This document shows positions 1-64,000 of a stretch of DNA of 64,000 nt, piece by piece. The notes under the pieces were generated by a model. That model was not told the DNA's origin. It ran no database searches and was given only the letters and a program-made list of their open reading frames with translations. Source of the DNA: Catenuloplanes niger (lineage in GTDB: Bacteria; Actinomycetota; Actinomycetes; Mycobacteriales; Micromonosporaceae); assembly GCF_031458255.1 (NCBI RefSeq), contig NZ_JAVDYC010000001.1, forward strand, positions 8,728,501 through 8,792,500, written 5' to 3'. A program made the position numbers and the translations under genes. Each line of letters opens with the position of its first letter. Position 1 is the stretch's first letter.

Positions 1-1
1 G

Positions 2-301
2 AACGGCGTCGTCGAGGCCGGCGAGTTCGGGCTGTACTACTCGCCGAACCGGGGCGGGCCGGTGCTCGACCTCTACACCGACGACGACAACTTCGCCAAC
101 GACTACTTCCCCGGCACGAGCACGCCGGCGAACGACAACACGGCGTCGTACTGGAACCGGGACAGCTTCATCTGGCACGTCTACACCAACGCGGGCTACA
201 CCGGCTCGCACGGCTGCCTGGACCCGGGGCACATCGGCAACGCCTCGACGACGTTCCGCAACCGGATCTCGTCGGCGCAGTACCTGAGCACCAGCTGCTG
301 A
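2..301 (+). CDS. Secreted beta/gamma-crystallin-like (I36 inhibitor-like) protein, 5' partial
   Basis: Only the C-terminal 99 residues lie in the window; the start and any signal peptide are upstream. The fragment reads through GEFGLYY, a Tyr/Asp-rich core with NDNTASYWNRD, and a Gly-rich end with two cysteines (GSHGCLD and a terminal Cys). This layout matches small exported actinobacterial proteins annotated as peptidase inhibitor family I36, which have a beta/gamma-crystallin-like fold. It is clearly related to the complete protein at 1342-1722, sharing GEFGL, FPGT, GxxGC and EPGHIG or DPGHIG positions. Family assignment is by resemblance; the inhibitory role is inferred. Confidence 0.6.
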   Translation, partial: NGVVEAGEFGLYYSPNRGGPVLDLYTDDDNFANDYFPGTSTPANDNTASYWNRDSFIWHVYTNAGYTGSHGCLDPGHIGNASTTFRNRISSAQYLSTSC

Positions 302-445
302 GGCATCGGCTGCCGCGCAGTCGGCAGCTGAGCATCCGGCAGCTGAGTGTCGGCTGCTGAGACGGGCTGCGGCCCGGCTGCCGCTCCGCCCACCGCAATT
401 GGGCGGAGCGGCGGTGCCCTGAGCATACCGCCGGACGGGGGAGAG

Positions 446-1327
446 ATGAGTTTTCGACGGGGCGCGGCCGCGGTGCTGGTCGCCGTGCTGGTGACGGCCG
501 GATGCGGGACGCCGGCCGCGGACGACGGCGGCGAGCCGGAGATCGGCGACGTGCCGGTCATCGCGGACGCCAGCGACCTCAAGCTGCCGGTACAGGACTA
601 CATGCCGACCCCGGAGCAGGCGAAACGGATCGGGGTCGCGCAGATCGAGCTGATCAAGCGCTGCATGGCCCGGTTCGGCAAGGCGTACGACGTCGATCCG
701 GTCGACGGCGACGCGTACGGGCCACGGAGCCTCACCGACCGCCGGTACGGCATCACCGACCTGGAGCTCGCCCGCGCGGACGGCTACGGCCTGGGCGACC
801 GCGATCCCGCGCGACAGCCGGAGGCGAAACGCCCGGCGCTGGACGCCGACGCGGAGACGGTGCTCGGCGGTGACGGCCGGTCCGAGGTGAACGGCCAGAA
901 GGTTCCGGAGGGCGGCTGCCTGGCCGAGGCCGGCCGGAACCTGAACGCGGAGATCCCGGAGGGTGCCGACTACCGGCGCGGCACGGACCTGCAGGAGTGG
1001 TCGTTCAAGAAGTCCCGCGAGGACAGCCGGGTGCGCAACGCGTTCGTGGCCTGGTCGCGGTGCATGGCCGAGGCGGGATACTCCTATGCGGACCCGTTCG
1101 CCCCGGCCGGGGACCCGGCGTTCGCCGAGGGGAAGGCGAGCGCGCAGGAGACCGCAGTGGCCGTGGCCGACGTCGGCTGCAAGCAGCGCACCAACCTGGT
1201 CGGCATCTTCTACACGGTGGAGTCCGCCTACCAGACGCGGGAGATCGACAAGGAGTCCAACAACTTCGACGCGACGCTGGACGCGATCGCGGCGCGCGAC
1301 CGGGTGGCGGCCGCCGCGCTGAGCTGA
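446..1327 (+). CDS. Hypothetical lipoprotein
   Basis: A 293-residue protein starting at ATG 446 behind a GGGGGAGAG ribosome site. The first 25 residues are a lipoprotein signal: RR, a hydrophobic Ala/Val stretch, then the lipobox LVTAGC, predicting an acylated Cys anchored to the outer face of the membrane. The mature part is hydrophilic, with scattered cysteines (KRCMARFG, GGCLAEAG, SRCMAEAG, VGCKQR) that could form disulfides. It resembles the uncharacterised lipoproteins with C-M-x-x-x-G motifs common in actinomycetes. Only 14 bp separate it from the next gene, so the two are probably one operon. Function unknown. Confidence 0.75.
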   Translation: MSFRRGAAAVLVAVLVTAGCGTPAADDGGEPEIGDVPVIADASDLKLPVQDYMPTPEQAKRIGVAQIELIKRCMARFGKAYDVDPVDGDAYGPRSLTDRRYGITDLELARADGYGLGDRDPARQPEAKRPALDADAETVLGGDGRSEVNGQKVPEGGCLAEAGRNLNAEIPEGADYRRGTDLQEWSFKKSREDSRVRNAFVAWSRCMAEAGYSYADPFAPAGDPAFAEGKASAQETAVAVADVGCKQRTNLVGIFYTVESAYQTREIDKESNNFDATLDAIAARDRVAAAALS

Positions 1328-1341
1328 CGAGGGGGAGAGCG

Positions 1342-1722
1342 ATGAGAAGGACGTGGTGGGGCGCGGGTGCGGTCGCGGTGGTCGCCGCGGTGGGCGTGGC
1401 GGCGCCGGCGCACGCGGCCGAGCGTGACGGGACGCTGGAGAGCGGCGAGTTCGGCCTGTTCCACCGGACGAACACCGCCCTGGTGCTGGACCTGCGGCAG
1501 TCCGACACCGACCTGCGCGACGACGTCTTCCCGGGTACGGCGATCGCCGTCCACGGCAACACCGGGTGGTTCGCCAATCGCGACACGGTGACATGGCACC
1601 TCTACACCGGCCCGAACTTCACCGGTTCGCAGGGCTGTGTGGAGCCGGGACACATCGGCGGCCCGGGGGGTCCGATCCGATTCACCATCGCGTCGTCCCG
1701 CCGGTCCTCGGCCGGCTGCTGA
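1342..1722 (+). CDS. Secreted beta/gamma-crystallin-like (I36 inhibitor-like) protein
   Basis: A 126-residue exported protein starting at ATG 1342 after GGGGGAGAGCG. Residues 1-28 are a Sec signal (MRRTWWG, hydrophobic core, PAHAA cleavage site). The mature domain has the GEFGLF, FPGT, TWHLY and GSQGCVEPGHIG positions also seen in the truncated gene at the window start, so the two are paralogues flanking the lipoprotein. Proteins of this type are usually annotated peptidase inhibitor family I36; no protease target can be read from the sequence. It is followed by a strong convergent terminator. Confidence 0.65.
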   Translation: MRRTWWGAGAVAVVAAVGVAAPAHAAERDGTLESGEFGLFHRTNTALVLDLRQSDTDLRDDVFPGTAIAVHGNTGWFANRDTVTWHLYTGPNFTGSQGCVEPGHIGGPGGPIRFTIASSRRSSAGC

Positions 1723-1737
1723 ACCTGCCGTACCGCA

Positions 1738-1773
1738 CGTCACCCCGGTGTCCTTTTCGACACCGGGGTGACG
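1738..1773. terminator. Bidirectional terminator hairpin
   Basis: A perfect 15-bp inverted repeat, CGTCACCCCGGTGTC and its complement, around a CTTTTC loop. It lies between the convergent genes ending at 1722 and 1784 and can serve both. Confidence 0.8.
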
Positions 1774-1783
1774 TCGCTGCGAT

Positions 1784-2002
1784 TTACTCAGCGTTTTCGC
1801 AGCGCGTTTCCAGTTGCACACCCAATCGTACGAGTTCGGCGCTGTTGCGAATTCCCGTCTTCGCGCGGATCCTGCGCAGATAGGTGTCCACCGTGCTGTG
1901 GGCTATCCCCATTCGACGGCCGATCTGGAGATAGGTCAGGCCCTGGGACAGGTGGATGAGAACTTCTTCCTCTCGGTCCGATAGGTTGCCATGGTCAACC
2001 AC
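1784..2002 (-). CDS. Stand-alone LuxR-type HTH regulator
   Basis: A 72-residue protein consisting almost entirely of a LuxR/GerE DNA-binding domain: LSDREEEVLIHLSQG, then the recognition region of YLQIGRRMGI and STVDTYLRRI. There is no receiver or ligand domain, so it is an orphan HTH like those often found in actinomycetes. The start chosen is GTG 2002, preceded by GAAGGAG at a 5-nt spacing; a longer frame from TTG 2074 has no ribosome site. Regulatory target unknown. Confidence 0.75.
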   Translation of the reverse strand: MVDHGNLSDREEEVLIHLSQGLTYLQIGRRMGIAHSTVDTYLRRIRAKTGIRNSAELVRLGVQLETRCENAE

Positions 2003-2244
2003 ATCCGCTCCTTCGTAGCGCCCCCGTGACGCGCGCTGATATCGATGGCTGCACCGCCAGCATTGCACCGTCAAGCCATCGATTCAACCGAATAGGATGA
2101 TCACTTCCACTGTCTGGAATACGTCCGTTGAATCGGTTTCACCGACATATTGTGGGAGGCGGTCCGCGGTCCTCGAATACGGCATGCCGCCCGCGGCGGC
2201 CCGGGCCGCGGCCGGCGGGGCCGACACGGTCCACGACGCCCGCC

Positions 2245-2292
2245 GGGCCGCCCGGCCGGCAGCTACTGCGGGCCGCCCGGCCGGCAGCTACT
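2245..2292. repeat. 23-bp direct repeat pair
   Basis: Two identical 23-bp copies (2245-2267 and 2270-2292) beginning GGGCCGCCCGGCCGG and ending CAGCTACT, separated by 2 bp. The second copy runs into the stop codon of the gene ending at 2288. Each copy contains the small palindrome GCCGGC. It may be a local tandem duplication at the 3' end of that gene. Confidence 0.6.
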
Positions 2293-2836
2293 CCCGGTCG
2301 TTGCCGGCGGCCGAGCGCTCGTCCGGGTGCCGGAGGCCGCGGAGCCGGGCCTCCCGCGTCCGCCGCTCGGCCTCGGCGCGCGCCTGATGGACGCGGGTGT
2401 CGACGGCGCGCAGCGCGTCGTCGACACCGTCGAACAGCCAGGCGGCCGGGTCCTCGCCCAGCTCGGCCTCGACCAGGCCGGTCATGGCGGGCCGGCAGGT
2501 GCCGGACACCACGACCGCGGGGGAGACGCCGCCGAGCACGGCGTCGTTGAGGACCGAGGCCATCATGTCGCCCCAGTGGTACTCCACGTCACGGAGGTCC
2601 AGCACGACACCGGCCGGGGCGAACGCCCGGCGCGCGAGAGCCAGCACGGCGCGCATGAACGCGGCGTCACCGTTGCCGGCGCTGCCGGTGCCGTAGGTGC
2701 CGGCGAAGGACACCAGCAGCAGCTCGTCGCGCATCCACGCCTCGGCGTCGCCGCGGCGGGCGGTGGCGAACCGGTACCGGAGTGCGCTGAGCTCGCCGAG
2801 AGTGCGTGGGGTGGTGACGAACGGAACCTCGGGCAT
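2288..2836 (-). CDS. Hypothetical protein
   Basis: A 182-residue soluble protein, start placed at ATG 2836 (MPEVPFVTT); a longer frame from 2860 is possible. It has no signal or membrane segment. The middle (LLLVSFAGTYGTG, then GVVLDLRDVEYHWGDMM) alternates beta strands and helices, and the C-terminal 45 residues form an Arg/Glu/Ala-rich charged helix. No family is recognised with confidence. It sits downstream of, and in the same direction as, the ArsR-type gene, with about 120 bp between them. Confidence 0.6.
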   Translation of the reverse strand: MPEVPFVTTPRTLGELSALRYRFATARRGDAEAWMRDELLLVSFAGTYGTGSAGNGDAAFMRAVLALARRAFAPAGVVLDLRDVEYHWGDMMASVLNDAVLGGVSPAVVVSGTCRPAMTGLVEAELGEDPAAWLFDGVDDALRAVDTRVHQARAEAERRTREARLRGLRHPDERSAAGNDRE

Positions 2837-2957
2837 CGTGCGATTGTCTCCCGTCGCCACCCGCGACGCGGCGCCGAGGCGGCTTCGGCGAGCCCCGGCC
2901 GACGGTGCTCACCCGGGACCGGTGGTCCGGCCACGCGCGTGGGAGGCGCGCCGCCGC

Positions 2958-3926
2958 TCAGTGTGGGTGCGTGGCCGGGCCGGCGAGGGACTCGCCGAGG
3001 TCGCTGCGGTAGTAGAGGACGCTGCGACCGTAGCGGGCGCGGTTGAGCAGGCCGGCGCGGGACAGCAGGCGCAGCTGCTGGTTGACGGCGGAGGTGGTGA
3101 CGCCGAGCCGCAGTGCCAGTTCGGTGGAGGAGGCGGGCTCGCCGAGCGCGGCCAGCAGCGTGGCCCGGGCGCCGCCGAGCAGTTCGCGGACGGCGCCGGC
3201 GTCCGGTGCGGTCGCGGTCGACCACATCGCGCCCTGGCCGCGCGCCGGATACATGATGACCGGCGGCAGCGTGTCGTCGGCCGTGATGCAGGCGCGGTTG
3301 ACGAACATCGACGGCACCAGCGTCACGCCCTCGCCCCGCACCGGGCGCAGCCCGGACAGCCCCGAGGCCAGGCGTACGTCGAGGTGCCGGCCGTCGAAGG
3401 TCACCCGCGGGGACAGGCCGGTCAGCGCGGCACCGAGGCCGGCGCCGGCCGCGACCCGGCCGCGGTGCAGGATGTCGGCCTCCAGCACCGCGCGCATGCG
3501 CGGCCAGGACGGCGCGAAGCACAGGCGCCACGCGGCGGCAAGCGCGTCGATCATGCGGCGGACCACCGTCGCGTGGTCACCGCGGAACACGCCGGGGACG
3601 GTGCCGTGCACCCGTTCCAGGTCGGTGCGCAGCCGTTCCGGGGTGATCCGGGCGAGCGCGGCCAGTTCGTCGTCGATGACGGTCAGCGGCGACGCGGGGC
3701 GCGGGTTGACGAAGTCGGCCACCCAGCGGCGGTCGTCGACCAGCGCGTACAGCGGGGCGAGGTCGAGCAGCGGCAGCACCGGCGCGATCCGCTCCATCCA
3801 CGGGCGCTGCAGCGGGTACGCCTCCGGGAACCGCAGCGCCCGCAGGCCCATGCCCAGCTCGCTGAGCGGGGAGACGCCGAACCGGATCGCGGTCACGTCC
3901 GACGGCTCCAGCACGTACCTGATCAT
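2958..3926 (-). CDS. ArsR-family winged-helix regulator with N-terminal DUF5937-like domain
   Basis: A 322-residue regulator. The C-terminal 90 residues form an ArsR-type winged helix (ATLLAALGEPASSTELALRLGV, TTSAVNQQLRLLSRAGLL, then a YGRSVLYYRS wing), while the N-terminal 220 residues match the DUF5937 architecture of large actinobacterial ArsR proteins. No metal-binding Cys cluster is visible, so a non-metal ligand is likely. The start is ATG 3926 (MIRYVLEPSD). It is divergent from the MFS transporter starting 55 bp away, which it probably controls. Confidence 0.85.
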   Translation of the reverse strand: MIRYVLEPSDVTAIRFGVSPLSELGMGLRALRFPEAYPLQRPWMERIAPVLPLLDLAPLYALVDDRRWVADFVNPRPASPLTVIDDELAALARITPERLRTDLERVHGTVPGVFRGDHATVVRRMIDALAAAWRLCFAPSWPRMRAVLEADILHRGRVAAGAGLGAALTGLSPRVTFDGRHLDVRLASGLSGLRPVRGEGVTLVPSMFVNRACITADDTLPPVIMYPARGQGAMWSTATAPDAGAVRELLGGARATLLAALGEPASSTELALRLGVTTSAVNQQLRLLSRAGLLNRARYGRSVLYYRSDLGESLAGPATHPH

Positions 3927-3981
3927 TAAGCTCCAGGCTACATCGATTCCGTGCCGGGCCGCGGTCGGGCAGAACTGGGTG

Positions 3982-5301
3982 GTGACCACGACAACCGCGC
4001 TCGTCCGCGACGACCCCACCCTCCGCCGGCTGCTCACCGTGACCGCGGTCGACACCGTCGGCCGGGGCGCGTTCTTCACGCTCACCTCGCTCTACCTGAT
4101 CGGGGTGGCCGGCCTCCCGGCGGTGACCGTCGGGGTCGGGCTGACCGTGGCCGGGGGCGTCGGCGTGCTCGGCTCGCTGGCGTTCGGGCACCTCGCGGAC
4201 CGGTGGAGCTCGCGCCGCATGCTGGTCGCGTTGCACGTGCTGCAGGGCGGCGCGCTGACCGGGTACGTCCTGGTCCGGGACCTGCCGACGCTGATCCTGG
4301 TCGCGTCGCTGGTGATGCTGGCGCAGCAGGGCGGCGCCTCGGTGCGGTCCGCCGCGATCGGCCGGGCGTTCCGGGGCGATGAACGGGTACGGATCCGGGC
4401 GCTGATGCGGACGGTGACGAACGCGGGCATCGCGGCCGGCACCGCGCTCGCCGCGATCCCGCTGGCGATCGGCAGCGCGAACGCCTACCGGGTCACGATG
4501 GTGGCGGCGGGCCTGCTGTTCCTCGGGTCGGCGGTGCTGCTGCTCGGCCTGCCCGCGGCGCGGATCGACGCGCGGCCCGCACCGGACGGCCCGGCCGGAC
4601 CGCGGGTCGCCGGCCCGTACCGTGATCGGAGGTTCCTGCTCCTGGCCGCGCTCAACGGGATCTTCGGCATGCAGTTCGCCGTGTACGAGATCGCGGTGCC
4701 GCTCTGGGTGGTGCACCACACCGAGGCGCCGGACGTGCTGGTGTCACCGCTGCTGCTGATCAACACCGCGCTGGTGATCGCGCTGCAGGTGCGGCTCAGC
4801 CGCGGCACGGCCGATCTGCGCGGCGCCGCTCGGGCGATGACCTGGGCGGGCTGGCTGATGGCGCTGGCCTGCCTGCTCTGGGCGGTCGCCGGTGAGCTGC
4901 CCGCGATCGCGGCCGTGCTGGCGCTGCTGGTGGCCGCGGCCGTGCACACGCTCGCCGAGATCACCTCGAGCGCGGCCGGCTGGAGCATCAGTTTCGAGCT
5001 GGCGCCGGCCGGTGCGATCGGCGCGTACCAGGGCGTCTACGGCACCGGGTTCGCGCTCGGTGCGATGGTGGCGCCGCTGGTGGTGACCGCGACCGCGATC
5101 GAGCTGGGCACGCCGGGCTGGGCGCTGCTCGGCGTGCTGTTCCTGACCGCGGCGCTGGCCACCCGGGTCGTCATCGCCCGGATCCCGCCGACCGGGACGC
5201 CGGAACCCACGGCACCGGAACCCACGGCACCGGAACCCACGGCACCGGAACCCACGGCACCGGAACCCACGGCACCGGCGGCCCGGGTTCAGGAGGCGTA
5301 G
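3982..5301 (+). CDS. MFS transporter
   Basis: A 439-residue membrane protein of the major facilitator superfamily with about 12 hydrophobic segments. The loop after segment 2 carries the MFS signature (FGHLADRWSSRRML). The start is a GTG near 3982; the in-frame GTG at 3979 is equally possible. The C-terminal tail is a run of PTAPE repeats encoded by a 15-bp tandem repeat. Divergence from the ArsR-type regulator suggests a regulator/exporter pair; substrate unknown. The last 13 bp overlap the convergent gene at 5289. Confidence 0.85.
   Translation: MTTTTALVRDDPTLRRLLTVTAVDTVGRGAFFTLTSLYLIGVAGLPAVTVGVGLTVAGGVGVLGSLAFGHLADRWSSRRMLVALHVLQGGALTGYVLVRDLPTLILVASLVMLAQQGGASVRSAAIGRAFRGDERVRIRALMRTVTNAGIAAGTALAAIPLAIGSANAYRVTMVAAGLLFLGSAVLLLGLPAARIDARPAPDGPAGPRVAGPYRDRRFLLLAALNGIFGMQFAVYEIAVPLWVVHHTEAPDVLVSPLLLINTALVIALQVRLSRGTADLRGAARAMTWAGWLMALACLLWAVAGELPAIAAVLALLVAAAVHTLAEITSSAAGWSISFELAPAGAIGAYQGVYGTGFALGAMVAPLVVTATAIELGTPGWALLGVLFLTAALATRVVIARIPPTGTPEPTAPEPTAPEPTAPEPTAPEPTAPAARVQEA
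5201..5275 (+). repeat. 15-bp tandem repeat x5 (PTAPE tail)
   Basis: Five exact copies of CGGAACCCACGGCAC in phase with the reading frame, encoding the Pro/Thr/Ala/Glu tail of the MFS transporter. Exact copies imply recent slippage and likely length variation between strains. Confidence 0.95.
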
Positions 5302-5558
5302 CGCCGTTCCGCGCGGGCCCGGGCCTTCGCGGCCTCCACCTCGCGATCCTTCGGCGGCGCGGTGGTGACCAGCCCGTCCAGCAGCGCCTGGGTGGCCGCC
5401 ACGACCGCCGCGACCGCCTGGTCGAAGACCTCCTGGTTGACCTGGGACGGCTTGGTGGTCCCGGCGATCTTCCGGACGTACTGCAGCGCGGCGGCGTGCA
5501 CCTCGTCCGGGGTGGCGGGCGGAGCGAAGTTGTGCAACGGGTGGATGCTGCGGCACAT
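5289..5558 (-). CDS. DUF2277 family protein
   Basis: An 89-residue protein starting at ATG 5558. It opens with MCRSIHPLHNF, then PPATPDEVHAAALQYVRKI and GTTKPS, the hallmark layout of the DUF2277 family of small conserved actinobacterial and proteobacterial proteins. The C-terminal half is helical and ends in a basic stretch. No biochemical role is known. It converges with the MFS gene, overlapping it by 13 bp, and diverges from the kinase-like gene at 5645. Confidence 0.85.
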   Translation of the reverse strand: MCRSIHPLHNFAPPATPDEVHAAALQYVRKIAGTTKPSQVNQEVFDQAVAAVVAATQALLDGLVTTAPPKDREVEAAKARARAERRYAS

Positions 5559-5644
5559 GCGCGTTCCTCCAGAGACAGACGGAGCCGTCCGGCAGCGTAT
5601 CGCGTACGGCGCCGGGGCAGCGGCGTCCACGGTTCTGTGATGGG

Positions 5645-6622
5645 ATGCGCCGCATGATCGGATCGCCGGCGCTGGAGATGCTGTGGGAGCCGGACGACCC
5701 CCGCCGCGCGCTCGAGGACCGGTTCGGGTTCGGCGACGGGGAGGCGGCCGGCCGCTGGGTCACCGCCGTGCTGGCCGAGCACTGGGGCGTGCGCGCCGGG
5801 TCCTGCGAGCGGATCGTGATGAGCGCGGGCAACGCGCTGGCGTGGATCGGCACGCCGTCCGGCCGGCTGGTCGCGAAATGGTCGGTGGTGCCCGCGCGTT
5901 TCCCGCGTCTGACGGAGACCGCGCGGCTCACGCACTGGCTGCACGGCCGGGGCCTGCCGGTGTCGGCGCCGGTCCCGGCGCGCGACGGCCGTCTCCAGGT
6001 GGTGGCCGGCCGGGTCTCGATGCACCTGCAGCGTGAGGTCGTGGGCGACCTGCTCGACACCGCCGATCCCGGCCAGGTGCGCGCGGCCGGGGCCGTGGTC
6101 GCCCGGTTGCAGGACGCGCTGGCCGGCTACCCGGACGCGGACCGGTTCCCGGCCGGCCCGGCCGCGCCGTTGACGGCCCGGGTGACCGGCTGGCTGGACG
6201 CGCACGCCGGCCACCTGCCGGCGGCGGCCCGGGACGCGCTGCGCGGGATGGTCGCCGCCGCGCCGCCGGACCGGTCCGCTCGCCAGCTCGTCCACGGCGA
6301 CGTCCGCTCCGCCAACGTGCTGTGGGCGCGCGGCGGGATCGCCGCGGTCCTCGACCTCGAGGAGGCCCGGCACGACCATCCGCTGGTCGAGCTCGCCCGC
6401 GCGGCGGTGCTGCTCGGCACCCGCTATCACGACTGGGGGCCGGTGCCGGCCGCCGTCCGCGCGGGGTTCGTCGCCGGTTACCGGTCCGTGCGGCCGCTCA
6501 CCGCGGCGGAGGAGGGCTGGCTGGACGTCCTCCTGCTCTGGCAGGCCCTGGCGGCGGTACCCGCCGGTGACGATCCGACCGGGTGGGGGCGCTCGGCGAC
6601 GAGCCAGCTGCCCCGGCGCTGA
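5645..6622 (+). CDS. Aminoglycoside phosphotransferase-fold kinase
   Basis: A 325-residue protein with the APH/choline-kinase fold. The catalytic loop reads LVHGDVRSANVLW (Asp 219 and Asn 224 positions approximately), and the metal-binding segment is AVLDLEEARHDHP, where the usual Asp lies in LDLE. The N-terminal lobe carries the Lys-containing strand RLVAKWSVV. Members phosphorylate small molecules (aminoglycosides, homoserine, choline and others); the substrate cannot be assigned. Start ATG 5645, with an alternative at 5654. Confidence 0.8.
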   Translation: MRRMIGSPALEMLWEPDDPRRALEDRFGFGDGEAAGRWVTAVLAEHWGVRAGSCERIVMSAGNALAWIGTPSGRLVAKWSVVPARFPRLTETARLTHWLHGRGLPVSAPVPARDGRLQVVAGRVSMHLQREVVGDLLDTADPGQVRAAGAVVARLQDALAGYPDADRFPAGPAAPLTARVTGWLDAHAGHLPAAARDALRGMVAAAPPDRSARQLVHGDVRSANVLWARGGIAAVLDLEEARHDHPLVELARAAVLLGTRYHDWGPVPAAVRAGFVAGYRSVRPLTAAEEGWLDVLLLWQALAAVPAGDDPTGWGRSATSQLPRR

Positions 6623-6757
6623 CGGCGAGGCCGCACACGGATTCGGTGCGACGCGGCACCAGCCCCGGGGTGGGAACGGCCGTTCCGGGCGGGGTGCGGC
6701 GGTTGGCCCGGCATGATCGGGTGAGGGGTACGGCCGATTCGAGGAGCTGGCGAGCGC

Positions 6758-9292
6758 ATGAAGCAGCGGACGGAGGCGGTGGCCGAGACGCCCGGGGCCG
6801 ACGTGCCCGGCATCGACGCGCCGGGGGCCGACGCCTTCGGGCTGACCGAGGCCGAGGCGGAGGCCCGGCGACGCCGGGGTGAGGCGAACACGGCGGTACG
6901 CGGCGGGTCGCGCGGCTACGGTGAGATCCTGCGGACGAACGTGTTCTCGTTCTTCAACCTGGTGCTGTTCGTGATCGGCGCGACCCTGCTGGCGCTCGGC
7001 CGCTACAGCGACGCGCTGATCAGCGTCGGCCTCGGCCTGATCAACGCGGTGATCAGCACCGTGCAGGAGATCCGCGCCAAACGCAAGCTCGACCAGCTCC
7101 AGCTGCTGGAACGCGCCACGGTCGTGGTCGTCCGGGACGGCGTGGAACGCACGATCGGGCCGGACCGGGTGGTCCGCGGTGACGTGCTGCGCGTCCGGTC
7201 CGGCGACCAGATCGTCGTCGACGGCCCGCTGCTGCCCGGCGGCCGCGTCGAGGCGGACGAGTCGCTGCTGACCGGCGAGTCCGACCCGGTGGTCAAGGCG
7301 CCCGGCGACGACCTGCTGTCCGGCAGCCACTGCGTCGCCGGGGACGGTCACCAGCTGGCCCGGGACGTCGGCGCGCACAGCCACGCGGGCCGGTTGACCG
7401 CGGAGGCGCGCCGGACCAGCACGGACGCGACGCCGTTGCAGCGGCGCATCGAGTTCGTGGTGCGGCTGGTGATGCTGCTGACCGCGTTGATGAGCGGGGC
7501 GATCCTCGCGCAGGCCGCGCTGGAGGGCTTCACGCTGCTGCGCGTCGTGCAGATCACCGCGGTGCTGTCCGGACTCATCCCGTACGGGCTGTTCTTCCTG
7601 ATCGCGCTCGCCTACACGGCCGGGGCGGTGCGCATCGCCCGGCGCGGTGCGCTGGTGCAGCAGGTCAACGCGGTCGAGTCGGTGAGCAACGTCGACGTGG
7701 TCTGCACCGACAAGACCGGCACGCTGACCACCGGCAACCTGACCCTGGCCGAGATCGTCCCGCTCGGCGGTCACGGCGACCGGGACGCCGCCGCGGCGCT
7801 CGGCGGGTTCGCGGCCGGCGTGTCCGCGCCGAATCTGACGAGCGCGGCGATCGCGGCCGCGTTGCCCGCCGCGGCCTGGACGGTTCGCGACGAGGTGCCG
7901 TTCACGTCGTCGCTGCGCTGGTCCGGGCTGGTCACCGAGCACGGCACCTGGGTGCTCGGCGCCCCGGGGGCGCTGCTGTCGCCGGTGCCGGACGCGGTCG
8001 CCGCCCGTACCGGCGAGGGGTTGCGGGTGCTGGTCCTGGCCCGGGCCGCCGGGGTGCGGGACGCGGCCGGGAAACCCGCGCTGACCGGGGTGGAGCCGGT
8101 CGCGCTGGTCGCGCTCGCGGACGAGTTGCGTGCCGACGTGGTCGAGACGGTCGCCCGGTTCCGGGACGACGGCGTGCAGCTGAAGGTGCTCTCCGGCGAC
8201 GATCCGCGCACGGTCGCGGCGATCGCGGCCCGGGCCGGGCTGGACGCCGGCGAGCCGGTGCCGGGCGCGGACCTCGACGGCCTGGACGACGCGCGGCTGG
8301 ACGAGCTGGTCGCCCGGACCGCGGTGTTCGGGCGGGTCGCGCCGGAGCACAAGGAGCGGATCGTGCGGTCGCTGCGCCGGCAGGGCCGCTACGTCGCGAT
8401 GATCGGCGACGGGGTGAACGACGCCCGCGCGCTCAAGCAGGCGCAGGTCGGTGTCGCGATGCGCAGCGGCAGCACGGTGACCCGGGACGTGGCCGACATC
8501 GTGCTGACCGGTGACTCGTTCGGGGTGCTGCCGCCCGCGCGGGAGGAGGGCCGCCGGATCATCGGCGGGATCGGCATCTCGCTGTACGTGTTCCTGGCCC
8601 GGGTCGGCAGCCAGGGCCTGGTGATCCTCGCGGTCACCATGCTCGGGATGGGCTTCCCTTACACGCCGACGCAGGTCGGGCTGACGCTGTTCACCGTGGG
8701 CATCCCGACCGCGTTCCTGACGTTCTGGGCCGCGCCGGCCCGCCCGGACCCGCACCTGCTGCGCAATCTGGCCCGGTTCGTGCTGCCGGCCGCGATCGTC
8801 ACCGCCGGGTTCGGCACCGCCGTCTACACCGCGCTCTATCAGGGCATCCTGCGCGGTTTCAGCTCCGGGCGCACGCCGGCGGAGGTGATCGACGACTTCG
8901 AGAGCTACACCGGGCTGACCTACGGCACGGACACCGACTTCACGGTCGCGGCGGCCACGATCGGCGCGCAGACCGGACTGTCCACGTTCTTCTGCTACGC
9001 GTCGTTCCTGCTGATCCTGTTCCTGGCCCCGCCCGGCCGGTTCTTCGCGGCCTGGACGCGGCCGGCCGGCGACCGGCGGCCGGCGTACCTGGTGATGGCG
9101 CTGGTCGTCGCGTTCACCGCGGTGCTGCTGGTGCCGGCGCTGTGGTCGTACTTCGGGCTGACCGGCCCGGCCGGGCCGGTCTTCGAGGTGGTGCTGGTGT
9201 CGCTGGTGCCGTGGTTCGCCGCGCTCACCGTCGCCTACCGTTACCGGGTGCTGGAGCGGCTGCTCGGGCTGGACGTACCCCCGGGGCGGTGA
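6758..9292 (+). CDS. Cation-translocating P-type ATPase (CtpE-like)
   Basis: An 844-residue P-type ATPase. The actuator motif is LTGESDP, the phosphorylation motif DKTGTLTTG (Asp 318), and the hinge motif GDGVNDARALKQA. Paired hydrophobic segments precede the actuator and phosphorylation domains, and about six follow the hinge. There is no N-terminal heavy-metal-binding CxxC domain. The compact layout and length resemble mycobacterial CtpE, a calcium-uptake ATPase, so a divalent cation is likely; this is inference. The stop codon sits in the loop of a terminator hairpin. Confidence 0.85.
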   Translation: MKQRTEAVAETPGADVPGIDAPGADAFGLTEAEAEARRRRGEANTAVRGGSRGYGEILRTNVFSFFNLVLFVIGATLLALGRYSDALISVGLGLINAVISTVQEIRAKRKLDQLQLLERATVVVVRDGVERTIGPDRVVRGDVLRVRSGDQIVVDGPLLPGGRVEADESLLTGESDPVVKAPGDDLLSGSHCVAGDGHQLARDVGAHSHAGRLTAEARRTSTDATPLQRRIEFVVRLVMLLTALMSGAILAQAALEGFTLLRVVQITAVLSGLIPYGLFFLIALAYTAGAVRIARRGALVQQVNAVESVSNVDVVCTDKTGTLTTGNLTLAEIVPLGGHGDRDAAAALGGFAAGVSAPNLTSAAIAAALPAAAWTVRDEVPFTSSLRWSGLVTEHGTWVLGAPGALLSPVPDAVAARTGEGLRVLVLARAAGVRDAAGKPALTGVEPVALVALADELRADVVETVARFRDDGVQLKVLSGDDPRTVAAIAARAGLDAGEPVPGADLDGLDDARLDELVARTAVFGRVAPEHKERIVRSLRRQGRYVAMIGDGVNDARALKQAQVGVAMRSGSTVTRDVADIVLTGDSFGVLPPAREEGRRIIGGIGISLYVFLARVGSQGLVILAVTMLGMGFPYTPTQVGLTLFTVGIPTAFLTFWAAPARPDPHLLRNLARFVLPAAIVTAGFGTAVYTALYQGILRGFSSGRTPAEVIDDFESYTGLTYGTDTDFTVAAATIGAQTGLSTFFCYASFLLILFLAPPGRFFAAWTRPAGDRRPAYLVMALVVAFTAVLLVPALWSYFGLTGPAGPVFEVVLVSLVPWFAALTVAYRYRVLERLLGLDVPPGR

Positions 9293-9307
9293 GCGCCCCG
9301 GGGGTAC
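9275..9307. terminator. Bidirectional terminator
   Basis: A perfect 14-bp inverted repeat (GTACCCCCGGGGCG and its complement) with a GTGAG loop. It overlaps the stop codon of the P-type ATPase and faces the convergent gene ending at 9314. Confidence 0.75.
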
Positions 9308-9313
9308 CCGGGC

Positions 9314-10087
9314 TCACGGGGCGTCGTAGGTGACGATCAGCCGCGCGTCGGTCCGCGAGAAGCGCTTCCACCGGTTCACCGCGGTCTCGCCGGTGCCGTC
9401 CGCGGCGGCGGCGGAGAAGCCGACCGTGACGTCCGGGTGGCCACCGTCCGCCGCGGCCTGGAGCCGGGCGTCGACCGGGCCACCGGCGAAGGTGACCGTG
9501 GCGGGCGGCTGCGGGCCACCGCACGCGCCGGTGTTGTTCGCGCTGGCCGAGACGGTGGCGAGCCGGACCTGCAGCGGCGTCGCCCACGCGGTGCGCGGCG
9601 TGCCGGTCAGCGCACCGGCCGACCACATGGTGGTCGGCGTGGGCGTGCAGGACCAGGAGTGCTCCAGCCGCATCTGCACGTACGCGTCCTGCACGGTCGC
9701 ACCGGCCAGCGCATCGGTCGGGAACGTGAAGAACGAGCGGTAGGTGACACCGATCTCCTGGTGGTAGCCGACCGGCGCGATCGTCGAGTTGTACGTGGTG
9801 TTGTTGCTCGACGCGTACGCCCAGCTCGACGCGCCGGTGCTGAACGACACCGCGGCCTCGAGGGTCAGCGTGCCGTTCGGCTCCGCGAAGACCCGGGCCG
9901 ACCCGGTGCGCTCGGCGACGATCTCCACCCGCTGCCCGGACGCCTCCGCACGCGCGGTCGCGGCCTCGACCGGCGACGCCGGTGCGGACGCGACGGCCGG
10001 TGCCGCTGTCAGCAGCAGCGCGGAGGCGAGCGAGACGGCGGCGAACGACGCACGCCGGGACGACAGTGATGCCACGAATACCCCCAT
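9314..10087 (-). CDS. Secreted DNRLRE-domain protein
   Basis: A 257-residue exported protein, start ATG 10087. Residues 1-35 are a signal peptide (basic MGVFVASLSSRR, a long hydrophobic Ala/Leu core, AVASA). The next part (RVEIVAERTGSARVFAEPNG, then LTLEAAVSF) is the N-terminal prefix typical of DNRLRE or LamG surface proteins of actinomycetes. The rest is beta-rich with one CTP/CGG cysteine pair and ends RLIVTYDAP. The prefix usually heads large secreted proteins or polymorphic toxins; here it stands alone. Function unknown. Confidence 0.7.
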   Translation of the reverse strand: MGVFVASLSSRRASFAAVSLASALLLTAAPAVASAPASPVEAATARAEASGQRVEIVAERTGSARVFAEPNGTLTLEAAVSFSTGASSWAYASSNNTTYNSTIAPVGYHQEIGVTYRSFFTFPTDALAGATVQDAYVQMRLEHSWSCTPTPTTMWSAGALTGTPRTAWATPLQVRLATVSASANNTGACGGPQPPATVTFAGGPVDARLQAAADGGHPDVTVGFSAAAADGTGETAVNRWKRFSRTDARLIVTYDAP

Positions 10088-10157
10088 GATTGACAGGCAG
10101 TGGCCGCACTCTATGAAACGCGCTCGCTGTTCGTAAAGATCCCACCGCAAAGTGTGA

Positions 10158-11027
10158 TCACACAGTGGACTGCGCGACCTGCTCCGTGGCGGCCCAGGAC
10201 GCCAGCAGCGCCAGCGCGTGCGCGGACCGCGACGCCGGCTCGGCCGTGTAGATCGTCATCATCAGGTCCCGCTCCGCCCGCAGCACCACCGTCTCGTAGG
10301 CGAGCGCGAGGTCGCCGACGACACGGTGGTGGAACTCCTTCACACCGCTGCCGTGGATGCGTACGTTGTGCGCGCCCCACCGGCGGCGGAAGTCGTCGCT
10401 GCGGGTGGACAGCTCGCCGACCAGGTCGTGCAGGCCCTTGTCGTGCGGGTCGACACCGGCGGCGGTGCGCAGGTTCGCCACCGTGATGTCCGCGAACCGC
10501 TCCCAGTCCGGGTAGAACCGGTGTGCCGCGCTGTCCAGGAACGTGAACCGGGCGAAGTTCGGCGTCCGCGTACCGTCGCCGAACAGGTCGCTGTACATGG
10601 CCCGGCCGAGCAGGTTCGCCGCCACCAGGTCGGACCGGTTGTTGACCACGATCGCCGGGCTGGTGATCGCGTCCAGCGTCCACTGCAGGCTGGGCCGGAC
10701 CGTCCACTGCTTCGGCCGGCGCGGTGCCCGCACCAGCGCGCTGCTGCCGTTCGCCTCCTGGGCCAGGTGCAGCAGGTGCCCACGCTCGGCCTCGTCCAGC
10801 TGCAGCGCGCGGGCGATCGCGTCGAGCACGCTCGCGGAGACGCCGGCCAGTGCGCCGCGTTCCAGCTTCGCGTAGTACTCCACGCTCATCCCGGCAAGCG
10901 CGGCCACCTCGGCCCGGCGCAGTCCCGGCACCCGGCGCTGTCCGGCCGCCGGGATGCCGGCCCGCTCCGGCGTGATCTTGGCGCGGCGGGTGGTCAGGAA
11001 GTCACGTACCTCGGCTCGGTTGTCCAT
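10158..11027 (-). CDS. XRE-family regulator with MmyB-like ligand-binding domain
   Basis: A 289-residue regulator starting at ATG 11027. The N-terminus is an XRE helix-turn-helix ([24 protein letters not shown]), typical of the MmyB/pyridoxine-like actinomycete family. The C-terminal 180 residues form the MmyB ligand-binding domain ([38 protein letters not shown]), thought to bind a fatty acid-like ligand. It diverges from the alcohol dehydrogenase gene 130 bp away. A similar arrangement recurs at 21975-23961. Confidence 0.85.
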
Positions 11028-11159
11028 TCTCCGACGGTACGACGTCCCGCCGCGCTGAGGGACGTACTGCCGGTACACGTCTCACCAGGGTCTCGCTGCG
11101 TAACCGCACCCGTGGTGACCTGGTTGAACAGAAAAGTCTGCTGGTCACCGGAGGACACC

Positions 11160-12203
11160 ATTCTCACCGTCAACGCCATCGCCGCGCCGTCCGCCACCGA
11201 GCCGCTCGTCCGCACCACGATCGAGCGCCGGGACCTCGGGCCGCGCGACGTCCTGATCGAGATCCGTTACGCCGGCGTCTGCCACTCCGACATCCACACC
11301 GTGCGTGGCGAGTGGGGCAGCGTGCCGTACCCGCTCACCGTGGGCCACGAGATCGTCGGCCGGGTCGCCGAGACCGGCGGCGAGGTCACCAAGCACGCCG
11401 TCGGCGACCGGGTCGGCGTCGGCTGCATGGTCAACTCGTGCCGGGAGTGCGAGAACTGCCGGACCGGGCAGGAGCAGTACTGCCTGAACGGCAACACCCA
11501 GACGTACGCCGCCGTGGACCGGGACGGCACGGTCACCCAGGGCGGCTACTCCACGCACATCGTCGTCGACGAGGACTTCGTGCTGCGCGTGCCGGAGGCG
11601 ATCCCGTACGAGGCGGCCGCGCCGCTGCTCTGCGCGGGCATCACCACGTACTCGCCGCTGTCGCACTGGAACGCCGGACCGGGCACCAGGGTCGCGGTGG
11701 TCGGCATGGGCGGACTGGGCCACATGGCCGTCAAGATCGCGGCGGCGATGGGCGCGGAGGTCACCGTGCTGTCGCAGACGCTGGCGAAGAAGGACGACGG
11801 GCTCGCGTTCGGCGCCACCCACTACCACGCCACCCGTGAGGCGGGCACGTTCGAGGCGCTGCGCAACAGTTTCGACCTGATCATCAACACGGTCAGCGCG
11901 CCGATCGACATGGGCGCCTACCTCGGGCTGCTGCGCCTGAACGGGACGCTGGTCAGCGTGGGCGCGCCCGCGGAACCGCTGCCGGTGCCGGTGTTCGCGC
12001 TGTTCGGCAGCCGGGCGTCGTTCGCCGGGTCCAGCATCGGTGGGATCGCGGAGACGCAGCGGATGCTGGACTTCTGCGCGGAGCGCGGCATCGCCCCCGA
12101 GGTCGAGATCATCAAGGCCGACGAGATCAACGAGGCGTACGAGCGGGTGCTCTCCTCCGACGTCCGCTACCGCTTCGTCATCGACGTCGACACGCTGCGC
12201 TGA
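11160..12203 (+). CDS. Zinc-dependent NAD(P) alcohol dehydrogenase (CAD-like), apparent ATT start
   Basis: A medium-chain dehydrogenase of 347 residues. It has catalytic zinc ligands ([15 protein letters not shown]), a four-Cys structural zinc loop ([19 protein letters not shown]) and a nucleotide-binding motif ([13 protein letters not shown]). It fits the cinnamyl-alcohol dehydrogenase or YahK-type aldehyde reductase group. Start choice is unusual: an ideal GGAGG lies 5 nt before ATT 11160, which also gives the family's normal N-terminus (TVNAIAAPS), whereas in-frame GTG 11115 and TTG 11124 lack ribosome sites. Divergent from the MmyB-type regulator. Confidence 0.8.
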
Positions 12204-12210
12204 GACCGGC

Positions 12211-13410
12211 TCAGGACGGTGCGGCGGTGCTGCCGCGGATCGTGAGCGTGGTGGCCAGTTCCAGGCCGGGCTGGGTGTCCGGCTCGCCGCGGCCGAGCGC
12301 GAGCGCCAGCTCGGTCGCGGCCGTCGCCATCTCGGCGAGCGGCTGGTGCACGGTGGTCAGCGGCGGCTCGACGAGCGCGGCGACCGGCAGGTCGTCGAAC
12401 CCGACCACGCTCAGGTCGTCCGGGACGCGCAGGCCGAGATCCCGGGCGGCCCGGTAGACGCCGACCGCCTGCAGGTCGTTGCCGGTCACGATCGCGGTCG
12501 GCCGGTCACCGGTGCCGGTCTTGCGACCGTCCGCGCCGGCCGTTCGGTCGCCGTCGGCGGCGCCCGCACGATCGTCCGCCTCGGCCGTCCGGTCACCGCC
12601 GCGGATGCCTGCCCCGCGATCGTCCGCGCCGGTCGCCCGGCGGTCGGCTCCGGGTGCCCGGTCGTCGTCCGGGCCGGCGGCGGCCCGGTGGACGCGGCCG
12701 GTCAGCAGCCGCAGCGCGGCCTCGTGGCCGGCCTCCACGGTCAGCGGCCGGTGCAGCACCGACGCGGGCGGGACCGGCAGCCCGGCCGCGTCCATCGCCG
12801 CGCGGTGCCCGTCGAGCCGGGCCCGGCAGCACAGCACGTCCCGCGGGCCGGAGACGATCGCGATCCGCCGGTGCCCGAGCCGGATCAGGTGAGCGGTGGC
12901 GGACCGGCCGCCGGACCAGTTCGTCGCGCCGACGAACGGCACGCCGTCCGGCAGCTCCGCGGTCGGGTCGAGCACCACGAACGGGATGCCCCGGGCCCGC
13001 AGCTGCTCGCGCTGCTCCGCGGTCAGCTGCGCCACCGAGACCACCGCGTCCGGCCGGCGGGCCACGGTGTCGTCGATCCAGTAGTGGATCGCGTTGCGCT
13101 CCGGACCGAACTCGGTGAGCACCACGCCGACCCGGTGCGCGCGGGCGGCCCGCTCCACCCCGCGGATGATCTCCGTACCCCACATGTGCCGCATCTCGTC
13201 GTAGACGAGCTCCACCGTCCGGGTGCGGGTCGACGGCGCCGCGCGGCGGTAGCCGTACCGCAGGATGAGCGCCTCGACCCGCGCCCGGGTGTCGTCGGAG
13301 ACGCCGGCCCGGCCGTTGAGGACCTTCGACACCGTGGGTACGGACACGCCCGCGCTCCGGGCGATGTAGGAGATGGTGACCGGCCGGTCGGTCACGGCAC
13401 GCACCCGCAC
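12211..13410 (-). CDS. LacI-family transcriptional regulator with low-complexity insertion
   Basis: A 399-residue LacI/GalR regulator. The HTH reads TISYIARSAGVSVPTVSKVLNG, followed by the periplasmic-binding-like ligand domain. It is about 60 residues longer than normal because an Asp/Arg/Ala/Gly-rich degenerate stretch (residues about 245-310) interrupts the C-terminal domain just before TAIVTGND. The start is a GTG near 13410, with in-frame GTGs at 13404 and 13395. Divergent from the cellulase gene with palindromic operators between them, so it probably senses a cello-oligosaccharide and represses that gene. Confidence 0.85.
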   Translation of the reverse strand: MRVRAVTDRPVTISYIARSAGVSVPTVSKVLNGRAGVSDDTRARVEALILRYGYRRAAPSTRTRTVELVYDEMRHMWGTEIIRGVERAARAHRVGVVLTEFGPERNAIHYWIDDTVARRPDAVVSVAQLTAEQREQLRARGIPFVVLDPTAELPDGVPFVGATNWSGGRSATAHLIRLGHRRIAIVSGPRDVLCCRARLDGHRAAMDAAGLPVPPASVLHRPLTVEAGHEAALRLLTGRVHRAAAGPDDDRAPGADRRATGADDRGAGIRGGDRTAEADDRAGAADGDRTAGADGRKTGTGDRPTAIVTGNDLQAVGVYRAARDLGLRVPDDLSVVGFDDLPVAALVEPPLTTVHQPLAEMATAATELALALGRGEPDTQPGLELATTLTIRGSTAAPS

Positions 13411-13492
13411 CGGTCGCGCCGCGCGGTGCGCACCCGGGACGTGCGGTCCGCGTCCCGGATCACCGGATCGTTGAACATGCGCTCCCCATCAC

Positions 13493-13502
13493 GAAACGTT
13501 TC
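13493..13502. promoter_or_regulatory. LacI-type operator candidate
   Basis: A perfect palindrome GAAACGTTTC with the central CG typical of LacI/GalR operators. It lies 83 bp upstream of the regulator's own start, so it may mediate autoregulation. Confidence 0.55.
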
Positions 13503-13544
13503 TCGACCACCGCAGCCTAGGAGCGGTCAACGACGTGCGTCAAT

Positions 13545-13601
13545 GTCAATGCATTGACGTTCATCATGGAAAGCGCGTAGCGTCCGTCGCGAAAGTTTCG
13601 C
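13545..13601 (+). promoter_or_regulatory. Cellulase promoter with two palindromic operators
   Basis: A -35 box TTGACG (13554-13559) and -10 TAGCGT (13578-13583) are 18 bp apart. A 14-bp perfect palindrome GTCAATGCATTGAC (13545-13558) covers the -35, and GCGAAAGTTTCGC (13589-13601) covers the expected start point. The second shares the GAAA/TTTC arms of the 13493 site, so LacI-type repression of the cellulase is likely. Confidence 0.6.
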
Positions 13602-13686
13602 AGCCGGGAGCACGGCGACGCACGCCCGCGGGGGAAGGGCACCCCCGCGGCCATCCACATCGAGACCGTGAGTGTTGGAGAGACGC

Positions 13687-15432
13687 ATGCCCCCGCCCAG
13701 CAGAAGACTCGCCGTCATCATCGGCACCCTGACCGCCCTCCTCGCCGCCGGTCCCGCCGCGGCGACCGGCGCGCACGCGGCCACCGGCTGCCGCGTCGCC
13801 CACACCGTGCCGTCCCGGTGCCCCGGCGGGGCCACCGCCGACGTCGCGGTCACCGGCCTCGGGCCGGCCGACCCGATGGCGACGGTCGCCGCGATGGAAC
13901 CCGGCTGGAACCTCGGCAACACCCTCGACGCGATCCCGGACGAGACCGCCTGGGGCAACCCGCTCACCACCCGGGAACTGCTGCGGCACGTGCGCGCCCA
14001 GGGCTACCGCTCGATCCGGCTGCCGGTCACCTGGAGCAACCACCACGGGCCCGCACCGGACCACACGATCGACGCGGCGTGGCTGGCCCGGGTCCGCCAG
14101 ATCGTGGACTGGTCGCTCGACGAGGGCCTCTACGTGATGGTCAACCTGCATCACGACTCGTGGCAGTGGCTTAACGTGACACCGACCGACACCGCGCGGT
14201 ACACCGCGCTGTGGAGCCAGATCGCGGCCGAGTTCCGCGACCACTCCTCGAAGCTGGTGTTCGAGAGCATCAACGAGCCGCAGTTCACCGGTACGGCCGA
14301 CGACGCCGAGAACTACCGCGTCCTCGCCGGGCTGAACGCCACGTTCGTGGACCTGGTCCGGGCCAGCGGCGGCGGCAACGCCACCCGGCTGCTGGTGCTG
14401 CCCACCCTGCACACGAACGCCGACCAGGGCCGCCTCGACGCGCTGCTGGCCGAGATCGACGCGCTCGACGACCCGTACCTGGCCGCGACCGTGCACTTCT
14501 ACGGCTACTGGCCGTTCAGCGTCAACATCGCCGGCGGCATCCGCTACGACGCGACCGTGGAGGCGGACCTCGTCGGCACGTTCGACCGCGTCCACGACAC
14601 GTTCGTCGCCCGCGGCATCCCGGTCGTCATCGGCGAATGGGCGCTGCTCAACTGGGACCACAACCGGCCCGGCGTGATCGAGCGCGGCGAGTTCCTGAAG
14701 TTCCTCGAGGCGGTCGGTCACCACGCCCGGGCCCGGCAGCTGACCACGATGCTGTGGGACGCCGGCCAGTTCCTCGACCGCACCACGCTGACCTGGCGGG
14801 ACCAGGGCGTCCACGACATGCTGCGGGCGAGCTGGACCACCCGGTCCGGTACCGCCTCCGCGGATCGGGTCTACCTGCCCCGGACCGGCCGGATCACCGC
14901 CCGGTCGCTGACGCTCCACCCGAACGGGCTGACGTTCGCCGGCCTCACCGGTCTGCGGGCCGGCACCGACTACACGGTCGCCGGCACCACGCTCACGCTG
15001 ACCGCGGCCGCGCTGACCCGGCTGGCCGGCGACCGCGCGTACGGCGTCAACCGCAGCATCGAGGCGCGTTTCTCCGCGGGCGTGCCGTGGCGCATCGACA
15101 TCATCACCGCCGACCCGCCGGTGCAGTCCGCCGCGACCGGCGGCACCACGTCGTTCGCGATCCCGACCCGGTTCCGCGGCGACCAGCTGGCCACCATGGA
15201 GGCCCGGTACGCCGACGGCAGCCCGGCCGGACCGGCGAACTGGACGTCGTACAAGGAGTTCTGGCAGCACTTCCGGCCCGACTACGCGACCGGGCGGATC
15301 CTGCTCACACCCGAGTTCTTCGCCGAGGTCACCGACGGCCCGGTCACGCTCACGTTCCACTTCTGGAGCGGCGCGCGGACCACGTACCGGCTGGTGCGGT
15401 CCGGCACCTCGATCACCGGCAGCCCGGCCTGA
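13687..15432 (+). CDS. Secreted GH5 cellulase with CBM_X2-like module
   Basis: A 581-residue extracellular endoglucanase. Residues 1-33 are a signal peptide. The GH5 barrel (about 60-370) has WNLGNTLDA, the acid/base Glu 197 in SINEPQF and the nucleophile Glu 317 in VIGEWALL. Residues about 385-480 (LTFAGLTGLRAGTDYTVAG) match an X2 Ig-like module of cellulases; the last 90 residues are another beta domain. The start is ATG 13687 after TTGGAGAG. It cleaves beta-1,4-glucan outside the cell and is probably controlled by the divergent LacI protein. Confidence 0.9.
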   Translation: MPPPSRRLAVIIGTLTALLAAGPAAATGAHAATGCRVAHTVPSRCPGGATADVAVTGLGPADPMATVAAMEPGWNLGNTLDAIPDETAWGNPLTTRELLRHVRAQGYRSIRLPVTWSNHHGPAPDHTIDAAWLARVRQIVDWSLDEGLYVMVNLHHDSWQWLNVTPTDTARYTALWSQIAAEFRDHSSKLVFESINEPQFTGTADDAENYRVLAGLNATFVDLVRASGGGNATRLLVLPTLHTNADQGRLDALLAEIDALDDPYLAATVHFYGYWPFSVNIAGGIRYDATVEADLVGTFDRVHDTFVARGIPVVIGEWALLNWDHNRPGVIERGEFLKFLEAVGHHARARQLTTMLWDAGQFLDRTTLTWRDQGVHDMLRASWTTRSGTASADRVYLPRTGRITARSLTLHPNGLTFAGLTGLRAGTDYTVAGTTLTLTAAALTRLAGDRAYGVNRSIEARFSAGVPWRIDIITADPPVQSAATGGTTSFAIPTRFRGDQLATMEARYADGSPAGPANWTSYKEFWQHFRPDYATGRILLTPEFFAEVTDGPVTLTFHFWSGARTTYRLVRSGTSITGSPA

Positions 15433-15445
15433 CCCGGGGCTCGCT

Positions 15446-15479
15446 GGCCGCCGCCCGGCGGTAGGACCGGGCGGCGGCC
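15446..15479. terminator. Terminator hairpin
   Basis: A perfect 13-bp inverted repeat GGCCGCCGCCCGG with an 8-nt loop, between the cellulase stop and the convergent DUF998 gene. Confidence 0.7.
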
Positions 15480-15485
15480 GGTGGG

Positions 15486-16133
15486 TCACGACGTGCGGCG
15501 GCCGCGCAGCGCGATCCCCACGACGACGAAGCCGATCAGGAACGGATAGATGATCCCGCGTTCGTACAGGCCGAGGAGCACGCCGGAACCCGCGACGAGG
15601 ACCGTCTCGAAGACCACCAGCGACAGCAGGCCGGCGACGCCGAGCACCGTCAGCGCGCGGCCCAGCCCGGACGACAGCCCGAGCAGCCGGTGCGCGCGGC
15701 CGAGCAGGACGACCAGCACGTTGCCGGCGACGAACGCCAGCACGGCGCCGATCCCGTGGAAATCGGTCCCGCCGGTGCCGCCGTCCCCCGGGAACAGCGC
15801 CACCAGCACCAGGCCGGCGGCCAGCACCGCCGCGGTCAGGACCGTCACCGCGCGACGCCCGCCCGGCAGGCCGCGCAGCATGGCGACGCCGGCCAGCGCG
15901 GCCAGCCCGGTCAGCGCGAAGCCGGTGTTCATCACCGCGGCGAGCGGCGAGTTGATGTACTGCCCGAACACGGTCAACGGGCCGCGTACGCCGAGATTGC
16001 TGATGAAATGGTGCGTGTAGCTGTAGGGCGGATCGGTCCACGCGGCGGCGGCGATGAGCTCCGCGGTGAAATAGACGGTGCCGCTGGCGATGAGCGCCGC
16101 TGCGGCCGCCCGGCGCTGCGCGATGTCGTGCAC
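15486..16133 (-). CDS. DUF998-type membrane protein
   Basis: A 215-residue integral membrane protein with about six hydrophobic segments. It starts at GTG 16133, preceded by AGGAGG at 6-nt spacing, which rules out the much longer upstream frame. Segments such as SYTHHFISNLGV and FHGIGAVLAFVAGN fit the DUF998 family of uncharacterised membrane proteins. It diverges from the AfsR-type regulator at 16258. No transport or enzymatic function is known. Confidence 0.75.
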   Translation of the reverse strand: MHDIAQRRAAAAALIASGTVYFTAELIAAAAWTDPPYSYTHHFISNLGVRGPLTVFGQYINSPLAAVMNTGFALTGLAALAGVAMLRGLPGGRRAVTVLTAAVLAAGLVLVALFPGDGGTGGTDFHGIGAVLAFVAGNVLVVLLGRAHRLLGLSSGLGRALTVLGVAGLLSLVVFETVLVAGSGVLLGLYERGIIYPFLIGFVVVGIALRGRRTS

Positions 16134-16257
16134 GAGTGTCCTCCTGGGTGCTGAGTGCGTGGCGCCAGCCTGCGGCGCGCCGCTGACACGGGACGCACAC
16201 CGCGCGCACACGGGCCCCGGCGCCGGACCGGGCGCGAGCGCGCGCGAGGATCGGGGC

Positions 16258-19200
16258 ATGGACGGCGGCGTACGGCTACGGGTCACGCTGCTCGGCGCGT
16301 TCCGGGTGTCCCGGGGCGACACCGTCCTGGCCGTACCCGGTGCGCGGTTGCGGGCCCTGCTCGTCCGGCTGGCGCTGGCCGGCGGCCGCCCGGTCGCCAC
16401 GGCCGCGCTGATCGACGCGATCTGGGCCGAGGCGCCGCCGGCCGATCCCGCGCACGCGCTGCACCGGCTGGTCTCCCGGCTGCGCCGCGCCCTCGGCCCG
16501 GACGATCCCACCGTGGTCGCGCCGGTCACCGGCGGATACCGGCTGGCGGTGCGGCCGGACGACGTGGACGCGGTCCGGTTCACGGACCTCGCCGCGCACG
16601 GCGGCGCCGCCGCGCTGACCGAGGCGGTCGCGCTGTGGCGCGACCGGCCCGGCACCGAACCCGCGGTCGTCGCCGCGGTCGCGCCGGCCGTCGCGACCCG
16701 GCTGGCGCACGCGTCGATCGAGGTGATCACCGGCCTCGCCGACGCGGAGCTGTCACTCGGGCGGGCCGAGGCCGCGGCCGGCCGGCTGTCCGGGCTGCTG
16801 GCCGAGCAGCCGATGCACGAGAGGGCGGCCGCGCTGCTGATGGACGCGCTCACCGCCACCGGACGGCAGGCGGAGGCGCTGGCCGTCTACGAACGGACCC
16901 GGGCGGCGCTGGCGGACGCGCTCGGCGTCGATCCGGGCACCGCGCTGCGCGACCGCCAGCTGCGCCTGCTGCGCCCGGCGGCCGGCCGTCCCTCGCCCGA
17001 GCCACCCGCCGGAGGCTCACCTGCCGGTAGCCCACCCGCCGGTAGCCGGCTTGCCGGCGGTCCTGGCGCGAGTAGCCCGCTTGCCGGCGGTTCGCCTACT
17101 GACAGCCCGCTTCCCGGCGGTTCGTTCGCCGACGGGCCGCTCGCCGGTAGCTCGCTTGCCGGCGGTTCCGGCGCGAGCAGCTCGGTTGCCGGCGGCCCGC
17201 TCACCAGCAGCCCGGTTGTCGGTGGTTCGCCCGCCGACGGGCCGCCCCTCAACAGCCCGCTTGCCAACAGCCCGCTTTCGGGCGGTGCGCTCGCCGGCCT
17301 GCCCGCGCCGCTGACCAGTTTCGTCGGGCGTGACGGCGACCTGGCCCGGATCGCCGCGCTGCTCGCCACCGGCCGACTGACCACGGTCGTCGGACCGGGC
17401 GGCGCCGGGAAGACGCGCCTCGCGGTGGAGGCCGCCCACCGGCACCGCCACGAGTACCGCGACGGCGTCCGGCTCGTCGACCTCGCCGCCGTCACCGACC
17501 CCGCCACGGTCACCACGGCCGTGCTGGCCGCGTTCGGACCGCGGACCGGCGGCCTGCTCCGGCGGGCCGGCGACGGCGACCTCGACGTCCTGGTCGCCGA
17601 GCTCGGCGGCCGGGAGACCCTGCTGCTGCTGGACAACTGCGAGCACGTGATCGACGCCGTGGCGCACCTGGCCGCGGCGTTGCTGCCCCGCTGCCCCGGC
17701 CTGCGGGTGCTCGCCACCAGCCGGGAACCGCTCGCCGTCGACGGCGAGGCGCTCGTCCCGCTGGGCCCGCTCGACCTGCCCGGCCCGGACGACGGCGTCA
17801 CCCGGGCCCGGGACACCGCCGCGGTACGCCTGTTCGCCGCGCGCGCCGCCGCCGTACGCCCGGATTTCACCGTCGACGACACGACGCTGCCCGACGTCGT
17901 GCGTGTCGTGCGCGGCCTCGACGGCCTGCCGCTCGCGCTGGAACTGGCCGCCGCCCGGCTGCGCACGCTGACGCTGCCCGACCTGGCCGGTGGCCTCGCC
18001 GACCGGTTCCGGTTGCTCGCCGCCGGCAGCCGTGCCGCGCCGCACCGGCACCGTACGCTGCGCGCGGTGATCGCCTGGAGCTGGGATCTGCTCGACGCCC
18101 GCGAACGCGACGTCGCCGAACGCGTCTCCGTCCTGCCCGGCGGCATCACCACCGACTCCGCCACCGCGGTCTGCGCCGGTGCCGCCGACGTCCCGGAGCT
18201 GCTTGCCGCCCTCACCGACCGGTCGCTGCTGCACCTGGACCCGGCCACCGGCCGCTACCGCATGCTGGAGACCGTCCGGGAGTACGGGCGCGAGCGCCTG
18301 GCCGCGACCGGCACGCTCGGCGCGGTCCGGGACCTGGCCGCCGCGCACGTCGCCGCGCTGATCGCCGCCCAGGACGCCCGGCTGCGCGGCCCCGGCCAGC
18401 TGGCCGCCCTGCGGATCATCGACGCCGAGTACGACAACGCGCTCGCCGGTCTCGAGCACCGGTGCGCCGTCGGCGACTCCGCCGGTGCGGTCGCCGCGGC
18501 GCTGACGCTCACCTGGTACTGGCAGATGCGCGGCCGTCATGCCGACGCGGTGCGCCGGCTGGGGGAGGCGCTCGCGATCTCCGGCGACGGGCCCGCGGCC
18601 GCGCGTGCCCGCGCCGCGTACCTGCTGCACCGCGCCGACATCGTCTCCGGCGTCCCCACGGCGGACACGGCCGGTGACCGGGAGCGGATGCGTGCGCTGG
18701 CCGGCCGGCTGCTCGCCGACGCGGACGGTCCGGGCCACCACCGCCTGCTGGGCCCGATCCTGCTGTTCCTGCTCGACGATCCGGCCGCGTCCGCGGCGTT
18801 CCGGCGGGTCGCCGACGGCGAGGACCGGTGGGCGGCCGGGCTGGCGCACATGTTCCAGGCCGAGATCGCCGGCGACCGGGGCGCGCTCGACCGGGCACGC
18901 GCCCACGTCGAGGCGGCGCTGGACCACTTCGGCCGGGCCGGCGACGAGTGGGCCCGGGCGGCGGTGCTGCCGATGCGTGCCGCGTTCCGGCGGTACGACG
19001 ACCTCGACGGCGCCCGAGCCGACCTGACGGAGGCCCGGTCGCTGATCGGCCGGTTCGGCGCGCCCGGCCTCGGCGACCAGCTCTACGGCGACCTGCGCTG
19101 GGTCGACCTGCACCTGCGCCGCGGCGACACCGGCCGGGCGGCCGCCCTGCTCGACACCGCCCGGGCCCGGGCCGTGCGCGCGTCCTCGGCCCGGATGCTG

Positions 19201-19668
19201 ACCCTCGTCGACGTGCACGAGGCGGCCCTGCGGGTCCGGCTCGGCGAGCTGGACCGGGCGCGTGACCTGCTCGACGCCGCCGACCGTGGTCTGCGGGAGT
19301 CGCCCGCCGACCACGCCCGCGCGCTGGCCGGCGGCGTCCGGGCGGCGCTGCTGCTGGCCCGGGACGACGTGGCCGGCGCGGACGCGGTGCTGGCGGCGGC
19401 GCACGCGGCCGCGGTGGCGACCGGGGAGCTGCCGGTGGTGGCCGGCGTGACGGTGTGGGCGGCCGCGGTCGCCGATCGGCGGGGGCGGTCGTACGAGTCG
19501 GCCGTGCTGCTCGGCACCGCCGCCCGGTTGCGTGGCGCGGACGACCGGACCGACCCACTGGTCCGCGACCTCACCCGGCGGTGCCGGGCCGCGCTGGGCG
19601 AGGACACGTTCGGTGCCGCGTACGCGGACGGCCGGGGCCCGGAGGGCCGCGCCGGCGGGGACCGCTGA
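16258..19668 (+). CDS. AfsR/SARP-type regulator (OmpR-HTH, BTAD, NB-ARC, TPR)
   Basis: A 1136-residue regulator. Residues 1-95 are an OmpR-type winged helix (VTLLGAFRVSRGD, ALIDAIWAE) and 95-245 the bacterial transcriptional activation domain. A Gly/Ser/Pro/Ala/Leu-rich linker (about 245-345) follows, then an NB-ARC ATPase with P-loop GPGGAGKTRLA (about 378), Walker B LLLLDNCEHVID and the GLPLALELAAARL motif. The remaining 500 residues are TPR-like helices. Such proteins activate secondary-metabolite or stress genes; no dedicated cluster is adjacent. The start ATG 16258 agrees with the family N-terminus. Confidence 0.85.
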   Translation: MDGGVRLRVTLLGAFRVSRGDTVLAVPGARLRALLVRLALAGGRPVATAALIDAIWAEAPPADPAHALHRLVSRLRRALGPDDPTVVAPVTGGYRLAVRPDDVDAVRFTDLAAHGGAAALTEAVALWRDRPGTEPAVVAAVAPAVATRLAHASIEVITGLADAELSLGRAEAAAGRLSGLLAEQPMHERAAALLMDALTATGRQAEALAVYERTRAALADALGVDPGTALRDRQLRLLRPAAGRPSPEPPAGGSPAGSPPAGSRLAGGPGASSPLAGGSPTDSPLPGGSFADGPLAGSSLAGGSGASSSVAGGPLTSSPVVGGSPADGPPLNSPLANSPLSGGALAGLPAPLTSFVGRDGDLARIAALLATGRLTTVVGPGGAGKTRLAVEAAHRHRHEYRDGVRLVDLAAVTDPATVTTAVLAAFGPRTGGLLRRAGDGDLDVLVAELGGRETLLLLDNCEHVIDAVAHLAAALLPRCPGLRVLATSREPLAVDGEALVPLGPLDLPGPDDGVTRARDTAAVRLFAARAAAVRPDFTVDDTTLPDVVRVVRGLDGLPLALELAAARLRTLTLPDLAGGLADRFRLLAAGSRAAPHRHRTLRAVIAWSWDLLDARERDVAERVSVLPGGITTDSATAVCAGAADVPELLAALTDRSLLHLDPATGRYRMLETVREYGRERLAATGTLGAVRDLAAAHVAALIAAQDARLRGPGQLAALRIIDAEYDNALAGLEHRCAVGDSAGAVAAALTLTWYWQMRGRHADAVRRLGEALAISGDGPAAARARAAYLLHRADIVSGVPTADTAGDRERMRALAGRLLADADGPGHHRLLGPILLFLLDDPAASAAFRRVADGEDRWAAGLAHMFQAEIAGDRGALDRARAHVEAALDHFGRAGDEWARAAVLPMRAAFRRYDDLDGARADLTEARSLIGRFGAPGLGDQLYGDLRWVDLHLRRGDTGRAAALLDTARARAVRASSARMLTLVDVHEAALRVRLGELDRARDLLDAADRGLRESPADHARALAGGVRAALLLARDDVAGADAVLAAAHAAAVATGELPVVAGVTVWAAAVADRRGRSYESAVLLGTAARLRGADDRTDPLVRDLTRRCRAALGEDTFGAAYADGRGPEGRAGGDR
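16990..17300 (+). repeat. Degenerate coding repeat (Gly/Ser/Pro linker)
   Basis: Repeated units resembling GCTTGCCGGCGGTTCG and GCCCGCTTGCCGG encode a linker of about 100 residues with recurring SPLAGGS or GPLAGSS motifs between the activation and ATPase domains of the AfsR-type regulator. Confidence 0.7.
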
Positions 19669-19711
19669 TCACCGTCCGCACCCGTGCCCCGGCACCGTCC
19701 GGGTGCTCGGG

Positions 19712-21241
19712 TCAGCCGGTCGCCGGCGTGCCGTACGCCGCGGCGAAACGCGCGCGCCGCTCCGCGTAGTACGCGGCGTGGGCGGGCCGTGGCTCGTACG
19801 TCACGCCGGTGACCCGGCGTGCCCGCGGGACGCCCGGCGCCAGCACGTCGAGCGCGAGCAGTGCGGTGCCGTGCTGGGTGGCCCGGCGTCGCGTCACGTG
19901 CGTGACGGGCCGCCCGAGCACGTCGGCGAGAATCCCCAGCCACTCCGGCTGGTCGTTGCTGACCCGGCCCGCCGCCGCGATCTCCAGCACGGCCGGCGCG
20001 GCCGGGTGCAGTTCGTCGGCGACCCGCGCGTAGGTGATGGCCACGCCCTCGACGATCCCGCGGAACAGGAGGTCGGCGTCCGTCGCGGCCGTCACCCCGC
20101 TGAACTCGGCGCGGACCCCGCCGGCCCAGCCGGGCGCGCGTTCCCCGGTCAGGTACGGCAGCACCAGCGGGGTGGCGTCGCCCGGCGGGGCGGCGAGCAC
20201 GGCCGCGGGTGCCGGGCCGAGCCGCAGCGTGTTCTGTGCCCAGCTGATCGCGCGGCCGACGTCGTTGATCGCCCCGCCGAGCAGCGTGCGTCCCGCGTCG
20301 ACGCGGTAGTTCCACAGGCCGAACGGCAGCGGGTCGGCCGGGCCGTCCAGCAGCACCCGCAGCGCGCCGGAGGTGGCGGTGGCCGCGGTGAGGACGGTCG
20401 CGTCCGTCGCTCCGGACCCGATGTTGCTGGCGTACCCGTCGGTGACGACCGGGAACCACACGGCCCGGGCCAGCGCCGGCCAGCGCGCCGGGGCCGCCTC
20501 CGGCACCGGTTGCGTCATGTCCCGCGGCGGCGAGAACTGCCCGGCGTCGACTCCCACGACGGCGCGCGCCCCGGGTGCGGTGCCGGCGCGCGGGCCGGCT
20601 CCCGCGGCCGCGAGCAGTTCGGCGTCGAGCCGGCCGGTGCGGCGGTCGAGCAGGCCGGTCCACGCCACCGTGGACGTGCCGGCCAGCGGCTGCCCGATCA
20701 GGCGGGCCAGCACGTACTCACCCAGCGACCACCAGAACGCGGCCTCGGCGACGACCCGCGGCTGGGTGTCCGCGAGCCAGCGCAGCCGCGGCGCGTGGTA
20801 GCTGGTGTGCAGCCGCGTGCCGGTGCGTTGCTGCACCGCCCGCTCGTCCAGTTCCGCCCGCAGCGCCGTCACCGCGCCGGTGCTGCGCGAGTCGGCGTAG
20901 GTCAGGCACGGCGTGAGCGCCCGGCCGGTCGCGTCCACCGCGATCAGCGACGCGGCGAAGGTGTCCATCGCGACACCGGCGATCCGGGTCCCGAGGCGCC
21001 GGTCGGCGGTCACCGCGTCCAGGACCTGTCCGACCTCCGCGACCACCTGGTCCGGGTCGATGACCGAGGTGCCGTCGGCCGCGACCGTGAACGCGTGCGG
21101 CACCTTGTGCTGCAGCCCGCGCACCCGCCGCCCGGTCGCGTCGTGCACACCCCCGCGGGTGGCCGTGGACCCGATGTCCATCGCCACCACCAGCGGATCC
21201 GCCGCCGCCTCCAGGGCGACCTCGTCGTCGGTCCGGGTCAT
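19712..21241 (-). CDS. FGGY-family carbohydrate kinase (gluconokinase-like)
   Basis: A 509-residue sugar kinase with start ATG 21241 behind GAGGACGAGG. The N-terminal actin-like domain opens VVAMDIGSTATRGGV (phosphate loop) and has the catalytic-base region LTYADSRS; the C-terminal domain has YLTGERAPGW and EIAAAGRVSNDQPEWL. These match the gluconokinase/xylulokinase subgroup of FGGY kinases. It phosphorylates a sugar or sugar acid in the cytoplasm, gluconate being the best guess. No transporter or regulator for the sugar is adjacent. Confidence 0.8.
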   Translation of the reverse strand: MTRTDDEVALEAAADPLVVAMDIGSTATRGGVHDATGRRVRGLQHKVPHAFTVAADGTSVIDPDQVVAEVGQVLDAVTADRRLGTRIAGVAMDTFAASLIAVDATGRALTPCLTYADSRSTGAVTALRAELDERAVQQRTGTRLHTSYHAPRLRWLADTQPRVVAEAAFWWSLGEYVLARLIGQPLAGTSTVAWTGLLDRRTGRLDAELLAAAGAGPRAGTAPGARAVVGVDAGQFSPPRDMTQPVPEAAPARWPALARAVWFPVVTDGYASNIGSGATDATVLTAATATSGALRVLLDGPADPLPFGLWNYRVDAGRTLLGGAINDVGRAISWAQNTLRLGPAPAAVLAAPPGDATPLVLPYLTGERAPGWAGGVRAEFSGVTAATDADLLFRGIVEGVAITYARVADELHPAAPAVLEIAAAGRVSNDQPEWLGILADVLGRPVTHVTRRRATQHGTALLALDVLAPGVPRARRVTGVTYEPRPAHAAYYAERRARFAAAYGTPATG

Positions 21242-21282
21242 CGCATCCTCGTCCTCGCGCGGCGTATCGGCATCCGTCGACC

Positions 21283-21858
21283 CTACCGGCGGACCGTCAC
21301 TCCGCGGCCTTCCAGTCGCGTCACGACCTCGGGATCGTCGAGCCGGGCCAGCGAGACGTCCAGTTCGCGCAGCGCGGGCAGGGACTCCAGTGCCCCGGCC
21401 GCGGTGCACTCACCGGTGAGGAACAGCGTGGCCAGCGCCGGGTGCCCGGTCAGCGGGGTGAGGTCCAGCGGCGCGGGGTGGTAGCCGTGGCCGTCGAGGT
21501 TCAGCGACCGCAGACTCGGCAGCAGGTGCACACCCGCCAGCGACGTCACGTTGTAGTCGTCGGTCTCGCCGCCGGTGTCGATGTCCAGCGTCTGCTCGAT
21601 GAGCAGATAGATGTCGTTGCCGCCGTCGAAGTCCACCTGCTCGACCGCGGCGGCCTGCGCGGCCGGCACGGGGTGGGCGTGCAGGAGTTCCAGCGACGCG
21701 GCCAGGCGTGGGCCGGGTCCGGGATAGCCGTCGCCCGGACCGTCCGGTCCGGTGGACTCCACGATCGCCCGGAGGTCGGCGGCGTCGATCGCGCCGTCCG
21801 CCAGCAGTGCGTCCAGGACGCCGAGGTGCAGGCCCCGGTCGGGGAAGACGATGGTCAC
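21283..21858 (-). CDS. Leucine-rich-repeat-like hypothetical protein
   Basis: A 191-residue soluble protein; the start is taken as GTG 21858 (VTIVFPDRGLHLG), without a clear ribosome site. After an N-terminal alpha/beta region (VLDALLADGAID), the C-terminal 90 residues contain leucine-rich-like repeats (LLPSLRSLNLDGHGYHP, HPALATLFLTGECT, LPALRELDVSLARL). It resembles the DUF6892-type proteins of actinomycetes, but the match is tentative. Located 41 bp upstream of the carbohydrate kinase and co-directional. Confidence 0.55.
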   Translation of the reverse strand: MTIVFPDRGLHLGVLDALLADGAIDAADLRAIVESTGPDGPGDGYPGPGPRLAASLELLHAHPVPAAQAAAVEQVDFDGGNDIYLLIEQTLDIDTGGETDDYNVTSLAGVHLLPSLRSLNLDGHGYHPAPLDLTPLTGHPALATLFLTGECTAAGALESLPALRELDVSLARLDDPEVVTRLEGRGVTVRR

Positions 21859-21974
21859 GACCAGACCGTATCGCGTCGACGGCACCGCCCACCCGCTGCC
21901 TCGCCGCCCGTCCGGTGGCCGGCGAACCCGGCCGGACCGGCCGCCGCCCGGACCGGCCGGGCACACTTACGCCC

Positions 21975-22829
21975 GTGGAACGTCACGAGTTCGGCGCCGC
22001 GGTGCGCCAGTTGCGTGAGAGCACGGCACCGGCGGCCGTCGGGTTGCCGGACGGCCGCCGGCGGGTGCGCGGGTTGCGCCGGGAGGAGCTCGGCGACCTC
22101 GCCGGGATGTCCGCGGACTACGTACGCCGGCTGGAGCAGGGCCGCAGCCATCCGTCGGCCGGCGTGGTGAACGCGATCGCCCGTGCGTTACGGGTCGGCC
22201 GGGCGGACTACGAACGGCTCTGCGCGCTGGCCGGGTACGCCGCCGCGGACGGGCAGGTGCCGGACGACGTCGGCCCGGGTGCGATGCGGCTGCTGGAACG
22301 GTTCGTGGACACGCCGATGTTCGTCTCCGACGCGGCGATGAACCTGGTCGCCGTGAACAGCGCGTTCCTGGCCCTGCGGCACTGGGAGCGCACCGGGGAC
22401 CCGTGGGAGTGGAACGTCGCCTGGCGTACGTTCTGCGATCCGTTCAGTACCTTCCGGCAGTCCGCGGCCGACGCGACCGATCATCAGACGATTCTCGTCG
22501 CCCGCCTGCGGAGCGCGCTGCTGCGCTATCCGGCGGACGCGTCCCTCGCCGCGCTGGTCGACGAGCTGCGCAGCCGGAGCGGGCTGTTCGACACGCTGTG
22601 GCGTGAGCCGCGGCCGGTGACGGCCTACGAGAGCAGTGCCGCGTTCGTGCACCCGGACGCCGGCGCGGTCACGCTGGTCGGCAGCCTGCTCGCCATCCCG
22701 GGCGACGATCTGGCGGCGCTGATGCTGACCGCGGCGCCGGGCTCGGCCGACGCGGCGCGGCTCGCGGAGATCGTCGAGGACGCCGGTGAGCCGGCGATCA
22801 TCAGGGTGGGCCGGGCCGGCCCAGGATAA
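21975..22829 (+). CDS. XRE-family regulator with MmyB-like ligand-binding domain
   Basis: A 284-residue regulator starting at GTG 21975. The HTH is GLRREELGDLAGMSADYVRRLEQG and the C-terminal MmyB-type ligand domain includes RFVDTPMFVSDAAMNLVAVN and WEWNVAWRTFCDPF. It is a distant paralogue of the regulator at 10158-11027. It lies directly upstream of a medium-chain oxidoreductase, from which it is separated by a large inverted repeat that could be its operator. Confidence 0.85.
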   Translation: MERHEFGAAVRQLRESTAPAAVGLPDGRRRVRGLRREELGDLAGMSADYVRRLEQGRSHPSAGVVNAIARALRVGRADYERLCALAGYAAADGQVPDDVGPGAMRLLERFVDTPMFVSDAAMNLVAVNSAFLALRHWERTGDPWEWNVAWRTFCDPFSTFRQSAADATDHQTILVARLRSALLRYPADASLAALVDELRSRSGLFDTLWREPRPVTAYESSAAFVHPDAGAVTLVGSLLAIPGDDLAALMLTAAPGSADAARLAEIVEDAGEPAIIRVGRAGPG

Positions 22830-22922
22830 CCGCGCCGGACCCTGCCAGATTGAGTGACGTCTCCAGCGACCGCGGATCCAGCGGCCGCCTCCGGGTGGCC
22901 CTGGTGACGCGGCGCGGGACGT

Positions 22923-22980
22923 TTCGCCACCCGAAGCGGTCGCGGGTCACTCCCGCCCCGCGGTCGCTTCGGGTGGCGAA
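22923..22980. promoter_or_regulatory. 16-bp inverted repeat upstream of oxidoreductase
   Basis: The arms TTCGCCACCCGAAGCG (22923-22938) and its exact complement (22965-22980) are 26 bp apart and end 36 bp before the oxidoreductase ATG. It could be an operator for the MmyB-type regulator or a terminator for its gene. Confidence 0.55.
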
Positions 22981-23016
22981 GCCCACCGACGGCATTCACG
23001 AGAAGCAGGTCCAGCG

Positions 23017-23961
23017 ATGAAGGCAGTGCGTTTCCACGAGTTCGGCGGGCCCGAGGCCCTGCGTTACGAGGACGTCGAGCAGCCCGTCCCCGGCGCCGGG
23101 GAGGTCCGCGTCCGAGTCGCCGCGACGTCGTTCAACGGCGTCGACGGCAACATCCGCGCCGGCTACATGCAGGGCCCGATCCCGGTCCGGCTGCCGCACA
23201 CGCCCGGCATCGACGTGGCCGGCACGGTCGACGCGCTCGGCGAGGGCGTGACCGACCTGGCGGTCGGCGACCGGGTCATCGGCTTCCTGCCGATGACCGG
23301 GGCCGGGGCGGCCGCGGAGTACGTCATCGCGCCGGCCGAGATCCTGACCGGTGCGCCGCGCAACATCCCGCTGGCCGACTCGGCCGCGCTCCCGCTGGTC
23401 GGCCTGACCGCGTGGCAGGCGCTGTTCGACCACGGCAACCTGACCGCCGGCCAGCGGGTGCTGATCAACGGCGCCGGCGGAGCGGTCGGCGGGTACGCCG
23501 TACAGCTGGCCAAGGAGATCGGTGCCGAGGTGATCGCCACGGCGAGCCCGCGCAGCGCCCAGCGCGTCAAGTCCGACGGCGCCGACCGGGTGATCGACCA
23601 CACCACCACCGACGTGGTCGCGGCGGTCACCGAGCCGGTCGACCTCGTGCTCAACCTCGCGCCGGTCACCCCGGAACAGCTGGCCGCGCTGGTGACGCTG
23701 GTCCGGGACGGCGGCGCCCTGGTCAACACGACCGTCTGGATGCCGGCCCCGTCCGACGAGGCGCGCGGCGTACGCGGCATCGACCTGTTCGTCCGCAGCG
23801 ACGCCGACCAGCTCGCCGACCTGGCCGCCCGCGTCGGCACCGGCGAGTTGCGCGTCGACGTCGCCGAGCGGGTGGCGCTCGCCGACCTGCCCGCACTGCA
23901 CACCCGAGCCGGCACGGGTGAACTGCCCGGCAAGACGATCATCCTCGCGCCCGCCGCCTGA
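23017..23961 (+). CDS. NADP-dependent quinone-oxidoreductase-like enzyme (MDR)
   Basis: A 314-residue zinc-free medium-chain oxidoreductase. The N-terminal GroES-like domain opens MKAVRFHEFGGPEALRYEDV; the nucleotide-binding motif is INGAGGAVGGYAVQLAKE. Zinc ligands of true alcohol dehydrogenases are absent, which places it with quinone oxidoreductases and enoyl reductases. It heads a two-gene unit with the broken alpha/beta hydrolase 26 bp downstream and probably answers to the MmyB-type regulator upstream. Substrate unknown. Confidence 0.85.
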   Translation: MKAVRFHEFGGPEALRYEDVEQPVPGAGEVRVRVAATSFNGVDGNIRAGYMQGPIPVRLPHTPGIDVAGTVDALGEGVTDLAVGDRVIGFLPMTGAGAAAEYVIAPAEILTGAPRNIPLADSAALPLVGLTAWQALFDHGNLTAGQRVLINGAGGAVGGYAVQLAKEIGAEVIATASPRSAQRVKSDGADRVIDHTTTDVVAAVTEPVDLVLNLAPVTPEQLAALVTLVRDGGALVNTTVWMPAPSDEARGVRGIDLFVRSDADQLADLAARVGTGELRVDVAERVALADLPALHTRAGTGELPGKTIILAPAA

Positions 23962-23987
23962 TACACGCTGAACAGGAGAAATACGTC

Positions 23988-24927
23988 ATGGCTCTCTCCC
24001 TTGATCCCGAGATCGCCGCGGCGCTGGCCCCGATGGCCGGTGTCACACCCCCCGCAGTCGGTGACGTCGAGGGGCGTCGTGCCTTCTGGGAGCCGGTCAT
24101 CGGCGCCGCGAGCGACGCCCAGCCGATGCCGGCCGACGTCACGATGACCGACCACACCGTGACCGCCGACGACGGCACCCGGATCACGGCCCGCTGGTAC
24201 GCCAAGGACGGCGCGACGCCCGGCCCCGGCCGCGGTCTTCCTGCACGGCGGCGGTTACATCTTCGGCCACATCGACCTGTTCGACGGCCCGGTCGCCCGC
24301 TACGTGTCCGCCTCCGGTGTGCCGATGCTGTCGGTGGAGTACCGCCGCGCGCCCGAGTTCCCGTTCCCGACGCCGATCGAGGACGCCTACGCCGCGCTGC
24401 GCTGGCTGCACGACCACGCGCCGGAACTGGGCGTCGACCGCGACCGGATCGCGGTGATGGGCGACAGCGCCGGCGGCGGGATGGCCGCGGCACTGGCGAT
24501 CCTGTCCAGCGACCGCGGCGGCCCGAAGATCGCCCACCAGTTGCTGATCATGCCGATGCTCGACGACCGGCTCGCCGCACCCGACCCCGACATCGAGCGG
24601 TACGCGGTGTGGTCCTACGACGACAGCCGGACCGCGTGGCCGGCGCTGCTCGGCGAGGCCGCCGGTGGCCCCGACGTGCCGCCGACCGCCGCCCCGGCCC
24701 GGCTCGACGACGCGACCGGGCTCCCGCCTGCCTATCTCGAGGTGGGGCAGATCGACGTCTTCCGCGACGAGAACCTCGCGTACGCGAGCACCCTCAGCCG
24801 CGCGGGCGTCCAGGTCGAGTTCCACATGCACCCCGGCGCCCCGCACGAGTTCGACTCGATCGCCTTCACGTCCGACGTCGCCCGGCGCGCGATCGCCGAC
24901 CGCGTCCGCGTCCTCCGGTCGCTCTGA
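23988..24927 (+). pseudogene. Alpha/beta hydrolase (HSL family), frameshifted
   Basis: A hormone-sensitive-lipase-type esterase split between two frames. Frame one covers residues 1-80 (MALSLDPEIAAALAPMAG, DGTRITARWYAKDG); frame two resumes with the oxyanion motif HGGGYIFG, the nucleophile GDSAGGG, the acid in DVFRDE and the base in HPGAPHEF. Removing one C from the CCCC run at 24224-24227 restores a single protein of about 312 residues. Either a recent inactivating insertion or a sequencing error; the rest is intact, with a good AGGAG ribosome site. Confidence 0.8.
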
Positions 24928-25114
24928 ACCACACCCGCCCGTTCACCGCCCGGCGCGCGAGCCCGAGTCCCCCCTCCCGCTCGCCCGCCGGCGCGGGCCG
25001 CGCCCTGGACGGCATCGGCCTCCCGCACCCCGGCCGCTTCACCGACCGGATCGTGTTCCCCCGGGTGTCGACAACCGCTGTCATCATGGGCCGGCACGGT
25101 GGTGAGCATCCTTC

Positions 25115-25768
25115 ATGGACGGTGTGATGACGAAGCGGGTCTGGATCGGGATTCTGGTGGCGCTCGGGATGGTCGCGCTCGTCACGCAGATGGCGTTGGC
25201 GTTCAAGCCGATCGGGGACCTGTACACGTCCGGCGTCCTGGACCCGAGGCGTCCGCCGTCGTCCGCCGGGCCGGCCGAGGCCGGCCCCGCCGTACCGAAG
25301 GGCAGCTGCTTCGTCGGCGGGGACGGTGAGGTGCGGCTGTCCACCGCCGGTGAGGGCACGTACTGGTGCGCGTACCCGCCCGAGCACGCCGGCGAGGGCC
25401 AGCACCTCTCCGCCGGACTGAGCCTGGTCACGGCCAGCACCTGCGGGATCCTCCAGTTCAGCCGAACCGGTGGCAGCGGCTACGCGGCGGTCGTCTGCCA
25501 GTCGAAGGTCACTCTCCTGGACCTGTCCCGGCAGAAGGCCGTCGACTTCCGGCCCGTCGACAGCCTCGAGGTCGGCAGCACACACCGGGTCGCGCTGGCG
25601 CAGACCGGCGGCCGGGTCACCGTCGAACTCGACGGCGAGCCCCTGCTGACCGGCGCGACCAGCGTGGCGTCCTCCGGCGACGGCGTGGTCGGGCTGGGTG
25701 TGACCCGCTCGGGCGCCGGCCCGGTCCACGCCGCTTTCACCGACGTGACGATCGACCCCTACGGCTGA
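25115..25768 (+). CDS. Hypothetical exported or membrane-anchored protein
   Basis: A 217-residue protein with one N-terminal hydrophobic segment (VWIGILVALGMVALVTQMAL) serving as signal or anchor, then a Pro-rich spacer and a beta-rich domain with three cysteines (GSCFVGG, WCAYPP, STCGIL). Its end (HRVALAQTGGRVTVELDGEP) resembles laminin-G or glucanase-type jelly-roll strands. Start ATG 25115 or 25127; neither has a strong ribosome site. Family not recognised. Confidence 0.6.
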   Translation: MDGVMTKRVWIGILVALGMVALVTQMALAFKPIGDLYTSGVLDPRRPPSSAGPAEAGPAVPKGSCFVGGDGEVRLSTAGEGTYWCAYPPEHAGEGQHLSAGLSLVTASTCGILQFSRTGGSGYAAVVCQSKVTLLDLSRQKAVDFRPVDSLEVGSTHRVALAQTGGRVTVELDGEPLLTGATSVASSGDGVVGLGVTRSGAGPVHAAFTDVTIDPYG

Positions 25769-25834
25769 CCGGCGGCACCACGGTCACCCATCCGTTCGTG
25801 GCCGGCATCCGGTTTTGCCGCCGGCGGAGGGATT

Positions 25835-25872
25835 CGCAGGTGGCACCCGGCGCGGTCCGGGTGCCACCTGCG
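25835..25872. terminator. Bidirectional terminator
   Basis: A perfect 16-bp inverted repeat CGCAGGTGGCACCCGG with a CGCGGT loop, between the convergent genes ending at 25768 and 25888. Confidence 0.8.
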
Positions 25873-25887
25873 GATCACGCCGCCGGA

Positions 25888-26448
25888 TCAGGCGGGGAGG
25901 ACGTATGCCGCGATGCCCTCGTACTTGTATCCGAGGTTGTTGAACGCGTTCTGCGCCTCGGTCCAGCTGGTGGTGTAGAAGTGGTCGCTGGGGCCGGGGT
26001 GGTAGAGGCGGTGCAGCGCGACGAGGCCCCCGCCCTTGGTGGCCCGCACGTGCGCCGCGATGCCCTCGTACTTGTATCCGAGGTTGTTGAACGCGTTCTG
26101 CGCCTCGGTCCAGCTGGTGGTGTAGAAGTGGTCGCCGTTGCCCGGGTGGTACAGGCGGTGCAGCGCGACCCGGCCGCCGCCGCCCGTCGTCCAGACCCGC
26201 GCGGCCACGCCCTCGTACTTGTATCCGAGGTTGTTGAACGCGTTCTGCGTCTCGGACCAGCTGGTGGTGTAGAAGTGGTCGCCGGCGCTACCGCTGTAGA
26301 GCCGGTACAGGTTCGTGGTGGCGACCGCCGCTCGTGGTGCCGCACGCTCGACGGTCACCGAGGCCGCGGCGACCGTCGGCAACGCGACGACGACGATTGC
26401 GGTCAGCGTGGTGACAACCACCCTCGCCCATGATTTTCCGACCTTCAT
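25888..26448 (-). CDS. Secreted protein with three DUF5648-type repeats
   Basis: A 186-residue exported protein starting at ATG 26448 after AGGGGGACAGG. A signal peptide (MKVGKSWARV, hydrophobic core, AAAS) is followed by three near-identical 49-residue units, each with LYRLY or LHRLYHP, GDHFYTTSW, AQNAFNNLGYKYEG and AAxV. These match the DUF5648 beta-trefoil-like repeats found in secreted hydrolases and adhesins. Here there is no catalytic domain, so it may be a free binding module. Confidence 0.8.
   Translation of the reverse strand: MKVGKSWARVVVTTLTAIVVVALPTVAAASVTVERAAPRAAVATTNLYRLYSGSAGDHFYTTSWSETQNAFNNLGYKYEGVAARVWTTGGGGRVALHRLYHPGNGDHFYTTSWTEAQNAFNNLGYKYEGIAAHVRATKGGGLVALHRLYHPGPSDHFYTTSWTEAQNAFNNLGYKYEGIAAYVLPA
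25911..26325 (-). repeat. 147-bp in-frame tandem repeat, three copies
   Basis: Units begin near 25911, 26058 and 26205, with cores (GCCCTCGTACTTGTATCCG onwards) that are almost identical over 70 bp. They encode the 49-residue repeats of the secreted protein; near identity suggests recent duplication or gene conversion. Confidence 0.85.
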
Positions 26449-26710
26449 GCCTGTCCCCCTCTTGGTGAGCCCGCCCCCCGGCAGGCCGATAACACAAAGG
26501 ACCATCAGTGTCCGTCGGCGACCGGCGCGGGGGAGCAGATATGGCCGCGATCGCATGTTTGACCGACGAATCAGTCAGTGCGGGCCGCGAAAGGGCATGA
26601 ATCAACGGTACGGACGCGCGGCGGAGCGGCAGAGGTAAGGCGCGACCCGCTCACCGGGCCACCGGTAACTCGATTGCCCGGCCGTCCGCACGCGTGTGAG
26701 GATCGGTCCC

Positions 26711-26839
26711 GGGTCGCTAGCTCAGCGGTCAGAGCACCGGACTTGGTAGCGCGCTCGCTCTCCGTCCCGGACGGTCATGAGGGTACTTCCTTCTCCTTTC
26801 TGGATCCGGCGGTCCGAGGTTCGAATCCTCGGCGACCCA
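26711..26839 (+). tRNA. tRNA-like gene with expanded anticodon loop
   Basis: A complete tRNA body can be folded: a 7-bp acceptor GGGTCGC/GCGACCC, a D arm GCTC/GAGC, anticodon stem CCGGA (26737-26741)/TCCGG (26805-26809), a 5-nt variable loop, and T arm CGAGG-TTCGAAT-CCTCG. Discriminator A is 26839; no CCA is encoded. The anticodon loop is 63 nt instead of 7, so no anticodon can be assigned. The insert contains a CCGTC/GACGG hairpin and is too short for a group I intron. It may be a tRNA-like regulatory RNA or a disrupted tRNA; intact stems argue for continued selection on structure. It ends 43 bp before the next gene. Confidence 0.6.
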
Positions 26840-26882
26840 CTTCCGGTAATGGCTGCACGCCGGTGACGGACGGAGGACGCGC

Positions 26883-29027
26883 GTGCTGGAGAAGCTGATC
26901 ATTCAGAGGACGCTGCGCGTGCCGGCGAGCACCGGCGTGGCCGGTGACGGTGCGGCCGTGGCCCGGCAGCTGGACGCCGTGCTGCTCGACGCCGGGTTCA
27001 CCGCGTCCCGGCAGCTGCTGGAGCACGTCGGCGGGCTGGCGCCCGGGCCGGCGACGGATCTCGCGGTCACGGTCGTCGGCGCGGTGCGCGAGCTGGTCGG
27101 CGACCACGTCCGGCACAACGCCTACTTCCTGCGCTTCCCGGACGGTGTGCCGGACACGACGGAGTTCTGGCTGGAGCGGCTGCGCGCGGCCGTGCTCGCC
27201 GGTGGCGGCGACCCGGCCGGCGCCGTGGTCCGGCCCGGGCTGAACCTGCTCGACCTGCCCGGCTACGGCACCTACCGGCACACGTACGCCGAGCTGCTGG
27301 CCGCGCACGACGACCTGATCGCGTCGGCCGGTGACCGGTTGACGCGGCTGCACCTGGGCGGCACCGCGCAGGCCGAGGCCGAGCGGCTCTACCTGTCGAT
27401 GGCCGGCGCCAGCACGCCGCTCGGCGCCGCGGACCTGGCGGTCCTGAGTCAGCTCGCGGTCGCCTGCGCGGACGGTCCGCAGCCGGCCACGATCCCGGTC
27501 CGGGAGAACCGGGCCGTGCTCAACGGGGTCCGGCTGGTCCTCGGCCGCCCGCTGGTCGCGGTCGACACCACGACCGACGTGCTGCGGCTGGCCTGCCACG
27601 TCTCCGGCGGCGACGCCACGCTCGGCGCGCCGACCCGCTTCCGGGCGTTCCCGCGCCGGGAACGGCGGGTGCTGCTGGCCGCGCTGCACGACGTCGTCGG
27701 CGCGAGCCCGGCCAAGCTCGCCGACGTCGCCCGCCACGCGGAGCGGTGGAAGCGGCTCGGCGAGCGGCTGCACCCGCACGAGTACCCGCGGTGGCCGCAC
27801 GCCGCGGACGTGTTCGCGGTCGCGCGCGGTGAGCGGCGGGTGCCGTCGCTGGCCGGCCGGGCGGAGGCGGCGATGCGCGCCGGCGACGTCGGCGCGGCCA
27901 CGTCCGTGCTGTCCGCCGCGCCCGGCCTGCTGCTGCGTGCCGCGGACCGGCTGCTGCGGTCGGCGCCGGCGGACGCGCGCGCCACCGTCGTCGGCGCGGT
28001 CACCGGAGCGCTCGGGACGGCCTCCGGGCGGGTGCTGTGCTCGCTGCGGGAACACGTCGCGAACCGGCGCGCGCCCGCGTCCGCCCGCATGTTCGTGGGC
28101 CGGTCGCAGCGCGCGTGGGTCGGCCCGGACGCGCGTCCCCCGCTGCCCGGTGACCTGGTCGACGAGCTGTCGGCGCTGCTCGACGCGGAGATCGGCGCGC
28201 GGCTGCCGGTGTTCGACCGGCCGCTGCTGGTCGACCCGGCCGTGCTGGACGTGGCGCTGCCGCTGTCCGGCAAGGCCTCCGCCGGTGGTTTCGCGGTGCT
28301 GCCGCGCGGCTCGCGGGCCGTCGTCACCGGCGACCGGCTGCGCTTCTTCACGTACTGGCGGCAGAGCGCCCGGCGCACCGACTACGACCTGTCCGTGCAG
28401 CTGCTCGACCGGGACTTCCACACCGCCGGCCAGGTGTCCTGGACGAACTACCGCCACGGCGGCGTGGTGCACTCCGGCGACCTGACCGAGGCCGCCGACG
28501 GTGCGACCGAGTTCATCGACGTACCGCGCAACAAGGCCTGGGCGTACGTCGTGCCGCAGGTGAACGTCTACGCCGGCGAGCCGTTCGACGCGGTCGCCGA
28601 GTCGATGTTCGGCTACCAGACCCGCGGCCGGGGCCGGCGTGGCGCGCCGTTCGACGCGCGTACCGTGCGGGCCCGTTCGGAGCTGCGCGGCAACGGCCGG
28701 GTGGCGCTGCCGGTGGTGTTCGCCGCGGGCAGTCGCGGCTGGGAGGCGATCTGGCTGCACCTCTACCTGCCGGGTACGCCGTCGTTCAACCAGGTCGAGG
28801 ACAACACGTTCACCGTCGCCGACCGGGTACGCGCGCTGGTCGAGCGCGACTACCTCACGGTCTCCTACCTCGTCGGCCTGTGGCGGCACCGCACCGACGT
28901 GCGCGTGTGGGACGGCCGGCCACCGGCCGAACCGGTCACGTTCGTGGGCCTCGAGGCCCCGGACGGCCTGCCGGACGGCTCCGACGTCTACCTGCTGGAC
29001 CGGCTCGCCGAGCTGCTCCCCGAGTAG
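26883..29027 (+). CDS. MXAN_6230/SCO0854-like protein lacking the RING finger
   Basis: A 714-residue cytoplasmic protein starting at GTG 26883. N-terminal helices (LLDAVL-type, YFLRFPDGVPDTTEFW) are followed by a helical-repeat middle (WKRLGERLHPHEYPRWP, GRAEAAMRAGDVGAA) and a C-terminal beta domain of about 250 residues (FFTYWRQ, RTDYDLSVQLLD, VSWTNYRHGGVVHSGD, VVPQVNVYAGE) resembling TerD-type stress domains. This order recalls the MXAN_6230/SCO0854 family, but no Cys cluster for its RING finger is present. The match is from memory. Its position behind the tRNA-like gene suggests an RNA-linked or stress role. Confidence 0.6.
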   Translation: MLEKLIIQRTLRVPASTGVAGDGAAVARQLDAVLLDAGFTASRQLLEHVGGLAPGPATDLAVTVVGAVRELVGDHVRHNAYFLRFPDGVPDTTEFWLERLRAAVLAGGGDPAGAVVRPGLNLLDLPGYGTYRHTYAELLAAHDDLIASAGDRLTRLHLGGTAQAEAERLYLSMAGASTPLGAADLAVLSQLAVACADGPQPATIPVRENRAVLNGVRLVLGRPLVAVDTTTDVLRLACHVSGGDATLGAPTRFRAFPRRERRVLLAALHDVVGASPAKLADVARHAERWKRLGERLHPHEYPRWPHAADVFAVARGERRVPSLAGRAEAAMRAGDVGAATSVLSAAPGLLLRAADRLLRSAPADARATVVGAVTGALGTASGRVLCSLREHVANRRAPASARMFVGRSQRAWVGPDARPPLPGDLVDELSALLDAEIGARLPVFDRPLLVDPAVLDVALPLSGKASAGGFAVLPRGSRAVVTGDRLRFFTYWRQSARRTDYDLSVQLLDRDFHTAGQVSWTNYRHGGVVHSGDLTEAADGATEFIDVPRNKAWAYVVPQVNVYAGEPFDAVAESMFGYQTRGRGRRGAPFDARTVRARSELRGNGRVALPVVFAAGSRGWEAIWLHLYLPGTPSFNQVEDNTFTVADRVRALVERDYLTVSYLVGLWRHRTDVRVWDGRPPAEPVTFVGLEAPDGLPDGSDVYLLDRLAELLPE

Positions 29028-29219
29028 GATCGGCCACAGCCGAGGCCATGCGGGCGCTTCCTCCTACACCGTTCGATTCGGGACCTCCGCGCGAGCGGAG
29101 GACTGGCGCACAGCTCCCGCGCTCTCCTCGGCCCGTGCGGACCGGCGCCGGACCGGCGCCGGCCCGGCGTGCGCGCGGAACGCCTTCCGCTACCGGGCGA
29201 CACGTGCTCTGCTCGGTGC

Positions 29220-29891
29220 ATGACCACGATCGCCATCATCGGAGCCGGCCCCGGACTCGGTGCCGCCGTCGCCCGCCGGTTCGGCGCCGAAGGGTTCGCC
29301 GTCGCGCTGATCGCGCGCGACCAGGGACGGCTCGACGCGCTCACCGCGGAGCTCAACGGCCGGATCACCACCATCGGCGGGTACGCCGCGGACGTCCGCG
29401 ACCCGGCGGCACTCACCGCCGCGCTCGGCCGGGCCGCCGGCGAGCTCGGGCCGGTCGAGGTGCTGCAGTACAGCCCGCTGCCGCACCACGACTTCCTGCG
29501 TCCGCTGCCGGAGACGACGACGGCCGACATCACCGCCGCGGTCGAGTTCTCCGTCCTCGGGCCGGTCACGGCCGTCCAGGCCGTGCTGCCCGGCATGCGG
29601 GCGCTCGGCCGCGGCACCGTCCTGTTCGTCAACGGCGGCAGCGCGACCAGGCCGAACCCGGCGGTCGCCGGCACGTCGATCGCGTTCGCGGCCGAGACCG
29701 CCTACGCCACCATGCTGCACGACACGCTCGCCCCGGACGGCATCCACGTCGCGCAGCTCATCGTCCCCGGCGCGATCACCGCGGACCACCCGGACAAGAA
29801 CCCGGCCGCGCTCGCCGACCGCCTCTGGCGCATCCACACCACCCGCGCCGGATTCCGCACGTACGCCGAGCCGATGCCGGAACCCCGATAG
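29220..29891 (+). CDS. Short-chain dehydrogenase/reductase
   Basis: A 223-residue SDR starting at ATG 29220. The cofactor motif is GAGPGLGAAVARRFG; the usual NNAG is replaced by LQYSPLP and the catalytic Tyr region reads AAETAYATMLHDTL, without the canonical YxxxK lysine, as in atypical SDRs. Small and probably cytoplasmic. Whether it is catalytically active is uncertain. It converges with the membrane protein ending at 29908. Confidence 0.8.
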   Translation: MTTIAIIGAGPGLGAAVARRFGAEGFAVALIARDQGRLDALTAELNGRITTIGGYAADVRDPAALTAALGRAAGELGPVEVLQYSPLPHHDFLRPLPETTTADITAAVEFSVLGPVTAVQAVLPGMRALGRGTVLFVNGGSATRPNPAVAGTSIAFAAETAYATMLHDTLAPDGIHVAQLIVPGAITADHPDKNPAALADRLWRIHTTRAGFRTYAEPMPEPR

Positions 29892-29907
29892 CGGCCGCGG
29901 GCGGGCC

Positions 29908-30822
29908 TCAGGGCCGCCCGTAGAGGTAGGTGCGGACGAGCTCGCAGTCGATGTTGGGGGAGTCGTACGGCCGGCCCTGCAGGACGGACAGCAGCGGCCG
30001 GTCGCCCTGCAACTGGTCCTTCTCGTAGTGGCAGGTGAGGCGGTCGCGGACGGACGAGGACGGGAAGCGCATCAGGTAGCGGCTGTCGGCGTGCAGGACG
30101 GTGAGCCAGCCGGCCTCCTCGGCGATCGGGTAGCCGATGAACACCCGGTCGCTGAGCACGTCGAACTCGTTCTGGTCCCAGGTCATGTGCTGGGTGCGCA
30201 CGACCGCGGCGGAGTCGACCCGGAACGCCTGCGCGGACACCCACGGCGCGTCCAGGCTGGCCAGGAACTGGTAGGCGAGCACGGCGGCGGCCAGGTAGAC
30301 GAACATCATGCCGCGCAGGCCGTTCAGCGTGGGGGAGGTGCGGTGCCGGATGAGGCGCCAGAGCCCGAGTTCCAGCAGCGCGGCGACCGCGACCACGCCG
30401 AGCTCGACGAGCAGGTACTGGAACGGGGAGGCGAGCGTGGCCACGATCGCCACGATCACGATCACCGGCCAGACACCCCAGGCGATGTCGCGCCGGTAGC
30501 GCACGGCCAGCCAGCAGGTGCCGAGCGCCAGCGCGGGGAGCACGTGGTAGGCGTAGATCGTCACCGTGCCGAGCGCGACCTGCACCGGCGGGGCGGCGAG
30601 CAGGCCGGTCGTCGTGGTCAGCGAGAAGTGCGCCACGCCGTAGATCTTGATCAGGACCACCAGGATCAGCAGCGCGGACCCGGCGGCGGCCAGCTCCCGC
30701 GGCCCGAACGAGGCCCCGTCCCACTTCCTCCGCCGGCCACGGCCGCTCACCCGCTCGATCATCCGGTCGGCGCCGGGAACCTCGTCGTCGTCCACGCCGC
30801 CGACGGTAGCGGGCGCTGTCAC
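29908..30822 (-). CDS. Hypothetical membrane protein
   Basis: A 304-residue protein with a cytoplasmic N-terminus containing an Arg-rich stretch (GRGRRRKW), five or so hydrophobic segments between residues 45 and 190, and a 110-residue soluble C-terminal domain (TWDQNEFDVLSDRVFIGYP, HADSRYLMRFPSSS, a single CHYEKDQ and CELV cysteine pair). It has no recognised family. The start ATG 30822 lacks a strong ribosome site, and ATG 30762 (MIERVSG) is an alternative. Confidence 0.6.
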   Translation of the reverse strand: MTAPATVGGVDDDEVPGADRMIERVSGRGRRRKWDGASFGPRELAAAGSALLILVVLIKIYGVAHFSLTTTTGLLAAPPVQVALGTVTIYAYHVLPALALGTCWLAVRYRRDIAWGVWPVIVIVAIVATLASPFQYLLVELGVVAVAALLELGLWRLIRHRTSPTLNGLRGMMFVYLAAAVLAYQFLASLDAPWVSAQAFRVDSAAVVRTQHMTWDQNEFDVLSDRVFIGYPIAEEAGWLTVLHADSRYLMRFPSSSVRDRLTCHYEKDQLQGDRPLLSVLQGRPYDSPNIDCELVRTYLYGRP

Positions 30823-30882
30823 ATCGGACGGACGGTGACGGCGACCCGCGACGGCCGGTGCCGCGATCGACAGGACCCGATC

Positions 30883-30909
30883 CGGGGGTACGCCGAACGC
30901 GTACCCCCG
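30883..30909. promoter_or_regulatory. 9-bp inverted repeat in divergent promoter region
   Basis: CGGGGGTAC and its complement, spaced by 9 bp, lie between the divergent genes at 30822 and 31042. A possible operator; nothing ties it to a specific regulator. Confidence 0.3.
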
Positions 30910-31041
30910 AATGGTTCCTTACGGGTCCGGATCGGCCGAAAGTCGTACCGGATCCACAGCCGGTTCAGGTCCTTTGCCGGAGGTCGACCCAGGTCCGGGT
31001 CGGCATGCTGGAACAGAACCCCGGCTTCCAGGGAGGACCCG

Positions 31042-31308
31042 ATGACGGTGACGACGACGATCAGCGCGCTGGCCAGGGCGCTGTCCGGGATTGTGGACGA
31101 CACGGCCAACCCACCCGCCGACGACCGTACGGTCCGGCGGCTGCTCGAGGCACTGCGGGTCGGCACCGGCGACGGCTCACCGGACGCGACGTCCCGCGCG
31201 GTCCGCCGGTTCCAGGCCGCCATGGGCCTGCCGGCCGACGGCATCGCCGGCCCGCGCACGGTGCACATGATGGTCACCACGCTGCGTCAGGCCCGGCCCG
31301 CGGCCTGA
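31042..31308 (+). CDS. Peptidoglycan-binding domain protein
   Basis: An 88-residue protein starting at ATG 31042 behind GGGAGG. The C-terminal half (SRAVRRFQAAMGLPADGIAG, then PRTVHMMV) is a PG_binding_1 three-helix domain that recognises peptidoglycan stem peptides. There is no signal peptide and no catalytic domain, so it either is exported by another route or acts as a truncated derivative of a larger hydrolase. A terminator follows directly. Confidence 0.75.
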   Translation: MTVTTTISALARALSGIVDDTANPPADDRTVRRLLEALRVGTGDGSPDATSRAVRRFQAAMGLPADGIAGPRTVHMMVTTLRQARPAA

Positions 31309-31342
31309 CACGTGCCGCCCGGCGCCGGCGCCCGCACATGGT

Positions 31343-31376
31343 GAAGCCACCCGGCTTCGCGGTGCCGGGTGGCTTC
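31343..31376 (+). terminator. Terminator hairpin
   Basis: A perfect 13-bp inverted repeat GAAGCCACCCGGC with an 8-nt loop, 35 bp after the peptidoglycan-binding gene and 39 bp before the IS630-type element. Confidence 0.75.
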
Positions 31377-31415
31377 CGGAGGGTGGGCGACCCCCGCCCG
31401 AGGTGCGGGTGACTA

Positions 31416-32692
31416 GTGGGCTGTCCACGAACGTTCACCGGGTCTGAGACACGCCGGGCGGCTTGCGCCGCCCGGCGGTGGTTCGGGGGCAGTCTCGGCA
31501 GCGTTGTTCGCTGACGAGGGTGGGTGGTGTGGGGTGGCTGAGCCGGTACGGGCACGGCGGTTGACCCAGGACGAGGGCCGCAGGCTGCAACAACTCGTCC
31601 GGCGCGGGAAGCACGACTCGGTCCGGGTCCGCCGGGCGTTGATCATCATGGCGTCCGCGTCCGGGACCCCGGTCCCGGCGATCGCCCGGCTGGTCGCCGC
31701 GCATGAGGACACGGTCCGGGACGTGATCCACATGTTCAATCAGATGGGGCTGGCCTGCCTAAACCCTCAGTGGGCGGGCGGCCGTCCCCGCCGGATCAGT
31801 GAAGACGACGAAGCGTTCATCGTCACGACGGCCACGCAACACCCGCGCCGGCTCGGGCAGCCCTTCACCCGGTGGAGCCTGCGGAAACTCGCCGACTACC
31901 TCGCCGGCCGTGATGCCGCCCGGCGGGTGGTCGTCAGCCCGGAGCGGCTGCGGCAACTTTTGCATGACAACGACGTGTCCTGGCAGCGCACACGCACCTG
32001 GAAGGAATCGTCGGATCCGGACTTCGACGCGAAACTCGACCGGATAGAGCAGGTCACGAACGCGTTCCTGGACCGGTGTTTCGCCTTCGACCAGTTCGGG
32101 CCGCTATCGATCCGCCCGCACCACGGCAGCACGTGGGCACCGCGATCCGATCCGGGCCGGCTGCCCGCGACCTACACCCGCACGCACGGCATCCGCTACT
32201 TCCACGGCTGCTACAGCCTCGGCGACGACCAGCTCTGGGGAGTCGTCCGCCGCCGCAAAGGCGCAGATCACAGCCTCGCCGCGCTGCAATCGATCCGCGC
32301 GGCGCGGCCGGACGGGGCACCGATCTACGTCATCCTCGACAACCTGTCGGCGAACAAGACCGCGAAAATCCGCCGGTGGGCGGCCCTCAACAAGGTCGAG
32401 TTGTGCCTGACCCCGACCAGCGCGTCCTGGGCCAACCCGATCGAGGCCCAGTTCGGACCACTCCGCACGTTCGTCATGGCCGGCTCGGACCACCCGAACC
32501 ACACCGTCCAGACCGGCGAGCTGCAGAAATACCTACGCTGGCGCAACGCCAACGCCCGCCACCCCGACGTCCTGGCCGCCCAACGACGCGAACGCGCCCG
32601 CATCCGCAGCGAACGCCAACACCGCTGGGGTCGACCACGCACCCAGACCGCCGCCTAACCCCGGACCCGGCAAACGTTCGTGGACAGCCCAC
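31416..32692 (+). mobile_element. IS630-family insertion sequence, copy 1
   Basis: A 1277-bp element with 20-bp terminal inverted repeats GTGGGCTGTCCACGAACGTT, flanked by a TA duplication (31414-31415 and 32693-32694), within a CTAG target as is typical of IS630. It carries one transposase gene and is nearly identical to copy 2 at 40996. Insertion occurred exactly at the stop codon of the lipoprotein gene on the other strand. Confidence 0.95.
31534..32658 (+). CDS. IS630-family transposase
   Basis: A 374-residue DDE transposase. The N-terminal third is a homeodomain-like HTH (RRLTQDEGRRLQQLVRRG, IARLVAAHEDTVRDVIHMF); the catalytic part has FAFDQFGPLSI (first Asp), YVILDNLSANK (second Asp) and WANPIEAQFGPLR (Glu), the IS630/Tc1-type DDE triad. 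The start is taken at GTG 31534; a TTG at 31504 also stays open. It differs from copy 2 by Leu instead of Pro in the NAFxDRCFAF segment (base 32069). Intact and probably functional. Confidence 0.9.
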   Translation: MAEPVRARRLTQDEGRRLQQLVRRGKHDSVRVRRALIIMASASGTPVPAIARLVAAHEDTVRDVIHMFNQMGLACLNPQWAGGRPRRISEDDEAFIVTTATQHPRRLGQPFTRWSLRKLADYLAGRDAARRVVVSPERLRQLLHDNDVSWQRTRTWKESSDPDFDAKLDRIEQVTNAFLDRCFAFDQFGPLSIRPHHGSTWAPRSDPGRLPATYTRTHGIRYFHGCYSLGDDQLWGVVRRRKGADHSLAALQSIRAARPDGAPIYVILDNLSANKTAKIRRWAALNKVELCLTPTSASWANPIEAQFGPLRTFVMAGSDHPNHTVQTGELQKYLRWRNANARHPDVLAAQRRERARIRSERQHRWGRPRTQTAA

Positions 32693-33186
32693 TAGCCGAT
32701 CGTCTCGACGCCGACGGCGCTGCAGGCGGCGTTGAAGTCGGAGTTGGCCTTGCCGAGCGCGGGCGACTCACCGGCGGCGGTGGTGTCCGCGGCAGCGGCG
32801 GCCGTGTTCAGCTCCTTGACGTAGGCCTGGGCGGCCTTCGCCACGTCGCTGTCGCCGCCCTCGGCGACCGCCAGCACGCCGGCCAGGTCGGACCAACCGG
32901 CCTTGACGTCCGCGTCGCCGATCGTCTTGCCCGCCGCCAGCGAGTCGGTCATCTTCTTCTGGAAGGCCTTCGTGTTCGCCACGGCCGCCTCGCAGATCTC
33001 CTTGTCGGACGCGCCCGCGGCGGCCGGCGCCTCGGACGCGGCCGGCGCGCCGGTGGTGGCGACCGCGGACGGGGCGGCGGCAGCGGTGTCGTCGGTGGAG
33101 GTGGTGGAGTCGTCGCCACCGCACGCGGTCAGCGCCAGCACGGAGACACAGAAAACGGTGGACGCCATCAGGCGGATGTTCTTCAC
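32692..33186 (-). CDS. Hypothetical lipoprotein (paralogue 1)
   Basis: A 164-residue lipoprotein starting at GTG 33186. Its signal ends in the lipobox LALTACGG. A Ser/Thr/Ala-rich spacer (about residues 25-60) leads to a helical domain (SDKEICEAAVANTKAFQKKM, GGDSDVAKAAQAYVKEL) and a last Cys in NAACSAVG. It is paralogous to the gene at 33299. Its stop codon TAG is formed at the IS630 insertion target and survives intact because the target CTA was duplicated. Function unknown. Confidence 0.75.
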   Translation of the reverse strand: MKNIRLMASTVFCVSVLALTACGGDDSTTSTDDTAAAAPSAVATTGAPAASEAPAAAGASDKEICEAAVANTKAFQKKMTDSLAAGKTIGDADVKAGWSDLAGVLAVAEGGDSDVAKAAQAYVKELNTAAAAADTTAAGESPALGKANSDFNAACSAVGVETIG

Positions 33187-33250
33187 GGCGCGGGATCGTA
33201 TGCGACGACCGCTTCCATGATCAAATTCGTTTCCCGCGGGCGCCGGGCCT

Positions 33251-33285
33251 GCTACCGGCGGCCGTCAGCGGCGCGCGCCGGTAGC
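33251..33285 (-). terminator. Possible terminator
   Basis: The inverted repeat GCTACCGGC and complement (17-nt loop), extendable by GGGCC pairs, lies just downstream of the lipoprotein gene ending at 33299. Confidence 0.45.
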
Positions 33286-33298
33286 GGGCCCGTGCGGG

Positions 33299-33790
33299 TC
33301 AGGAGGCGTTGAGGTCGACGCCCTGCGCCTTGCAGGCGGTCTCGAGGTCGGTGACCGCCTTCTGGTACGAGGGCGACTCCTCGGCCGCGGCCACATCGGT
33401 GGCGGAGGCGGCCTTCGAGAGCTCGGCGCCGAGGCTCTGCGCGGCCTTCGCCACGTCGCTGTCGCCGCCCTGGGCGACCGCAAGCTCGGTGGCCATCGCG
33501 GCCCAGGCGGCCTTGATCTCGGCGTCGCCGAACTGCTTGCCGGCCTTCAGCGACTCGGCGAGCTGCTGGCCGAACGCGGTGGTGGCCTGCACGGCCGCGT
33601 CGCAGATCTGCTTGTCGGACACGGCCGCGCCGGCCGGTGCCGAGGACGCCGCGGGGGCGCCGGTGGTGGCGGCCGCCGAGGACGCCGGGGCGGCGGTGTC
33701 GGTGGTGCCGGAGTCGCTGCCGCCACAGGCGGACAGGGCCAGGACGGAGACGCAGAAAACGGTGGACGCCAACAGGCGGGTGTTCTTCAC
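33299..33790 (-). CDS. Hypothetical lipoprotein (paralogue 2)
   Basis: A 163-residue lipoprotein starting at GTG 33790 (matching its paralogue's start; the TTG-type frame upstream is disfavoured). The signal KNTRLLASTVFCVSVLALSA leads to lipobox Cys, then a Ser/Ala/Thr spacer and a helical domain sharing SDKxICxAAV, GGDSDVAKAAQ and a terminal Cys with the gene at 32692. Tandem duplication produced the pair. The spacer is probably cell-wall spanning; ligand or partner unknown. Confidence 0.75.
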   Translation of the reverse strand: MKNTRLLASTVFCVSVLALSACGGSDSGTTDTAAPASSAAATTGAPAASSAPAGAAVSDKQICDAAVQATTAFGQQLAESLKAGKQFGDAEIKAAWAAMATELAVAQGGDSDVAKAAQSLGAELSKAASATDVAAAEESPSYQKAVTDLETACKAQGVDLNAS

Positions 33791-33803
33791 GGGCGCGGAG
33801 TGT

Positions 33804-33830
33804 ATTTGATCCACTACGAGTGGATCAAAT
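33804..33830. promoter_or_regulatory. 12-bp palindrome, candidate operator
   Basis: ATTTGATCCACT and its exact complement around ACG. It lies 14 bp upstream of the lipoprotein start at 33790 and overlaps the stop codon of the efflux-pump gene. It looks like a TetR- or MarR-type site controlling the lipoprotein pair. Confidence 0.5.
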
Positions 33831-35270
33831 GTGGTGGTCGGCCGGACCGGCGGGCCGGGTGACGGCCGGGGTCCGCGGCATCGCGAGGACCGCGGCCACG
33901 GTCAGCGCCGCCGCGACCGCGACGGAGGCGAAGACCCAGGTGGAGGCGGAGACGATCGTGTCGAAGTCGTGCTCGCCCGCGCCCGCGGCGATGATGCTGG
34001 TCGCGATCGCGCCGAAGACGGCGACGCCGATCGCGCTGCCGGCCGTGCGCGCGAAGATGGAGACGCCGGTGACCACGCCCCGCTGCTCCCAGTCGACGGA
34101 GGATTGGGCGGCGATGAGCGTGGGGACCGCGGTCCAGCCGAGCCCGAACCCGATGACGAACGTGACGGCCGCGACCGTGTACGGGCTCGGCCACGCCGCG
34201 GTGCCGGCCAGCGCGACCGCGCCGGCCGTGGCGATGGCGCTGCCGACGACGGCCGTGGACCGGAACCCGTACCTGAGGTAGAGCCGGCCGGCGTTCGTGG
34301 CGGCCAGCGGCCAGCCGAGCGTGAACGCGGCCACCGCGAGCCCGGAGACCAGCGGTACGGTGCCGATCGAGTTCTCCAGGTAGGTGGGGGCGAAGCTGGT
34401 GATGCCGGTCAGCATCGCCCCGACGCCGAGCCCGGCGCAGGTGGTGCTGAGGATGATCGGCCGGCGCAGCAGACTCAGGTCGATGATCGGTTCCGCGGCC
34501 CGCCGCTCGATGAGCACGAACCCGGCCAGCGCGACCGCGCCGACCGTGAACGTGGCGACGCTCGGCACGGACCGCCACGCCCAGGCGTTGCCGCCCTCGA
34601 GTACCGCCAGGATCAGCGCGGTGAGCGCGACCGTCAGTGTCGCCGCGCCGGCGTAGTCGATGTGGTGCCGGCGCTTCGCCACGGTCTCGCGGTGCGCGCG
34701 CAGCAGCATCCACCCGGCCGCCAGGCAGAGCGGCACGTTCACCACGAAGATCCAGCGCCAGGACGCGAACTGCGCGAACAGGCCGCCCATCGTGGGCCCG
34801 AGCACGGACGCCGCGGCCCAGACGCCGGCGATGTAACCCTGGACCCTCGCCCGCTCCTCGACCGAGTAGATGTCACCGATGATCGTCACGGAGACCGGTG
34901 CGACCGCGCCCGCGCCCAGCCCCTGCAACGCCCGGAAGGCGATCAGTGCGGTCATGTTCCAGGCCACCGCGCACAGCACCGAGGAGACGAGGAAGACCGC
35001 GATGCCGACCAGGATGATCGGCTTGCGGCCCACGGTGTCGGCGAGCTTCGAATAGATCGGTACGGACACCGCCTGCGCGAGCAGGTAGACGGAGAACAGC
35101 CACGGGAACTGATCGAAGCTGCCCAGCTCGCCGACGATGCTGGGCACCGCGGTGGCCAGGATGGTGGCGTCGATCGCGATCAGCCCGGTGGACAGCATGA
35201 GAGCCAGCAGGATCGGCCCGCGCGGCGAACGCAGGCCGACGGTCACGCCGCGGCTGTGGTCACTGGTCAT
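33825..35270 (-). CDS. MFS multidrug efflux transporter (DHA2 family)
   Basis: A 481-residue membrane protein with about 14 hydrophobic segments, the mark of the DHA2 drug:H+ antiporters. Motif A is SKLADTVGRKPIILVG; motif C-like sequences are in segment 5 (GVWAAASVLGPTMGGLFAQ), and FQFPW-type residues (SFDQFPWLFSVYLLAQA) open segment 2. It probably exports amphipathic drugs or a secondary metabolite. No adjacent regulator gene is present; the promoter region contains a large unexplained hairpin. Confidence 0.85.
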   Translation of the reverse strand: MTSDHSRGVTVGLRSPRGPILLALMLSTGLIAIDATILATAVPSIVGELGSFDQFPWLFSVYLLAQAVSVPIYSKLADTVGRKPIILVGIAVFLVSSVLCAVAWNMTALIAFRALQGLGAGAVAPVSVTIIGDIYSVEERARVQGYIAGVWAAASVLGPTMGGLFAQFASWRWIFVVNVPLCLAAGWMLLRAHRETVAKRRHHIDYAGAATLTVALTALILAVLEGGNAWAWRSVPSVATFTVGAVALAGFVLIERRAAEPIIDLSLLRRPIILSTTCAGLGVGAMLTGITSFAPTYLENSIGTVPLVSGLAVAAFTLGWPLAATNAGRLYLRYGFRSTAVVGSAIATAGAVALAGTAAWPSPYTVAAVTFVIGFGLGWTAVPTLIAAQSSVDWEQRGVVTGVSIFARTAGSAIGVAVFGAIATSIIAAGAGEHDFDTIVSASTWVFASVAVAAALTVAAVLAMPRTPAVTRPAGPADHHI

Positions 35271-35862
35271 AGGTGATGATCAGCCTAGCCGCTCCCGGGC
35301 CGGGCGCCACCGGACGGCAGACGCCCGGCCCAGGCCCCGCGTCTGCCGTCCGCCGCCCGGGGTCGCGCCGCCGTCGTGATCGCGAACCGGAACGGCGATG
35401 TTCCGGTTCGAGCCGGCGTGGCCGGGTCACCTGCGCGGTCGGGTGGCCGGGTCACTGCGCGGTCGGGTGGTGGTTGCCGGCTGGTCGCCCCGGGGGTGGT
35501 GGTCGCGGCCGCCGCGGCCGGAAGCCGGGCCCCGGTCGGCCGGCGGCTCGCGGTGACCGGCGTCGGCACCGGCTCCGACGCGGCGGCCGGAGCGGAGCGC
35601 CAGCGGAGCCGGAGGCCACCGCGGGTTTGCCCGCGGGAGCATGCGGGCGGCGCCACGCCGGAAGCGGGAAAGCGAATTGTGGCTTTTGGCCGATGTGGTG
35701 GCGATCACCTGAACGATGTACGGAGTTCTTCGAGATCGTGGATTGAAAATCGGCGGAGCCGGGAATCCATCTGTCGACCGGCTGGGGCCGGTCACCGGCA
35801 GGAGAGAGCGACTCGACCCCCCGAGTCGCCCCGGGACCACTGGATGGTCAAAGGAGAGCAAC
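35271..35862. other. 592-bp intergenic region between divergent genes
   Basis: No credible gene on either strand. It holds the 35312 hairpin, two copies of a 26-bp stretch around CTGCGCGGTCGGGTGG (35420-35470) and a small CCGCGGG/CCCGCGG hairpin (35619-35636). The last 100 bp are less GC-rich and probably contain the promoter of the gene at 35863. Confidence 0.5.
35312..35351. other. Strong hairpin in divergent intergenic region
   Basis: A 13-bp perfect inverted repeat GGACGGCAGACGC with a 14-nt loop lies 42 bp upstream of the efflux-pump start. It may be a leader attenuator or operator; a terminator would be unexpected between divergent genes. Confidence 0.5.
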
Positions 35863-36141
35863 GTGACCGTCACCGGCATCATCACCGCGCTGATCGTGGG
35901 TCTCATCATCGGTGCGCTGGGGCGCCTCGTCGTCCCCGGCAAGCAGAACATCCCGCTGTGGCTGACGCTCGTCATCGGCGTCGTCGCGGCCCTGCTCGGC
36001 ACGGCCCTGGCCCGCTTCAGCGGCCTGGCCGACACCCGCGGCATCGACTGGTGGGAGATCATCTTCCAGGTCGCGTTCGCCGCGATCGGTGTCGCGCTCG
36101 TCGCCGGTGTCGGCGGCCGTCGCGGCCGGCGGGCGCTCTGA
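35863..36141 (+). CDS. GlsB/YeaQ/YmgE family stress membrane protein
   Basis: A 92-residue protein with three hydrophobic segments: GIITALIVGLIIGALGRLVV, LTLVIGVVAALLGTALA, and IIFQVAFAAIGVALVAGV. The PGKQNIPL loop and short length match the transglycosylase-associated (GlsB/YeaQ/YmgE) family, induced under stress in many bacteria with no defined activity. The start GTG 35863 has an excellent AAAGGAG site. A long leader may carry stress-sigma control, but no convincing stress promoter was seen. Confidence 0.85.
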   Translation: MTVTGIITALIVGLIIGALGRLVVPGKQNIPLWLTLVIGVVAALLGTALARFSGLADTRGIDWWEIIFQVAFAAIGVALVAGVGGRRGRRAL

Positions 36142-36162
36142 CCGCGTTCGCCTGACTGACCT

Positions 36163-36198
36163 AGCGGCGCCTCCCACGACGACGTGGGAGGCGCCGCT
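36163..36198. terminator. Bidirectional terminator
   Basis: A perfect 16-bp inverted repeat AGCGGCGCCTCCCACG with loop ACGA between the convergent genes ending at 36141 and 36212. Confidence 0.85.
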
Positions 36199-36211
36199 GT
36201 GTTCCGGGACG

Positions 36212-37084
36212 TTACGAGTGCGGGCAGGTGTTGCGGTACTCCTGGATGGCCGCGCCGGACGGGGCCGGGCACAGGAACTGCTCATAACGGGTGTCGTTGT
36301 CGATGAACCGCTTGAGCCACGAGACGCTGTACTTCGCCACCGTCACGTTCGTCGACGTCGGCGCCGAGTGCGAGGCGTTGTTGAGCTCCAGGTACGCCTT
36401 GTCCAGAGTCGACGGCAGGCTCGTGTAGAACGGCTCGGAATGCGAGGCCACCGGCGCGACCGTGTCGTTCTCCGCACCGATGATCAGCGTGGGCACCCGG
36501 TCCGACGACCACGACTTGGTGCCGTGCCACGGCGTCAGCGGGATCGCCGCCTGCAGCGCCGGCCGGGTCACCGACGCCGACAGGCTGCCACCACCACCCA
36601 TCGAATGCCCCATCACGCCGAGCCGCGTCGCGTCGATCCGGGTACGGACCGTGCTGGTGCGGGTCAGGTAGTCCAGCGCGGCCAGCAGCTGCGCCCCGCG
36701 GGCGGCCGGCTGGTCGAGCGTCGACAGCGTGTCGATCGTGATCACCACGAACCCCTGCGACGCCAGCCGCGGCCCCAGCCAGGCCACCGCCGACTGGCTG
36801 GCCGTGAAGCCGGGCGAGATGGCGACCGCACCGAACGTCCCCTCCGCGGTGCTGGTCGGGTAGTAGATCGTCCCACCCCCGAACCCGGAAACGCTCGACC
36901 GGGCCACCGTCAGCCGCGCCGTCGCGAACGGCCCCGCCGCCGCCTCGATGCTCGCATTGGTCGGTGCCGGGCCTCGCTCGTACGGATTGGCGGCCTGCGC
37001 CGGTGAGGCAACGGTCTGGCCGGTCATGGTGAGGGCGGACGCCAGGACGGCGGCGGCCACCAGGCGCCGGTGCTTGTAGGCCAC
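36212..37084 (-). CDS. Secreted polyester hydrolase / cutinase (PETase-like)
   Basis: A 290-residue precursor with a signal peptide (to about residue 31). The mature part begins [10 protein letters not shown], the conserved start of Thermobifida-type cutinases and LCC. Nucleophile Ser 161 lies in [10 protein letters not shown], Asp 207 in [10 protein letters not shown] and His 239 in NNASHSAP. Oxyanion residues are Phe 93 (PGFTAS, Tyr in most relatives) and Met 162; Trp 186 (TPWHGTK) is kept. Cys 272 and Cys 287 match the C-terminal disulfide. It should hydrolyse cutin-like polyesters outside the cell (EC 3.1.1.74 family); PET activity is an inference from similarity. Confidence 0.9.
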
Positions 37085-37261
37085 GGCGGACTCCTTACAT
37101 CGAAGGACGACGTTGGATCGGGCGTCGCCATCGTGTCCCGCGCAGGCTACCCGTGGGTAATCCCCTTGGGGTCATAGCTGGGGTGGAGGGGGTGCGTGTG
37201 AGGTGGGAGGGGGCTGCGCTAGGCTATGTGCACTGCCGCAGGGAGCGATCCCCACGGCGGG

Positions 37262-37335
37262 CGGGACGTGGCGCAGTTTGGTAGCGCACCTGACTGGGGG
37301 TCAGGGGGTCGTCGGTTCAAATCCGGCCGTCCCGA
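37262..37335 (+). tRNA. tRNA-Pro(GGG)
   Basis: A 74-nt cloverleaf: acceptor CGGGACG/CGTCCCG, D arm GCGC/GCGC, anticodon stem CCTGA/TCAGG with loop CTGGGGG giving anticodon GGG, and a T arm containing GGTTCAAATCC. Discriminator A; no encoded CCA. Its 3' part overlaps the integrase gene end, marking it as the integration target (attL) of the following element. Confidence 0.95.
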
Positions 37336-38630
37336 CAAACGAAGAAAGGCCGCTGGATCCGGGAAAAACCCAGATCAGCGGCCCTTTTGATTCCTCGGGA
37401 TTTATGAAATGTTGATCTAGACCGCCCGCCGGTCCCCAGGTGGGGACCACCTGGGGACCGGCGGGCGGTCAGGTGCGCGCTCAGCGCCGTTCCCGCCTCA
37501 TCGATCGCGCGGCGGTCCGGGTGGAGGTACCGCTGCGTCGTGGTGATCGAGCCGTGCCCGGCGATCTTCTGCAAGGTGTGGGTCAGCACGCCGGCGTCGG
37601 CGAGCCACGTGAGCCCGGTGTGTCGCAGGTCGTGTCGGCGTAGGTGCTCGAAGCCCATTCGGGTCACCACCTCATCCCAGTGCGTGGCGTCCCGGAGGAC
37701 CGCGGTGCTGATCCGGCCGCCCCGCGGGCCGCGGAACAGGCGCGAGTCCGGCCCTTTCGCGGAGTCGAGCCGGTGCGCGACCAGATCGCGGATCTCGACG
37801 ATCACGGGCACGTGGCGAGCGCGCTTGCCCTTCGTCCCCTTGTCGATGAGCCCGCCCGGCGCCGTCGTGGTCTGCCGGCGAACCGTCCAGGTCCACGTCT
37901 TGCGGTCGATGTCACCGGCCCGCACGCCGGACACCTCACCGATCCGGGCCGCGGTGCAGGCGGCGAACAGCACCACGTCACCCCACCCGCGGTACCCGTC
38001 ATGCGATGCCGCCACCAGGGCATCGGCGAGCCGGACCAGCGTCTCCCAGTCCGGCAGCGCCAGCGAGCGCGGGTCGTCGAGTTCGTCCTCGGCCCGCTTG
38101 TACTCGCGCTGCCAGCCGGTGACCCGCGCCGGGTTGCGGTCGATGATCCCGTCGCGCACCGCCTGTTCCATGACCCGGACCAGGATGGCGAGCGCGTTCT
38201 TGACGATCGACACGCTGCATCCGTCCGCAATCCAGCCGTGGACTGCCCGGTCGACCGCGCCGTATGTGATCATCCGGACTGGGATATGCCCCAGCGCCGG
38301 CACCACACGGAGCCGCCATCCCCCGAGGTACGGATCGAGGGTCTTCGCCTCAAGCCCGCGGGTCGCCAGCGTCATCACGTCGTCGCCATACTCAGCGAGC
38401 CGGCGGTTGGCCGCGGTCGGGTCGATGCCGCCGCGGGCGGCTCGGGTGAGGCCGGCGAACCACGGCTGTGCCTCTTCCACGGTCTCGAACGACTTGGAGG
38501 TCGACCGGCGGTCGCCGGTGGTGGGGTCGGTCCAGCGCGCCCGCGCCTTGTACGGCTTGGGACGCCCGGGTCGGTGCTCCATATCGAACGACAGTTCGAC
38601 GCCGGTCGGTGGTTGCTGTGCTGCGCCCAT
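37317..38630 (-). CDS. Tyrosine-recombinase integrase
   Basis: A 437-residue phage-type integrase. The N-terminal part is an arm-binding/AP2-like domain (KPYKARARWTDPTTGDRRSTSKSFET) and core-binding SAM-like region. The catalytic domain has the first Arg in AARIGEVSGVRAGDID, HDLRHTGLTWLADAGV (HxxR) and Tyr in TTTQRYLHPD. The start ATG 38630 is 2 bp past the excisionase stop, so the pair is co-transcribed. Its last codons lie in the T arm of tRNA-Pro, as expected if attP lies at the 3' end of int. Confidence 0.92.
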   Translation of the reverse strand: MGAAQQPPTGVELSFDMEHRPGRPKPYKARARWTDPTTGDRRSTSKSFETVEEAQPWFAGLTRAARGGIDPTAANRRLAEYGDDVMTLATRGLEAKTLDPYLGGWRLRVVPALGHIPVRMITYGAVDRAVHGWIADGCSVSIVKNALAILVRVMEQAVRDGIIDRNPARVTGWQREYKRAEDELDDPRSLALPDWETLVRLADALVAASHDGYRGWGDVVLFAACTAARIGEVSGVRAGDIDRKTWTWTVRRQTTTAPGGLIDKGTKGKRARHVPVIVEIRDLVAHRLDSAKGPDSRLFRGPRGGRISTAVLRDATHWDEVVTRMGFEHLRRHDLRHTGLTWLADAGVLTHTLQKIAGHGSITTTQRYLHPDRRAIDEAGTALSAHLTARRSPGGPHLGTGGRSRSTFHKSRGIKRAADLGFSRIQRPFFVCRDGRI

Positions 38631-38632
38631 GA

Positions 38633-38872
38633 TCAGGCTGCCTCCGGTACGACTCGCTTGCTGGCGAGCCACTGTCGAACGTCCGCGACCTGGTACATGA
38701 TGACCCGGTCGGACATCGGGATGAACGGTGGTCCTTGCTGCGGGCGCCCGGTCCGCCAACGGCGGACGCTCGATGGGTCGATGCGCAGGAACCGCGCAAG
38801 TTCCTCCGTGGTGATCAGCGTATGGTCTTCCAACTGGGTGAAGTCGAGGCTTTCTACTGCCCTGAGCCGCAT
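38633..38872 (-). CDS. Excisionase-like helix-turn-helix protein
   Basis: A 79-residue protein starting at ATG 38872. A winged HTH of the MerR/excisionase type (LITTEELARFLRIDPSSVRRWRTG, FIPMSDRVIMYQVADVRQWL) fits AlpA/Xis-like factors. Its place directly upstream of the integrase supports an excision-directionality role. Confidence 0.85.
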   Translation of the reverse strand: MRLRAVESLDFTQLEDHTLITTEELARFLRIDPSSVRRWRTGRPQQGPPFIPMSDRVIMYQVADVRQWLASKRVVPEAA

Positions 38873-39072
38873 GGAGAGCGCCCTTCCGGTCGCGGACGGG
38901 ATCGGTCGTGAGTGCGCAATCGCGCGTGGTGGCGGCCGTTTGAGCGGCCCACTGAGAGCGCCGTAGAGCCATGATCCGGGGGTGGCCGGTATGGCGGCAT
39001 GCACCAAACCCTCTCCGTGGCGCTGAGCGGACCGCGTCCGATGCCGATCCGGTGACGCAGGTTGGAAAGGGT

Positions 39073-39287
39073 GGTGACAGCGGTGACACGGTGACAATCG
39101 GCCGCAGCGCCGCCGTTGTCGCAGGTCAGGACCGTTTTCCGTCTGTCACCGGGGGCGGTGACAAGTGGTGACAGCGGCGTGGGGCGTCACCGCTGTCACC
39201 GGGGTGTCACCGGGCACCGGTGACACCTGCATCCATGCTCTGACCTGCGGTGAAGGCGGTTTCGAGGTCGTCTGTCACCGTGTCACC
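39073..39287. repeat. Iteron cluster GGTGACA/TGTCACC
   Basis: About a dozen copies of GGTGACA or its complement TGTCACC in 215 bp, in both orientations (e.g. 39073, 39082, 39090, 39157, 39167, 39219 forward; 39144, 39194, 39205, 39273, 39281 reverse). The cluster lies between the excisionase gene and the 3' end of the DUF3987 gene and includes its last codons. It is a candidate replication origin or multi-site operator of the element. Confidence 0.65.
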
Positions 39288-40787
39288 GGCTTCAAGCAGG
39301 TCCGCGGCGCGAGGGTGCAGTTCCCACCGGCCGTCGCGCTGCCGAACCCACCCGAGCTGCGCGAGGGTGTCGAGCGTGGCGGCCACCTCGGCCGCACTGC
39401 GGATCTGCCGACGGACGCTACGGTGCAGCTCCCGGACGGTGAAGCTGGTAAGACCCTTCTCGATCAGGCGGGTGAGGACGTGGCGGGCGGGGCCGGTGGC
39501 CTTGTCGGCGGTGATCATGTCGCGGGCGGTCTGGTAGTGGGCGACGAAGAACTCGGCCAGTCGCACGGCGTCGGCCATGGTGCCGGCGTCGATCGGGTGC
39601 CGCCACGCGTCGTCCGGGCGATGGGCGACGTGCAGCAGCCCGGCGAGCCGGATCGTGGTGCCGGCGAGCTTGTTCGCCCACTCCCGCACGTCGCGCAGCG
39701 CGCCACCGGGCCGAAGCTGCCGCTCGATGTCGGCCGCGGCGGTCGCGCGGATGCGTGCCGCGTCGTCGGTGAGCGCGACCACGGCCGGGTCGGTCCATTC
39801 CGCCAGCGTCGCGGCGAGGCTGTGGATCTTCTCGGCGTAGAGGTCGCGGACCGGTGTGGGGATGGGGTCGGGGTCGATCTCGCGGTATCCGGCCAGCGAT
39901 GCGGGGAGCACGAACAGGAACCGGGCGACCAGGCCGCGGCCGGCGAGGTCGTCGTTGCCGCCGAACTTGCGCAGCACGGACGGTTGGATCATGACGCCGA
40001 CGGTCAGCGCGGGCCGGGGGATGAACTCGCCCTCGCGGTTGTGCCGGTCGACGCGGATCGGCCGGCCGACGTGCCCCTTCAGGTACGGGTCGAGGTTCGG
40101 GGCGGAGCTGTAGCGTCCGGCGAGCATGTCGAAGACCCCGCCCTCATCGGAGATCACCGCCATCCGGCCGCCGTTGTCGGCCATGAGGGAAATCAGCTTC
40201 TCCGGGGTGGCGTCGTCGGCGAACAACCTGGGCAGGGCCGGGACGGTGATCGCTTCGGCCGCAAGGGCCGCGGCGACCGCCTCGGCGGTGGCGCCGTCGC
40301 GCTTATCCGAGGTCGCTTTCGCCGCAACGGTTTTGGCGTGCTCGGCCTGCCGGGAGGCGATGTCTTTCAGGGCCGCGGCTTCTGCGACCGCGGCGCGGCT
40401 TCGGTCGGCGAGGGTCGCCTCGGCTGCTTCGAGCGGGTCGGTGAGCGCGCCGTGCACCGGGCTCTTGCGCTCGCCGGGCTCGGCGACGACGGACAGGAAC
40501 AGGTTCACCGGTTCCCGCCAGCCAGGCCGGGCCTCCACGTCGAGCAGGCCGCCGGCGCATGCCGACAGCACCGCGAGCGCGACTCCGCCCGCCATCGCGG
40601 GATCGGTCTGGGTGAAGCGGGCGGTTGCGGTCACCATGTCGCCGAGCCAGGGCGGGAGCACGTCGACCGGGAACGGCGGTGGCGCGGTACTGCTGGTCAG
40701 CGGGACGGGCGGGTCCCATCCGCCGGTGAGCGGCGCGGGCTGGTCGGCGGGTGCCGGGACGATCTGGAGGCGTGCGGGTGGGGTCAT
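39207..40787 (-). CDS. DUF3987 replication-type protein
   Basis: A 526-residue protein of the DUF3987 (YfjI-like) family, helicase- or primase-associated proteins common in integrative elements. The P-loop-like start of the ATPase region is VVAEPGERKSPVHGAL (GERKS), followed by a coiled Ala/Glu-rich segment, GRMAVISDEGGVFDML, and a C-terminal winged helix (RRQIRSAAEVAATLDTLAQLGWV). In AICE-type elements such proteins act in replication. The start is ATG 40787; the sequence directly upstream is IS5-like, so the 5' end and promoter may have been altered by that insertion. Confidence 0.75.
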   Translation of the reverse strand: MTPPARLQIVPAPADQPAPLTGGWDPPVPLTSSTAPPPFPVDVLPPWLGDMVTATARFTQTDPAMAGGVALAVLSACAGGLLDVEARPGWREPVNLFLSVVAEPGERKSPVHGALTDPLEAAEATLADRSRAAVAEAAALKDIASRQAEHAKTVAAKATSDKRDGATAEAVAAALAAEAITVPALPRLFADDATPEKLISLMADNGGRMAVISDEGGVFDMLAGRYSSAPNLDPYLKGHVGRPIRVDRHNREGEFIPRPALTVGVMIQPSVLRKFGGNDDLAGRGLVARFLFVLPASLAGYREIDPDPIPTPVRDLYAEKIHSLAATLAEWTDPAVVALTDDAARIRATAAADIERQLRPGGALRDVREWANKLAGTTIRLAGLLHVAHRPDDAWRHPIDAGTMADAVRLAEFFVAHYQTARDMITADKATGPARHVLTRLIEKGLTSFTVRELHRSVRRQIRSAAEVAATLDTLAQLGWVRQRDGRWELHPRAADLLEAGDTVTDDLETAFTAGQSMDAGVTGAR

Positions 40788-40942
40788 CGGGTCACCGGCC
40801 TGGTCAGGAACAGAAAGCAACGGCTCCAGACGCGTCCACTGCACGTCGGTCAGGTCATGCCGCCGCAACACCGCTAAGGTGTCCACGAGGTCTCCGGTAT
40901 TCAGGTGTTTCTTGGTCGAAAAACCTTCTACCGGAGACCTCG
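40788..40942 (-). pseudogene. IS5-family transposase 5' remnant
   Basis: On the minus strand, VDTLAVLRRHDLTDVQWTRLEPLL is the N-terminus of IS5-type transposases (DUF4096 domain) and then fuses in frame with the DUF3987 start. Upstream lies a 14-bp inverted repeat CGAGGTCTCCGGTA (40886-40899 and 40929-40942), perhaps the element's end structure. The rest of the IS is missing. Confidence 0.65.
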
Positions 40943-41113
40943 CCTATTTTCAGCCACGACGCGCCGCCACCTCGTGGACTTCGATACACGCTCTAGTGGG
41001 CTGTCCACGAACGTTCACCGGGTCTGAGACACGCCGGGCGGCTTGCGCCGCCCGGCGGTGGTTCGGGGGCAGTCTCGGCAGCGTTGTTCGCTGACGAGGG
41101 TGGGTGGTGTGGG

Positions 41114-42238
41114 GTGGCTGAGCCGGTACGGGCACGGCGGTTGACCCAGGACGAGGGCCGCAGGCTGCAACAACTCGTCCGGCGCGGGAAGCACGACTCG
41201 GTCCGGGTCCGCCGGGCGTTGATCATCATGGCGTCCGCGTCCGGGACCCCGGTCCCGGCGATCGCCCGGCTGGTCGCCGCGCATGAGGACACGGTCCGGG
41301 ACGTGATCCACATGTTCAATCAGATGGGGCTGGCCTGCCTAAACCCTCAGTGGGCGGGCGGCCGTCCCCGCCGGATCAGTGAAGACGACGAAGCGTTCAT
41401 CGTCACGACGGCCACGCAACACCCGCGCCGGCTCGGGCAGCCCTTCACCCGGTGGAGCCTGCGGAAACTCGCCGACTACCTCGCCGGCCGTGATGCCGCC
41501 CGGCGGGTGGTCGTCAGCCCGGAGCGGCTGCGGCAACTTTTGCATGACAACGACGTGTCCTGGCAGCGCACACGCACCTGGAAGGAATCGTCGGATCCGG
41601 ACTTCGACGCGAAACTCGACCGGATAGAGCAGGTCACGAACGCGTTCCCGGACCGGTGTTTCGCCTTCGACCAGTTCGGGCCGCTATCGATCCGCCCGCA
41701 CCACGGCAGCACGTGGGCACCGCGATCCGATCCGGGCCGGCTGCCCGCGACCTACACCCGCACGCACGGCATCCGCTACTTCCACGGCTGCTACAGCCTC
41801 GGCGACGACCAGCTCTGGGGAGTCGTCCGCCGCCGCAAAGGCGCAGATCACAGCCTCGCCGCGCTGCAATCGATCCGCGCGGCGCGGCCGGACGGGGCAC
41901 CGATCTACGTCATCCTCGACAACCTGTCGGCGAACAAGACCGCGAAAATCCGCCGGTGGGCGGCCCTCAACAAGGTCGAGTTGTGCCTGACCCCGACCAG
42001 CGCGTCCTGGGCCAACCCGATCGAGGCCCAGTTCGGACCACTCCGCACGTTCGTCATGGCCGGCTCGGACCACCCGAACCACACCGTCCAGACCGGCGAG
42101 CTGCAGAAATACCTACGCTGGCGCAACGCCAACGCCCGCCACCCCGACGTCCTGGCCGCCCAACGACGCGAACGCGCCCGCATCCGCAGCGAACGCCAAC
42201 ACCGCTGGGGTCGACCACGCACCCAGACCGCCGCCTAA
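41114..42238 (+). CDS. IS630-family transposase (copy 2)
   Basis: A 374-residue DDE transposase identical to copy 1 except for Pro in NAFPDRCFAF (base 41649). The catalytic residues in DQFGPL, ILDNLSA and NPIEAQFG are retained. The gene is whole, but its element lost a continuous right terminal repeat to the nested insertion, so it may act in trans only. Confidence 0.9.
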   Translation: MAEPVRARRLTQDEGRRLQQLVRRGKHDSVRVRRALIIMASASGTPVPAIARLVAAHEDTVRDVIHMFNQMGLACLNPQWAGGRPRRISEDDEAFIVTTATQHPRRLGQPFTRWSLRKLADYLAGRDAARRVVVSPERLRQLLHDNDVSWQRTRTWKESSDPDFDAKLDRIEQVTNAFPDRCFAFDQFGPLSIRPHHGSTWAPRSDPGRLPATYTRTHGIRYFHGCYSLGDDQLWGVVRRRKGADHSLAALQSIRAARPDGAPIYVILDNLSANKTAKIRRWAALNKVELCLTPTSASWANPIEAQFGPLRTFVMAGSDHPNHTVQTGELQKYLRWRNANARHPDVLAAQRRERARIRSERQHRWGRPRTQTAA

Positions 42239-42258
42239 CCCCGGACCCGGCAAACGTT

Positions 42259-43664
42259 GGGACTGTGCCACGAGGGGTGTTTCCGGCCCGACACGCCGGG
42301 CTGAAGTCCTGGCGGGATGGGCACCGTGAGTGATGACATCGAACGTTGTGAGTCCACGGAAGAAGATCGAGGGTGACGGGCGGCAGCTGTCGCCGGAGCA
42401 GGCCGCTGCGGCGGCGATGGTGGCCGAGGCGAAGGCGCGCGGGCTGGAACTGACCGGTCCGAACGGCCTGTTGAAGCTGTTCACCAAGAATGTCCTCGAG
42501 ACCGCGTTGAACGAGGAGATGACTGAACACCTCGGTCATGCGAAGAACCAGGCATCGCCGGAGCGTGAGTCGACAAATGTGCGCAACGGCAGCCGCGGCA
42601 AGACGGTGATCTCGGATGCGGCCGGTGAGGTGCGTATCGACGTGCCGCGAGATCGGGAAGGGACGTTCGAGCCGCAGATCGTGAAGAAACGGCAACGGCG
42701 CCTGACCGAGGTCGACGAGATCGTGTTGTCGTTGTATGCGAAGGGAATGACGACCGGGGAGATCTCCGCGCATTTTGCGGAGATCTACGGTGCGTCGGTG
42801 TCGAAAGAGACGATCTCGCGGATCACCGATAAAGTCGTGGCGGAGATGACGGAATGGTCGACCCGGCCACTCGATGCCGTTTACGTGGCCGTGTTCATCG
42901 ACGCCATCGTCGTCAAGGTCCGTGACGGCCAGGTCGCCAACCGGCCGGTCTACGCGGCCATCGGGGTCACCGTGGACGGCCACAAAGACGTCCTGGGGTT
43001 GTGGTCCGGCTCCGGTGGCGAGGGCGCCAAGTTCTGGATGAGTGTCCTGGTGGATCTGAAGAACCGTGGCGTGCGGGATGTGTTCTTCGTCGTCTGCGAC
43101 GGGCTGAAAGGGCTGCCGGACACCGTCGAGGCGGTGTGGCCGCAAGCGATCGTCCAGACCTGCATCATTCATCTGATCCGGAACACTTTTCGTCTGACCT
43201 CCCGGGCGGATGCCGACGCGATCAAACGCGACATCAAACCGATTTACACGGCGGTCAACGCCGACGCCGCGCTCGCCGCTCTGGACGACCTCGAGGAGAA
43301 ATGGGGGAGTAAATACCGGGCGATGATCCGGTTGTGGCGTAACGCGTGGGATGAGTTCATCCCGTTCCTCGATTACGACGTCGAGATCAGGAAGGTGATC
43401 TGTTCGACGAACGCGATCGAATCATTGAACGCCCGCTACCGTCGTGCTGTTCGCGCACGCGGGCATTTCCCCAGCGAGCAGGCCGCGTTGAAATGCCTGT
43501 ATCTTGTGACCCGCAGCCTGGACCCGACCGGGGCCGGCCGCGCACGATGGACGATCCGCTGGAAGCCCGTGCTGAACGCCTTCGCCATCACCTTCGGTGA
43601 CCGCTGGCCGGCCGCCGAAACCTACTGACCGAAGAGCCGGAAACACCGATCTTGGTACGGACCC
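42259..43664 (+). mobile_element. IS256-family insertion sequence, nested in IS630 copy 2
   Basis: A 1406-bp element with imperfect terminal inverted repeats of about 28 bp (GGGACTGTGCC at the left; GGGTCCGTACC at the right, read inward, both followed by GGTGTTTCCGG). It is flanked by an exact 8-bp duplication CAAACGTT (42251-42258 and 43665-43672), which lies within the IS630 right terminal repeat. Confidence 0.93.
42330..43628 (+). CDS. IS256-family (mutator-type) transposase
   Basis: A 432-residue transposase; start GTG 42330 or ATG 42333. It opens with the helical N-terminus typical of the family (GLLKLFTKNVLETALNEEMTEHLGH), followed by the DDE core: FIDAIVVKVRDGQV (Asp), FVVCDGLKGLPD (Asp) and ICSTNAIESLNARYRRA (Glu). 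Full length and intact, so transposition competence is likely. Confidence 0.95.
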   Translation: MMTSNVVSPRKKIEGDGRQLSPEQAAAAAMVAEAKARGLELTGPNGLLKLFTKNVLETALNEEMTEHLGHAKNQASPERESTNVRNGSRGKTVISDAAGEVRIDVPRDREGTFEPQIVKKRQRRLTEVDEIVLSLYAKGMTTGEISAHFAEIYGASVSKETISRITDKVVAEMTEWSTRPLDAVYVAVFIDAIVVKVRDGQVANRPVYAAIGVTVDGHKDVLGLWSGSGGEGAKFWMSVLVDLKNRGVRDVFFVVCDGLKGLPDTVEAVWPQAIVQTCIIHLIRNTFRLTSRADADAIKRDIKPIYTAVNADAALAALDDLEEKWGSKYRAMIRLWRNAWDEFIPFLDYDVEIRKVICSTNAIESLNARYRRAVRARGHFPSEQAALKCLYLVTRSLDPTGAGRARWTIRWKPVLNAFAITFGDRWPAAETY

Positions 43665-43686
43665 CAAACGTTCGTGGACAGCCCAC

Positions 43687-43845
43687 TACATGTAGTTGTA
43701 CTGCCCAGAGAGGTTGGGTACGCGGCTGGCGGGTGGGCCGCCGATGGCGGTGTGGTGGCGGTGGTGGTTGTAGGTGTGTAGCCAGCCGGGTAGGGCTTTG
43801 CGTCTGGCGGTTTCGCTGGTGTAGGGCTTGGCGTAGGCCCATTCC
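43687..43845 (-). pseudogene. IS481-family transposase C-terminal remnant
   Basis: About 53 codons encode the IS481 C-terminus (EWAYAKPYTSETARRKALPG, WLHTYNHHRHHTAIGG, then SRVPNLSGQY). The upstream portion was lost at the IS3-type boundary (43846), and the IS630 copy 2 sits at its 3' end. Confidence 0.8.
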
Positions 43846-43910
43846 TGAGTTCCCCCCGGTTTGGCGGAGCTTCTCAAGCATGATCGACTGATCATGGGGA
43901 GGAAGTATCC

Positions 43911-44222
43911 GTGGCAGCACCGAAGAAGTACCCCGATGAGCTGAGGGCGCGTGCTGTGCGTCTGTATCGCGAGTCGGAGCCGAAGCCGACGATCCGGAAG
44001 CTGGCGGAACAGCTCGGCGTGCATCACGAGGCGTTGCGCAACTGGATCCGGCAGGATCAGGCCGACCGAGGTGAACGCGACGACCGACCGAGCACCGACA
44101 TGGCGCAGGAGAACCGCCGGTTGCGTGAGGAGGTCGCTGAGCTGCGCCGGGTCAACGAGATCCTGCGTGCGGCGTCCTCGTATTTCGCCTCGGAGCTCGG
44201 CCCGACCCGGCGACGGTCATGA
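43911..44222 (+). CDS. IS3-family transposase OrfA
   Basis: A 103-residue HTH/leucine-zipper protein (KKYPDELRARAVRLYRES, TIRKLAEQLGVHHEALRNWI, then EENRRLREEVAELRRVN-type coiled coil). It binds the element ends. The stop TGA overlaps the OrfB start in ATGA, the site where frameshifting or coupling produces the active transposase. Confidence 0.92.
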   Translation: MAAPKKYPDELRARAVRLYRESEPKPTIRKLAEQLGVHHEALRNWIRQDQADRGERDDRPSTDMAQENRRLREEVAELRRVNEILRAASSYFASELGPTRRRS

Positions 44223-45133
44223 GGTTCGTCGACGAACACCGTGATCGCTTCGCGGTCGCGCTCCTGTTACGGGTTCTTCAGATCGCTGAGTCGACCTACT
44301 ACCAGTGGGTGAAACAGGCCGAGCAGCCTTGTGACCGGGAGCTGGTCGACCTCGGGCTGCTCTCCAACATCTACGACGTCTGGGAGGCATCCGGCTTCAC
44401 CTATGGCGCCGACCGTGTCCACCGGCAACTGCGTCGCGACGGCATCCACGTGGGCCGCAAGCGGGTCGAGCGGCTGATGGCCGGCCAGGGCTGGCACGGG
44501 GCGTTCCTGCGCCGCGGCTGGCGTGGCGGCTCCACTCGGCAGGACCCGCGGCACACGCCGGCGCCGGATCTGGTCGAGCGCAACTTCACCGCAGCGGCCC
44601 CGGATCGGCTCTGGGTCGCCGACGCCACCCGCATCCCGTGCGGGGAAGGCGTGTTCTGGCTGGCCGCGGTGCGGGACGTGTTCTCCCGCCGGATCGTCGG
44701 GTGGAAGACCTCCGACCGCTGCGACACCGACCTGATCCTGGCCGCGCTCGAATACGGCATCTGGTCCCGCGACGTCCGCGACGGCCAGCTGATCCATCAC
44801 AGCGACAGAGGCTCGAACTACACGAGCTTCCGCTTCTCACAACGCCTGACCGACAACGGAATCCGCCCCTCGATGGGCTCAGTCGGCGACTCGTTCGACA
44901 ACGCGCTGATGGAGAACTTCTGGTCGACCCTGAAGATCGAACTCGTCTACCGCACGTCCTGGCGGACCCGCGACGAGGCCGAGAACGCGATCTTCACCTA
45001 CATCGACACCTGGTACAACACCCGCCGCATCCAACGCGAACTCGGCTACCTCAGCCCGGACGAATACGAGGCGGCCTGGCACGCCCAGACCCAGCCAGAT
45101 AACCTCACCCCTGCCCCAACCGGAAGCAGGTAA
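44219..45133 (+). CDS. IS3-family transposase OrfB
   Basis: A 304-residue DDE integrase domain: WVADATRIPCGEGVFWL (Asp), LIHHSDRGSNYTS (Asp), and DNALMENFWSTLKIEL (Glu). The N-terminal HTH_21 region (FTYGADRVHRQLRRDGIHVGR) is complete. The start overlaps OrfA by 4 bp. Intact. Confidence 0.93.
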   Translation: MRFVDEHRDRFAVALLLRVLQIAESTYYQWVKQAEQPCDRELVDLGLLSNIYDVWEASGFTYGADRVHRQLRRDGIHVGRKRVERLMAGQGWHGAFLRRGWRGGSTRQDPRHTPAPDLVERNFTAAAPDRLWVADATRIPCGEGVFWLAAVRDVFSRRIVGWKTSDRCDTDLILAALEYGIWSRDVRDGQLIHHSDRGSNYTSFRFSQRLTDNGIRPSMGSVGDSFDNALMENFWSTLKIELVYRTSWRTRDEAENAIFTYIDTWYNTRRIQRELGYLSPDEYEAAWHAQTQPDNLTPAPTGSR

Positions 45134-45163
45134 CCACCGCTCCGTCGAAACGGGGGGAACTCA

Positions 45164-45607
45164 GAAGCGGACGGTGACCGCAAACGCGTGGTCCTGACCG
45201 ACCAGCGCATCGAACGCCTCATCACGGCAACCGAGACACTGGAAGACGTCGCCGCGAACTGGACGTCGTGGATCGACTCCGGCGGCATCTCCCACCCTCA
45301 GTGGTGCATCGCGCCCACCGAGACAACACCGGGCCTGAACCACCGATCCGACAGACAGACCGTCTCCCACCACAGCCCCACGAAAGCGACCCGCTCAGAG
45401 GTCATCGACCTGCAACTCGTCCAGACCATCCAACGCCGAGGACAGCCCGACAACCCCACCCGCGTCCTGCTCAACACCTGTACCGACTACGAACACACCA
45501 CCTGGTACCTCGAACTCCACCAACTTCCCCTGATCCGTCTAGCTCTCGCTCAAGTCAGCCGGTGGCGATCACGGGAAGCCGATCAGGACGACACTTGCGA
45601 ATATTGA
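45164..45607 (+). pseudogene. Truncated hypothetical protein, 5' end lost at IS3 boundary
   Basis: An open frame continuous from the IS edge (EADGDRKRVVLTDQRIERLI) through about 147 codons to TGA 45607. It contains a Trp-rich segment (ANWTSWIDSG), and GTG 45188 could serve as a secondary start. No family is recognised. It probably represents the C-terminal part of a larger protein, since the frame runs straight out of the IS end. Confidence 0.5.
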
Positions 45608-46129
45608 TCGGCCGGTTGTGGCCGGACAGCACCGCGGGGACGGCGCGCAGAGCAATCCCGGATCGGCGCTGCGGGCGTGGGCCGGTCCGTACCTGGCTGA
45701 CGGATCAGGTACGGACCGGCCGGCGTTCCAGCACGGCAACGACACAGGCACTCCCGGGTTCCGCGCTCCAGCTGTACTCGGATCAGCGAGCGCGCCCGCC
45801 TGCGTCCTTTCGCAAGCCGTGCGGCCCGCGCGGAACACAACCTAATCGATTAAGATATCTTCCGATATGCGGCCACCCGTTCGAGCGACCCACCCCGGCA
45901 GTCGCCTTCGGGCTGGCAGGCCATCACCGAGTCCTCCTCGGCGCGCCCGGACCAGTCAGTACGTCTGCTTAGCGGCTGCGGTCGGGAACCGGCCACCCAG
46001 TCAACGGCGCCGGCCCATGCAGACCTTCCGGGCGGGATGAAACGGCTCCCTGGGGCCGCCGAGATCGTGACGGCCGGTCCGGCCCCGGCTGCGCCGCTGG
46101 CGCCGTCCTTCCCCGGTGCGGGCCGTTCC
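45608..46129. other. 522-bp gene-poor region
   Basis: No supported gene. Besides the hairpin at 45680 it contains an unusually AT-rich stretch around 45842-45875 (AATCGATTAAGATATC), which could hold a promoter or a recombination scar. Confidence 0.5.
45680..45721. terminator. Strong hairpin, probable terminator
   Basis: A perfect 16-bp inverted repeat GGCCGGTCCGTACCTG with a 10-nt loop, 73 bp after the truncated gene. Confidence 0.7.
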
Positions 46130-47440
46130 TCAGCGGCCGCGGTGGGGAACCGGCCAGGTGGTCAGGTCCGGTGGCCGGTGGAGTTGGTCCGCGGGGGCCG
46201 ACGCTGGACCGGGCGCCGCCGCGTCGAGTTGCGCGGCGACGTCCGGGGCGGCATTGAGTGGCGCGGGTCTGCGGGTGGCCAGGTCGGAGAGGATGTCGGT
46301 GAGGTTCGCGATGCGTTCGTCAGCGGACGTCATCACCTCCCATTGCTTCTCCGCGCGGCGGATCAGGCCGGTGTGTGACGCACCGAGGACGTAGGTCTCC
46401 GTGACGAGCTGCCGTTTCATCAGTGCGTGTTCGAGCGCTTGCAGTGTTCCTCCGGCGAGATCGGCCAGCGCGTCCTTGAAGTGGTGCTGTTTGCCGGGCA
46501 GGTTCGAACTGTCCCGCGGTGGCGGCAGGGTCAGGTATGCCACGGTCTCCGCGATGGTGGCGCGCATCGGGTACTCGACCTTCGGCTGCGGCCCGTACTC
46601 GTCGACGAGAAATCCCGCTGTCCTCCACAGGGCGACCACCGGGTGGCTTCGCACCCTGCTCTTGCCGGCTCGCCAGCCGCCGAGGTGAGCCGCGCGTTCT
46701 GCCGCCCGAATGCCCAGCCTGCACGCATCCGAGATACTGAGTATGGTGGCCTGCTCCGGGTTGCGGTACAGGTCAGCGGCGACGGCCCGCACCACTCCGA
46801 TCACGTCCCTGTTCCGTGCGACCCGCCACATCGCCGGCGCCACCGCGGACGCTACCTGGAGCTGCCGTATCACCTCAGGTGAGGCGTACCTGTGCCCTTC
46901 GAACTGCCTTCGGATCTCCTCGCCGAGAGGGCCGCCGATCCTCCGTATCTCACCTTCGTGCAGTGCCTTCAGCTCCGGGCTTCGGCGCATACCGCGCTCC
47001 AGCCACCGCCGTAGCTCCTGGTCCGTGGCACACGCGGTTTCCGCCACCAAGGCCAGATCGCCGATCACACCAGCCTTGCTGCCGGGCGACCGCAGGTGCA
47101 CTCCCTGGCGGCTCCGGACCAGTGCGGTCGGATTGATATGGCTCGCAAGAACGTCACCGGCTGCGCGAAGCGCCGAAGCCGCCGAGACCAGCTGCTCCGC
47201 GACCACTCCGTGCGGCCGCGGCGCCGGCCACGAGGACGGCTCTTGCCCGGCCGCGAACACCGCCACGGCTCGCAGAAAGTGATCGATGTCCGACGGATAC
47301 TCCACGCCGGCCCGCATCAAGATGCGAAGGCCTGCCACGGAAGGAAGCGCGATCGGCCCTCGACCGGCCCCCGTAGCGACCTGCTGCCGGACCCCATCCA
47401 AGGCCGCCCACACCTGACGCCGGGCCGCCAGCGCCGCCAC
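46130..47440 (-). CDS. Hypothetical protein
   Basis: A 436-residue, mostly helical soluble protein with no signal or membrane segment. Features: SWPAPRPHGVVAEQL, a basic segment GWRAGKSRVRSHPVVALW, and a disordered Pro/Ala-rich C-terminus (APDVAAQLDAAAPGPASAP). The start is GTG 47440; the frame is open upstream to a TGA at 47519, so up to 26 extra residues are possible. It follows the genes at 47533 and 47982 in the same direction, forming a possible cargo operon. No family recognised. Confidence 0.55.
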   Translation of the reverse strand: MAALAARRQVWAALDGVRQQVATGAGRGPIALPSVAGLRILMRAGVEYPSDIDHFLRAVAVFAAGQEPSSWPAPRPHGVVAEQLVSAASALRAAGDVLASHINPTALVRSRQGVHLRSPGSKAGVIGDLALVAETACATDQELRRWLERGMRRSPELKALHEGEIRRIGGPLGEEIRRQFEGHRYASPEVIRQLQVASAVAPAMWRVARNRDVIGVVRAVAADLYRNPEQATILSISDACRLGIRAAERAAHLGGWRAGKSRVRSHPVVALWRTAGFLVDEYGPQPKVEYPMRATIAETVAYLTLPPPRDSSNLPGKQHHFKDALADLAGGTLQALEHALMKRQLVTETYVLGASHTGLIRRAEKQWEVMTSADERIANLTDILSDLATRRPAPLNAAPDVAAQLDAAAPGPASAPADQLHRPPDLTTWPVPHRGR

Positions 47441-47532
47441 CGCGTTCGCATGACCAGCTGCTGTGTCGTCGTGTGCGTCCGAGGCTGCCGCCTCCAGCGC
47501 GTCGACCGCACGGTCCAGTCACTGTCCGTAGC

Positions 47533-47949
47533 TCATTCCGGCCACCGTGCCGCAGCCCGTAACGCCGCCGCGGTGCTCACCATCACCCGCCGGCGGTCGT
47601 CCTGCTGGCCGGCCTCTGCGCACAAGACGTCCAGGGCATCCGCAGCGGCCAGGGCCAGATCACGGCCCTCGTTCAGGAGCGCGGCGTCATCGACGCGTGG
47701 GGTGACCAGCAGCGTGTAGTCATATGCCTCCGGGAACAGCAGACTGGCGCTCATGCCCGCCCCGAGGCCCAGCCGATCCCAGGCCAAGCCCACCAGCGTC
47801 TCCTGTGAGCCGCTCGTCCACCCGTGCTCCAGCAGCTGCAATGCCAGCGGCACCGCCTCGTCCATCGTCTCCCGGTCCGCCAGCGCTGCCCGTACCCGGC
47901 GGATCGCGTCTGGGAACTCGTCGTAGATGATCTTCTCCGCGTCGGACAT
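47533..47949 (-). CDS. Hypothetical protein
   Basis: A 138-residue acidic helical protein starting at ATG 47949 behind GAGGAGG. It begins MSDAEKIIYDEFPDAIRRVR and continues with DEAVPLALQLLEHGW and ALLNEGRDLALAAADALDVL. No recognised family. Between the HTH gene and the 436-residue unknown, all co-directional. Confidence 0.65.
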   Translation of the reverse strand: MSDAEKIIYDEFPDAIRRVRAALADRETMDEAVPLALQLLEHGWTSGSQETLVGLAWDRLGLGAGMSASLLFPEAYDYTLLVTPRVDDAALLNEGRDLALAAADALDVLCAEAGQQDDRRRVMVSTAAALRAAARWPE

Positions 47950-47981
47950 GGAATGCCTCCTCAGACATCGGGCGCGGTCAG

Positions 47982-48230
47982 TCAGAGATCCGCGCCGAGC
48001 AACTCGAGAATCGACGGGACCGGCACCCGGTACCGGCGGCCGATCCGCAGCAGCTGCACCGGGAACTCGCCCGCCTTCGCAAGCTGGTAGGCCTTCGACC
48101 GGCCGATCCCGAAGATCGCCCCGGCCGTCTCCACGTCCGTGGTCGCACCCAACCGCCGGACCGCATCGATCGTCCACACCCTCCTGCGAGGCCGTACCGA
48201 CTCACCGGTATCCGCCGCAGACGTAGTCAT
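47982..48230 (-). CDS. Excisionase/MerR-like HTH protein
   Basis: An 82-residue DNA-binding protein. After a 20-residue basic leader it has the helix-turn-helix IDAVRRLGATTDVETAGAIF, GIGRSKAYQLAKAGEF and wing LLRIGRRYRVPVPSILELLG, typical of AlpA/Xis proteins of integrative elements. It has no integrase beside it, so it is either an accessory regulator or the remnant of a second element. Confidence 0.8.
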   Translation of the reverse strand: MTTSAADTGESVRPRRRVWTIDAVRRLGATTDVETAGAIFGIGRSKAYQLAKAGEFPVQLLRIGRRYRVPVPSILELLGADL

Positions 48231-48465
48231 ACGCTCCTCCGCCCTGCCGACAGCGGTGTCTGTGGACGACCCCCGCTGTTTGTGGATGACGCGTAGGAGG
48301 CTTCCGTTCAGGCGTTAGCGGCACCGCTACACCGCAAGACCGCCTGCCGGACAGCGGTCTGTCGGGGTGCGACAGCAGACCCGCGCGCGGGTCGCGACCA
48401 CGCATGCCGAGCCCGCCCCGACCCGGATGTTCGCCTCAGTTGCTGCGAGCGAAGCGCGGGAGAAA

Positions 48466-48951
48466 TCACCGCTCGGCTGGGGAGCCGGGAAGGTAGACGG
48501 TCGAGTTGTTGCGGTGCGCATGTAGCGCTGCCGTGACGCGGTGGCGTTCGGTGGCGGGCAGCCGCTCGGCGGCTTCGTCCGCGGTGAAGAACGCCCACAC
48601 GCTGAGTTCGCGCTCCTGCAAGCGGATCGTCGTGTCCGGCGGCAGCTCGCCGCAGTCGAAAAGCATGCTGACCAGCGAGCGCCGGCGGTGTTCGGTGGGA
48701 GGTGCGAAGTCGACCAGGAGCAGCCGGCCGGGCGTGATGCTGAGTCCGAGTTCTTCGGCGAGTTCGCGTGCGCATCCGTCATGCGGGTACTCGCAGGCGT
48801 CGAGGTAGCCGCCGGGCCACGCCCACGCGTCCTTGTAGACGGGCTTGACGAGCAGGATCCTGCGCGAACCGGGTTCGGTGATCAGCGCCGCAGTCGTGGC
48901 GTGGAACGTGGCCAGCTGAGCGTAGAACACGTGTGGCTCGGTCCAGGTCAT
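48466..48951 (-). CDS. NUDIX hydrolase
   Basis: A 161-residue protein with an exact NUDIX box: Gly followed by YLDAC, Glu, then seven residues and REL-AEE-LGL (about residues 47-70). It hydrolyses a nucleoside diphosphate linked to another group, releasing the nucleotide part; the substrate is unknown. The C-terminal tail ends in a helix (RHRVTAALHAHRN). Start ATG 48951. Typical cargo of actinomycete integrative elements. Confidence 0.9.
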   Translation of the reverse strand: MTWTEPHVFYAQLATFHATTAALITEPGSRRILLVKPVYKDAWAWPGGYLDACEYPHDGCARELAEELGLSITPGRLLLVDFAPPTEHRRRSLVSMLFDCGELPPDTTIRLQERELSVWAFFTADEAAERLPATERHRVTAALHAHRNNSTVYLPGSPAER

Positions 48952-49147
48952 CGGCAGGACGGTAGCCGATTCCCGGCTGATCCCGTAGCGGCCAGCACGT
49001 CCGGGTGACGGTCGAAGAATGCGGCGGCAGGATGCGTTCGGCGAGAAGAGGCCCGTGAGAAGAGCGCGGGCGTGCAGGACTCCACCACTGTGTCACGGTC
49101 ACGGCGCGAAACTTAACGGTGCGGCGGTGGAGCGCGGCCCCCGAGCG

Positions 49148-49957
49148 TTAGTGGACAGGATCGGATCGGTACCTCGACCAGGACTCGGCTGCTTGTGCGA
49201 GTGGGAGGTGGTGGCTGGCGCCGATCGTGCGGTGCCAGCCGTGCCAGAGGTCGGCTGCGGCCGCCGCGAAGAGTGTCAGCGCGGCCGGTGCGGCGCGTTG
49301 CCAGGCGTCGGCGCGGTGGACGGCGTGTTCCGCCGTTTCTGGGGTGTGGCCGGCGCGGATGAGTCTGATGGTGAGGAACGCGTAGGGGATCCAGGCGGCG
49401 CCGGTGCAGGGTTCGGTCCAGTCGACGATCCAGGTGTGATCGTCGCTGACGAGGAGGTTGCGTGGGGTCAGATCGGTGTGGATCAGCGTCTCGCCGGCGA
49501 CTGCTTCCGGGCGGATGCGGTCGGCCCATCGGCGTGAGAAGGCCAGCGCTGCGGCGGGCGCGGGTGTCAGGGTGTGGGTGAGTTCGTCGAGGGCGGTGAG
49601 GACCGAGGGGATGTCGGGTGAGCCGGGGCTGAGGTCGGCGTGCCGGCCGGGGACGCGGTCGTAGCCGTGCAGCAGCCAGCCGTCCGATGCGATCGTCCAG
49701 CGCAGCCGCGGAACTCTGCTGGCGGGGAGCAGCGGGTTGAGGGTGGCTTCCCGTTCGTGGCCGCGGATCGCGCGGGGCGGGGCGGTTCGTGTGTCGAGGC
49801 CTTTGACGAAGATCTGACCGTGTGTGGTGGTCAGGATCGTGGCGATATCGGTGACGGAGCCCGCCGCCAGATCCTCCGCCTCGGTGATGTCCCCGGTCGC
49901 GCGTGCCACGGCAGCGCGCAGGTGCGGGGTGAGGTCGGACCACTGGCGGCGGGGCAT
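49148..49957 (-). CDS. Aminoglycoside phosphotransferase-fold kinase
   Basis: A 269-residue protein with the APH fold. The catalytic loop is LIHTDLTPRNLLV (Asp and Asn present, Thr in place of the usual Gly), and the metal-binding Asp lies in IVDWTEPC. The N-terminal lobe has IFVKGLDT with the ATP-anchoring Lys. The substrate is not predictable; such genes lie near NUDIX genes in accessory DNA. Start ATG 49957. Confidence 0.85.
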   Translation of the reverse strand: MPRRQWSDLTPHLRAAVARATGDITEAEDLAAGSVTDIATILTTTHGQIFVKGLDTRTAPPRAIRGHEREATLNPLLPASRVPRLRWTIASDGWLLHGYDRVPGRHADLSPGSPDIPSVLTALDELTHTLTPAPAAALAFSRRWADRIRPEAVAGETLIHTDLTPRNLLVSDDHTWIVDWTEPCTGAAWIPYAFLTIRLIRAGHTPETAEHAVHRADAWQRAAPAALTLFAAAAADLWHGWHRTIGASHHLPLAQAAESWSRYRSDPVH

Positions 49958-50046
49958 CCTTCGTTCTCCTGCTTGCCGGCGTGACGGGTTGTGCCGAGCT
50001 TAAGGGCCGACACGGCCCACTACGGGCCGCCTTCCCGGCGCCCGGA

Positions 50047-50574
50047 TCAGCGGGTGGGACTGTCGGTGCATCCGGCGTGGCATTGCGTGCAGTCGGCGGT
50101 GCCGCTGCTGGTCCACAGCGGCAGGTCGAGGCGGTACCCGGCGGTGGTGATCGCGGCGGTCGTCGTGCTGATCGGCGCGCTGTCGCCCGTGCCGGCGGGG
50201 TTGTCGGGGATGTGGTGGATGAAGCGGCCGGCGATGCGGTGGCAGAGGCTGTTGTAGAGATCGGTGTGCAGGATGAGGGTGTGCCAGCCGATGTCGACGA
50301 GGTCGGACGGGCCGATCGGTGTGGTCGTCACGGCGCAGGTGCCGAGGAACGCGAGGGCCTGGTCGAGGATCCGGGCCGGCATGTCGCCGATGAGGTCGGG
50401 ACGGTCTGCGGCGATGCGCGCGGTGAGCGTGGCGAACAGCGCCGGGTCGAGCAGGTCGCGGGCGGTGCGCGCGGCCGGGTCGGGTGTCTCCTCCGGCCAG
50501 CAGTCGGCGCCCGTGGCGGCAGGCGGTGGGGGTGCGGTGGTGCGGTAGGCGTCGGATGCGGTCGTGGGGTTCAC
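50047..50574 (-). CDS. Hypothetical protein with GWH/HHIP motifs and Cys-rich C-terminus
   Basis: A 175-residue protein starting at GTG 50574 after CGGAGG. It contains DIGWHTLILHTDLYNSLCHR and GRFIHHIPDNP, a pattern seen in a widespread uncharacterised actinomycete family resembling glycine-rich-domain proteins. The C-terminus is DCTQCHAGCTDSP, a Cys/His cluster that may bind metal. Divergent from the truncated XRE regulator at 50729, which in relatives often accompanies it. Confidence 0.65.
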   Translation of the reverse strand: MNPTTASDAYRTTAPPPPAATGADCWPEETPDPAARTARDLLDPALFATLTARIAADRPDLIGDMPARILDQALAFLGTCAVTTTPIGPSDLVDIGWHTLILHTDLYNSLCHRIAGRFIHHIPDNPAGTGDSAPISTTTAAITTAGYRLDLPLWTSSGTADCTQCHAGCTDSPTR

Positions 50575-50728
50575 GGGATCCTCCGTTTCCGGTGCGGTTG
50601 CTCTCAGCATCCGGCGGCCGGCGGCGGGCGGGAACGGACCGATGTAGCACCTCCGTGGCACCTTCGATGCCACGCCCGTCGATGCGTGGTCCCATGAGGG
50701 TGCTCCGAGGGAAGGAGGGCCGGCCACG

Positions 50729-51310
50729 ATGATCGCGGTGGACCGCTGGACCGGAGCCCACGCGCAGGCGCTGCGATACGCACTGCGAATGAGCGTGCGC
50801 GCCTACGCCGCCTATCTCGGCGTCGCCGTGCGGACCGTCTCGAAATGGGAACGGCTCGGCGCGCACACCTACCCGCGCGGTGTCTCGCAGGAGGTCCTCG
50901 ATGTCGCGTTGAGCCGCTGTGACGAGGACACGTGCGCGAGGTTCACCGTGGCTCTCGCCGCGCGTACGGGTGCGCCGCTGGTGTCCGTACCCTCGGCGGA
51001 TCTGGATCTTGAGGGTTGGGTCGACGACATCGAGCGGGCGGCCACGGCGCTCGGGGGACAGAACTTCGCGTTCGCCACCGCGCTGCTGCAGCGTTGGACG
51101 GCGGTGGCGGACCCGCACCGCCTCGACGAGCGTGGCCTTGCCGAGAGGCCTCGTCGCGGTCGGACTGGTCCCATTCTTCGAAGGGTACTAATGCCTGATG
51201 GGGTATCAAGTCGAGCACATCGCGGCCCGGGGTGCGCAGCGCACCTGCAGGTCGGATTTGCTCATAGGCGGCACTGCGGAGCGTGGCGATCACGCGGACG
51301 TCGTCTATAG
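50729..51310 (+). pseudogene. XRE/HTH regulator, 3' truncated
   Basis: Residues 1-65 form a helix-turn-helix domain (MSVRAYAAYLGVAVRTVSKW) typical of large HTH-TPR regulators. Coherent sequence continues to about base 51140 (FATALLQRWTAVADPHRLDE), after which the frame reads through the antisense of the unrelated NTPase fragment. The missing remainder and the abrupt change mark a deletion junction near 51140-51152. Confidence 0.65.
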
Positions 51311-51971
51311 AAATGATTCGTTCAAGTATGGCGGCAGTGACGCCTGAGTCGATATGGCGGTCCAGGTCATCGAGCCAGACTATCGCCCCAGGCGTAATCG
51401 TGTCGGACTCAAACATCAACTGAAGCGCGTTGGGCTCTATCTGGGGTACCAGCACTCGCAATTTGCCAAAAAGCGTACGAGCGGCCTCGGCGACAGATCG
51501 GGACTTGCCTGCGGCTGAAGGGCCGTGCACAAGCACGAATACGTGCTCGGTCAGCGCAGCATGCAGGAAGCTGTCCATCCGGTGCCGCCGGGTGTATGCC
51601 AACTGCCGATCGGAACCGTCCGCGCCGTGCCGCGGACGGCGCACCCCCAGCGTCTCCAGCGCTACATTACCCATCAGCGGCAATAACCCACTCTGCGCTC
51701 CCCGCGCCAGCCGATCGACGACCGCCACCCGCGCGGCAGTCTCCGCCGTGCGAGCGTCCGCCTTGGCTTTGAGCTTCTCGACGGCCACACCTGCCCAGCG
51801 CCACGTAGCGGTGACCCCGCCACCGACCAGCATCAGCACCCCTACGACCGTGCCGACTACTTGGGCCGCATTGGCGGGATTCGAGCTCGACCAGATGAAC
51901 GCCAGCATCCCGCCGCCAACGAGCATCATCGACCAGATCAACAGCACCGCAGTGGGGAATCGCCACCTCAT
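51148..51971 (-). pseudogene. Membrane P-loop NTPase, C-terminus lost
   Basis: Starts at ATG 51971 with two transmembrane segments (residues about 5-27 and 40-60), then a soluble STAND/AAA-like ATPase with Walker A GPSAAGKSRSVAEAA and Walker B GAIVWLDDLDRHI. Sequence is coherent to FEEWDQSDRDEA and stops at the junction with the HTH gene. Proteins of this form act as conflict or signalling ATPases in actinomycetes; this copy lacks its sensor or effector end. Confidence 0.65.
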
Positions 51972-52088
51972 TTGACCAGTGTGAGGCGTCAGCGCCAGGA
52001 GTACTGTGCCACGCCCCCATCCAGTCCGCCTGCGGCCCGAATACCAGCGGACGGCTAGTCCGAAGCGATCCACTTCCGCCCAGTGCGA

Positions 52089-52340
52089 TCAGCATCTACC
52101 ACTCCGCTGAAGGGGGCATATCTTGGCTGCGTTGTCAGTGCACCCCGACCCGGCGAACCAGATCGTGACGTCCTCCGTAGGCGGCACCCCGCGGGGCAGC
52201 CGCCGGATGTCGTCGACGAGCGCGCCGAGGACGTCGTCCCGGCCCGCCGTGGCGTGCGGGCCGCCCGAGTCGAAGTGGAAGTCCGACAGGTGCAGCCAGG
52301 TGAGCTTGAAGTCGGAACGGCCCGGTGCCGGGTCATTCAT
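52089..52340 (-). pseudogene. Metallophosphoesterase N-terminal fragment
   Basis: Starts at ATG 52340 behind GAGGAG. Residues 12-24 (KLTWLHLSDFHF) hold the first metal-binding motif (DxH) of calcineurin-like phosphoesterases. After the strand VTIWFAGSG, where the GD motif should follow, the sequence ends in unrelated residues, so the catalytic core is gone. Confidence 0.6.
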
Positions 52341-52452
52341 CGTAGGTGAACTCCTCGAGCTTGCGACGTACATCGTTACTGAAGAACAGCTGCGAGAACA
52401 GGTCGCGGTCACCCATCCACTCGTCCGGAACCCAGATCCGGTCCCTGATCAT
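52333..52452 (-). CDS. Small ORF overlapping phosphoesterase fragment
   Basis: A 39-residue frame (MIRDRIWVPDEWMGDRDLF to KLEEFTYDE) whose stop overlaps the phosphoesterase start. It reads like the real C-terminus of a larger protein (Trp and acidic residues, tight ATGA-type coupling), the rest of which is missing upstream. Function unknown. Confidence 0.35.
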   Translation of the reverse strand: MIRDRIWVPDEWMGDRDLFSQLFFSNDVRRKLEEFTYDE

Positions 52453-53035
52453 CCTTGTCAAAGAACCCGAACCCGCCCAGAAGTAGCGCGGCTGCGATGA
52501 GAAGAGTGGCTGATCTGCGCATCTTGACCACCACTCGGATCGTCTCTCGGATGGAATACGACTCTAATAACGACACGGTTGGACTCATTTGGCTCACCGG
52601 CTCGGAAGGGCGACCCAGCGTGTGATGCGCTGGCCCACTCGGGTGAGTTCCATGCGCCGACGAAGAACGATTTCACGATATCGTTGTGTTCCCGTATGCA
52701 TATGTCGGGCCTCTACTGGGTCGGAGACCGTTCCACCGGGCTGGCGGCGTACGAGTCGGCACTCGAACCGAGACTCCTGCTCCTGTTCAGTACGGCATCC
52801 TTTGGCGCATCCATACGCCGAGATGTCGTCCGCCAAGCGCCGCACCCCGACTACGGAATTGGCGCTTGACGGAGAAATCGTTCTCAGGCACTCGCCCTCA
52901 GAGCGGCACGCGAATCGGTTCACTGGTTCATACTGAACGCTGACAGGCGATCTCCCGGAAAGGGAATTCGCCGATCGGCGACTCGTGCAGCCCGGCGGGC
53001 GAGTGTGCGATCGCCCATGAGCGCGGAGTGGGCCG
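52453..53035. other. 583-bp gene-poor region before the NRPS-like gene
   Basis: No convincing gene. GC content is lower than the surroundings and several short frames are open without family resemblance. A palindromic ATGCAT lies near 52694. It probably contains the promoter of the NRPS-like gene and marks the right edge of the broken-gene zone. Confidence 0.45.
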
Positions 53036-56000
53036 ATGTCGCGTAAGGAACCGAACGCCCCGACCTCGGCGACCCGGTGGGGACCGCGGACGGCGTACCC
53101 GGATGACATGTCGATGGCGGAGCTCTTTCAGCGGCAGGCGGCTCGGACGCCGGTGGCGACCGCCGTTGTGCACGGTGATCGGCGGATCACGTACGCGGAG
53201 CTGGACCGGGCCTCGGACCTGCTCGCGGCTCACCTGGTCACGAACGGCGTGCGGCCGGGCGAGCCGGTCGGCATCCTGGGTGATCGATGCCTGGAAGCTC
53301 CGGTGGCGATGCTCGGCATCGTCAAGGCCGGGGGCGTTTACGTGCCGCTCGACCCGCGAGACCCGGCTGGCCGGCTGGGTGTGCTGACCAGTGAGCTGTC
53401 GCTGAGCCGCGTGGTCATCCTGCCGGGGGAGGGCCCGGCGCCGGCCGGGCTCGACGCGTCGCCGGTGATGATCACCGCGGACGGTCACGACCCGGAACCG
53501 GTGACCGTCGCACGTCGTGGCGGCGACGCCGTCTACGCGCTGTTCACCTCGGGTACGACCGGCGTGCCCAAGGCCGTGGCCGTGCCCCATCGGGCGGTGG
53601 TCCGCCTGGCGCTTGGCCAGGGCTTGACCCGGATCTCCGCCACCGACCGGGTTTCCGGCACCGGGCGCCTGACCTTCGACGCCTCCGTCTTCGAGATCTG
53701 GGGCGCGCTGCTCAACGGCGCCGCACTGGTGATCGTCGACGACGAGACCGTGCTCGACCCCGAACGCCTGGCGGCGCTGCTCACGGCCGAGCGGGTGACC
53801 GTGTCGTGGTTGACGGCGGGGGTGTTCCACCAGTGCGCGAGGCTGCGCCCCGCGATGTTCGGCCGGCTTCGGTGCCTGATCGCGGGCGGCGATGTGCTTC
53901 GTCCCGACCTCGTACGGCAGGTGCTGGCGGCCGGTCCGCCCGGTGCGCTGCTCAACGGCTACGGGCCTACCGAGAACACCGTCTTCTCCACCACCTACCA
54001 CGTCCGCGAGGTGCCGCCAGGCACGGCCACCATCCCGATCGGGCAGCCGATCAGCAACTCCAGCTGCCTGGTCGTCACCGACTCCGGCGTTCCGGCCGGC
54101 GTGGGCGAGGAGGGTGAGCTGTGGGTCGGCGGGGACGGGCTCGCCGTCGGTTACCCGAACGATCCGGCGCTGACGGCGGAGCGGTTCGTTCCCGGCCCGT
54201 CGGGGCGGCCTGCCGACGGCCGGATGTTCCGCACCGGGGACCGGGTCCGGTGGTTGCCGAGCGGTGACCTGGAGTTCCTCGGCCGCCGCGACCGGATGGT
54301 AAAGCTTCGCGGGCTACGGATCGAGCTGGACGAGATCGAGGCGGTTCTCGCGCGGGCGCCGGGGGTCGCGGAGGCGGCGGTGACGCTGACCACCGACGAT
54401 CCGGAGCATCGGGCGATCGTCGCCTACTACGTGCCGGTCCAGGGCGCCGGTGCGGCGGACGGTGCGGACCTGCGCGCGTATCTCGCGCGCCTGCTGCCGG
54501 GATTCATGGTCCCGGCCCGCGTGGTGCCGGTGCGACGGATACCGCTCTCGGGCACCGGCAAGATCGACCGTGCGGTGCTCGTGGCCGAATCCGGCGCGAC
54601 GCCGGGGCGCGCGCCGAGCACGCCCATGGAGGTCGGCATGGCGCGGATCTGGGCCGAGGTGCTCGAAGTGGACGAGAACGAGCTGACCGCCGACGACGAC
54701 TTCTTCGCGCTGGGCGGCAACTCGCTGCTGGCGGCCCGCGTCTTCGCCCGGCTTCGGACGACCTTCGCCGTCGACCTGGCGGCGAGCCGGTTCCTGACGG
54801 CGCGTCTGCTGGCCGACCCGTCGCTGGAGGGCTGTGCCGCAGCGGTGCAGGAGGCGCGGACCGGTGCGGCCGACGGCGGAGGCGGGTCGTCGCGGCTCGA
54901 TCTCTGGCAGGAGGCGAGGGCGGCGGCGGTGCCGCTGAGAGGGCTCGGTCCGCGTCGGCCGCAGCGGCCCGCTGATGGGGTGTTCCTGACCGGTGCGACC
55001 GGTTTTCTCGGCAGCTACCTGCTGCGCCGGCTCGTCGAGCGGACGGACGATCGAGTGGTGTGCCTGGTGCGGGCGGAAGACGACGCGCACGGTCGGCGGC
55101 GGCTGGAGGCGGCGCAGGCCGCCTACGGTCTCGGGCAGCTGCCGGCGGACCGCGTCGTGGTCATGACCGGCGATCTCGGCACGCCGGGGTTGGGCCTGTC
55201 CGACGGGGATCTCGATCAGATCGCCCGGCAGACCCGCTTCGTGCTGCACGCCGGGTCGTACGTGAACTTCACCTACCCCTACGAGCGGCTGGCGGCAGTG
55301 ACCGTGCAGGGAACGCGGGAGATCGTACGGCTCGCGGGGCGGCACGGAGCGGTACCGGTGCACTTCGTCTCGACGCTGGCGGTGCTGTCCGGTTTCGGGG
55401 CGGCGGGGGTACGCGACGTCGCAGAGGACACGCCGCTGCAGCATCCGGAACAGCTCATGATGGGATACCCGGAGAGCAAGTTCGTCGCCGAGCAGGTCCT
55501 GGCTCAGGCGGCCGCGGACGGGCTGCCGGTCGGTGTTCACCGGCCGTACGAGGTGTCGGGCGACCTGGTCGGCGGAGCATGGAACCTGGAGAACGCGACG
55601 TGCGCACTCTTCCGGCTCATCGTCGACCTCGGGCTCGCACCGGATGCGGACGTCACCCTCGACCTCGTGCCGGTGGACGTGCTCGCGGCGCAGATCGTCC
55701 ACATCGCGCTGCACCGCACCGCCGACACCCGTACCTACCATCTGGCGAACCCGCGGCCCGCGATGCTGGGGGACATGGTGGAGGTGCTTCGCGCACAGGG
55801 ATATCCGGTGCGGTTCCTGCCCCTTGCCGACTGGGTGGCGCGGGCCATCGCGTACGTGTGCGACCATCCTGAGCACCCGTTCACGCCGTTCGTCCCGCTC
55901 TGGGTGGACCGCACCCCTAGCGGACTGCTGGTCAAGGAGCTGTACTTCCGCTCGGTGTTCCCGCGCTTCGGGCGGGAGAACGCCGAGCGGGCCCTGAGCG

Positions 56001-56107
56001 GGTCCGGCATCCGGATGCCCCCGGTCGACACGGCGCTGCTGGAGCACTACGTGCGATTCTTCCAGCGGTCCCGGTTCTTCCCGCCGGCCGCGGTGGGCGC
56101 ACGATGA
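53036..56107 (+). CDS. NRPS-like A-T-R protein (adenylation, carrier, thioester reductase)
   Basis: A 1023-residue single-module NRPS without condensation domain. Adenylation (about 25-525): FTSGTTGVPKAV, GYGPTENT, MFRTGDRVRWLPSGDLEF, PLSGTGKID. Read by eye, the specificity positions give D-A-F-W-I-G-G-V-F-K, close to a known valine code. Carrier (about 535-610): phosphopantetheine Ser 563 in FFALGGNSLLA. Reductase (about 650-1015): NADPH motif FLTGATGFLGSYLL and catalytic GYPESKF. It should activate a Val-like amino acid and release it reductively as aldehyde or alcohol. Translationally coupled to the ATP-grasp gene (4-bp overlap). Confidence 0.9.
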   Translation: MSRKEPNAPTSATRWGPRTAYPDDMSMAELFQRQAARTPVATAVVHGDRRITYAELDRASDLLAAHLVTNGVRPGEPVGILGDRCLEAPVAMLGIVKAGGVYVPLDPRDPAGRLGVLTSELSLSRVVILPGEGPAPAGLDASPVMITADGHDPEPVTVARRGGDAVYALFTSGTTGVPKAVAVPHRAVVRLALGQGLTRISATDRVSGTGRLTFDASVFEIWGALLNGAALVIVDDETVLDPERLAALLTAERVTVSWLTAGVFHQCARLRPAMFGRLRCLIAGGDVLRPDLVRQVLAAGPPGALLNGYGPTENTVFSTTYHVREVPPGTATIPIGQPISNSSCLVVTDSGVPAGVGEEGELWVGGDGLAVGYPNDPALTAERFVPGPSGRPADGRMFRTGDRVRWLPSGDLEFLGRRDRMVKLRGLRIELDEIEAVLARAPGVAEAAVTLTTDDPEHRAIVAYYVPVQGAGAADGADLRAYLARLLPGFMVPARVVPVRRIPLSGTGKIDRAVLVAESGATPGRAPSTPMEVGMARIWAEVLEVDENELTADDDFFALGGNSLLAARVFARLRTTFAVDLAASRFLTARLLADPSLEGCAAAVQEARTGAADGGGGSSRLDLWQEARAAAVPLRGLGPRRPQRPADGVFLTGATGFLGSYLLRRLVERTDDRVVCLVRAEDDAHGRRRLEAAQAAYGLGQLPADRVVVMTGDLGTPGLGLSDGDLDQIARQTRFVLHAGSYVNFTYPYERLAAVTVQGTREIVRLAGRHGAVPVHFVSTLAVLSGFGAAGVRDVAEDTPLQHPEQLMMGYPESKFVAEQVLAQAAADGLPVGVHRPYEVSGDLVGGAWNLENATCALFRLIVDLGLAPDADVTLDLVPVDVLAAQIVHIALHRTADTRTYHLANPRPAMLGDMVEVLRAQGYPVRFLPLADWVARAIAYVCDHPEHPFTPFVPLWVDRTPSGLLVKELYFRSVFPRFGRENAERALSGSGIRMPPVDTALLEHYVRFFQRSRFFPPAAVGAR

Positions 56108-57342
56108 CGCTGCCGCGGATCGCCGTGCTGCTCGATTTCGGCGCGGCCACCCCGCTGAGCGTGCTGGCCGCCGCGCGCGGCCTGGCCACCGTGATCTTCT
56201 TGTGCGACCACGAGTCGTCCTACGTCCGCGGTGTGGCGGCGGAGGTCGGTGCGCTGGCAACCGCCTGCGACATCACGGGTCTGAGCGACGACGAAATCCT
56301 CGCGCTGGCCGACTGCGCCGAACTCGACGGCATCATCACCTTCAGCGAACGGCAGATCATGCGGACCGCACGGCTGGCCGCGCGACGCGGCCTGGCCTTT
56401 CACGACCCGGACACTGCGCGGGCGGTGACCGACAAACTCGTCCAGCGGCGCCGGCTTGCCGAGGCCGGGGTCCAGAACACCCGGTGCCGGCTCGTACGCG
56501 AGCCGGCCGGCCTCGGCGCCGCGCTGGACGAGGTCGGGCTGCCGGCGATCCTCAAACCGCGGTGCGGGGCGGGCAGCGCGCGTACCTGCCGGGTCGACAC
56601 CCGGGGCGAGGCCGTCGCCCGTCTGCGGGAGTTCGGTGACGGCGAGTTCATCGTCGAACAGGTGCTGGCCGGTGAGCCGACGATCGCCGGGGCCGACTGG
56701 GCCGACTACGTATCGGTCGAGTCGGTGACATCGCACGGGCGGATCGAGCACATTGAGATCACCGGAAAGTTCCCGCTGGCGGAGCCGCTGCGCGAGACCG
56801 GATATGTCGTCCCGAGCACCCTCGGCGAGGCCGCGCGGGAGGCGGTGCGCGACGTGACGACTCGCGCTCTGCGGGCACTCGGGGTCACTCACGGGGCGAC
56901 CCACACCGAGGTCAAGCTGGGGGCCGACGAACCGACGATCATCGAGGTCAACGGCCGGGTCGGTGGCTACGTGGCCGACCTCATCCGCACGGCACGCGGG
57001 TTCGACCTCATCCGGGCCGCGCTGCTCGCGGCGCTGGGCCGCGGCGGCGGCGCGCCGGAGGGTGGTTACCGGCGGCACGCCTTCCAGCTCTTCCTGACCC
57101 CGCCGATGGCCGCAGTCAGTTTGCGCGGCTTGGACGGCACGGAGGAGCTGCTCGCGCGCCGGGGCATTCACGCGGTCGAGGTCTTCAAACGGCCCGGCGA
57201 CCGGATCGACTGGCGGGACGGCACGCTGGCTTACGTGGGGATCGTGCACGGTGCCGGTGCCGACCATCATGACGTGCGGAGACTTGCTGAGCTGTCGCTG
57301 CGGACGCTGAATATCACGTACGAACTCGCGAAATCGCCATAA
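56104..57342 (+). CDS. ATP-grasp ligase
   Basis: A 412-residue ATP-grasp enzyme of the carboxylate-amine ligase type. The N-terminal domain (LDGIITFSERQIMRTARLAA) precedes the grasp fold: VTDKLVQRRRLAEAGV, LPAILKPRCGAGSARTCRV (ATP-binding Lys), EFIVEQVLAG, and the metal site IIEVNGRVGGYVADL. It joins a carboxylic acid to an amine through an acyl phosphate, as in L-amino-acid ligases. The ATGA overlap with the NRPS-like gene implies they work together, perhaps adding an acyl or aminoacyl unit to the reduced amino acid. This pairing is inference. Confidence 0.85.
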   Translation: MTLPRIAVLLDFGAATPLSVLAAARGLATVIFLCDHESSYVRGVAAEVGALATACDITGLSDDEILALADCAELDGIITFSERQIMRTARLAARRGLAFHDPDTARAVTDKLVQRRRLAEAGVQNTRCRLVREPAGLGAALDEVGLPAILKPRCGAGSARTCRVDTRGEAVARLREFGDGEFIVEQVLAGEPTIAGADWADYVSVESVTSHGRIEHIEITGKFPLAEPLRETGYVVPSTLGEAAREAVRDVTTRALRALGVTHGATHTEVKLGADEPTIIEVNGRVGGYVADLIRTARGFDLIRAALLAALGRGGGAPEGGYRRHAFQLFLTPPMAAVSLRGLDGTEELLARRGIHAVEVFKRPGDRIDWRDGTLAYVGIVHGAGADHHDVRRLAELSLRTLNITYELAKSP

Positions 57343-57417
57343 GCGGCAAGTTGCCCTATAGGCTGATATTCTGGTCCTAGCTATGTCGCCGGCCGAGGCG
57401 CATCCGGGGGAACGGCT

Positions 57418-59448
57418 ATGGCAGTCACGCCGACGGTGAGCAGGCCCGCTGGAGACCCGCCGACAGATCCCGTCCAGACGGTCGACGCGCGCTCCGACAC
57501 CTCCGCGATCACTGCCGGGCGGTCTCCGACATCGACTCGGACGGTGGTGGCCACCGCGGCCGGTGCGCTGGCCATAGCCCTCGGTGCCGCGCTCCTCGCC
57601 GGCTGGGACGTCCTGCTCTCGGCCCCGGGGATGCTGTCCCGGACCCAGCCCGGCATCGCCGCGACCTTGATCGCTCTCGGTCTCGGCCTGCCCCTGCTGG
57701 CGACCGCCACCACATCCCCCGGCAGGGTGGCCTTGACCCGCGTCGTCACGCTGGCCGGCCTGCTGACCGCGGCCCTGGCGCTGACCCTGGCCGTCGGCGG
57801 CGGGCACGGCAGCCGCTCCGGGCAGATCGTGATCGCGGCCAGCCTGCTGTTGACCGCCGCCGCTCAGGCAGCCGTGGCCGTTCTCGATGGCCAGGCGCCG
57901 ACCGTCGCACACAGCCTCCTGGGCGCCGCCGCGTGTCTGTGTCTCGTCACCTGCTTCGGGTACCTCTTCGCGGCGGCGGACGGACGCTACGGCGAAGACC
58001 CGGTCGGCGCGTTCGGCGCCGCTGCCCTGCCCGAGGCGGCCGGACTGGGCCTCGTGGTGCTCGGCACCCTCGTGGCCCGTCCCCGCGAGGGAATGCTGGG
58101 CCGGCTCAGCGTCAGCGGCCCCGAATCCCGTCGCCTCGTCCGCGCGCTGGCCGTGGTGCTGGCCGGCACGCTGACCGTCACCGGGGCGGCGATCTGGCTC
58201 GGGCTCGACAGGTTCGCCCCTCTACTGACCGGCCTGGGCGTCGCCTCCCTGATCGGTTTCGGGCTCTACGCCGCCTGGGCGGTGGCCCGGATGGAGCGGG
58301 CCCGCGCCGACGCTCGGCAGGAGGCTGCGGCCAGCCACAGCCAGCTGCTGAAGCTGATCGACAACACCAAGTCGAACATCTACATGAAGCGCATCGACAA
58401 CGGGCAGTACATCCTCGTCAATCGAGAGTGGGAACGACTGTTCGGGGTGCGCCGGGAGGAGGTCATCAACCTCACCGACCACGGCGTCTTCGCGCCGGAG
58501 TTGGCCGACCGGCTGCGAACGAACGACCTCGACGTCGCCCGTGCCGGTACCACCGTGCAGTACGAGGAGACGGCGGACAGCGCAGACGGTCTCCGCACCT
58601 ACATCTCGGTCAAGTTCCCGGTGCTGGACAGCAACGGCGAGCCGTACGCGGTCTGCGGCATCTCCACCGACATCACCGATCGCAAACAGGCCGAGGAGCA
58701 AGTCCGACGGCTCAACACCGAACTCGAGAAACGCGTCCGCGAACGCACCGCCGAGCTGGAGGCGTCCACCCGCGAGCTGGACGCGTTCGCGTACTCCATC
58801 TCGCACGACCTGCGCGCGCCGCTGCGATCACTGCACGGGTTCAGCGAGGCGCTGCTGGAAGACTACGGCGACGTCCTCGACGACACCGGTAAGGACTACC
58901 TGAGCCGGTTGCAGCGCAACGTACGGCGCATGGGCCGGATGATCGACGATCTGTTGAACCTCTCTCGCGCCACCCGCGTCGAGCTTGCCCGGGAGGTCTT
59001 CGATCTGACGGCGATGGCGAAGGACATCGGCGCTGACCTGAGCGAAGCCGATCCCGGCCGGTCGGTGCGGCTGAGCGTCGCAGACGACCTCACGCTCTAC
59101 GGGGACCCGCACCTGGTGCGCCTGGCCCTGCAGAACCTGCTCGCCAACGCCTGGAAGTTCACCGGGCGGTGCGCTGATCCGGCGATCGAAGTCGGCCGCT
59201 GCCAACGCGGCGGGGAGGATCTCATCTTCGTGCGCGACAACGGCGCGGGCTTCGACATGCAATACGCCGACAAGCTCTTCAACGCCTTCCAGCGGCTGCA
59301 CTCCACCGCTGACTTCGAGGGCACCGGGATCGGTCTTGCCATTGTCGCCCGCGTCGTACGTCGGCACGGCGGGCTCATCTTCGCTGAGGCCGAGCCCGGC
59401 CGCGGCGCGACCTTCTACTTCAACCTGATGAGCGAGAGGGAGGCGTGA
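57418..59448 (+). CDS. Membrane sensor histidine kinase with PAS domain
   Basis: A 676-residue kinase. Residues 40-290 hold about eight transmembrane helices; a PAS domain (about 300-425, KRIDNGQYILVNREWERLFG) and coiled coil follow. The H box FAYSISHDLRAPLRSL carries phospho-acceptor His 463; the ATPase has N box LALQNLLANAWKFT, G1 VRDNGAGFDM and G2 GTGIGLAIVARVV. It resembles the bacteriophytochrome-type HisKA family that pairs with Rcp1-like regulators, as here. 75 bp downstream of the ATP-grasp gene; signal unknown. Confidence 0.9.
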   Translation: MAVTPTVSRPAGDPPTDPVQTVDARSDTSAITAGRSPTSTRTVVATAAGALAIALGAALLAGWDVLLSAPGMLSRTQPGIAATLIALGLGLPLLATATTSPGRVALTRVVTLAGLLTAALALTLAVGGGHGSRSGQIVIAASLLLTAAAQAAVAVLDGQAPTVAHSLLGAAACLCLVTCFGYLFAAADGRYGEDPVGAFGAAALPEAAGLGLVVLGTLVARPREGMLGRLSVSGPESRRLVRALAVVLAGTLTVTGAAIWLGLDRFAPLLTGLGVASLIGFGLYAAWAVARMERARADARQEAAASHSQLLKLIDNTKSNIYMKRIDNGQYILVNREWERLFGVRREEVINLTDHGVFAPELADRLRTNDLDVARAGTTVQYEETADSADGLRTYISVKFPVLDSNGEPYAVCGISTDITDRKQAEEQVRRLNTELEKRVRERTAELEASTRELDAFAYSISHDLRAPLRSLHGFSEALLEDYGDVLDDTGKDYLSRLQRNVRRMGRMIDDLLNLSRATRVELAREVFDLTAMAKDIGADLSEADPGRSVRLSVADDLTLYGDPHLVRLALQNLLANAWKFTGRCADPAIEVGRCQRGGEDLIFVRDNGAGFDMQYADKLFNAFQRLHSTADFEGTGIGLAIVARVVRRHGGLIFAEAEPGRGATFYFNLMSEREA

Positions 59449-59891
59449 TGACGAGCAGCCAAGGCCGGATTCTCCTCGTGGACGACAGTGCCGACGATGT
59501 AGCGCTGACCCTGCGTGCGCTGCGCAAGAACCACATCACCAACGCCGTGGAAATCGCCTCCGACGGTGAAGAGGCGCTGAAATGCCTCTTCCCGGAGGAC
59601 AGGCAGCAGCCGCTGCCGGCGCTGGTCCTGCTCGATCTCAACATGCCCAAGATCGGCGGTCTGGAGGTGCTGCGAAGGATCCGCGGGGACCAGCGCACCC
59701 GCTACCTGCCGGTCGTCGTGCTGACCACATCCTCCGAGGACCAGGACATCGTGCGGACCTACGATCTGGGCGGGAACAGCTTCGTGCGTAAGCCGGTCGC
59801 TTTCGACGAGTTTCTCGACGCCATCCGGCTGCTCGGCTGTTATTGGCTGCTGGTGAACCAGGTAGCGCAGCACCGGGCCGCGGCGGGTTGA
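59448..59891 (+). CDS. Rcp1-like single-domain response regulator
   Basis: A 147-residue receiver without output domain. The acidic pocket is LVDDSADDVA, phosphorylatable Asp 63 lies in LLDLNMPKIGG, with the Thr in VVLTTSSEDQD and Lys in FVRKPVAFDEF. The GLEVLRRIRGDQRTRYLPVV form matches the Rcp1 subgroup that relays phosphate from phytochrome-type kinases. ATG 59448 overlaps the kinase stop; GTG 59445 is also possible. Confidence 0.9.
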   Translation: MTSSQGRILLVDDSADDVALTLRALRKNHITNAVEIASDGEEALKCLFPEDRQQPLPALVLLDLNMPKIGGLEVLRRIRGDQRTRYLPVVVLTTSSEDQDIVRTYDLGGNSFVRKPVAFDEFLDAIRLLGCYWLLVNQVAQHRAAAG

Positions 59892-59894
59892 GCC

Positions 59895-61817
59895 ATGGCC
59901 ACCACCCGGGTGCTCCTGATCGAGGACAGCGAGGACGACGCCTTGCTTGTCATCAACCGGCTACGCCGCTCCGGGCTCGACATCGAGTACGAGCGGGTCG
60001 AAACCGCCGAGGACGTGACCCGAGCCTTACGGTCCTCGCCACCGGAGATCATCATTTCGGACAACAGCATGCCGTCCTTCGACGCCCGAGCCGCCCTGGT
60101 GCTGCTGCACGCCTCCGGCCTGGACATACCGTTCATCGTCGTCTCCGGCCAGATCGGCGAGGAGCCGGCCGCGTCGCTGATGCGCGCGGGAGCGCACGAC
60201 TTCGTGCTCAAGGACAACCTCACCCGGCTCGCGCCGGCGGTGCAACGGGAGCTTGCCGAGGCTCAGGAGCGCCGTGAGCGGCGTCGGGCAGAGGCGGCGC
60301 TGCGCAGCAGCGAGGACCGCTTCCGGCTGGTCGCCGAGCATCTGATGGACGTCGTGTTCCGTTACCGGCTGGGTGCCACACCGCGGTTGGAGTACATCAG
60401 CCCCGCCGCAGCCGCCCTCACCGGTCACTCGCCGGAGCAGTTGCAGAACGACGAGGAGCTACTCTTCGCCGCGGTCGACCCCGCCGACCGAGACGCGCTG
60501 CGCCGGTCCTGGCAGTCGCCGCCGGATGCGCCACTCACCGTGCGCTGGCGGCTGCCGGACGGCAGCCTCGGCTGGATCGAACAACGCCTGGTGCTCGTCG
60601 TGGACGACGGCGCCACCATCGGCGAGGGGGTGCTGCGCAACATCACCGAGCAGGTGCTGGCCGCCCGCCGCCGAGAGGAACTGGAGCATCAACTGCACCA
60701 GGCCGAACGCCTCGATTCGCTCGGCCAACTGGCCGGCGGCATCGCGCACGACTTCAACAACCTCCTGGGAGTGATCAGCGGGTACGTCCGGTTCGTCCTC
60801 GAGGATCTCGGCGAGGACCACCCGAGCCGGCACGACATGGAGAGCATCGATCACGCCGCACGCCGGGCCGCCGCGCTGACCCGGCAGCTGCTCATCTTCA
60901 GCCGCCTCCAGCCGTCGCAGCCCGAGACCGTCGACCTCAACGCCGTCGTCGCCGAGATCGAGCGTCTGCTACGCAGGACCATCGGAGAGGACATCGACTT
61001 CCGGATCGCTGTCCAGCCGGACCTTCCGCGGGTCTTCATCGATTGCAGTCGCTTGGAACAGATCATCATGAACCTGGTGGTCAACGCGCGTGCGGCGATG
61101 CCCGACGGCGGGCGGCTGATCCTTGCCACCGGTACCGATGACGACGGACATGTCTGTCTTACCGTGAGCGACACCGGCTGCGGGATGACCGAAGAAGTGA
61201 AGCGGCGTGCCTTCGAGCCGTTCTTCACCACCAGGGGCCGGGGACAGGGCAGCGGACTCGGGCTCTCCACGGTCTACGGGGCGGTGACGGAGGCCGCCGG
61301 CACGCTCGCACTCACCTCCCAGGTCGGCGTGGGCACGTCGATCACCGTCTGCCTGCCCGCCTCCGGGCACTCGGACGCCGAGCAGCCGTCCGAGGACAAG
61401 GACGGCCCGGGCGCGCGAGGTGACGGCGAGCGCGTCCTGATCGTCGAGGACGACGACGGCATCCGGCGAATCGCCTGCCGCATCCTTTCCGGGGCGGGCT
61501 ACTCCGTACTCGATGCCGCGACGCGGTCCGAGGCGCTGGAACTCGTCCGCGATACCGGCCAGGCCTTCGATCTGATCCTGTCCGACGTCATCATGCCCGG
61601 GATGACGGTGACGGAGTTCATCGACGCCGTGCAGGAATCGCGGCCCTCGCTGCCCGTTCTGCTCATGTCCGGCTACACGGCCGATCACACCGCGAACAGC
61701 CAACCCCTGCCCGGCCATATCCCGCTGATCGCCAAGCCCTTCAAGGCGGCGGCACTTCTCCGGCGGGTGAAATCCGTGATCGAAGCCCGGCGGGTGGACA
61801 TTCCCGTTCACCGTTGA
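59895..61817 (+). CDS. Hybrid histidine kinase (REC-PAS-HisKA-HATPase-REC)
   Basis: A 640-residue soluble hybrid kinase: an N-terminal receiver (Asp 56 in IIISDNSMPSF), a PAS domain (about 135-265), HisKA with His 285 in GGIAHDFNNLLGVISG, an ATPase with LNLVVNARAAMPDGG-type N box and GLGLSTVYGAV, then a second receiver (Asp 564 in LILSDVIMPGM). It is a hub for phosphorelay, likely exchanging phosphate with the Rcp1-like regulator. Three bp separate it from that gene, so the three form one operon. No DNA-binding output domain is present in the set. Confidence 0.9.
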   Translation: MATTRVLLIEDSEDDALLVINRLRRSGLDIEYERVETAEDVTRALRSSPPEIIISDNSMPSFDARAALVLLHASGLDIPFIVVSGQIGEEPAASLMRAGAHDFVLKDNLTRLAPAVQRELAEAQERRERRRAEAALRSSEDRFRLVAEHLMDVVFRYRLGATPRLEYISPAAAALTGHSPEQLQNDEELLFAAVDPADRDALRRSWQSPPDAPLTVRWRLPDGSLGWIEQRLVLVVDDGATIGEGVLRNITEQVLAARRREELEHQLHQAERLDSLGQLAGGIAHDFNNLLGVISGYVRFVLEDLGEDHPSRHDMESIDHAARRAAALTRQLLIFSRLQPSQPETVDLNAVVAEIERLLRRTIGEDIDFRIAVQPDLPRVFIDCSRLEQIIMNLVVNARAAMPDGGRLILATGTDDDGHVCLTVSDTGCGMTEEVKRRAFEPFFTTRGRGQGSGLGLSTVYGAVTEAAGTLALTSQVGVGTSITVCLPASGHSDAEQPSEDKDGPGARGDGERVLIVEDDDGIRRIACRILSGAGYSVLDAATRSEALELVRDTGQAFDLILSDVIMPGMTVTEFIDAVQESRPSLPVLLMSGYTADHTANSQPLPGHIPLIAKPFKAAALLRRVKSVIEARRVDIPVHR

Positions 61818-62030
61818 GGCCCGTGTCGCCGGACGCCGACTCGACCGTCTTGGCCCTTCGTCCACAAGGCGCGACTCGCCGCATGCCGGCGCCGCTCACC
61901 AGTTCGAGGGCTCATGGGCCGTCGGCCTGCCGGCCCGCCGCCACCGGTTCCCGGGCTGCCCCGGGAGGGTCCCGGCCTGCCGTCCGGGGCCAGGGGGAGC
62001 GGTGCGCCGCGCCGGCCTCGCATCGCCGCC

Positions 62031-62050
62031 TATAATGAAAACCGTTTCTA
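62031..62050 (+). promoter_or_regulatory. Promoter -10 with Zur-like box
   Basis: A perfect -10 hexamer TATAAT (62031-62036) runs into TGAAAACCGTTTCTA, which resembles the actinobacterial Zur box TGAAAATGATTTTCA with partial symmetry. Such a site at the start point would repress when zinc is bound. No good -35 is seen. Confidence 0.4.
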
Positions 62051-62101
62051 GCAGGAGGTGGCGGGCAGGTGCCCGCCGGGCGAGAGAGGACGCCAACCGT
62101 C

Positions 62102-62200
62102 ATGAAGCGCGACAGGCATTCCGAATGCCGGCCGATCATGCACGTCACGTGCTTCCCGGCGAGGGACGTTCGCCACCAGTCCGCCGGCGTGAACGCGTGA
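62102..62200 (+). CDS. Small ORF, possible ribosomal protein L31-like remnant
   Basis: A 32-residue frame starting at ATG 62102 after GAGAGGACGCC. Its start MKRDRHSECRPIMH recalls the N-terminus of type B ribosomal protein L31 (MKRDIHPEYRPV in relatives), a classic Zur-controlled gene, but the rest is lost. The TGA overlaps the methyltransferase GTG (GTGA), so it may now act as a leader peptide coupling translation. Confidence 0.35.
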   Translation: MKRDRHSECRPIMHVTCFPARDVRHQSAGVNA

Positions 62201-62928
62201 GCGACGAGTACCGGGACTCGGCCGAGTTCCTGGACCTGATGAGCCACGGCATGTGGGACGCGCTCCGCGGCCCGGTGACCGCGGCGCTGCACGGAGCGGA
62301 TCCGGCGAACGGGCCGGTCGTCGACCTCGGTGCGGGCACCGGGCTCGGCACGGCCACGATCGCCGCCGCGCTACCGAAGGCGCTGATCACGGCGGTGGAA
62401 CCGTCGTCGTCGCTGCGCGCGGCACTGCTCGCCCGGATCGGCGTGGATCCGGACCTGCGTGCCCGGGTCAGCGTGCTCGGCGACCCGGCGGAGACCGTGG
62501 CGCTGCCCGGCCGCGCCGCCGCCGTGCTGGCGCTGAATATGATCGGCCACCTCGCGCCGGACGCGCGCCGGGACCTGTGGCGGCGCGTCGCCGGTACGCT
62601 GCCGCCGAGCGCGCCGCTGGTGGTCAATGTGCAGCCGCCGGACGAGGCGGTGCCGGTGGAGGAGACGGTCTTCGCGCGCGTGCCGGTGGGCGGGCACGTG
62701 TACGAGGGCGGCGGCCGCGCCGAGCCGTCCGGGCCCGGACAGCTGACCTGGCACATGACCTACCGCGTGCGGGACGCGGCCGGCACCGTCGTCCGCGAGG
62801 CCGCGGTGTCGTACGCCTGGCACGTGTTGTCCGTCCCCGCGCTCGTGACGGAGCTGGCCGCCGTCGGCCTGGAGGCGCAGCCGGTGGAGGGTGGCCTGGT
62901 CCGGGCCGTGACCGCCCCCACCGGCTGA
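62197..62928 (+). CDS. Class I SAM-dependent methyltransferase
   Basis: A 243-residue enzyme starting at GTG 62197. Motif I reads VVDLGAGTGLGTATIAAALP, motif II has ITAVEPSSSLRAALL, and LALNMIGHLAPDARR is the usual post-motif helix. The fold is that of small-molecule methyltransferases; the substrate is unknown. Preceded by the small ORF and possible Zur box, it may be zinc-regulated. Confidence 0.8.
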   Translation: MSDEYRDSAEFLDLMSHGMWDALRGPVTAALHGADPANGPVVDLGAGTGLGTATIAAALPKALITAVEPSSSLRAALLARIGVDPDLRARVSVLGDPAETVALPGRAAAVLALNMIGHLAPDARRDLWRRVAGTLPPSAPLVVNVQPPDEAVPVEETVFARVPVGGHVYEGGGRAEPSGPGQLTWHMTYRVRDAAGTVVREAAVSYAWHVLSVPALVTELAAVGLEAQPVEGGLVRAVTAPTG

Positions 62929-62931
62929 TCG

Positions 62932-63876
62932 TCAGCCCAGCGGCACCGGCAGCCCAGCCCGGAACATCCCCTGCTCCAGCCAGACCGCCGCCCGCACCCC
63001 GTCCGCGGCGGCCTGACTCACCAGGGTCAGGCCGTCCGGCAGGGCCGCGAGGCGGGCCACGTCGCCGGCCGCGGACACCCCGGGCACGCTGGTCGCGGCG
63101 AACTCGTCCACCCGCACGTACCCGTCCGGCAGCAGCTGCGCGCCGAGCTGCGTGGCGAGCGCCGTCTGCAGCTCCACCGGCGCCCGGTGGAAGACCACCT
63201 GGCAGGGGAGCGCGCCGCCGTCCGCGAGCGCGACGGTCAGGTCACCGTGATCCCCGCGCAGCTCCACCACCGGCGTTTCCACCACGCGGACACCGAGTGC
63301 GCGCAGGTTCGCCAGGATCGGCTCTGGCAGCGTGTGAGGGCCGTCGGTGGCCACCACGACGTCGTCGCTGTACCGGTCGGCGACGTACGCGGCGAGCATC
63401 ACCTCGGCCGGCTCCCGGCCGAGGACCACGATGCTGCTGCCGCGGGCCTCCCACCCGTGGCAGAACGGGCAGTGCAGCACGCTGCGGCCCCACCGGTCGG
63501 CCAGGCCGGCCACGTCCCACGGCCGGTCGGTCTGGCCGGTCGCCAGCAGCAGCCGCCGGGCGCGACGGGCGGTCCCGTCGTCGAGCGTGACCGTGAAGTC
63601 GTCGATCCCGCCGCCGGCCGACGTCGCCCTGGCCCGCACCACCTCGACGGACGAATAGGACTCCAGCTCCCGGTGCCCGGTCCGGAGCAGCTCCAGCGGG
63701 GAGAAGCCGTCCCGGCTGAGGAACATGTGGACGCCGTCGGCCTGGCGGTTGCGCGGCGGACCGCCGTCGACCAGTAACGTGCGACGCTGCTGACGGCCGA
63801 GCACCTGCGCCGCGCTGAGCCCGGCGGCGCCGCCGCCAATGACGACCACGTCGTACCCGTCGGTCCCGGTTGTCAT
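62932..63876 (-). CDS. Thioredoxin-reductase-like flavoprotein
   Basis: A 314-residue FAD/NAD(P) oxidoreductase. FAD motif VVVIGGGAAGLSAAQVLG, NADP motif IVVLGREPAEVMLA, second FAD motif VPGVSAAGDVARL. The CxxC centre is HCPFCHGWEA at the usual place, so a disulfide redox role is plausible, though this CPxC subgroup is not a classic thioredoxin reductase. The start ATG 63876 overlaps the ABC transporter gene stop by 4 bp, so the two are coupled. Confidence 0.85.
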   Translation of the reverse strand: MTTGTDGYDVVVIGGGAAGLSAAQVLGRQQRRTLLVDGGPPRNRQADGVHMFLSRDGFSPLELLRTGHRELESYSSVEVVRARATSAGGGIDDFTVTLDDGTARRARRLLLATGQTDRPWDVAGLADRWGRSVLHCPFCHGWEARGSSIVVLGREPAEVMLAAYVADRYSDDVVVATDGPHTLPEPILANLRALGVRVVETPVVELRGDHGDLTVALADGGALPCQVVFHRAPVELQTALATQLGAQLLPDGYVRVDEFAATSVPGVSAAGDVARLAALPDGLTLVSQAAADGVRAAVWLEQGMFRAGLPVPLG

Positions 63877-64000
63877 GATGTTTCTCCCATCGGTGTCTCC
63901 TGAATGCGAAGTGTGCGGTCGGCGCGTGCGGCGACCGCGGAGTCGTGGGTGGCCGCGAGCACGGCCAGCCCGTCGCGGCGCAGCGCGTCCAGCAGATCCA
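63873..64000 (-). CDS. ABC transporter ATP-binding protein, partial
   Basis: Only the C-terminal 42 codons lie in the window. They contain the switch histidine in VLAATHDSAVAARADRTLRI, the usual end of an exporter-type ABC ATPase after the H-loop. The stop TGA is 63873-63875. The rest, including Walker motifs, lies beyond 64000. Confidence 0.75.
   Translation of the reverse strand, partial: DLLDALRRDGLAVLAATHDSAVAARADRTLRIQETPMGETS

What the first reader, a model, noticed from the sequence alone, without database searches (positions are those of the whole stretch)
26711..29027. tRNA-like gene with a 56-nt expanded anticodon loop coupled to a RING-less SCO0854-like protein
Seen directly: all tRNA stems pair perfectly, but the anticodon loop is 63 nt, with no anticodon assignable and no group I intron core. 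The next gene starts 43 bp later on the same strand and encodes helical repeats plus a TerD-like domain resembling the MXAN_6230/SCO0854 family without its RING Cys cluster. From general knowledge, tRNA-like RNAs accompany some RNA-repair and Ro/Band-7 loci. Inference: the RNA may be a structured cofactor or sensor read by this protein.
Basis: partly seen in the sequence, partly recalled or inferred. Interest (0 to 1): 0.82.

Follow-up and report, generated by a model that had tools for sequence, protein, structure and literature searches.

The report
Ro-independent Y-RNA-like bacterial RNA-protein system
A soil bacterium carries a transfer-RNA-shaped RNA and a small hairpin RNA that share one conserved module and flank one protein gene; related RNA-protein pairs turn up in other bacteria and in phages and resemble, without being related to, the known Ro-protein/Y-RNA particles, which would matter because such particles handle damaged RNA.

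Summary
The window holds a tRNA-like RNA (26711-26839; Rfam tRNA 57.4 bits), closest to tRNA-Lys, whose anticodon loop is replaced by a conserved module: stem A, internal loop YCATG/CGCTCT, stem B, CUUCCUUCUC. A second RNA (29040-29131), just after the protein gene, carries the same module circularly permuted. Among the 80 best of 331 relatives of the 714-aa protein, 72 loci have the hairpin RNA, 38 the tRNA-like RNA, none lacks both. Stems covary. In 396 genomes of the phylum, the 4 with the RING-less protein are the 4 with a hairpin match. Weaker relatives flank homologous proteins in Variovorax (near rtcR, behind a sigma-54-type site), Niallia, Deinococcus, Vibrio and phages; two Bacteroidota have tRNA-like RNAs. 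Some phage RNAs hold a permuted tRNA inside the module; two match the tRNA-like domain of Rfam YrlA (E about 1e-5, below gathering score). The protein is not TROVE/Ro by profile or fold. Best reading: a Ro-independent, Y-RNA-like RNP whose module binds the helical-TerD protein and whose tRNA-like arm recruits or decoys tRNA-acting enzymes. Pairing is shown; binding, expression and function are inferred. Not in Rfam; no paper found, key papers not held.

The parts
26711..26839 (+). tRNA-like RNA: tRNA-Lys-like body (acceptor 26711-26717/26832-26838, D arm 26720-26735, anticodon stem 26737-26741/26805-26809, T arm 26815-26831) with a 63-nt loop in place of the anticodon loop
   Evidence: Rfam RF00005 57.4 bits; R2 129.4 bits; covariation on 24 sequences; closest own-genome tRNAs compared are tRNA-Lys
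26748..26787 (+). module inside the tRNA-like RNA: stem B 26748-26756/26779-26787 (9 positions, two of them mismatched in this sequence), internal loop GCTCT/TCAT, stem A 26762-26766/26770-26774 closed by 3 nt
   Evidence: pair list; pair counts; equivalent to the helices of the hairpin RNA
26786..26796 (+). pyrimidine stretch CTTCCTTCTCC at and after the end of stem B
   Evidence: first ten positions invariant in the 24 rows of A4; a close form is in the hairpin RNA family
26883..29027 (+). 714-aa protein, GTG start: N-terminal helical domain (about 1-400) and C-terminal TerD-like beta sandwich; no RING cysteine cluster
29040..29131 (+). hairpin RNA: stem A CCGAGG/CCTCGG, internal loop CCATG/CGCTCT, stem B (one mismatch here), CTTCCTCCT, large loop
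   Evidence: model R1 74.1 bits (the sequence is one of the model's own); covariation on 69 sequences

Best explanation
The locus encodes one ribonucleoprotein: a helical-TerD protein (RING-less relative of the MXAN_6230/SCO0854 family) and two small RNAs that carry the same recognition module (stem A, internal loop YCATG/CGCTCT, stem B, pyrimidine stretch). The module is the presumed protein-binding site. In the hairpin RNA the module is open at stem A; in the tRNA-like RNA it is circularly permuted and joined through the anticodon stem to a tRNA-Lys-like body. In some phages the two parts are joined the other way round, with a permuted tRNA inside the hairpin, like the tRNA-like domain of the Ro-associated RNA YrlA. 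It probably works as Ro/Y-RNA particles do: the protein holds the RNA by the module, and the tRNA-like arm docks or diverts enzymes that act on tRNA, in response to RNA damage. Shown: the RNAs, their covarying structure, their link to the protein. Inferred: expression as separate RNAs, binding, docking and the damage role.
For: Link: of the 80 loci kept, hairpin RNA in 72 (2 of them 1.2 and 2.8 kb downstream), tRNA-like RNA above 100 bits in 38, both in 30, neither in 0. In 396 genomes, 4 have the RING-less protein and the same 4 have an R1 match beside it. From RNA to protein: of 120 viral stretches found by an RNA pattern alone, 14 of 25 with both stems encode the protein, against 1 of 95 without (Fisher p 9e-11). 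Structure: hairpin, 96.6% of cells paired, 140 double-change cells against 49.5 in shuffles; tRNA-like, 96.2%, 12 pairs with double changes against 6.1; 14 RNAs from seven distant loci 94.2%, 71 against 20.9 (alignment fitted to the model). Y-RNA likeness: YrlA RF02553 positions about 23-89 match phage hybrids in L158 and L204 at 40.7 bits, E about 1e-5; the 4 stretches with a hybrid found by pattern (3 distinct RNAs) all encode the protein. Repair context: Variovorax rtcR, three genes from the family gene, and TGGCAC-N5-TTGCA 73 bp before it; rtcB in phage Weasels2; RNA-ligase family gene near the Vibrio copy.
Against: No binding or expression data. The -10-like box before the hairpin RNA (33 of 37 loci of L088-L131) is NOT seen in the group to which the window belongs (1 of 26 loci of L052-L087), so separate transcription there is unsupported. 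The helical half has no PDB match at E<=0.001, so RNA binding by it is a guess. YrlA matches are below gathering score (40.7 against 69), cover the tRNA-like domain only, and were found in 2 of 11 loci scanned at E<0.01; 26-bit YrlA matches also arise at ordinary tRNA neighbours (L158 2003-2062), so the 26.4-bit match in Weasels2 proves nothing alone. Distant RNAs score mostly 16-36 bits with R1, while stray matches reach 13.3-15.2 bits; Salicola phage L159 has the protein but no R1 match. Searches scored only 2 and 10 candidates per genome, so absences there are soft. In one search one measure (pair types) was reached by 13 of 500 shuffles. The rtcR link rests on one plasmid type (4 near-identical records) with no rtcA or rtcB annotated in the fetched 14 kb. 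11 of 25 structured viral stretches show no protein in the fetched DNA.
Confidence: 0.7

Rival explanations
1. Same RNP, other use: the tRNA-like arm is a decoy or sensor for anticodon nucleases. It imitates tRNA-Lys but has no anticodon to cut, so it occupies the nuclease (or reports it to the TerD domain) instead of docking a repair or decay enzyme.
For: Body closest to tRNA-Lys with the anticodon loop replaced; phage carriage of the pair; the authors of PMC7790460 propose a competitive-inhibitor role for the YrlA tRNA-like domain (passages read).
Against: 42 of the 80 loci have only the hairpin RNA without a tRNA body, so a tRNA decoy is unlikely to be the core function. No nuclease was looked for in these genomes.
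Confidence: 0.25
2. The RNAs are cis elements (leader, attenuator, 3' stabiliser) of the protein mRNA.
For: Close spacing to the gene on the same strand; in the window's own group the hairpin follows the stop codon without a recognised -10 box, as a 3' UTR element would.
Against: Position changes: upstream of the RING-type and Deinococcus genes and some phage genes, downstream in most actinobacterial loci seen, both sides here; a -10-like box in 33 of 37 loci of the other group; one tRNA-like copy lies 3.1 kb upstream of its gene (L053); hybrids with tRNA domains.
Confidence: 0.09
3. Type III toxin-antitoxin-like system: the hairpin RNAs, often in tandem, neutralise a toxic protein encoded beside them.
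For: Tandem RNA copies beside a gene on plasmids, phages and chromosomes.
Against: The RNA lies downstream in most actinobacterial loci seen; the three family proteins tested match no PADLOC model and the listed fold matches contain TerD but no toxin nuclease recognised by me; many loci have a single copy; some RNAs carry YrlA-like tRNA domains.
Confidence: 0.08
4. The tRNA-like element is a tRNA gene with an unusual short intron, or a decaying tRNA copy, unrelated to the protein.
For: A true tRNA fold with an insertion in the anticodon loop.
Against: No intron family matches; the loop is conserved and equals the module of the hairpin RNA; kept at 38 of 80 loci; Lys tRNAs exist elsewhere in the genome.
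Confidence: 0.03

Closest known systems
Bacterial Ro60 (Rsr)/Y RNA particle, YrlA (Rfam RF02553), rsr-yrlBA-rtcBA operon
   Same: Small RNAs encoded beside one cognate protein; a stem module plus, in part of the RNAs, a tRNA-like domain; permuted tRNA order in phage hybrids as in a candidate Y RNA about 0.3-0.4 kb upstream of a TROVE gene in L147; rtcR and a sigma-54-type site at one Variovorax locus.
   Different: Protein is not TROVE; YrlA matches only the tRNA-like part, the protein-side stem being this module; in Micromonosporaceae and two Bacteroidota the tRNA body is in normal order with ends at the acceptor stem; most hairpin RNAs have no tRNA domain.
NF041916 MXAN_6230/SCO0854 family RING domain-containing protein
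   Same: Homologous over the helical and TerD-like parts (341.5 bits, best stretch residues 319-654). RING-type members have weak module-like RNAs beside them.
   Different: No RING cluster; below the 600-bit cut-off.
tRNA-Lys(UUU)
   Same: Acceptor, D and T arms.
   Different: Anticodon loop replaced by a 63-nt arm; no anticodon; no encoded CCA.
TerD (Klebsiella TerD 2kxt)
   Same: C-terminal fold, Foldseek E 1e-5.
   Different: Fused to a helical domain; 15% identity; Pfam TerD matches 1 of 47 members, E 0.039.

Membership tests
Ro60/Y RNA particle | Protein has a TROVE domain | tested here: not met
   PF05731 not among the Pfam families matched by 47 members up to E 10; hhalign with 4 actinobacterial TROVE proteins, probability 0.4% (shallow profiles); no Ro entry among the 50 listed Foldseek matches
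Ro60/Y RNA particle | RNA matches YrlA or another Y RNA family over its length | tested here: not met
   No Y RNA match for the window RNAs up to E 10; phage hybrids match YrlA positions about 23-89 of 114 only, below gathering score
Ro60/Y RNA particle | RNA carries a tRNA-like domain | tested here: met
   window RNA, 38 of 80 loci, two Bacteroidota, phage hybrids; absent from the plain hairpin RNAs
Ro60/Y RNA particle | RNA gene lies beside the protein gene | tested here: met
Ro60/Y RNA particle | RtcR/sigma-54 control in some bacteria | tested here: inconclusive
   rtcR neighbour and sigma-54-type site at one Variovorax plasmid locus; not tested elsewhere
Ro60/Y RNA particle | Protein binds the RNA; RNA tethers a nuclease | not testable with these tools
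   needs biochemistry
NF041916 RING_SCO0854 | Score at or above 600 bits | tested here: not met
   341.5 bits
NF041916 RING_SCO0854 | RING cysteine cluster | tested here: not met
   three scattered cysteines; the same pattern test finds the cluster in the RING copy of this genome
functional tRNA | tRNA fold above gathering score | tested here: met
   57.4 against 29 bits
functional tRNA | 7-nt anticodon loop with an anticodon | tested here: not met
   63-nt loop
tRNA with group I or other Rfam intron | intron family match | tested here: not met
Type III toxin-antitoxin | nuclease toxin with repeat RNA upstream | tested here: inconclusive
   no PADLOC match for 3 family proteins; no specific type III test; RNA mostly downstream in the actinobacterial loci

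The most novel reading that the evidence does not exclude
A second, Ro-independent Y-RNA-like RNP system exists in at least five bacterial phyla and in phages: a helical-TerD protein with or without RING, module RNAs often in tandem, and module-tRNA hybrids in which the tRNA body is either permuted (phages) or in normal order (Micromonosporaceae, Bacteroidota), so that one circular topology has been opened at two different places.
Probability: 0.58. Interest if true: 0.93.

Novelty: new variant of a known kind. Interest (0 to 1): 0.88.

Why it matters
Y RNAs are known as partners of Ro. If an unrelated protein family carries RNAs of similar build, with another protein-side module and the same kind of tRNA-like domain, the tRNA-like arm is a reusable part whose job can be asked by comparing two independent systems. 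It would give a partner RNA to a widespread protein family (MXAN_6230/SCO0854, TerD) for which no paper was found here, an RNA family not in Rfam 15, and a link between Ter-type proteins, RNA repair and phages. The unpermuted tRNA form may also be a substrate of normal tRNA maturation, which is testable.

Tried and rejected
TROVE homology of the protein: no profile or fold support. Rfam family for the hairpin RNA: only a chance match up to E 10 in the window, none at gathering score in 14 related loci. PADLOC: none for 3 proteins. Normal tRNA genes upstream of the gene in Actinokineospora, Kutzneria and Actinophytocola first looked like an ancestral tRNA neighbour; isotypes differ (Arg; Trp, Pro, Phe, Leu; Ser, Asn), so I dropped it. 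My first sigma-54 pattern missed the Variovorax site, seen by eye and located. Own promoter of the hairpin RNA: supported outside the window's group, not inside it, so I withdrew a -10 box that I had marked in the window, and lowered the best explanation from 0.72 to 0.70 and the novel reading from 0.60 to 0.58, and raised the cis-element rival from 0.07 to 0.09. A regular expression for permuted tRNAs also catches ordinary tandem tRNA genes (L015, L021 and one place in L249), so only cases whose flanks form the module were counted as hybrids.

Literature: SCO0854 and MXAN_6230 gave 0 papers; searches were judged by their listings and named no paper on this pair. Passages only were read of PMC7824862, PMC7159879 and PMC7790460. 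Three papers that might describe relatives are not held, so earlier description cannot be excluded.

Rows dropped before counts: A3 used 69 of 73 extracted hairpins (one over-long, the rest repeats), and two further sites without a recognised closing strand (L064, L094) were left out. A4 used 24 of 25 tRNA-like sequences (one repeat, L086). R1 and R2 were built from these loci, so those sequences match by construction; the first identification was by pattern. One search tested 80 of the 120 viral stretches with a looser stem test; one search repeats it on all 120.
Full report
WHAT WAS CHECKED. The tRNA-like element at 26711-26839 is real: Rfam tRNA, 57.4 bits, whole model, four stems paired, 63-nt loop, missed by ARAGORN, one match to it in a 9.74-Mb single-contig genome. 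Its fold energy alone is unremarkable (z -1.36). The gene 43 bp downstream (26883-29027) encodes 714 aa with one NCBIfam match, NF041916 RING_SCO0854, below its cut-off, and no Pfam match. AlphaFold2 on 47 proteins (mean pLDDT 81.7) shows a helical half and a C-terminal beta sandwich that Foldseek matches to TerD (2kxt, E 1e-5). The helical half alone (pLDDT 84.6) has no PDB match at E<=0.001.

ORIGIN OF THE tRNA BODY. With most of the loop left out, the best-scoring of 39 tRNA sequences from the 31 own-genome loci fetched by then (some are one tRNA with different ends; the genome has 63 tRNA matches, not including this element) are tRNA-Lys(UUU), 28.0, and tRNA-Lys(CUU), 27.0 and 26.5; next is Met, 23.5.

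A SECOND RNA AND A SHARED MODULE. Downstream of the gene, at 29040-29131, lies a hairpin RNA. Both RNAs contain stem A, internal loop YCATG/CGCTCT, and an 8-bp stem B that ends in C-G and U-A pairs (68 of 69 hairpins; 24 of 24 tRNA-like RNAs) and runs into CUUCCUUCU. In the hairpin RNA the ends are at stem A; in the tRNA-like RNA stem A is closed by a short loop and stem B opens towards the anticodon stem: the same module, circularly permuted. On 69 hairpins, 96.6% of pair cells are standard, 9 pairs change on both sides, 140 such cells against 49.5 in shuffles, 0 of 500 as high; slid controls fall to 39-54%. On 24 tRNA-like RNAs, 96.2%, 12 pairs with changes on both sides against 6.1; the anticodon stem has 4 of 5 such pairs; one further measure, pair types, was reached by 13 of 500 shuffles, and one position of stem B is unpaired in 16 of 24.

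LINK WITH THE PROTEIN. A scan of one genome for each of 84,980 species gave 331 relatives, the best 80 kept. Models R1 (hairpin) and R2 (tRNA-like) over these 80: hairpin in 72 (70 within about 200 nt of the end of the coding match, 2 at 1.2 and 2.8 kb), tRNA-like RNA above 100 bits in 38, both in 30, neither in 0. The hairpin was not found in L061, L066, L069, L074, L080, L081, L084 and L090, which all have the tRNA-like RNA. By record title, the tRNA-like form is in Micromonosporaceae (family assignment from my knowledge) and in Allokutzneria, one of two Actinophytocola, Kineosporia and an actinobacterial MAG; Micromonospora echinofusca (L059) and Salinispora fenicalii (L064) lack it. In 396 genomes of the phylum 7 have a family protein; the 4 with the RING-less form (G000, G007, G186, and G219, where it is split over two frames) are the 4 with R1, adjacent. 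These two calls scored only 2 and 10 candidates per genome. The other 3 (G165, G240, G409) are RING-type and show weak R1-like RNAs with filters off (29.7, 27.8, 18.9 bits), as does the RING copy of the window's own genome (20.5 bits); G019 gives only 13.0 bits.

TRANSCRIPTION. Outside the window's group (L088-L131) TAnnnT lies 14-16 nt before GAGG in 33 of 37 loci with the pattern; in 200 shuffles no offset exceeded 3. In L052-L087, mostly Micromonosporaceae, it does so in 1 of 26. So the hairpin RNA looks separately transcribed in the first group; in the window's group it may use another promoter or be cut from the mRNA.

BEYOND ACTINOMYCETOTA. Protein searches of plasmids and phages led to homologues. 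R1 with filters off finds RNAs beside them in Niallia (35.6, 32.2 bits), Variovorax (25.4), three Deinococcus plasmids (20.2-29.0) and Vibrio (19.9), beside annotated RING-type genes of Streptomyces (27.1) and Kitasatospora (27.4), and in five of six phage loci (best scores 19.5-54.5); Salicola phage L159 has none. Background: best 13.3 bits in 83.7 kb of other actinobacterial DNA, but one stray 15.2-bit match elsewhere in L148; AT-rich background was not tested, so the scores near 20 are weak alone. Fourteen RNAs from seven of these loci keep 94.2% pairing with 71 double-change cells against 20.9 (alignment fitted to R1). Hymenobacter (L154) and Segatella (L164) have unpermuted tRNA-like RNAs upstream of the gene (Rfam tRNA 51.7 and 43.2 bits; R2 52.6 and 43.8) with an extended anticodon arm; by eye their internal loops read GAATT/TCAAC rather than the actinobacterial letters, and Segatella lacks CUUCCUUCU. 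R1 scores there are only 13.7 and 14.8.

PHAGE HYBRIDS AND YrlA. In Rhodobacter phage RcXuper (L158), Rhodococcus phage Weasels2 (L160) and viral contigs L204, L241, L243, L249 and L260, the module hairpin contains a permuted tRNA: T arm, acceptor closed by a short loop, D arm (L243 and L249 carry the same RNA). Rfam YrlA matches the tRNA-like part in L158 and L204 (both 40.7 bits, E 1.3e-5 and 1.4e-5, model 24-84 and 23-89, gathering score 69); eleven loci were scanned. The 26.4-bit match in L160 is no stronger than one at an ordinary tRNA of L158 (26.3 bits). A permuted tRNA also lies 0.3-0.4 kb before a TROVE gene in L147, where a Y RNA would be expected; Rfam was not run on it.

FROM RNA TO PROTEIN. 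Of 25 whose flanks form both stems, 14 encode the family protein in the fetched DNA; of 95 others, 1 (L180, which also has two weak R1 matches) (Fisher p 9e-11).

REPAIR CONTEXT. In the Variovorax plasmid locus rtcR lies on the other strand with three genes between it and the gene annotated 'RING finger family 4'; a TGGCAC-N5-TTGCA site begins 73 bp before that gene (5904 against 5977), with the RNAs downstream. This resembles the rsr-yrlBA-rtcBA layout (PMC7790460, passages read), but no rtcA or rtcB is annotated in the fetched 14 kb. Weasels2 has an RtcB gene about 3 kb downstream and the Vibrio locus an RNA-ligase family gene. Genes around the window's locus were not compared with families, and no TROVE gene was found in its genome.

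HOW IT PROBABLY WORKS. Inference: the module is the grip for the helical-TerD protein; the hairpin RNA scaffolds or regulates the protein; the tRNA-like arm presents a tRNA shape to enzymes that act on tRNA, either to bring them to the RNP (as Y RNA tethers PNPase to Rsr in Deinococcus, stated in PMC7790460) or to divert them. The decoy variant is kept as a rival at 0.25.

MEMBERSHIP AND NOVELTY. It is not filed as a Ro/Y RNA particle: the TROVE domain and the full-length YrlA match were tested and not met. It works like one in build. I rate it a new variant of a known kind. The hairpin RNA has no Rfam 15 family at gathering score, and no paper was found; key papers on RNA repair and bacterial Y RNA are not held, so prior description is possible.

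Noticed in passing
L158 (Rhodobacter phage RcXuper) 2881-3297: A tmRNA gene (Rfam tmRNA_permuted 108 bits, alpha_tmRNA 106 bits) lies directly upstream of the module RNAs in a phage; no tmRNA is among the annotated features of the stretch.
   Followed up: no
L184 (viral contig) 6428-6894: A GOLLD RNA (184.7 bits) with a tRNA match inside it (6492-6564) lies on the same stretch as the family protein and two module RNAs.
   Followed up: no
L051 2614-2680 (-), own genome: The RING-type paralogue of the window's genome has its own weak module RNA directly upstream (20.5 bits; sequence).
   Followed up: partly
window 26694-26704: GTGTGAGGATC just before the tRNA-like RNA is similar in several relatives (by eye) and may be a promoter element; not tested.
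   Followed up: no
window 29025-29030: TAGGAT overlaps the stop codon 17 nt before GAGG of the hairpin RNA and could be a -10 box, but relatives in the same group lack such a box at the usual place.
   Followed up: partly
L157 (Xanthomonas phage XacN1), between the module hairpins: A tRNA-resembling sequence ending in CGTTGCACCA lies between module hairpins; Rfam reported nothing for this locus at E<=1.
   Followed up: no
L060 4001-4918: In Micromonospora antibiotica the protein frame stops after 305 aa although the match continues, and both RNAs are kept.
   Followed up: no
L053 765-890: In Micromonospora rosaria the tRNA-like RNA lies 3.1 kb upstream of the gene, apart from it.
   Followed up: partly
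L196 4809-4875 (-): A clear module RNA (64.9 bits) on a viral contig stretch where no family protein was found.
   Followed up: no
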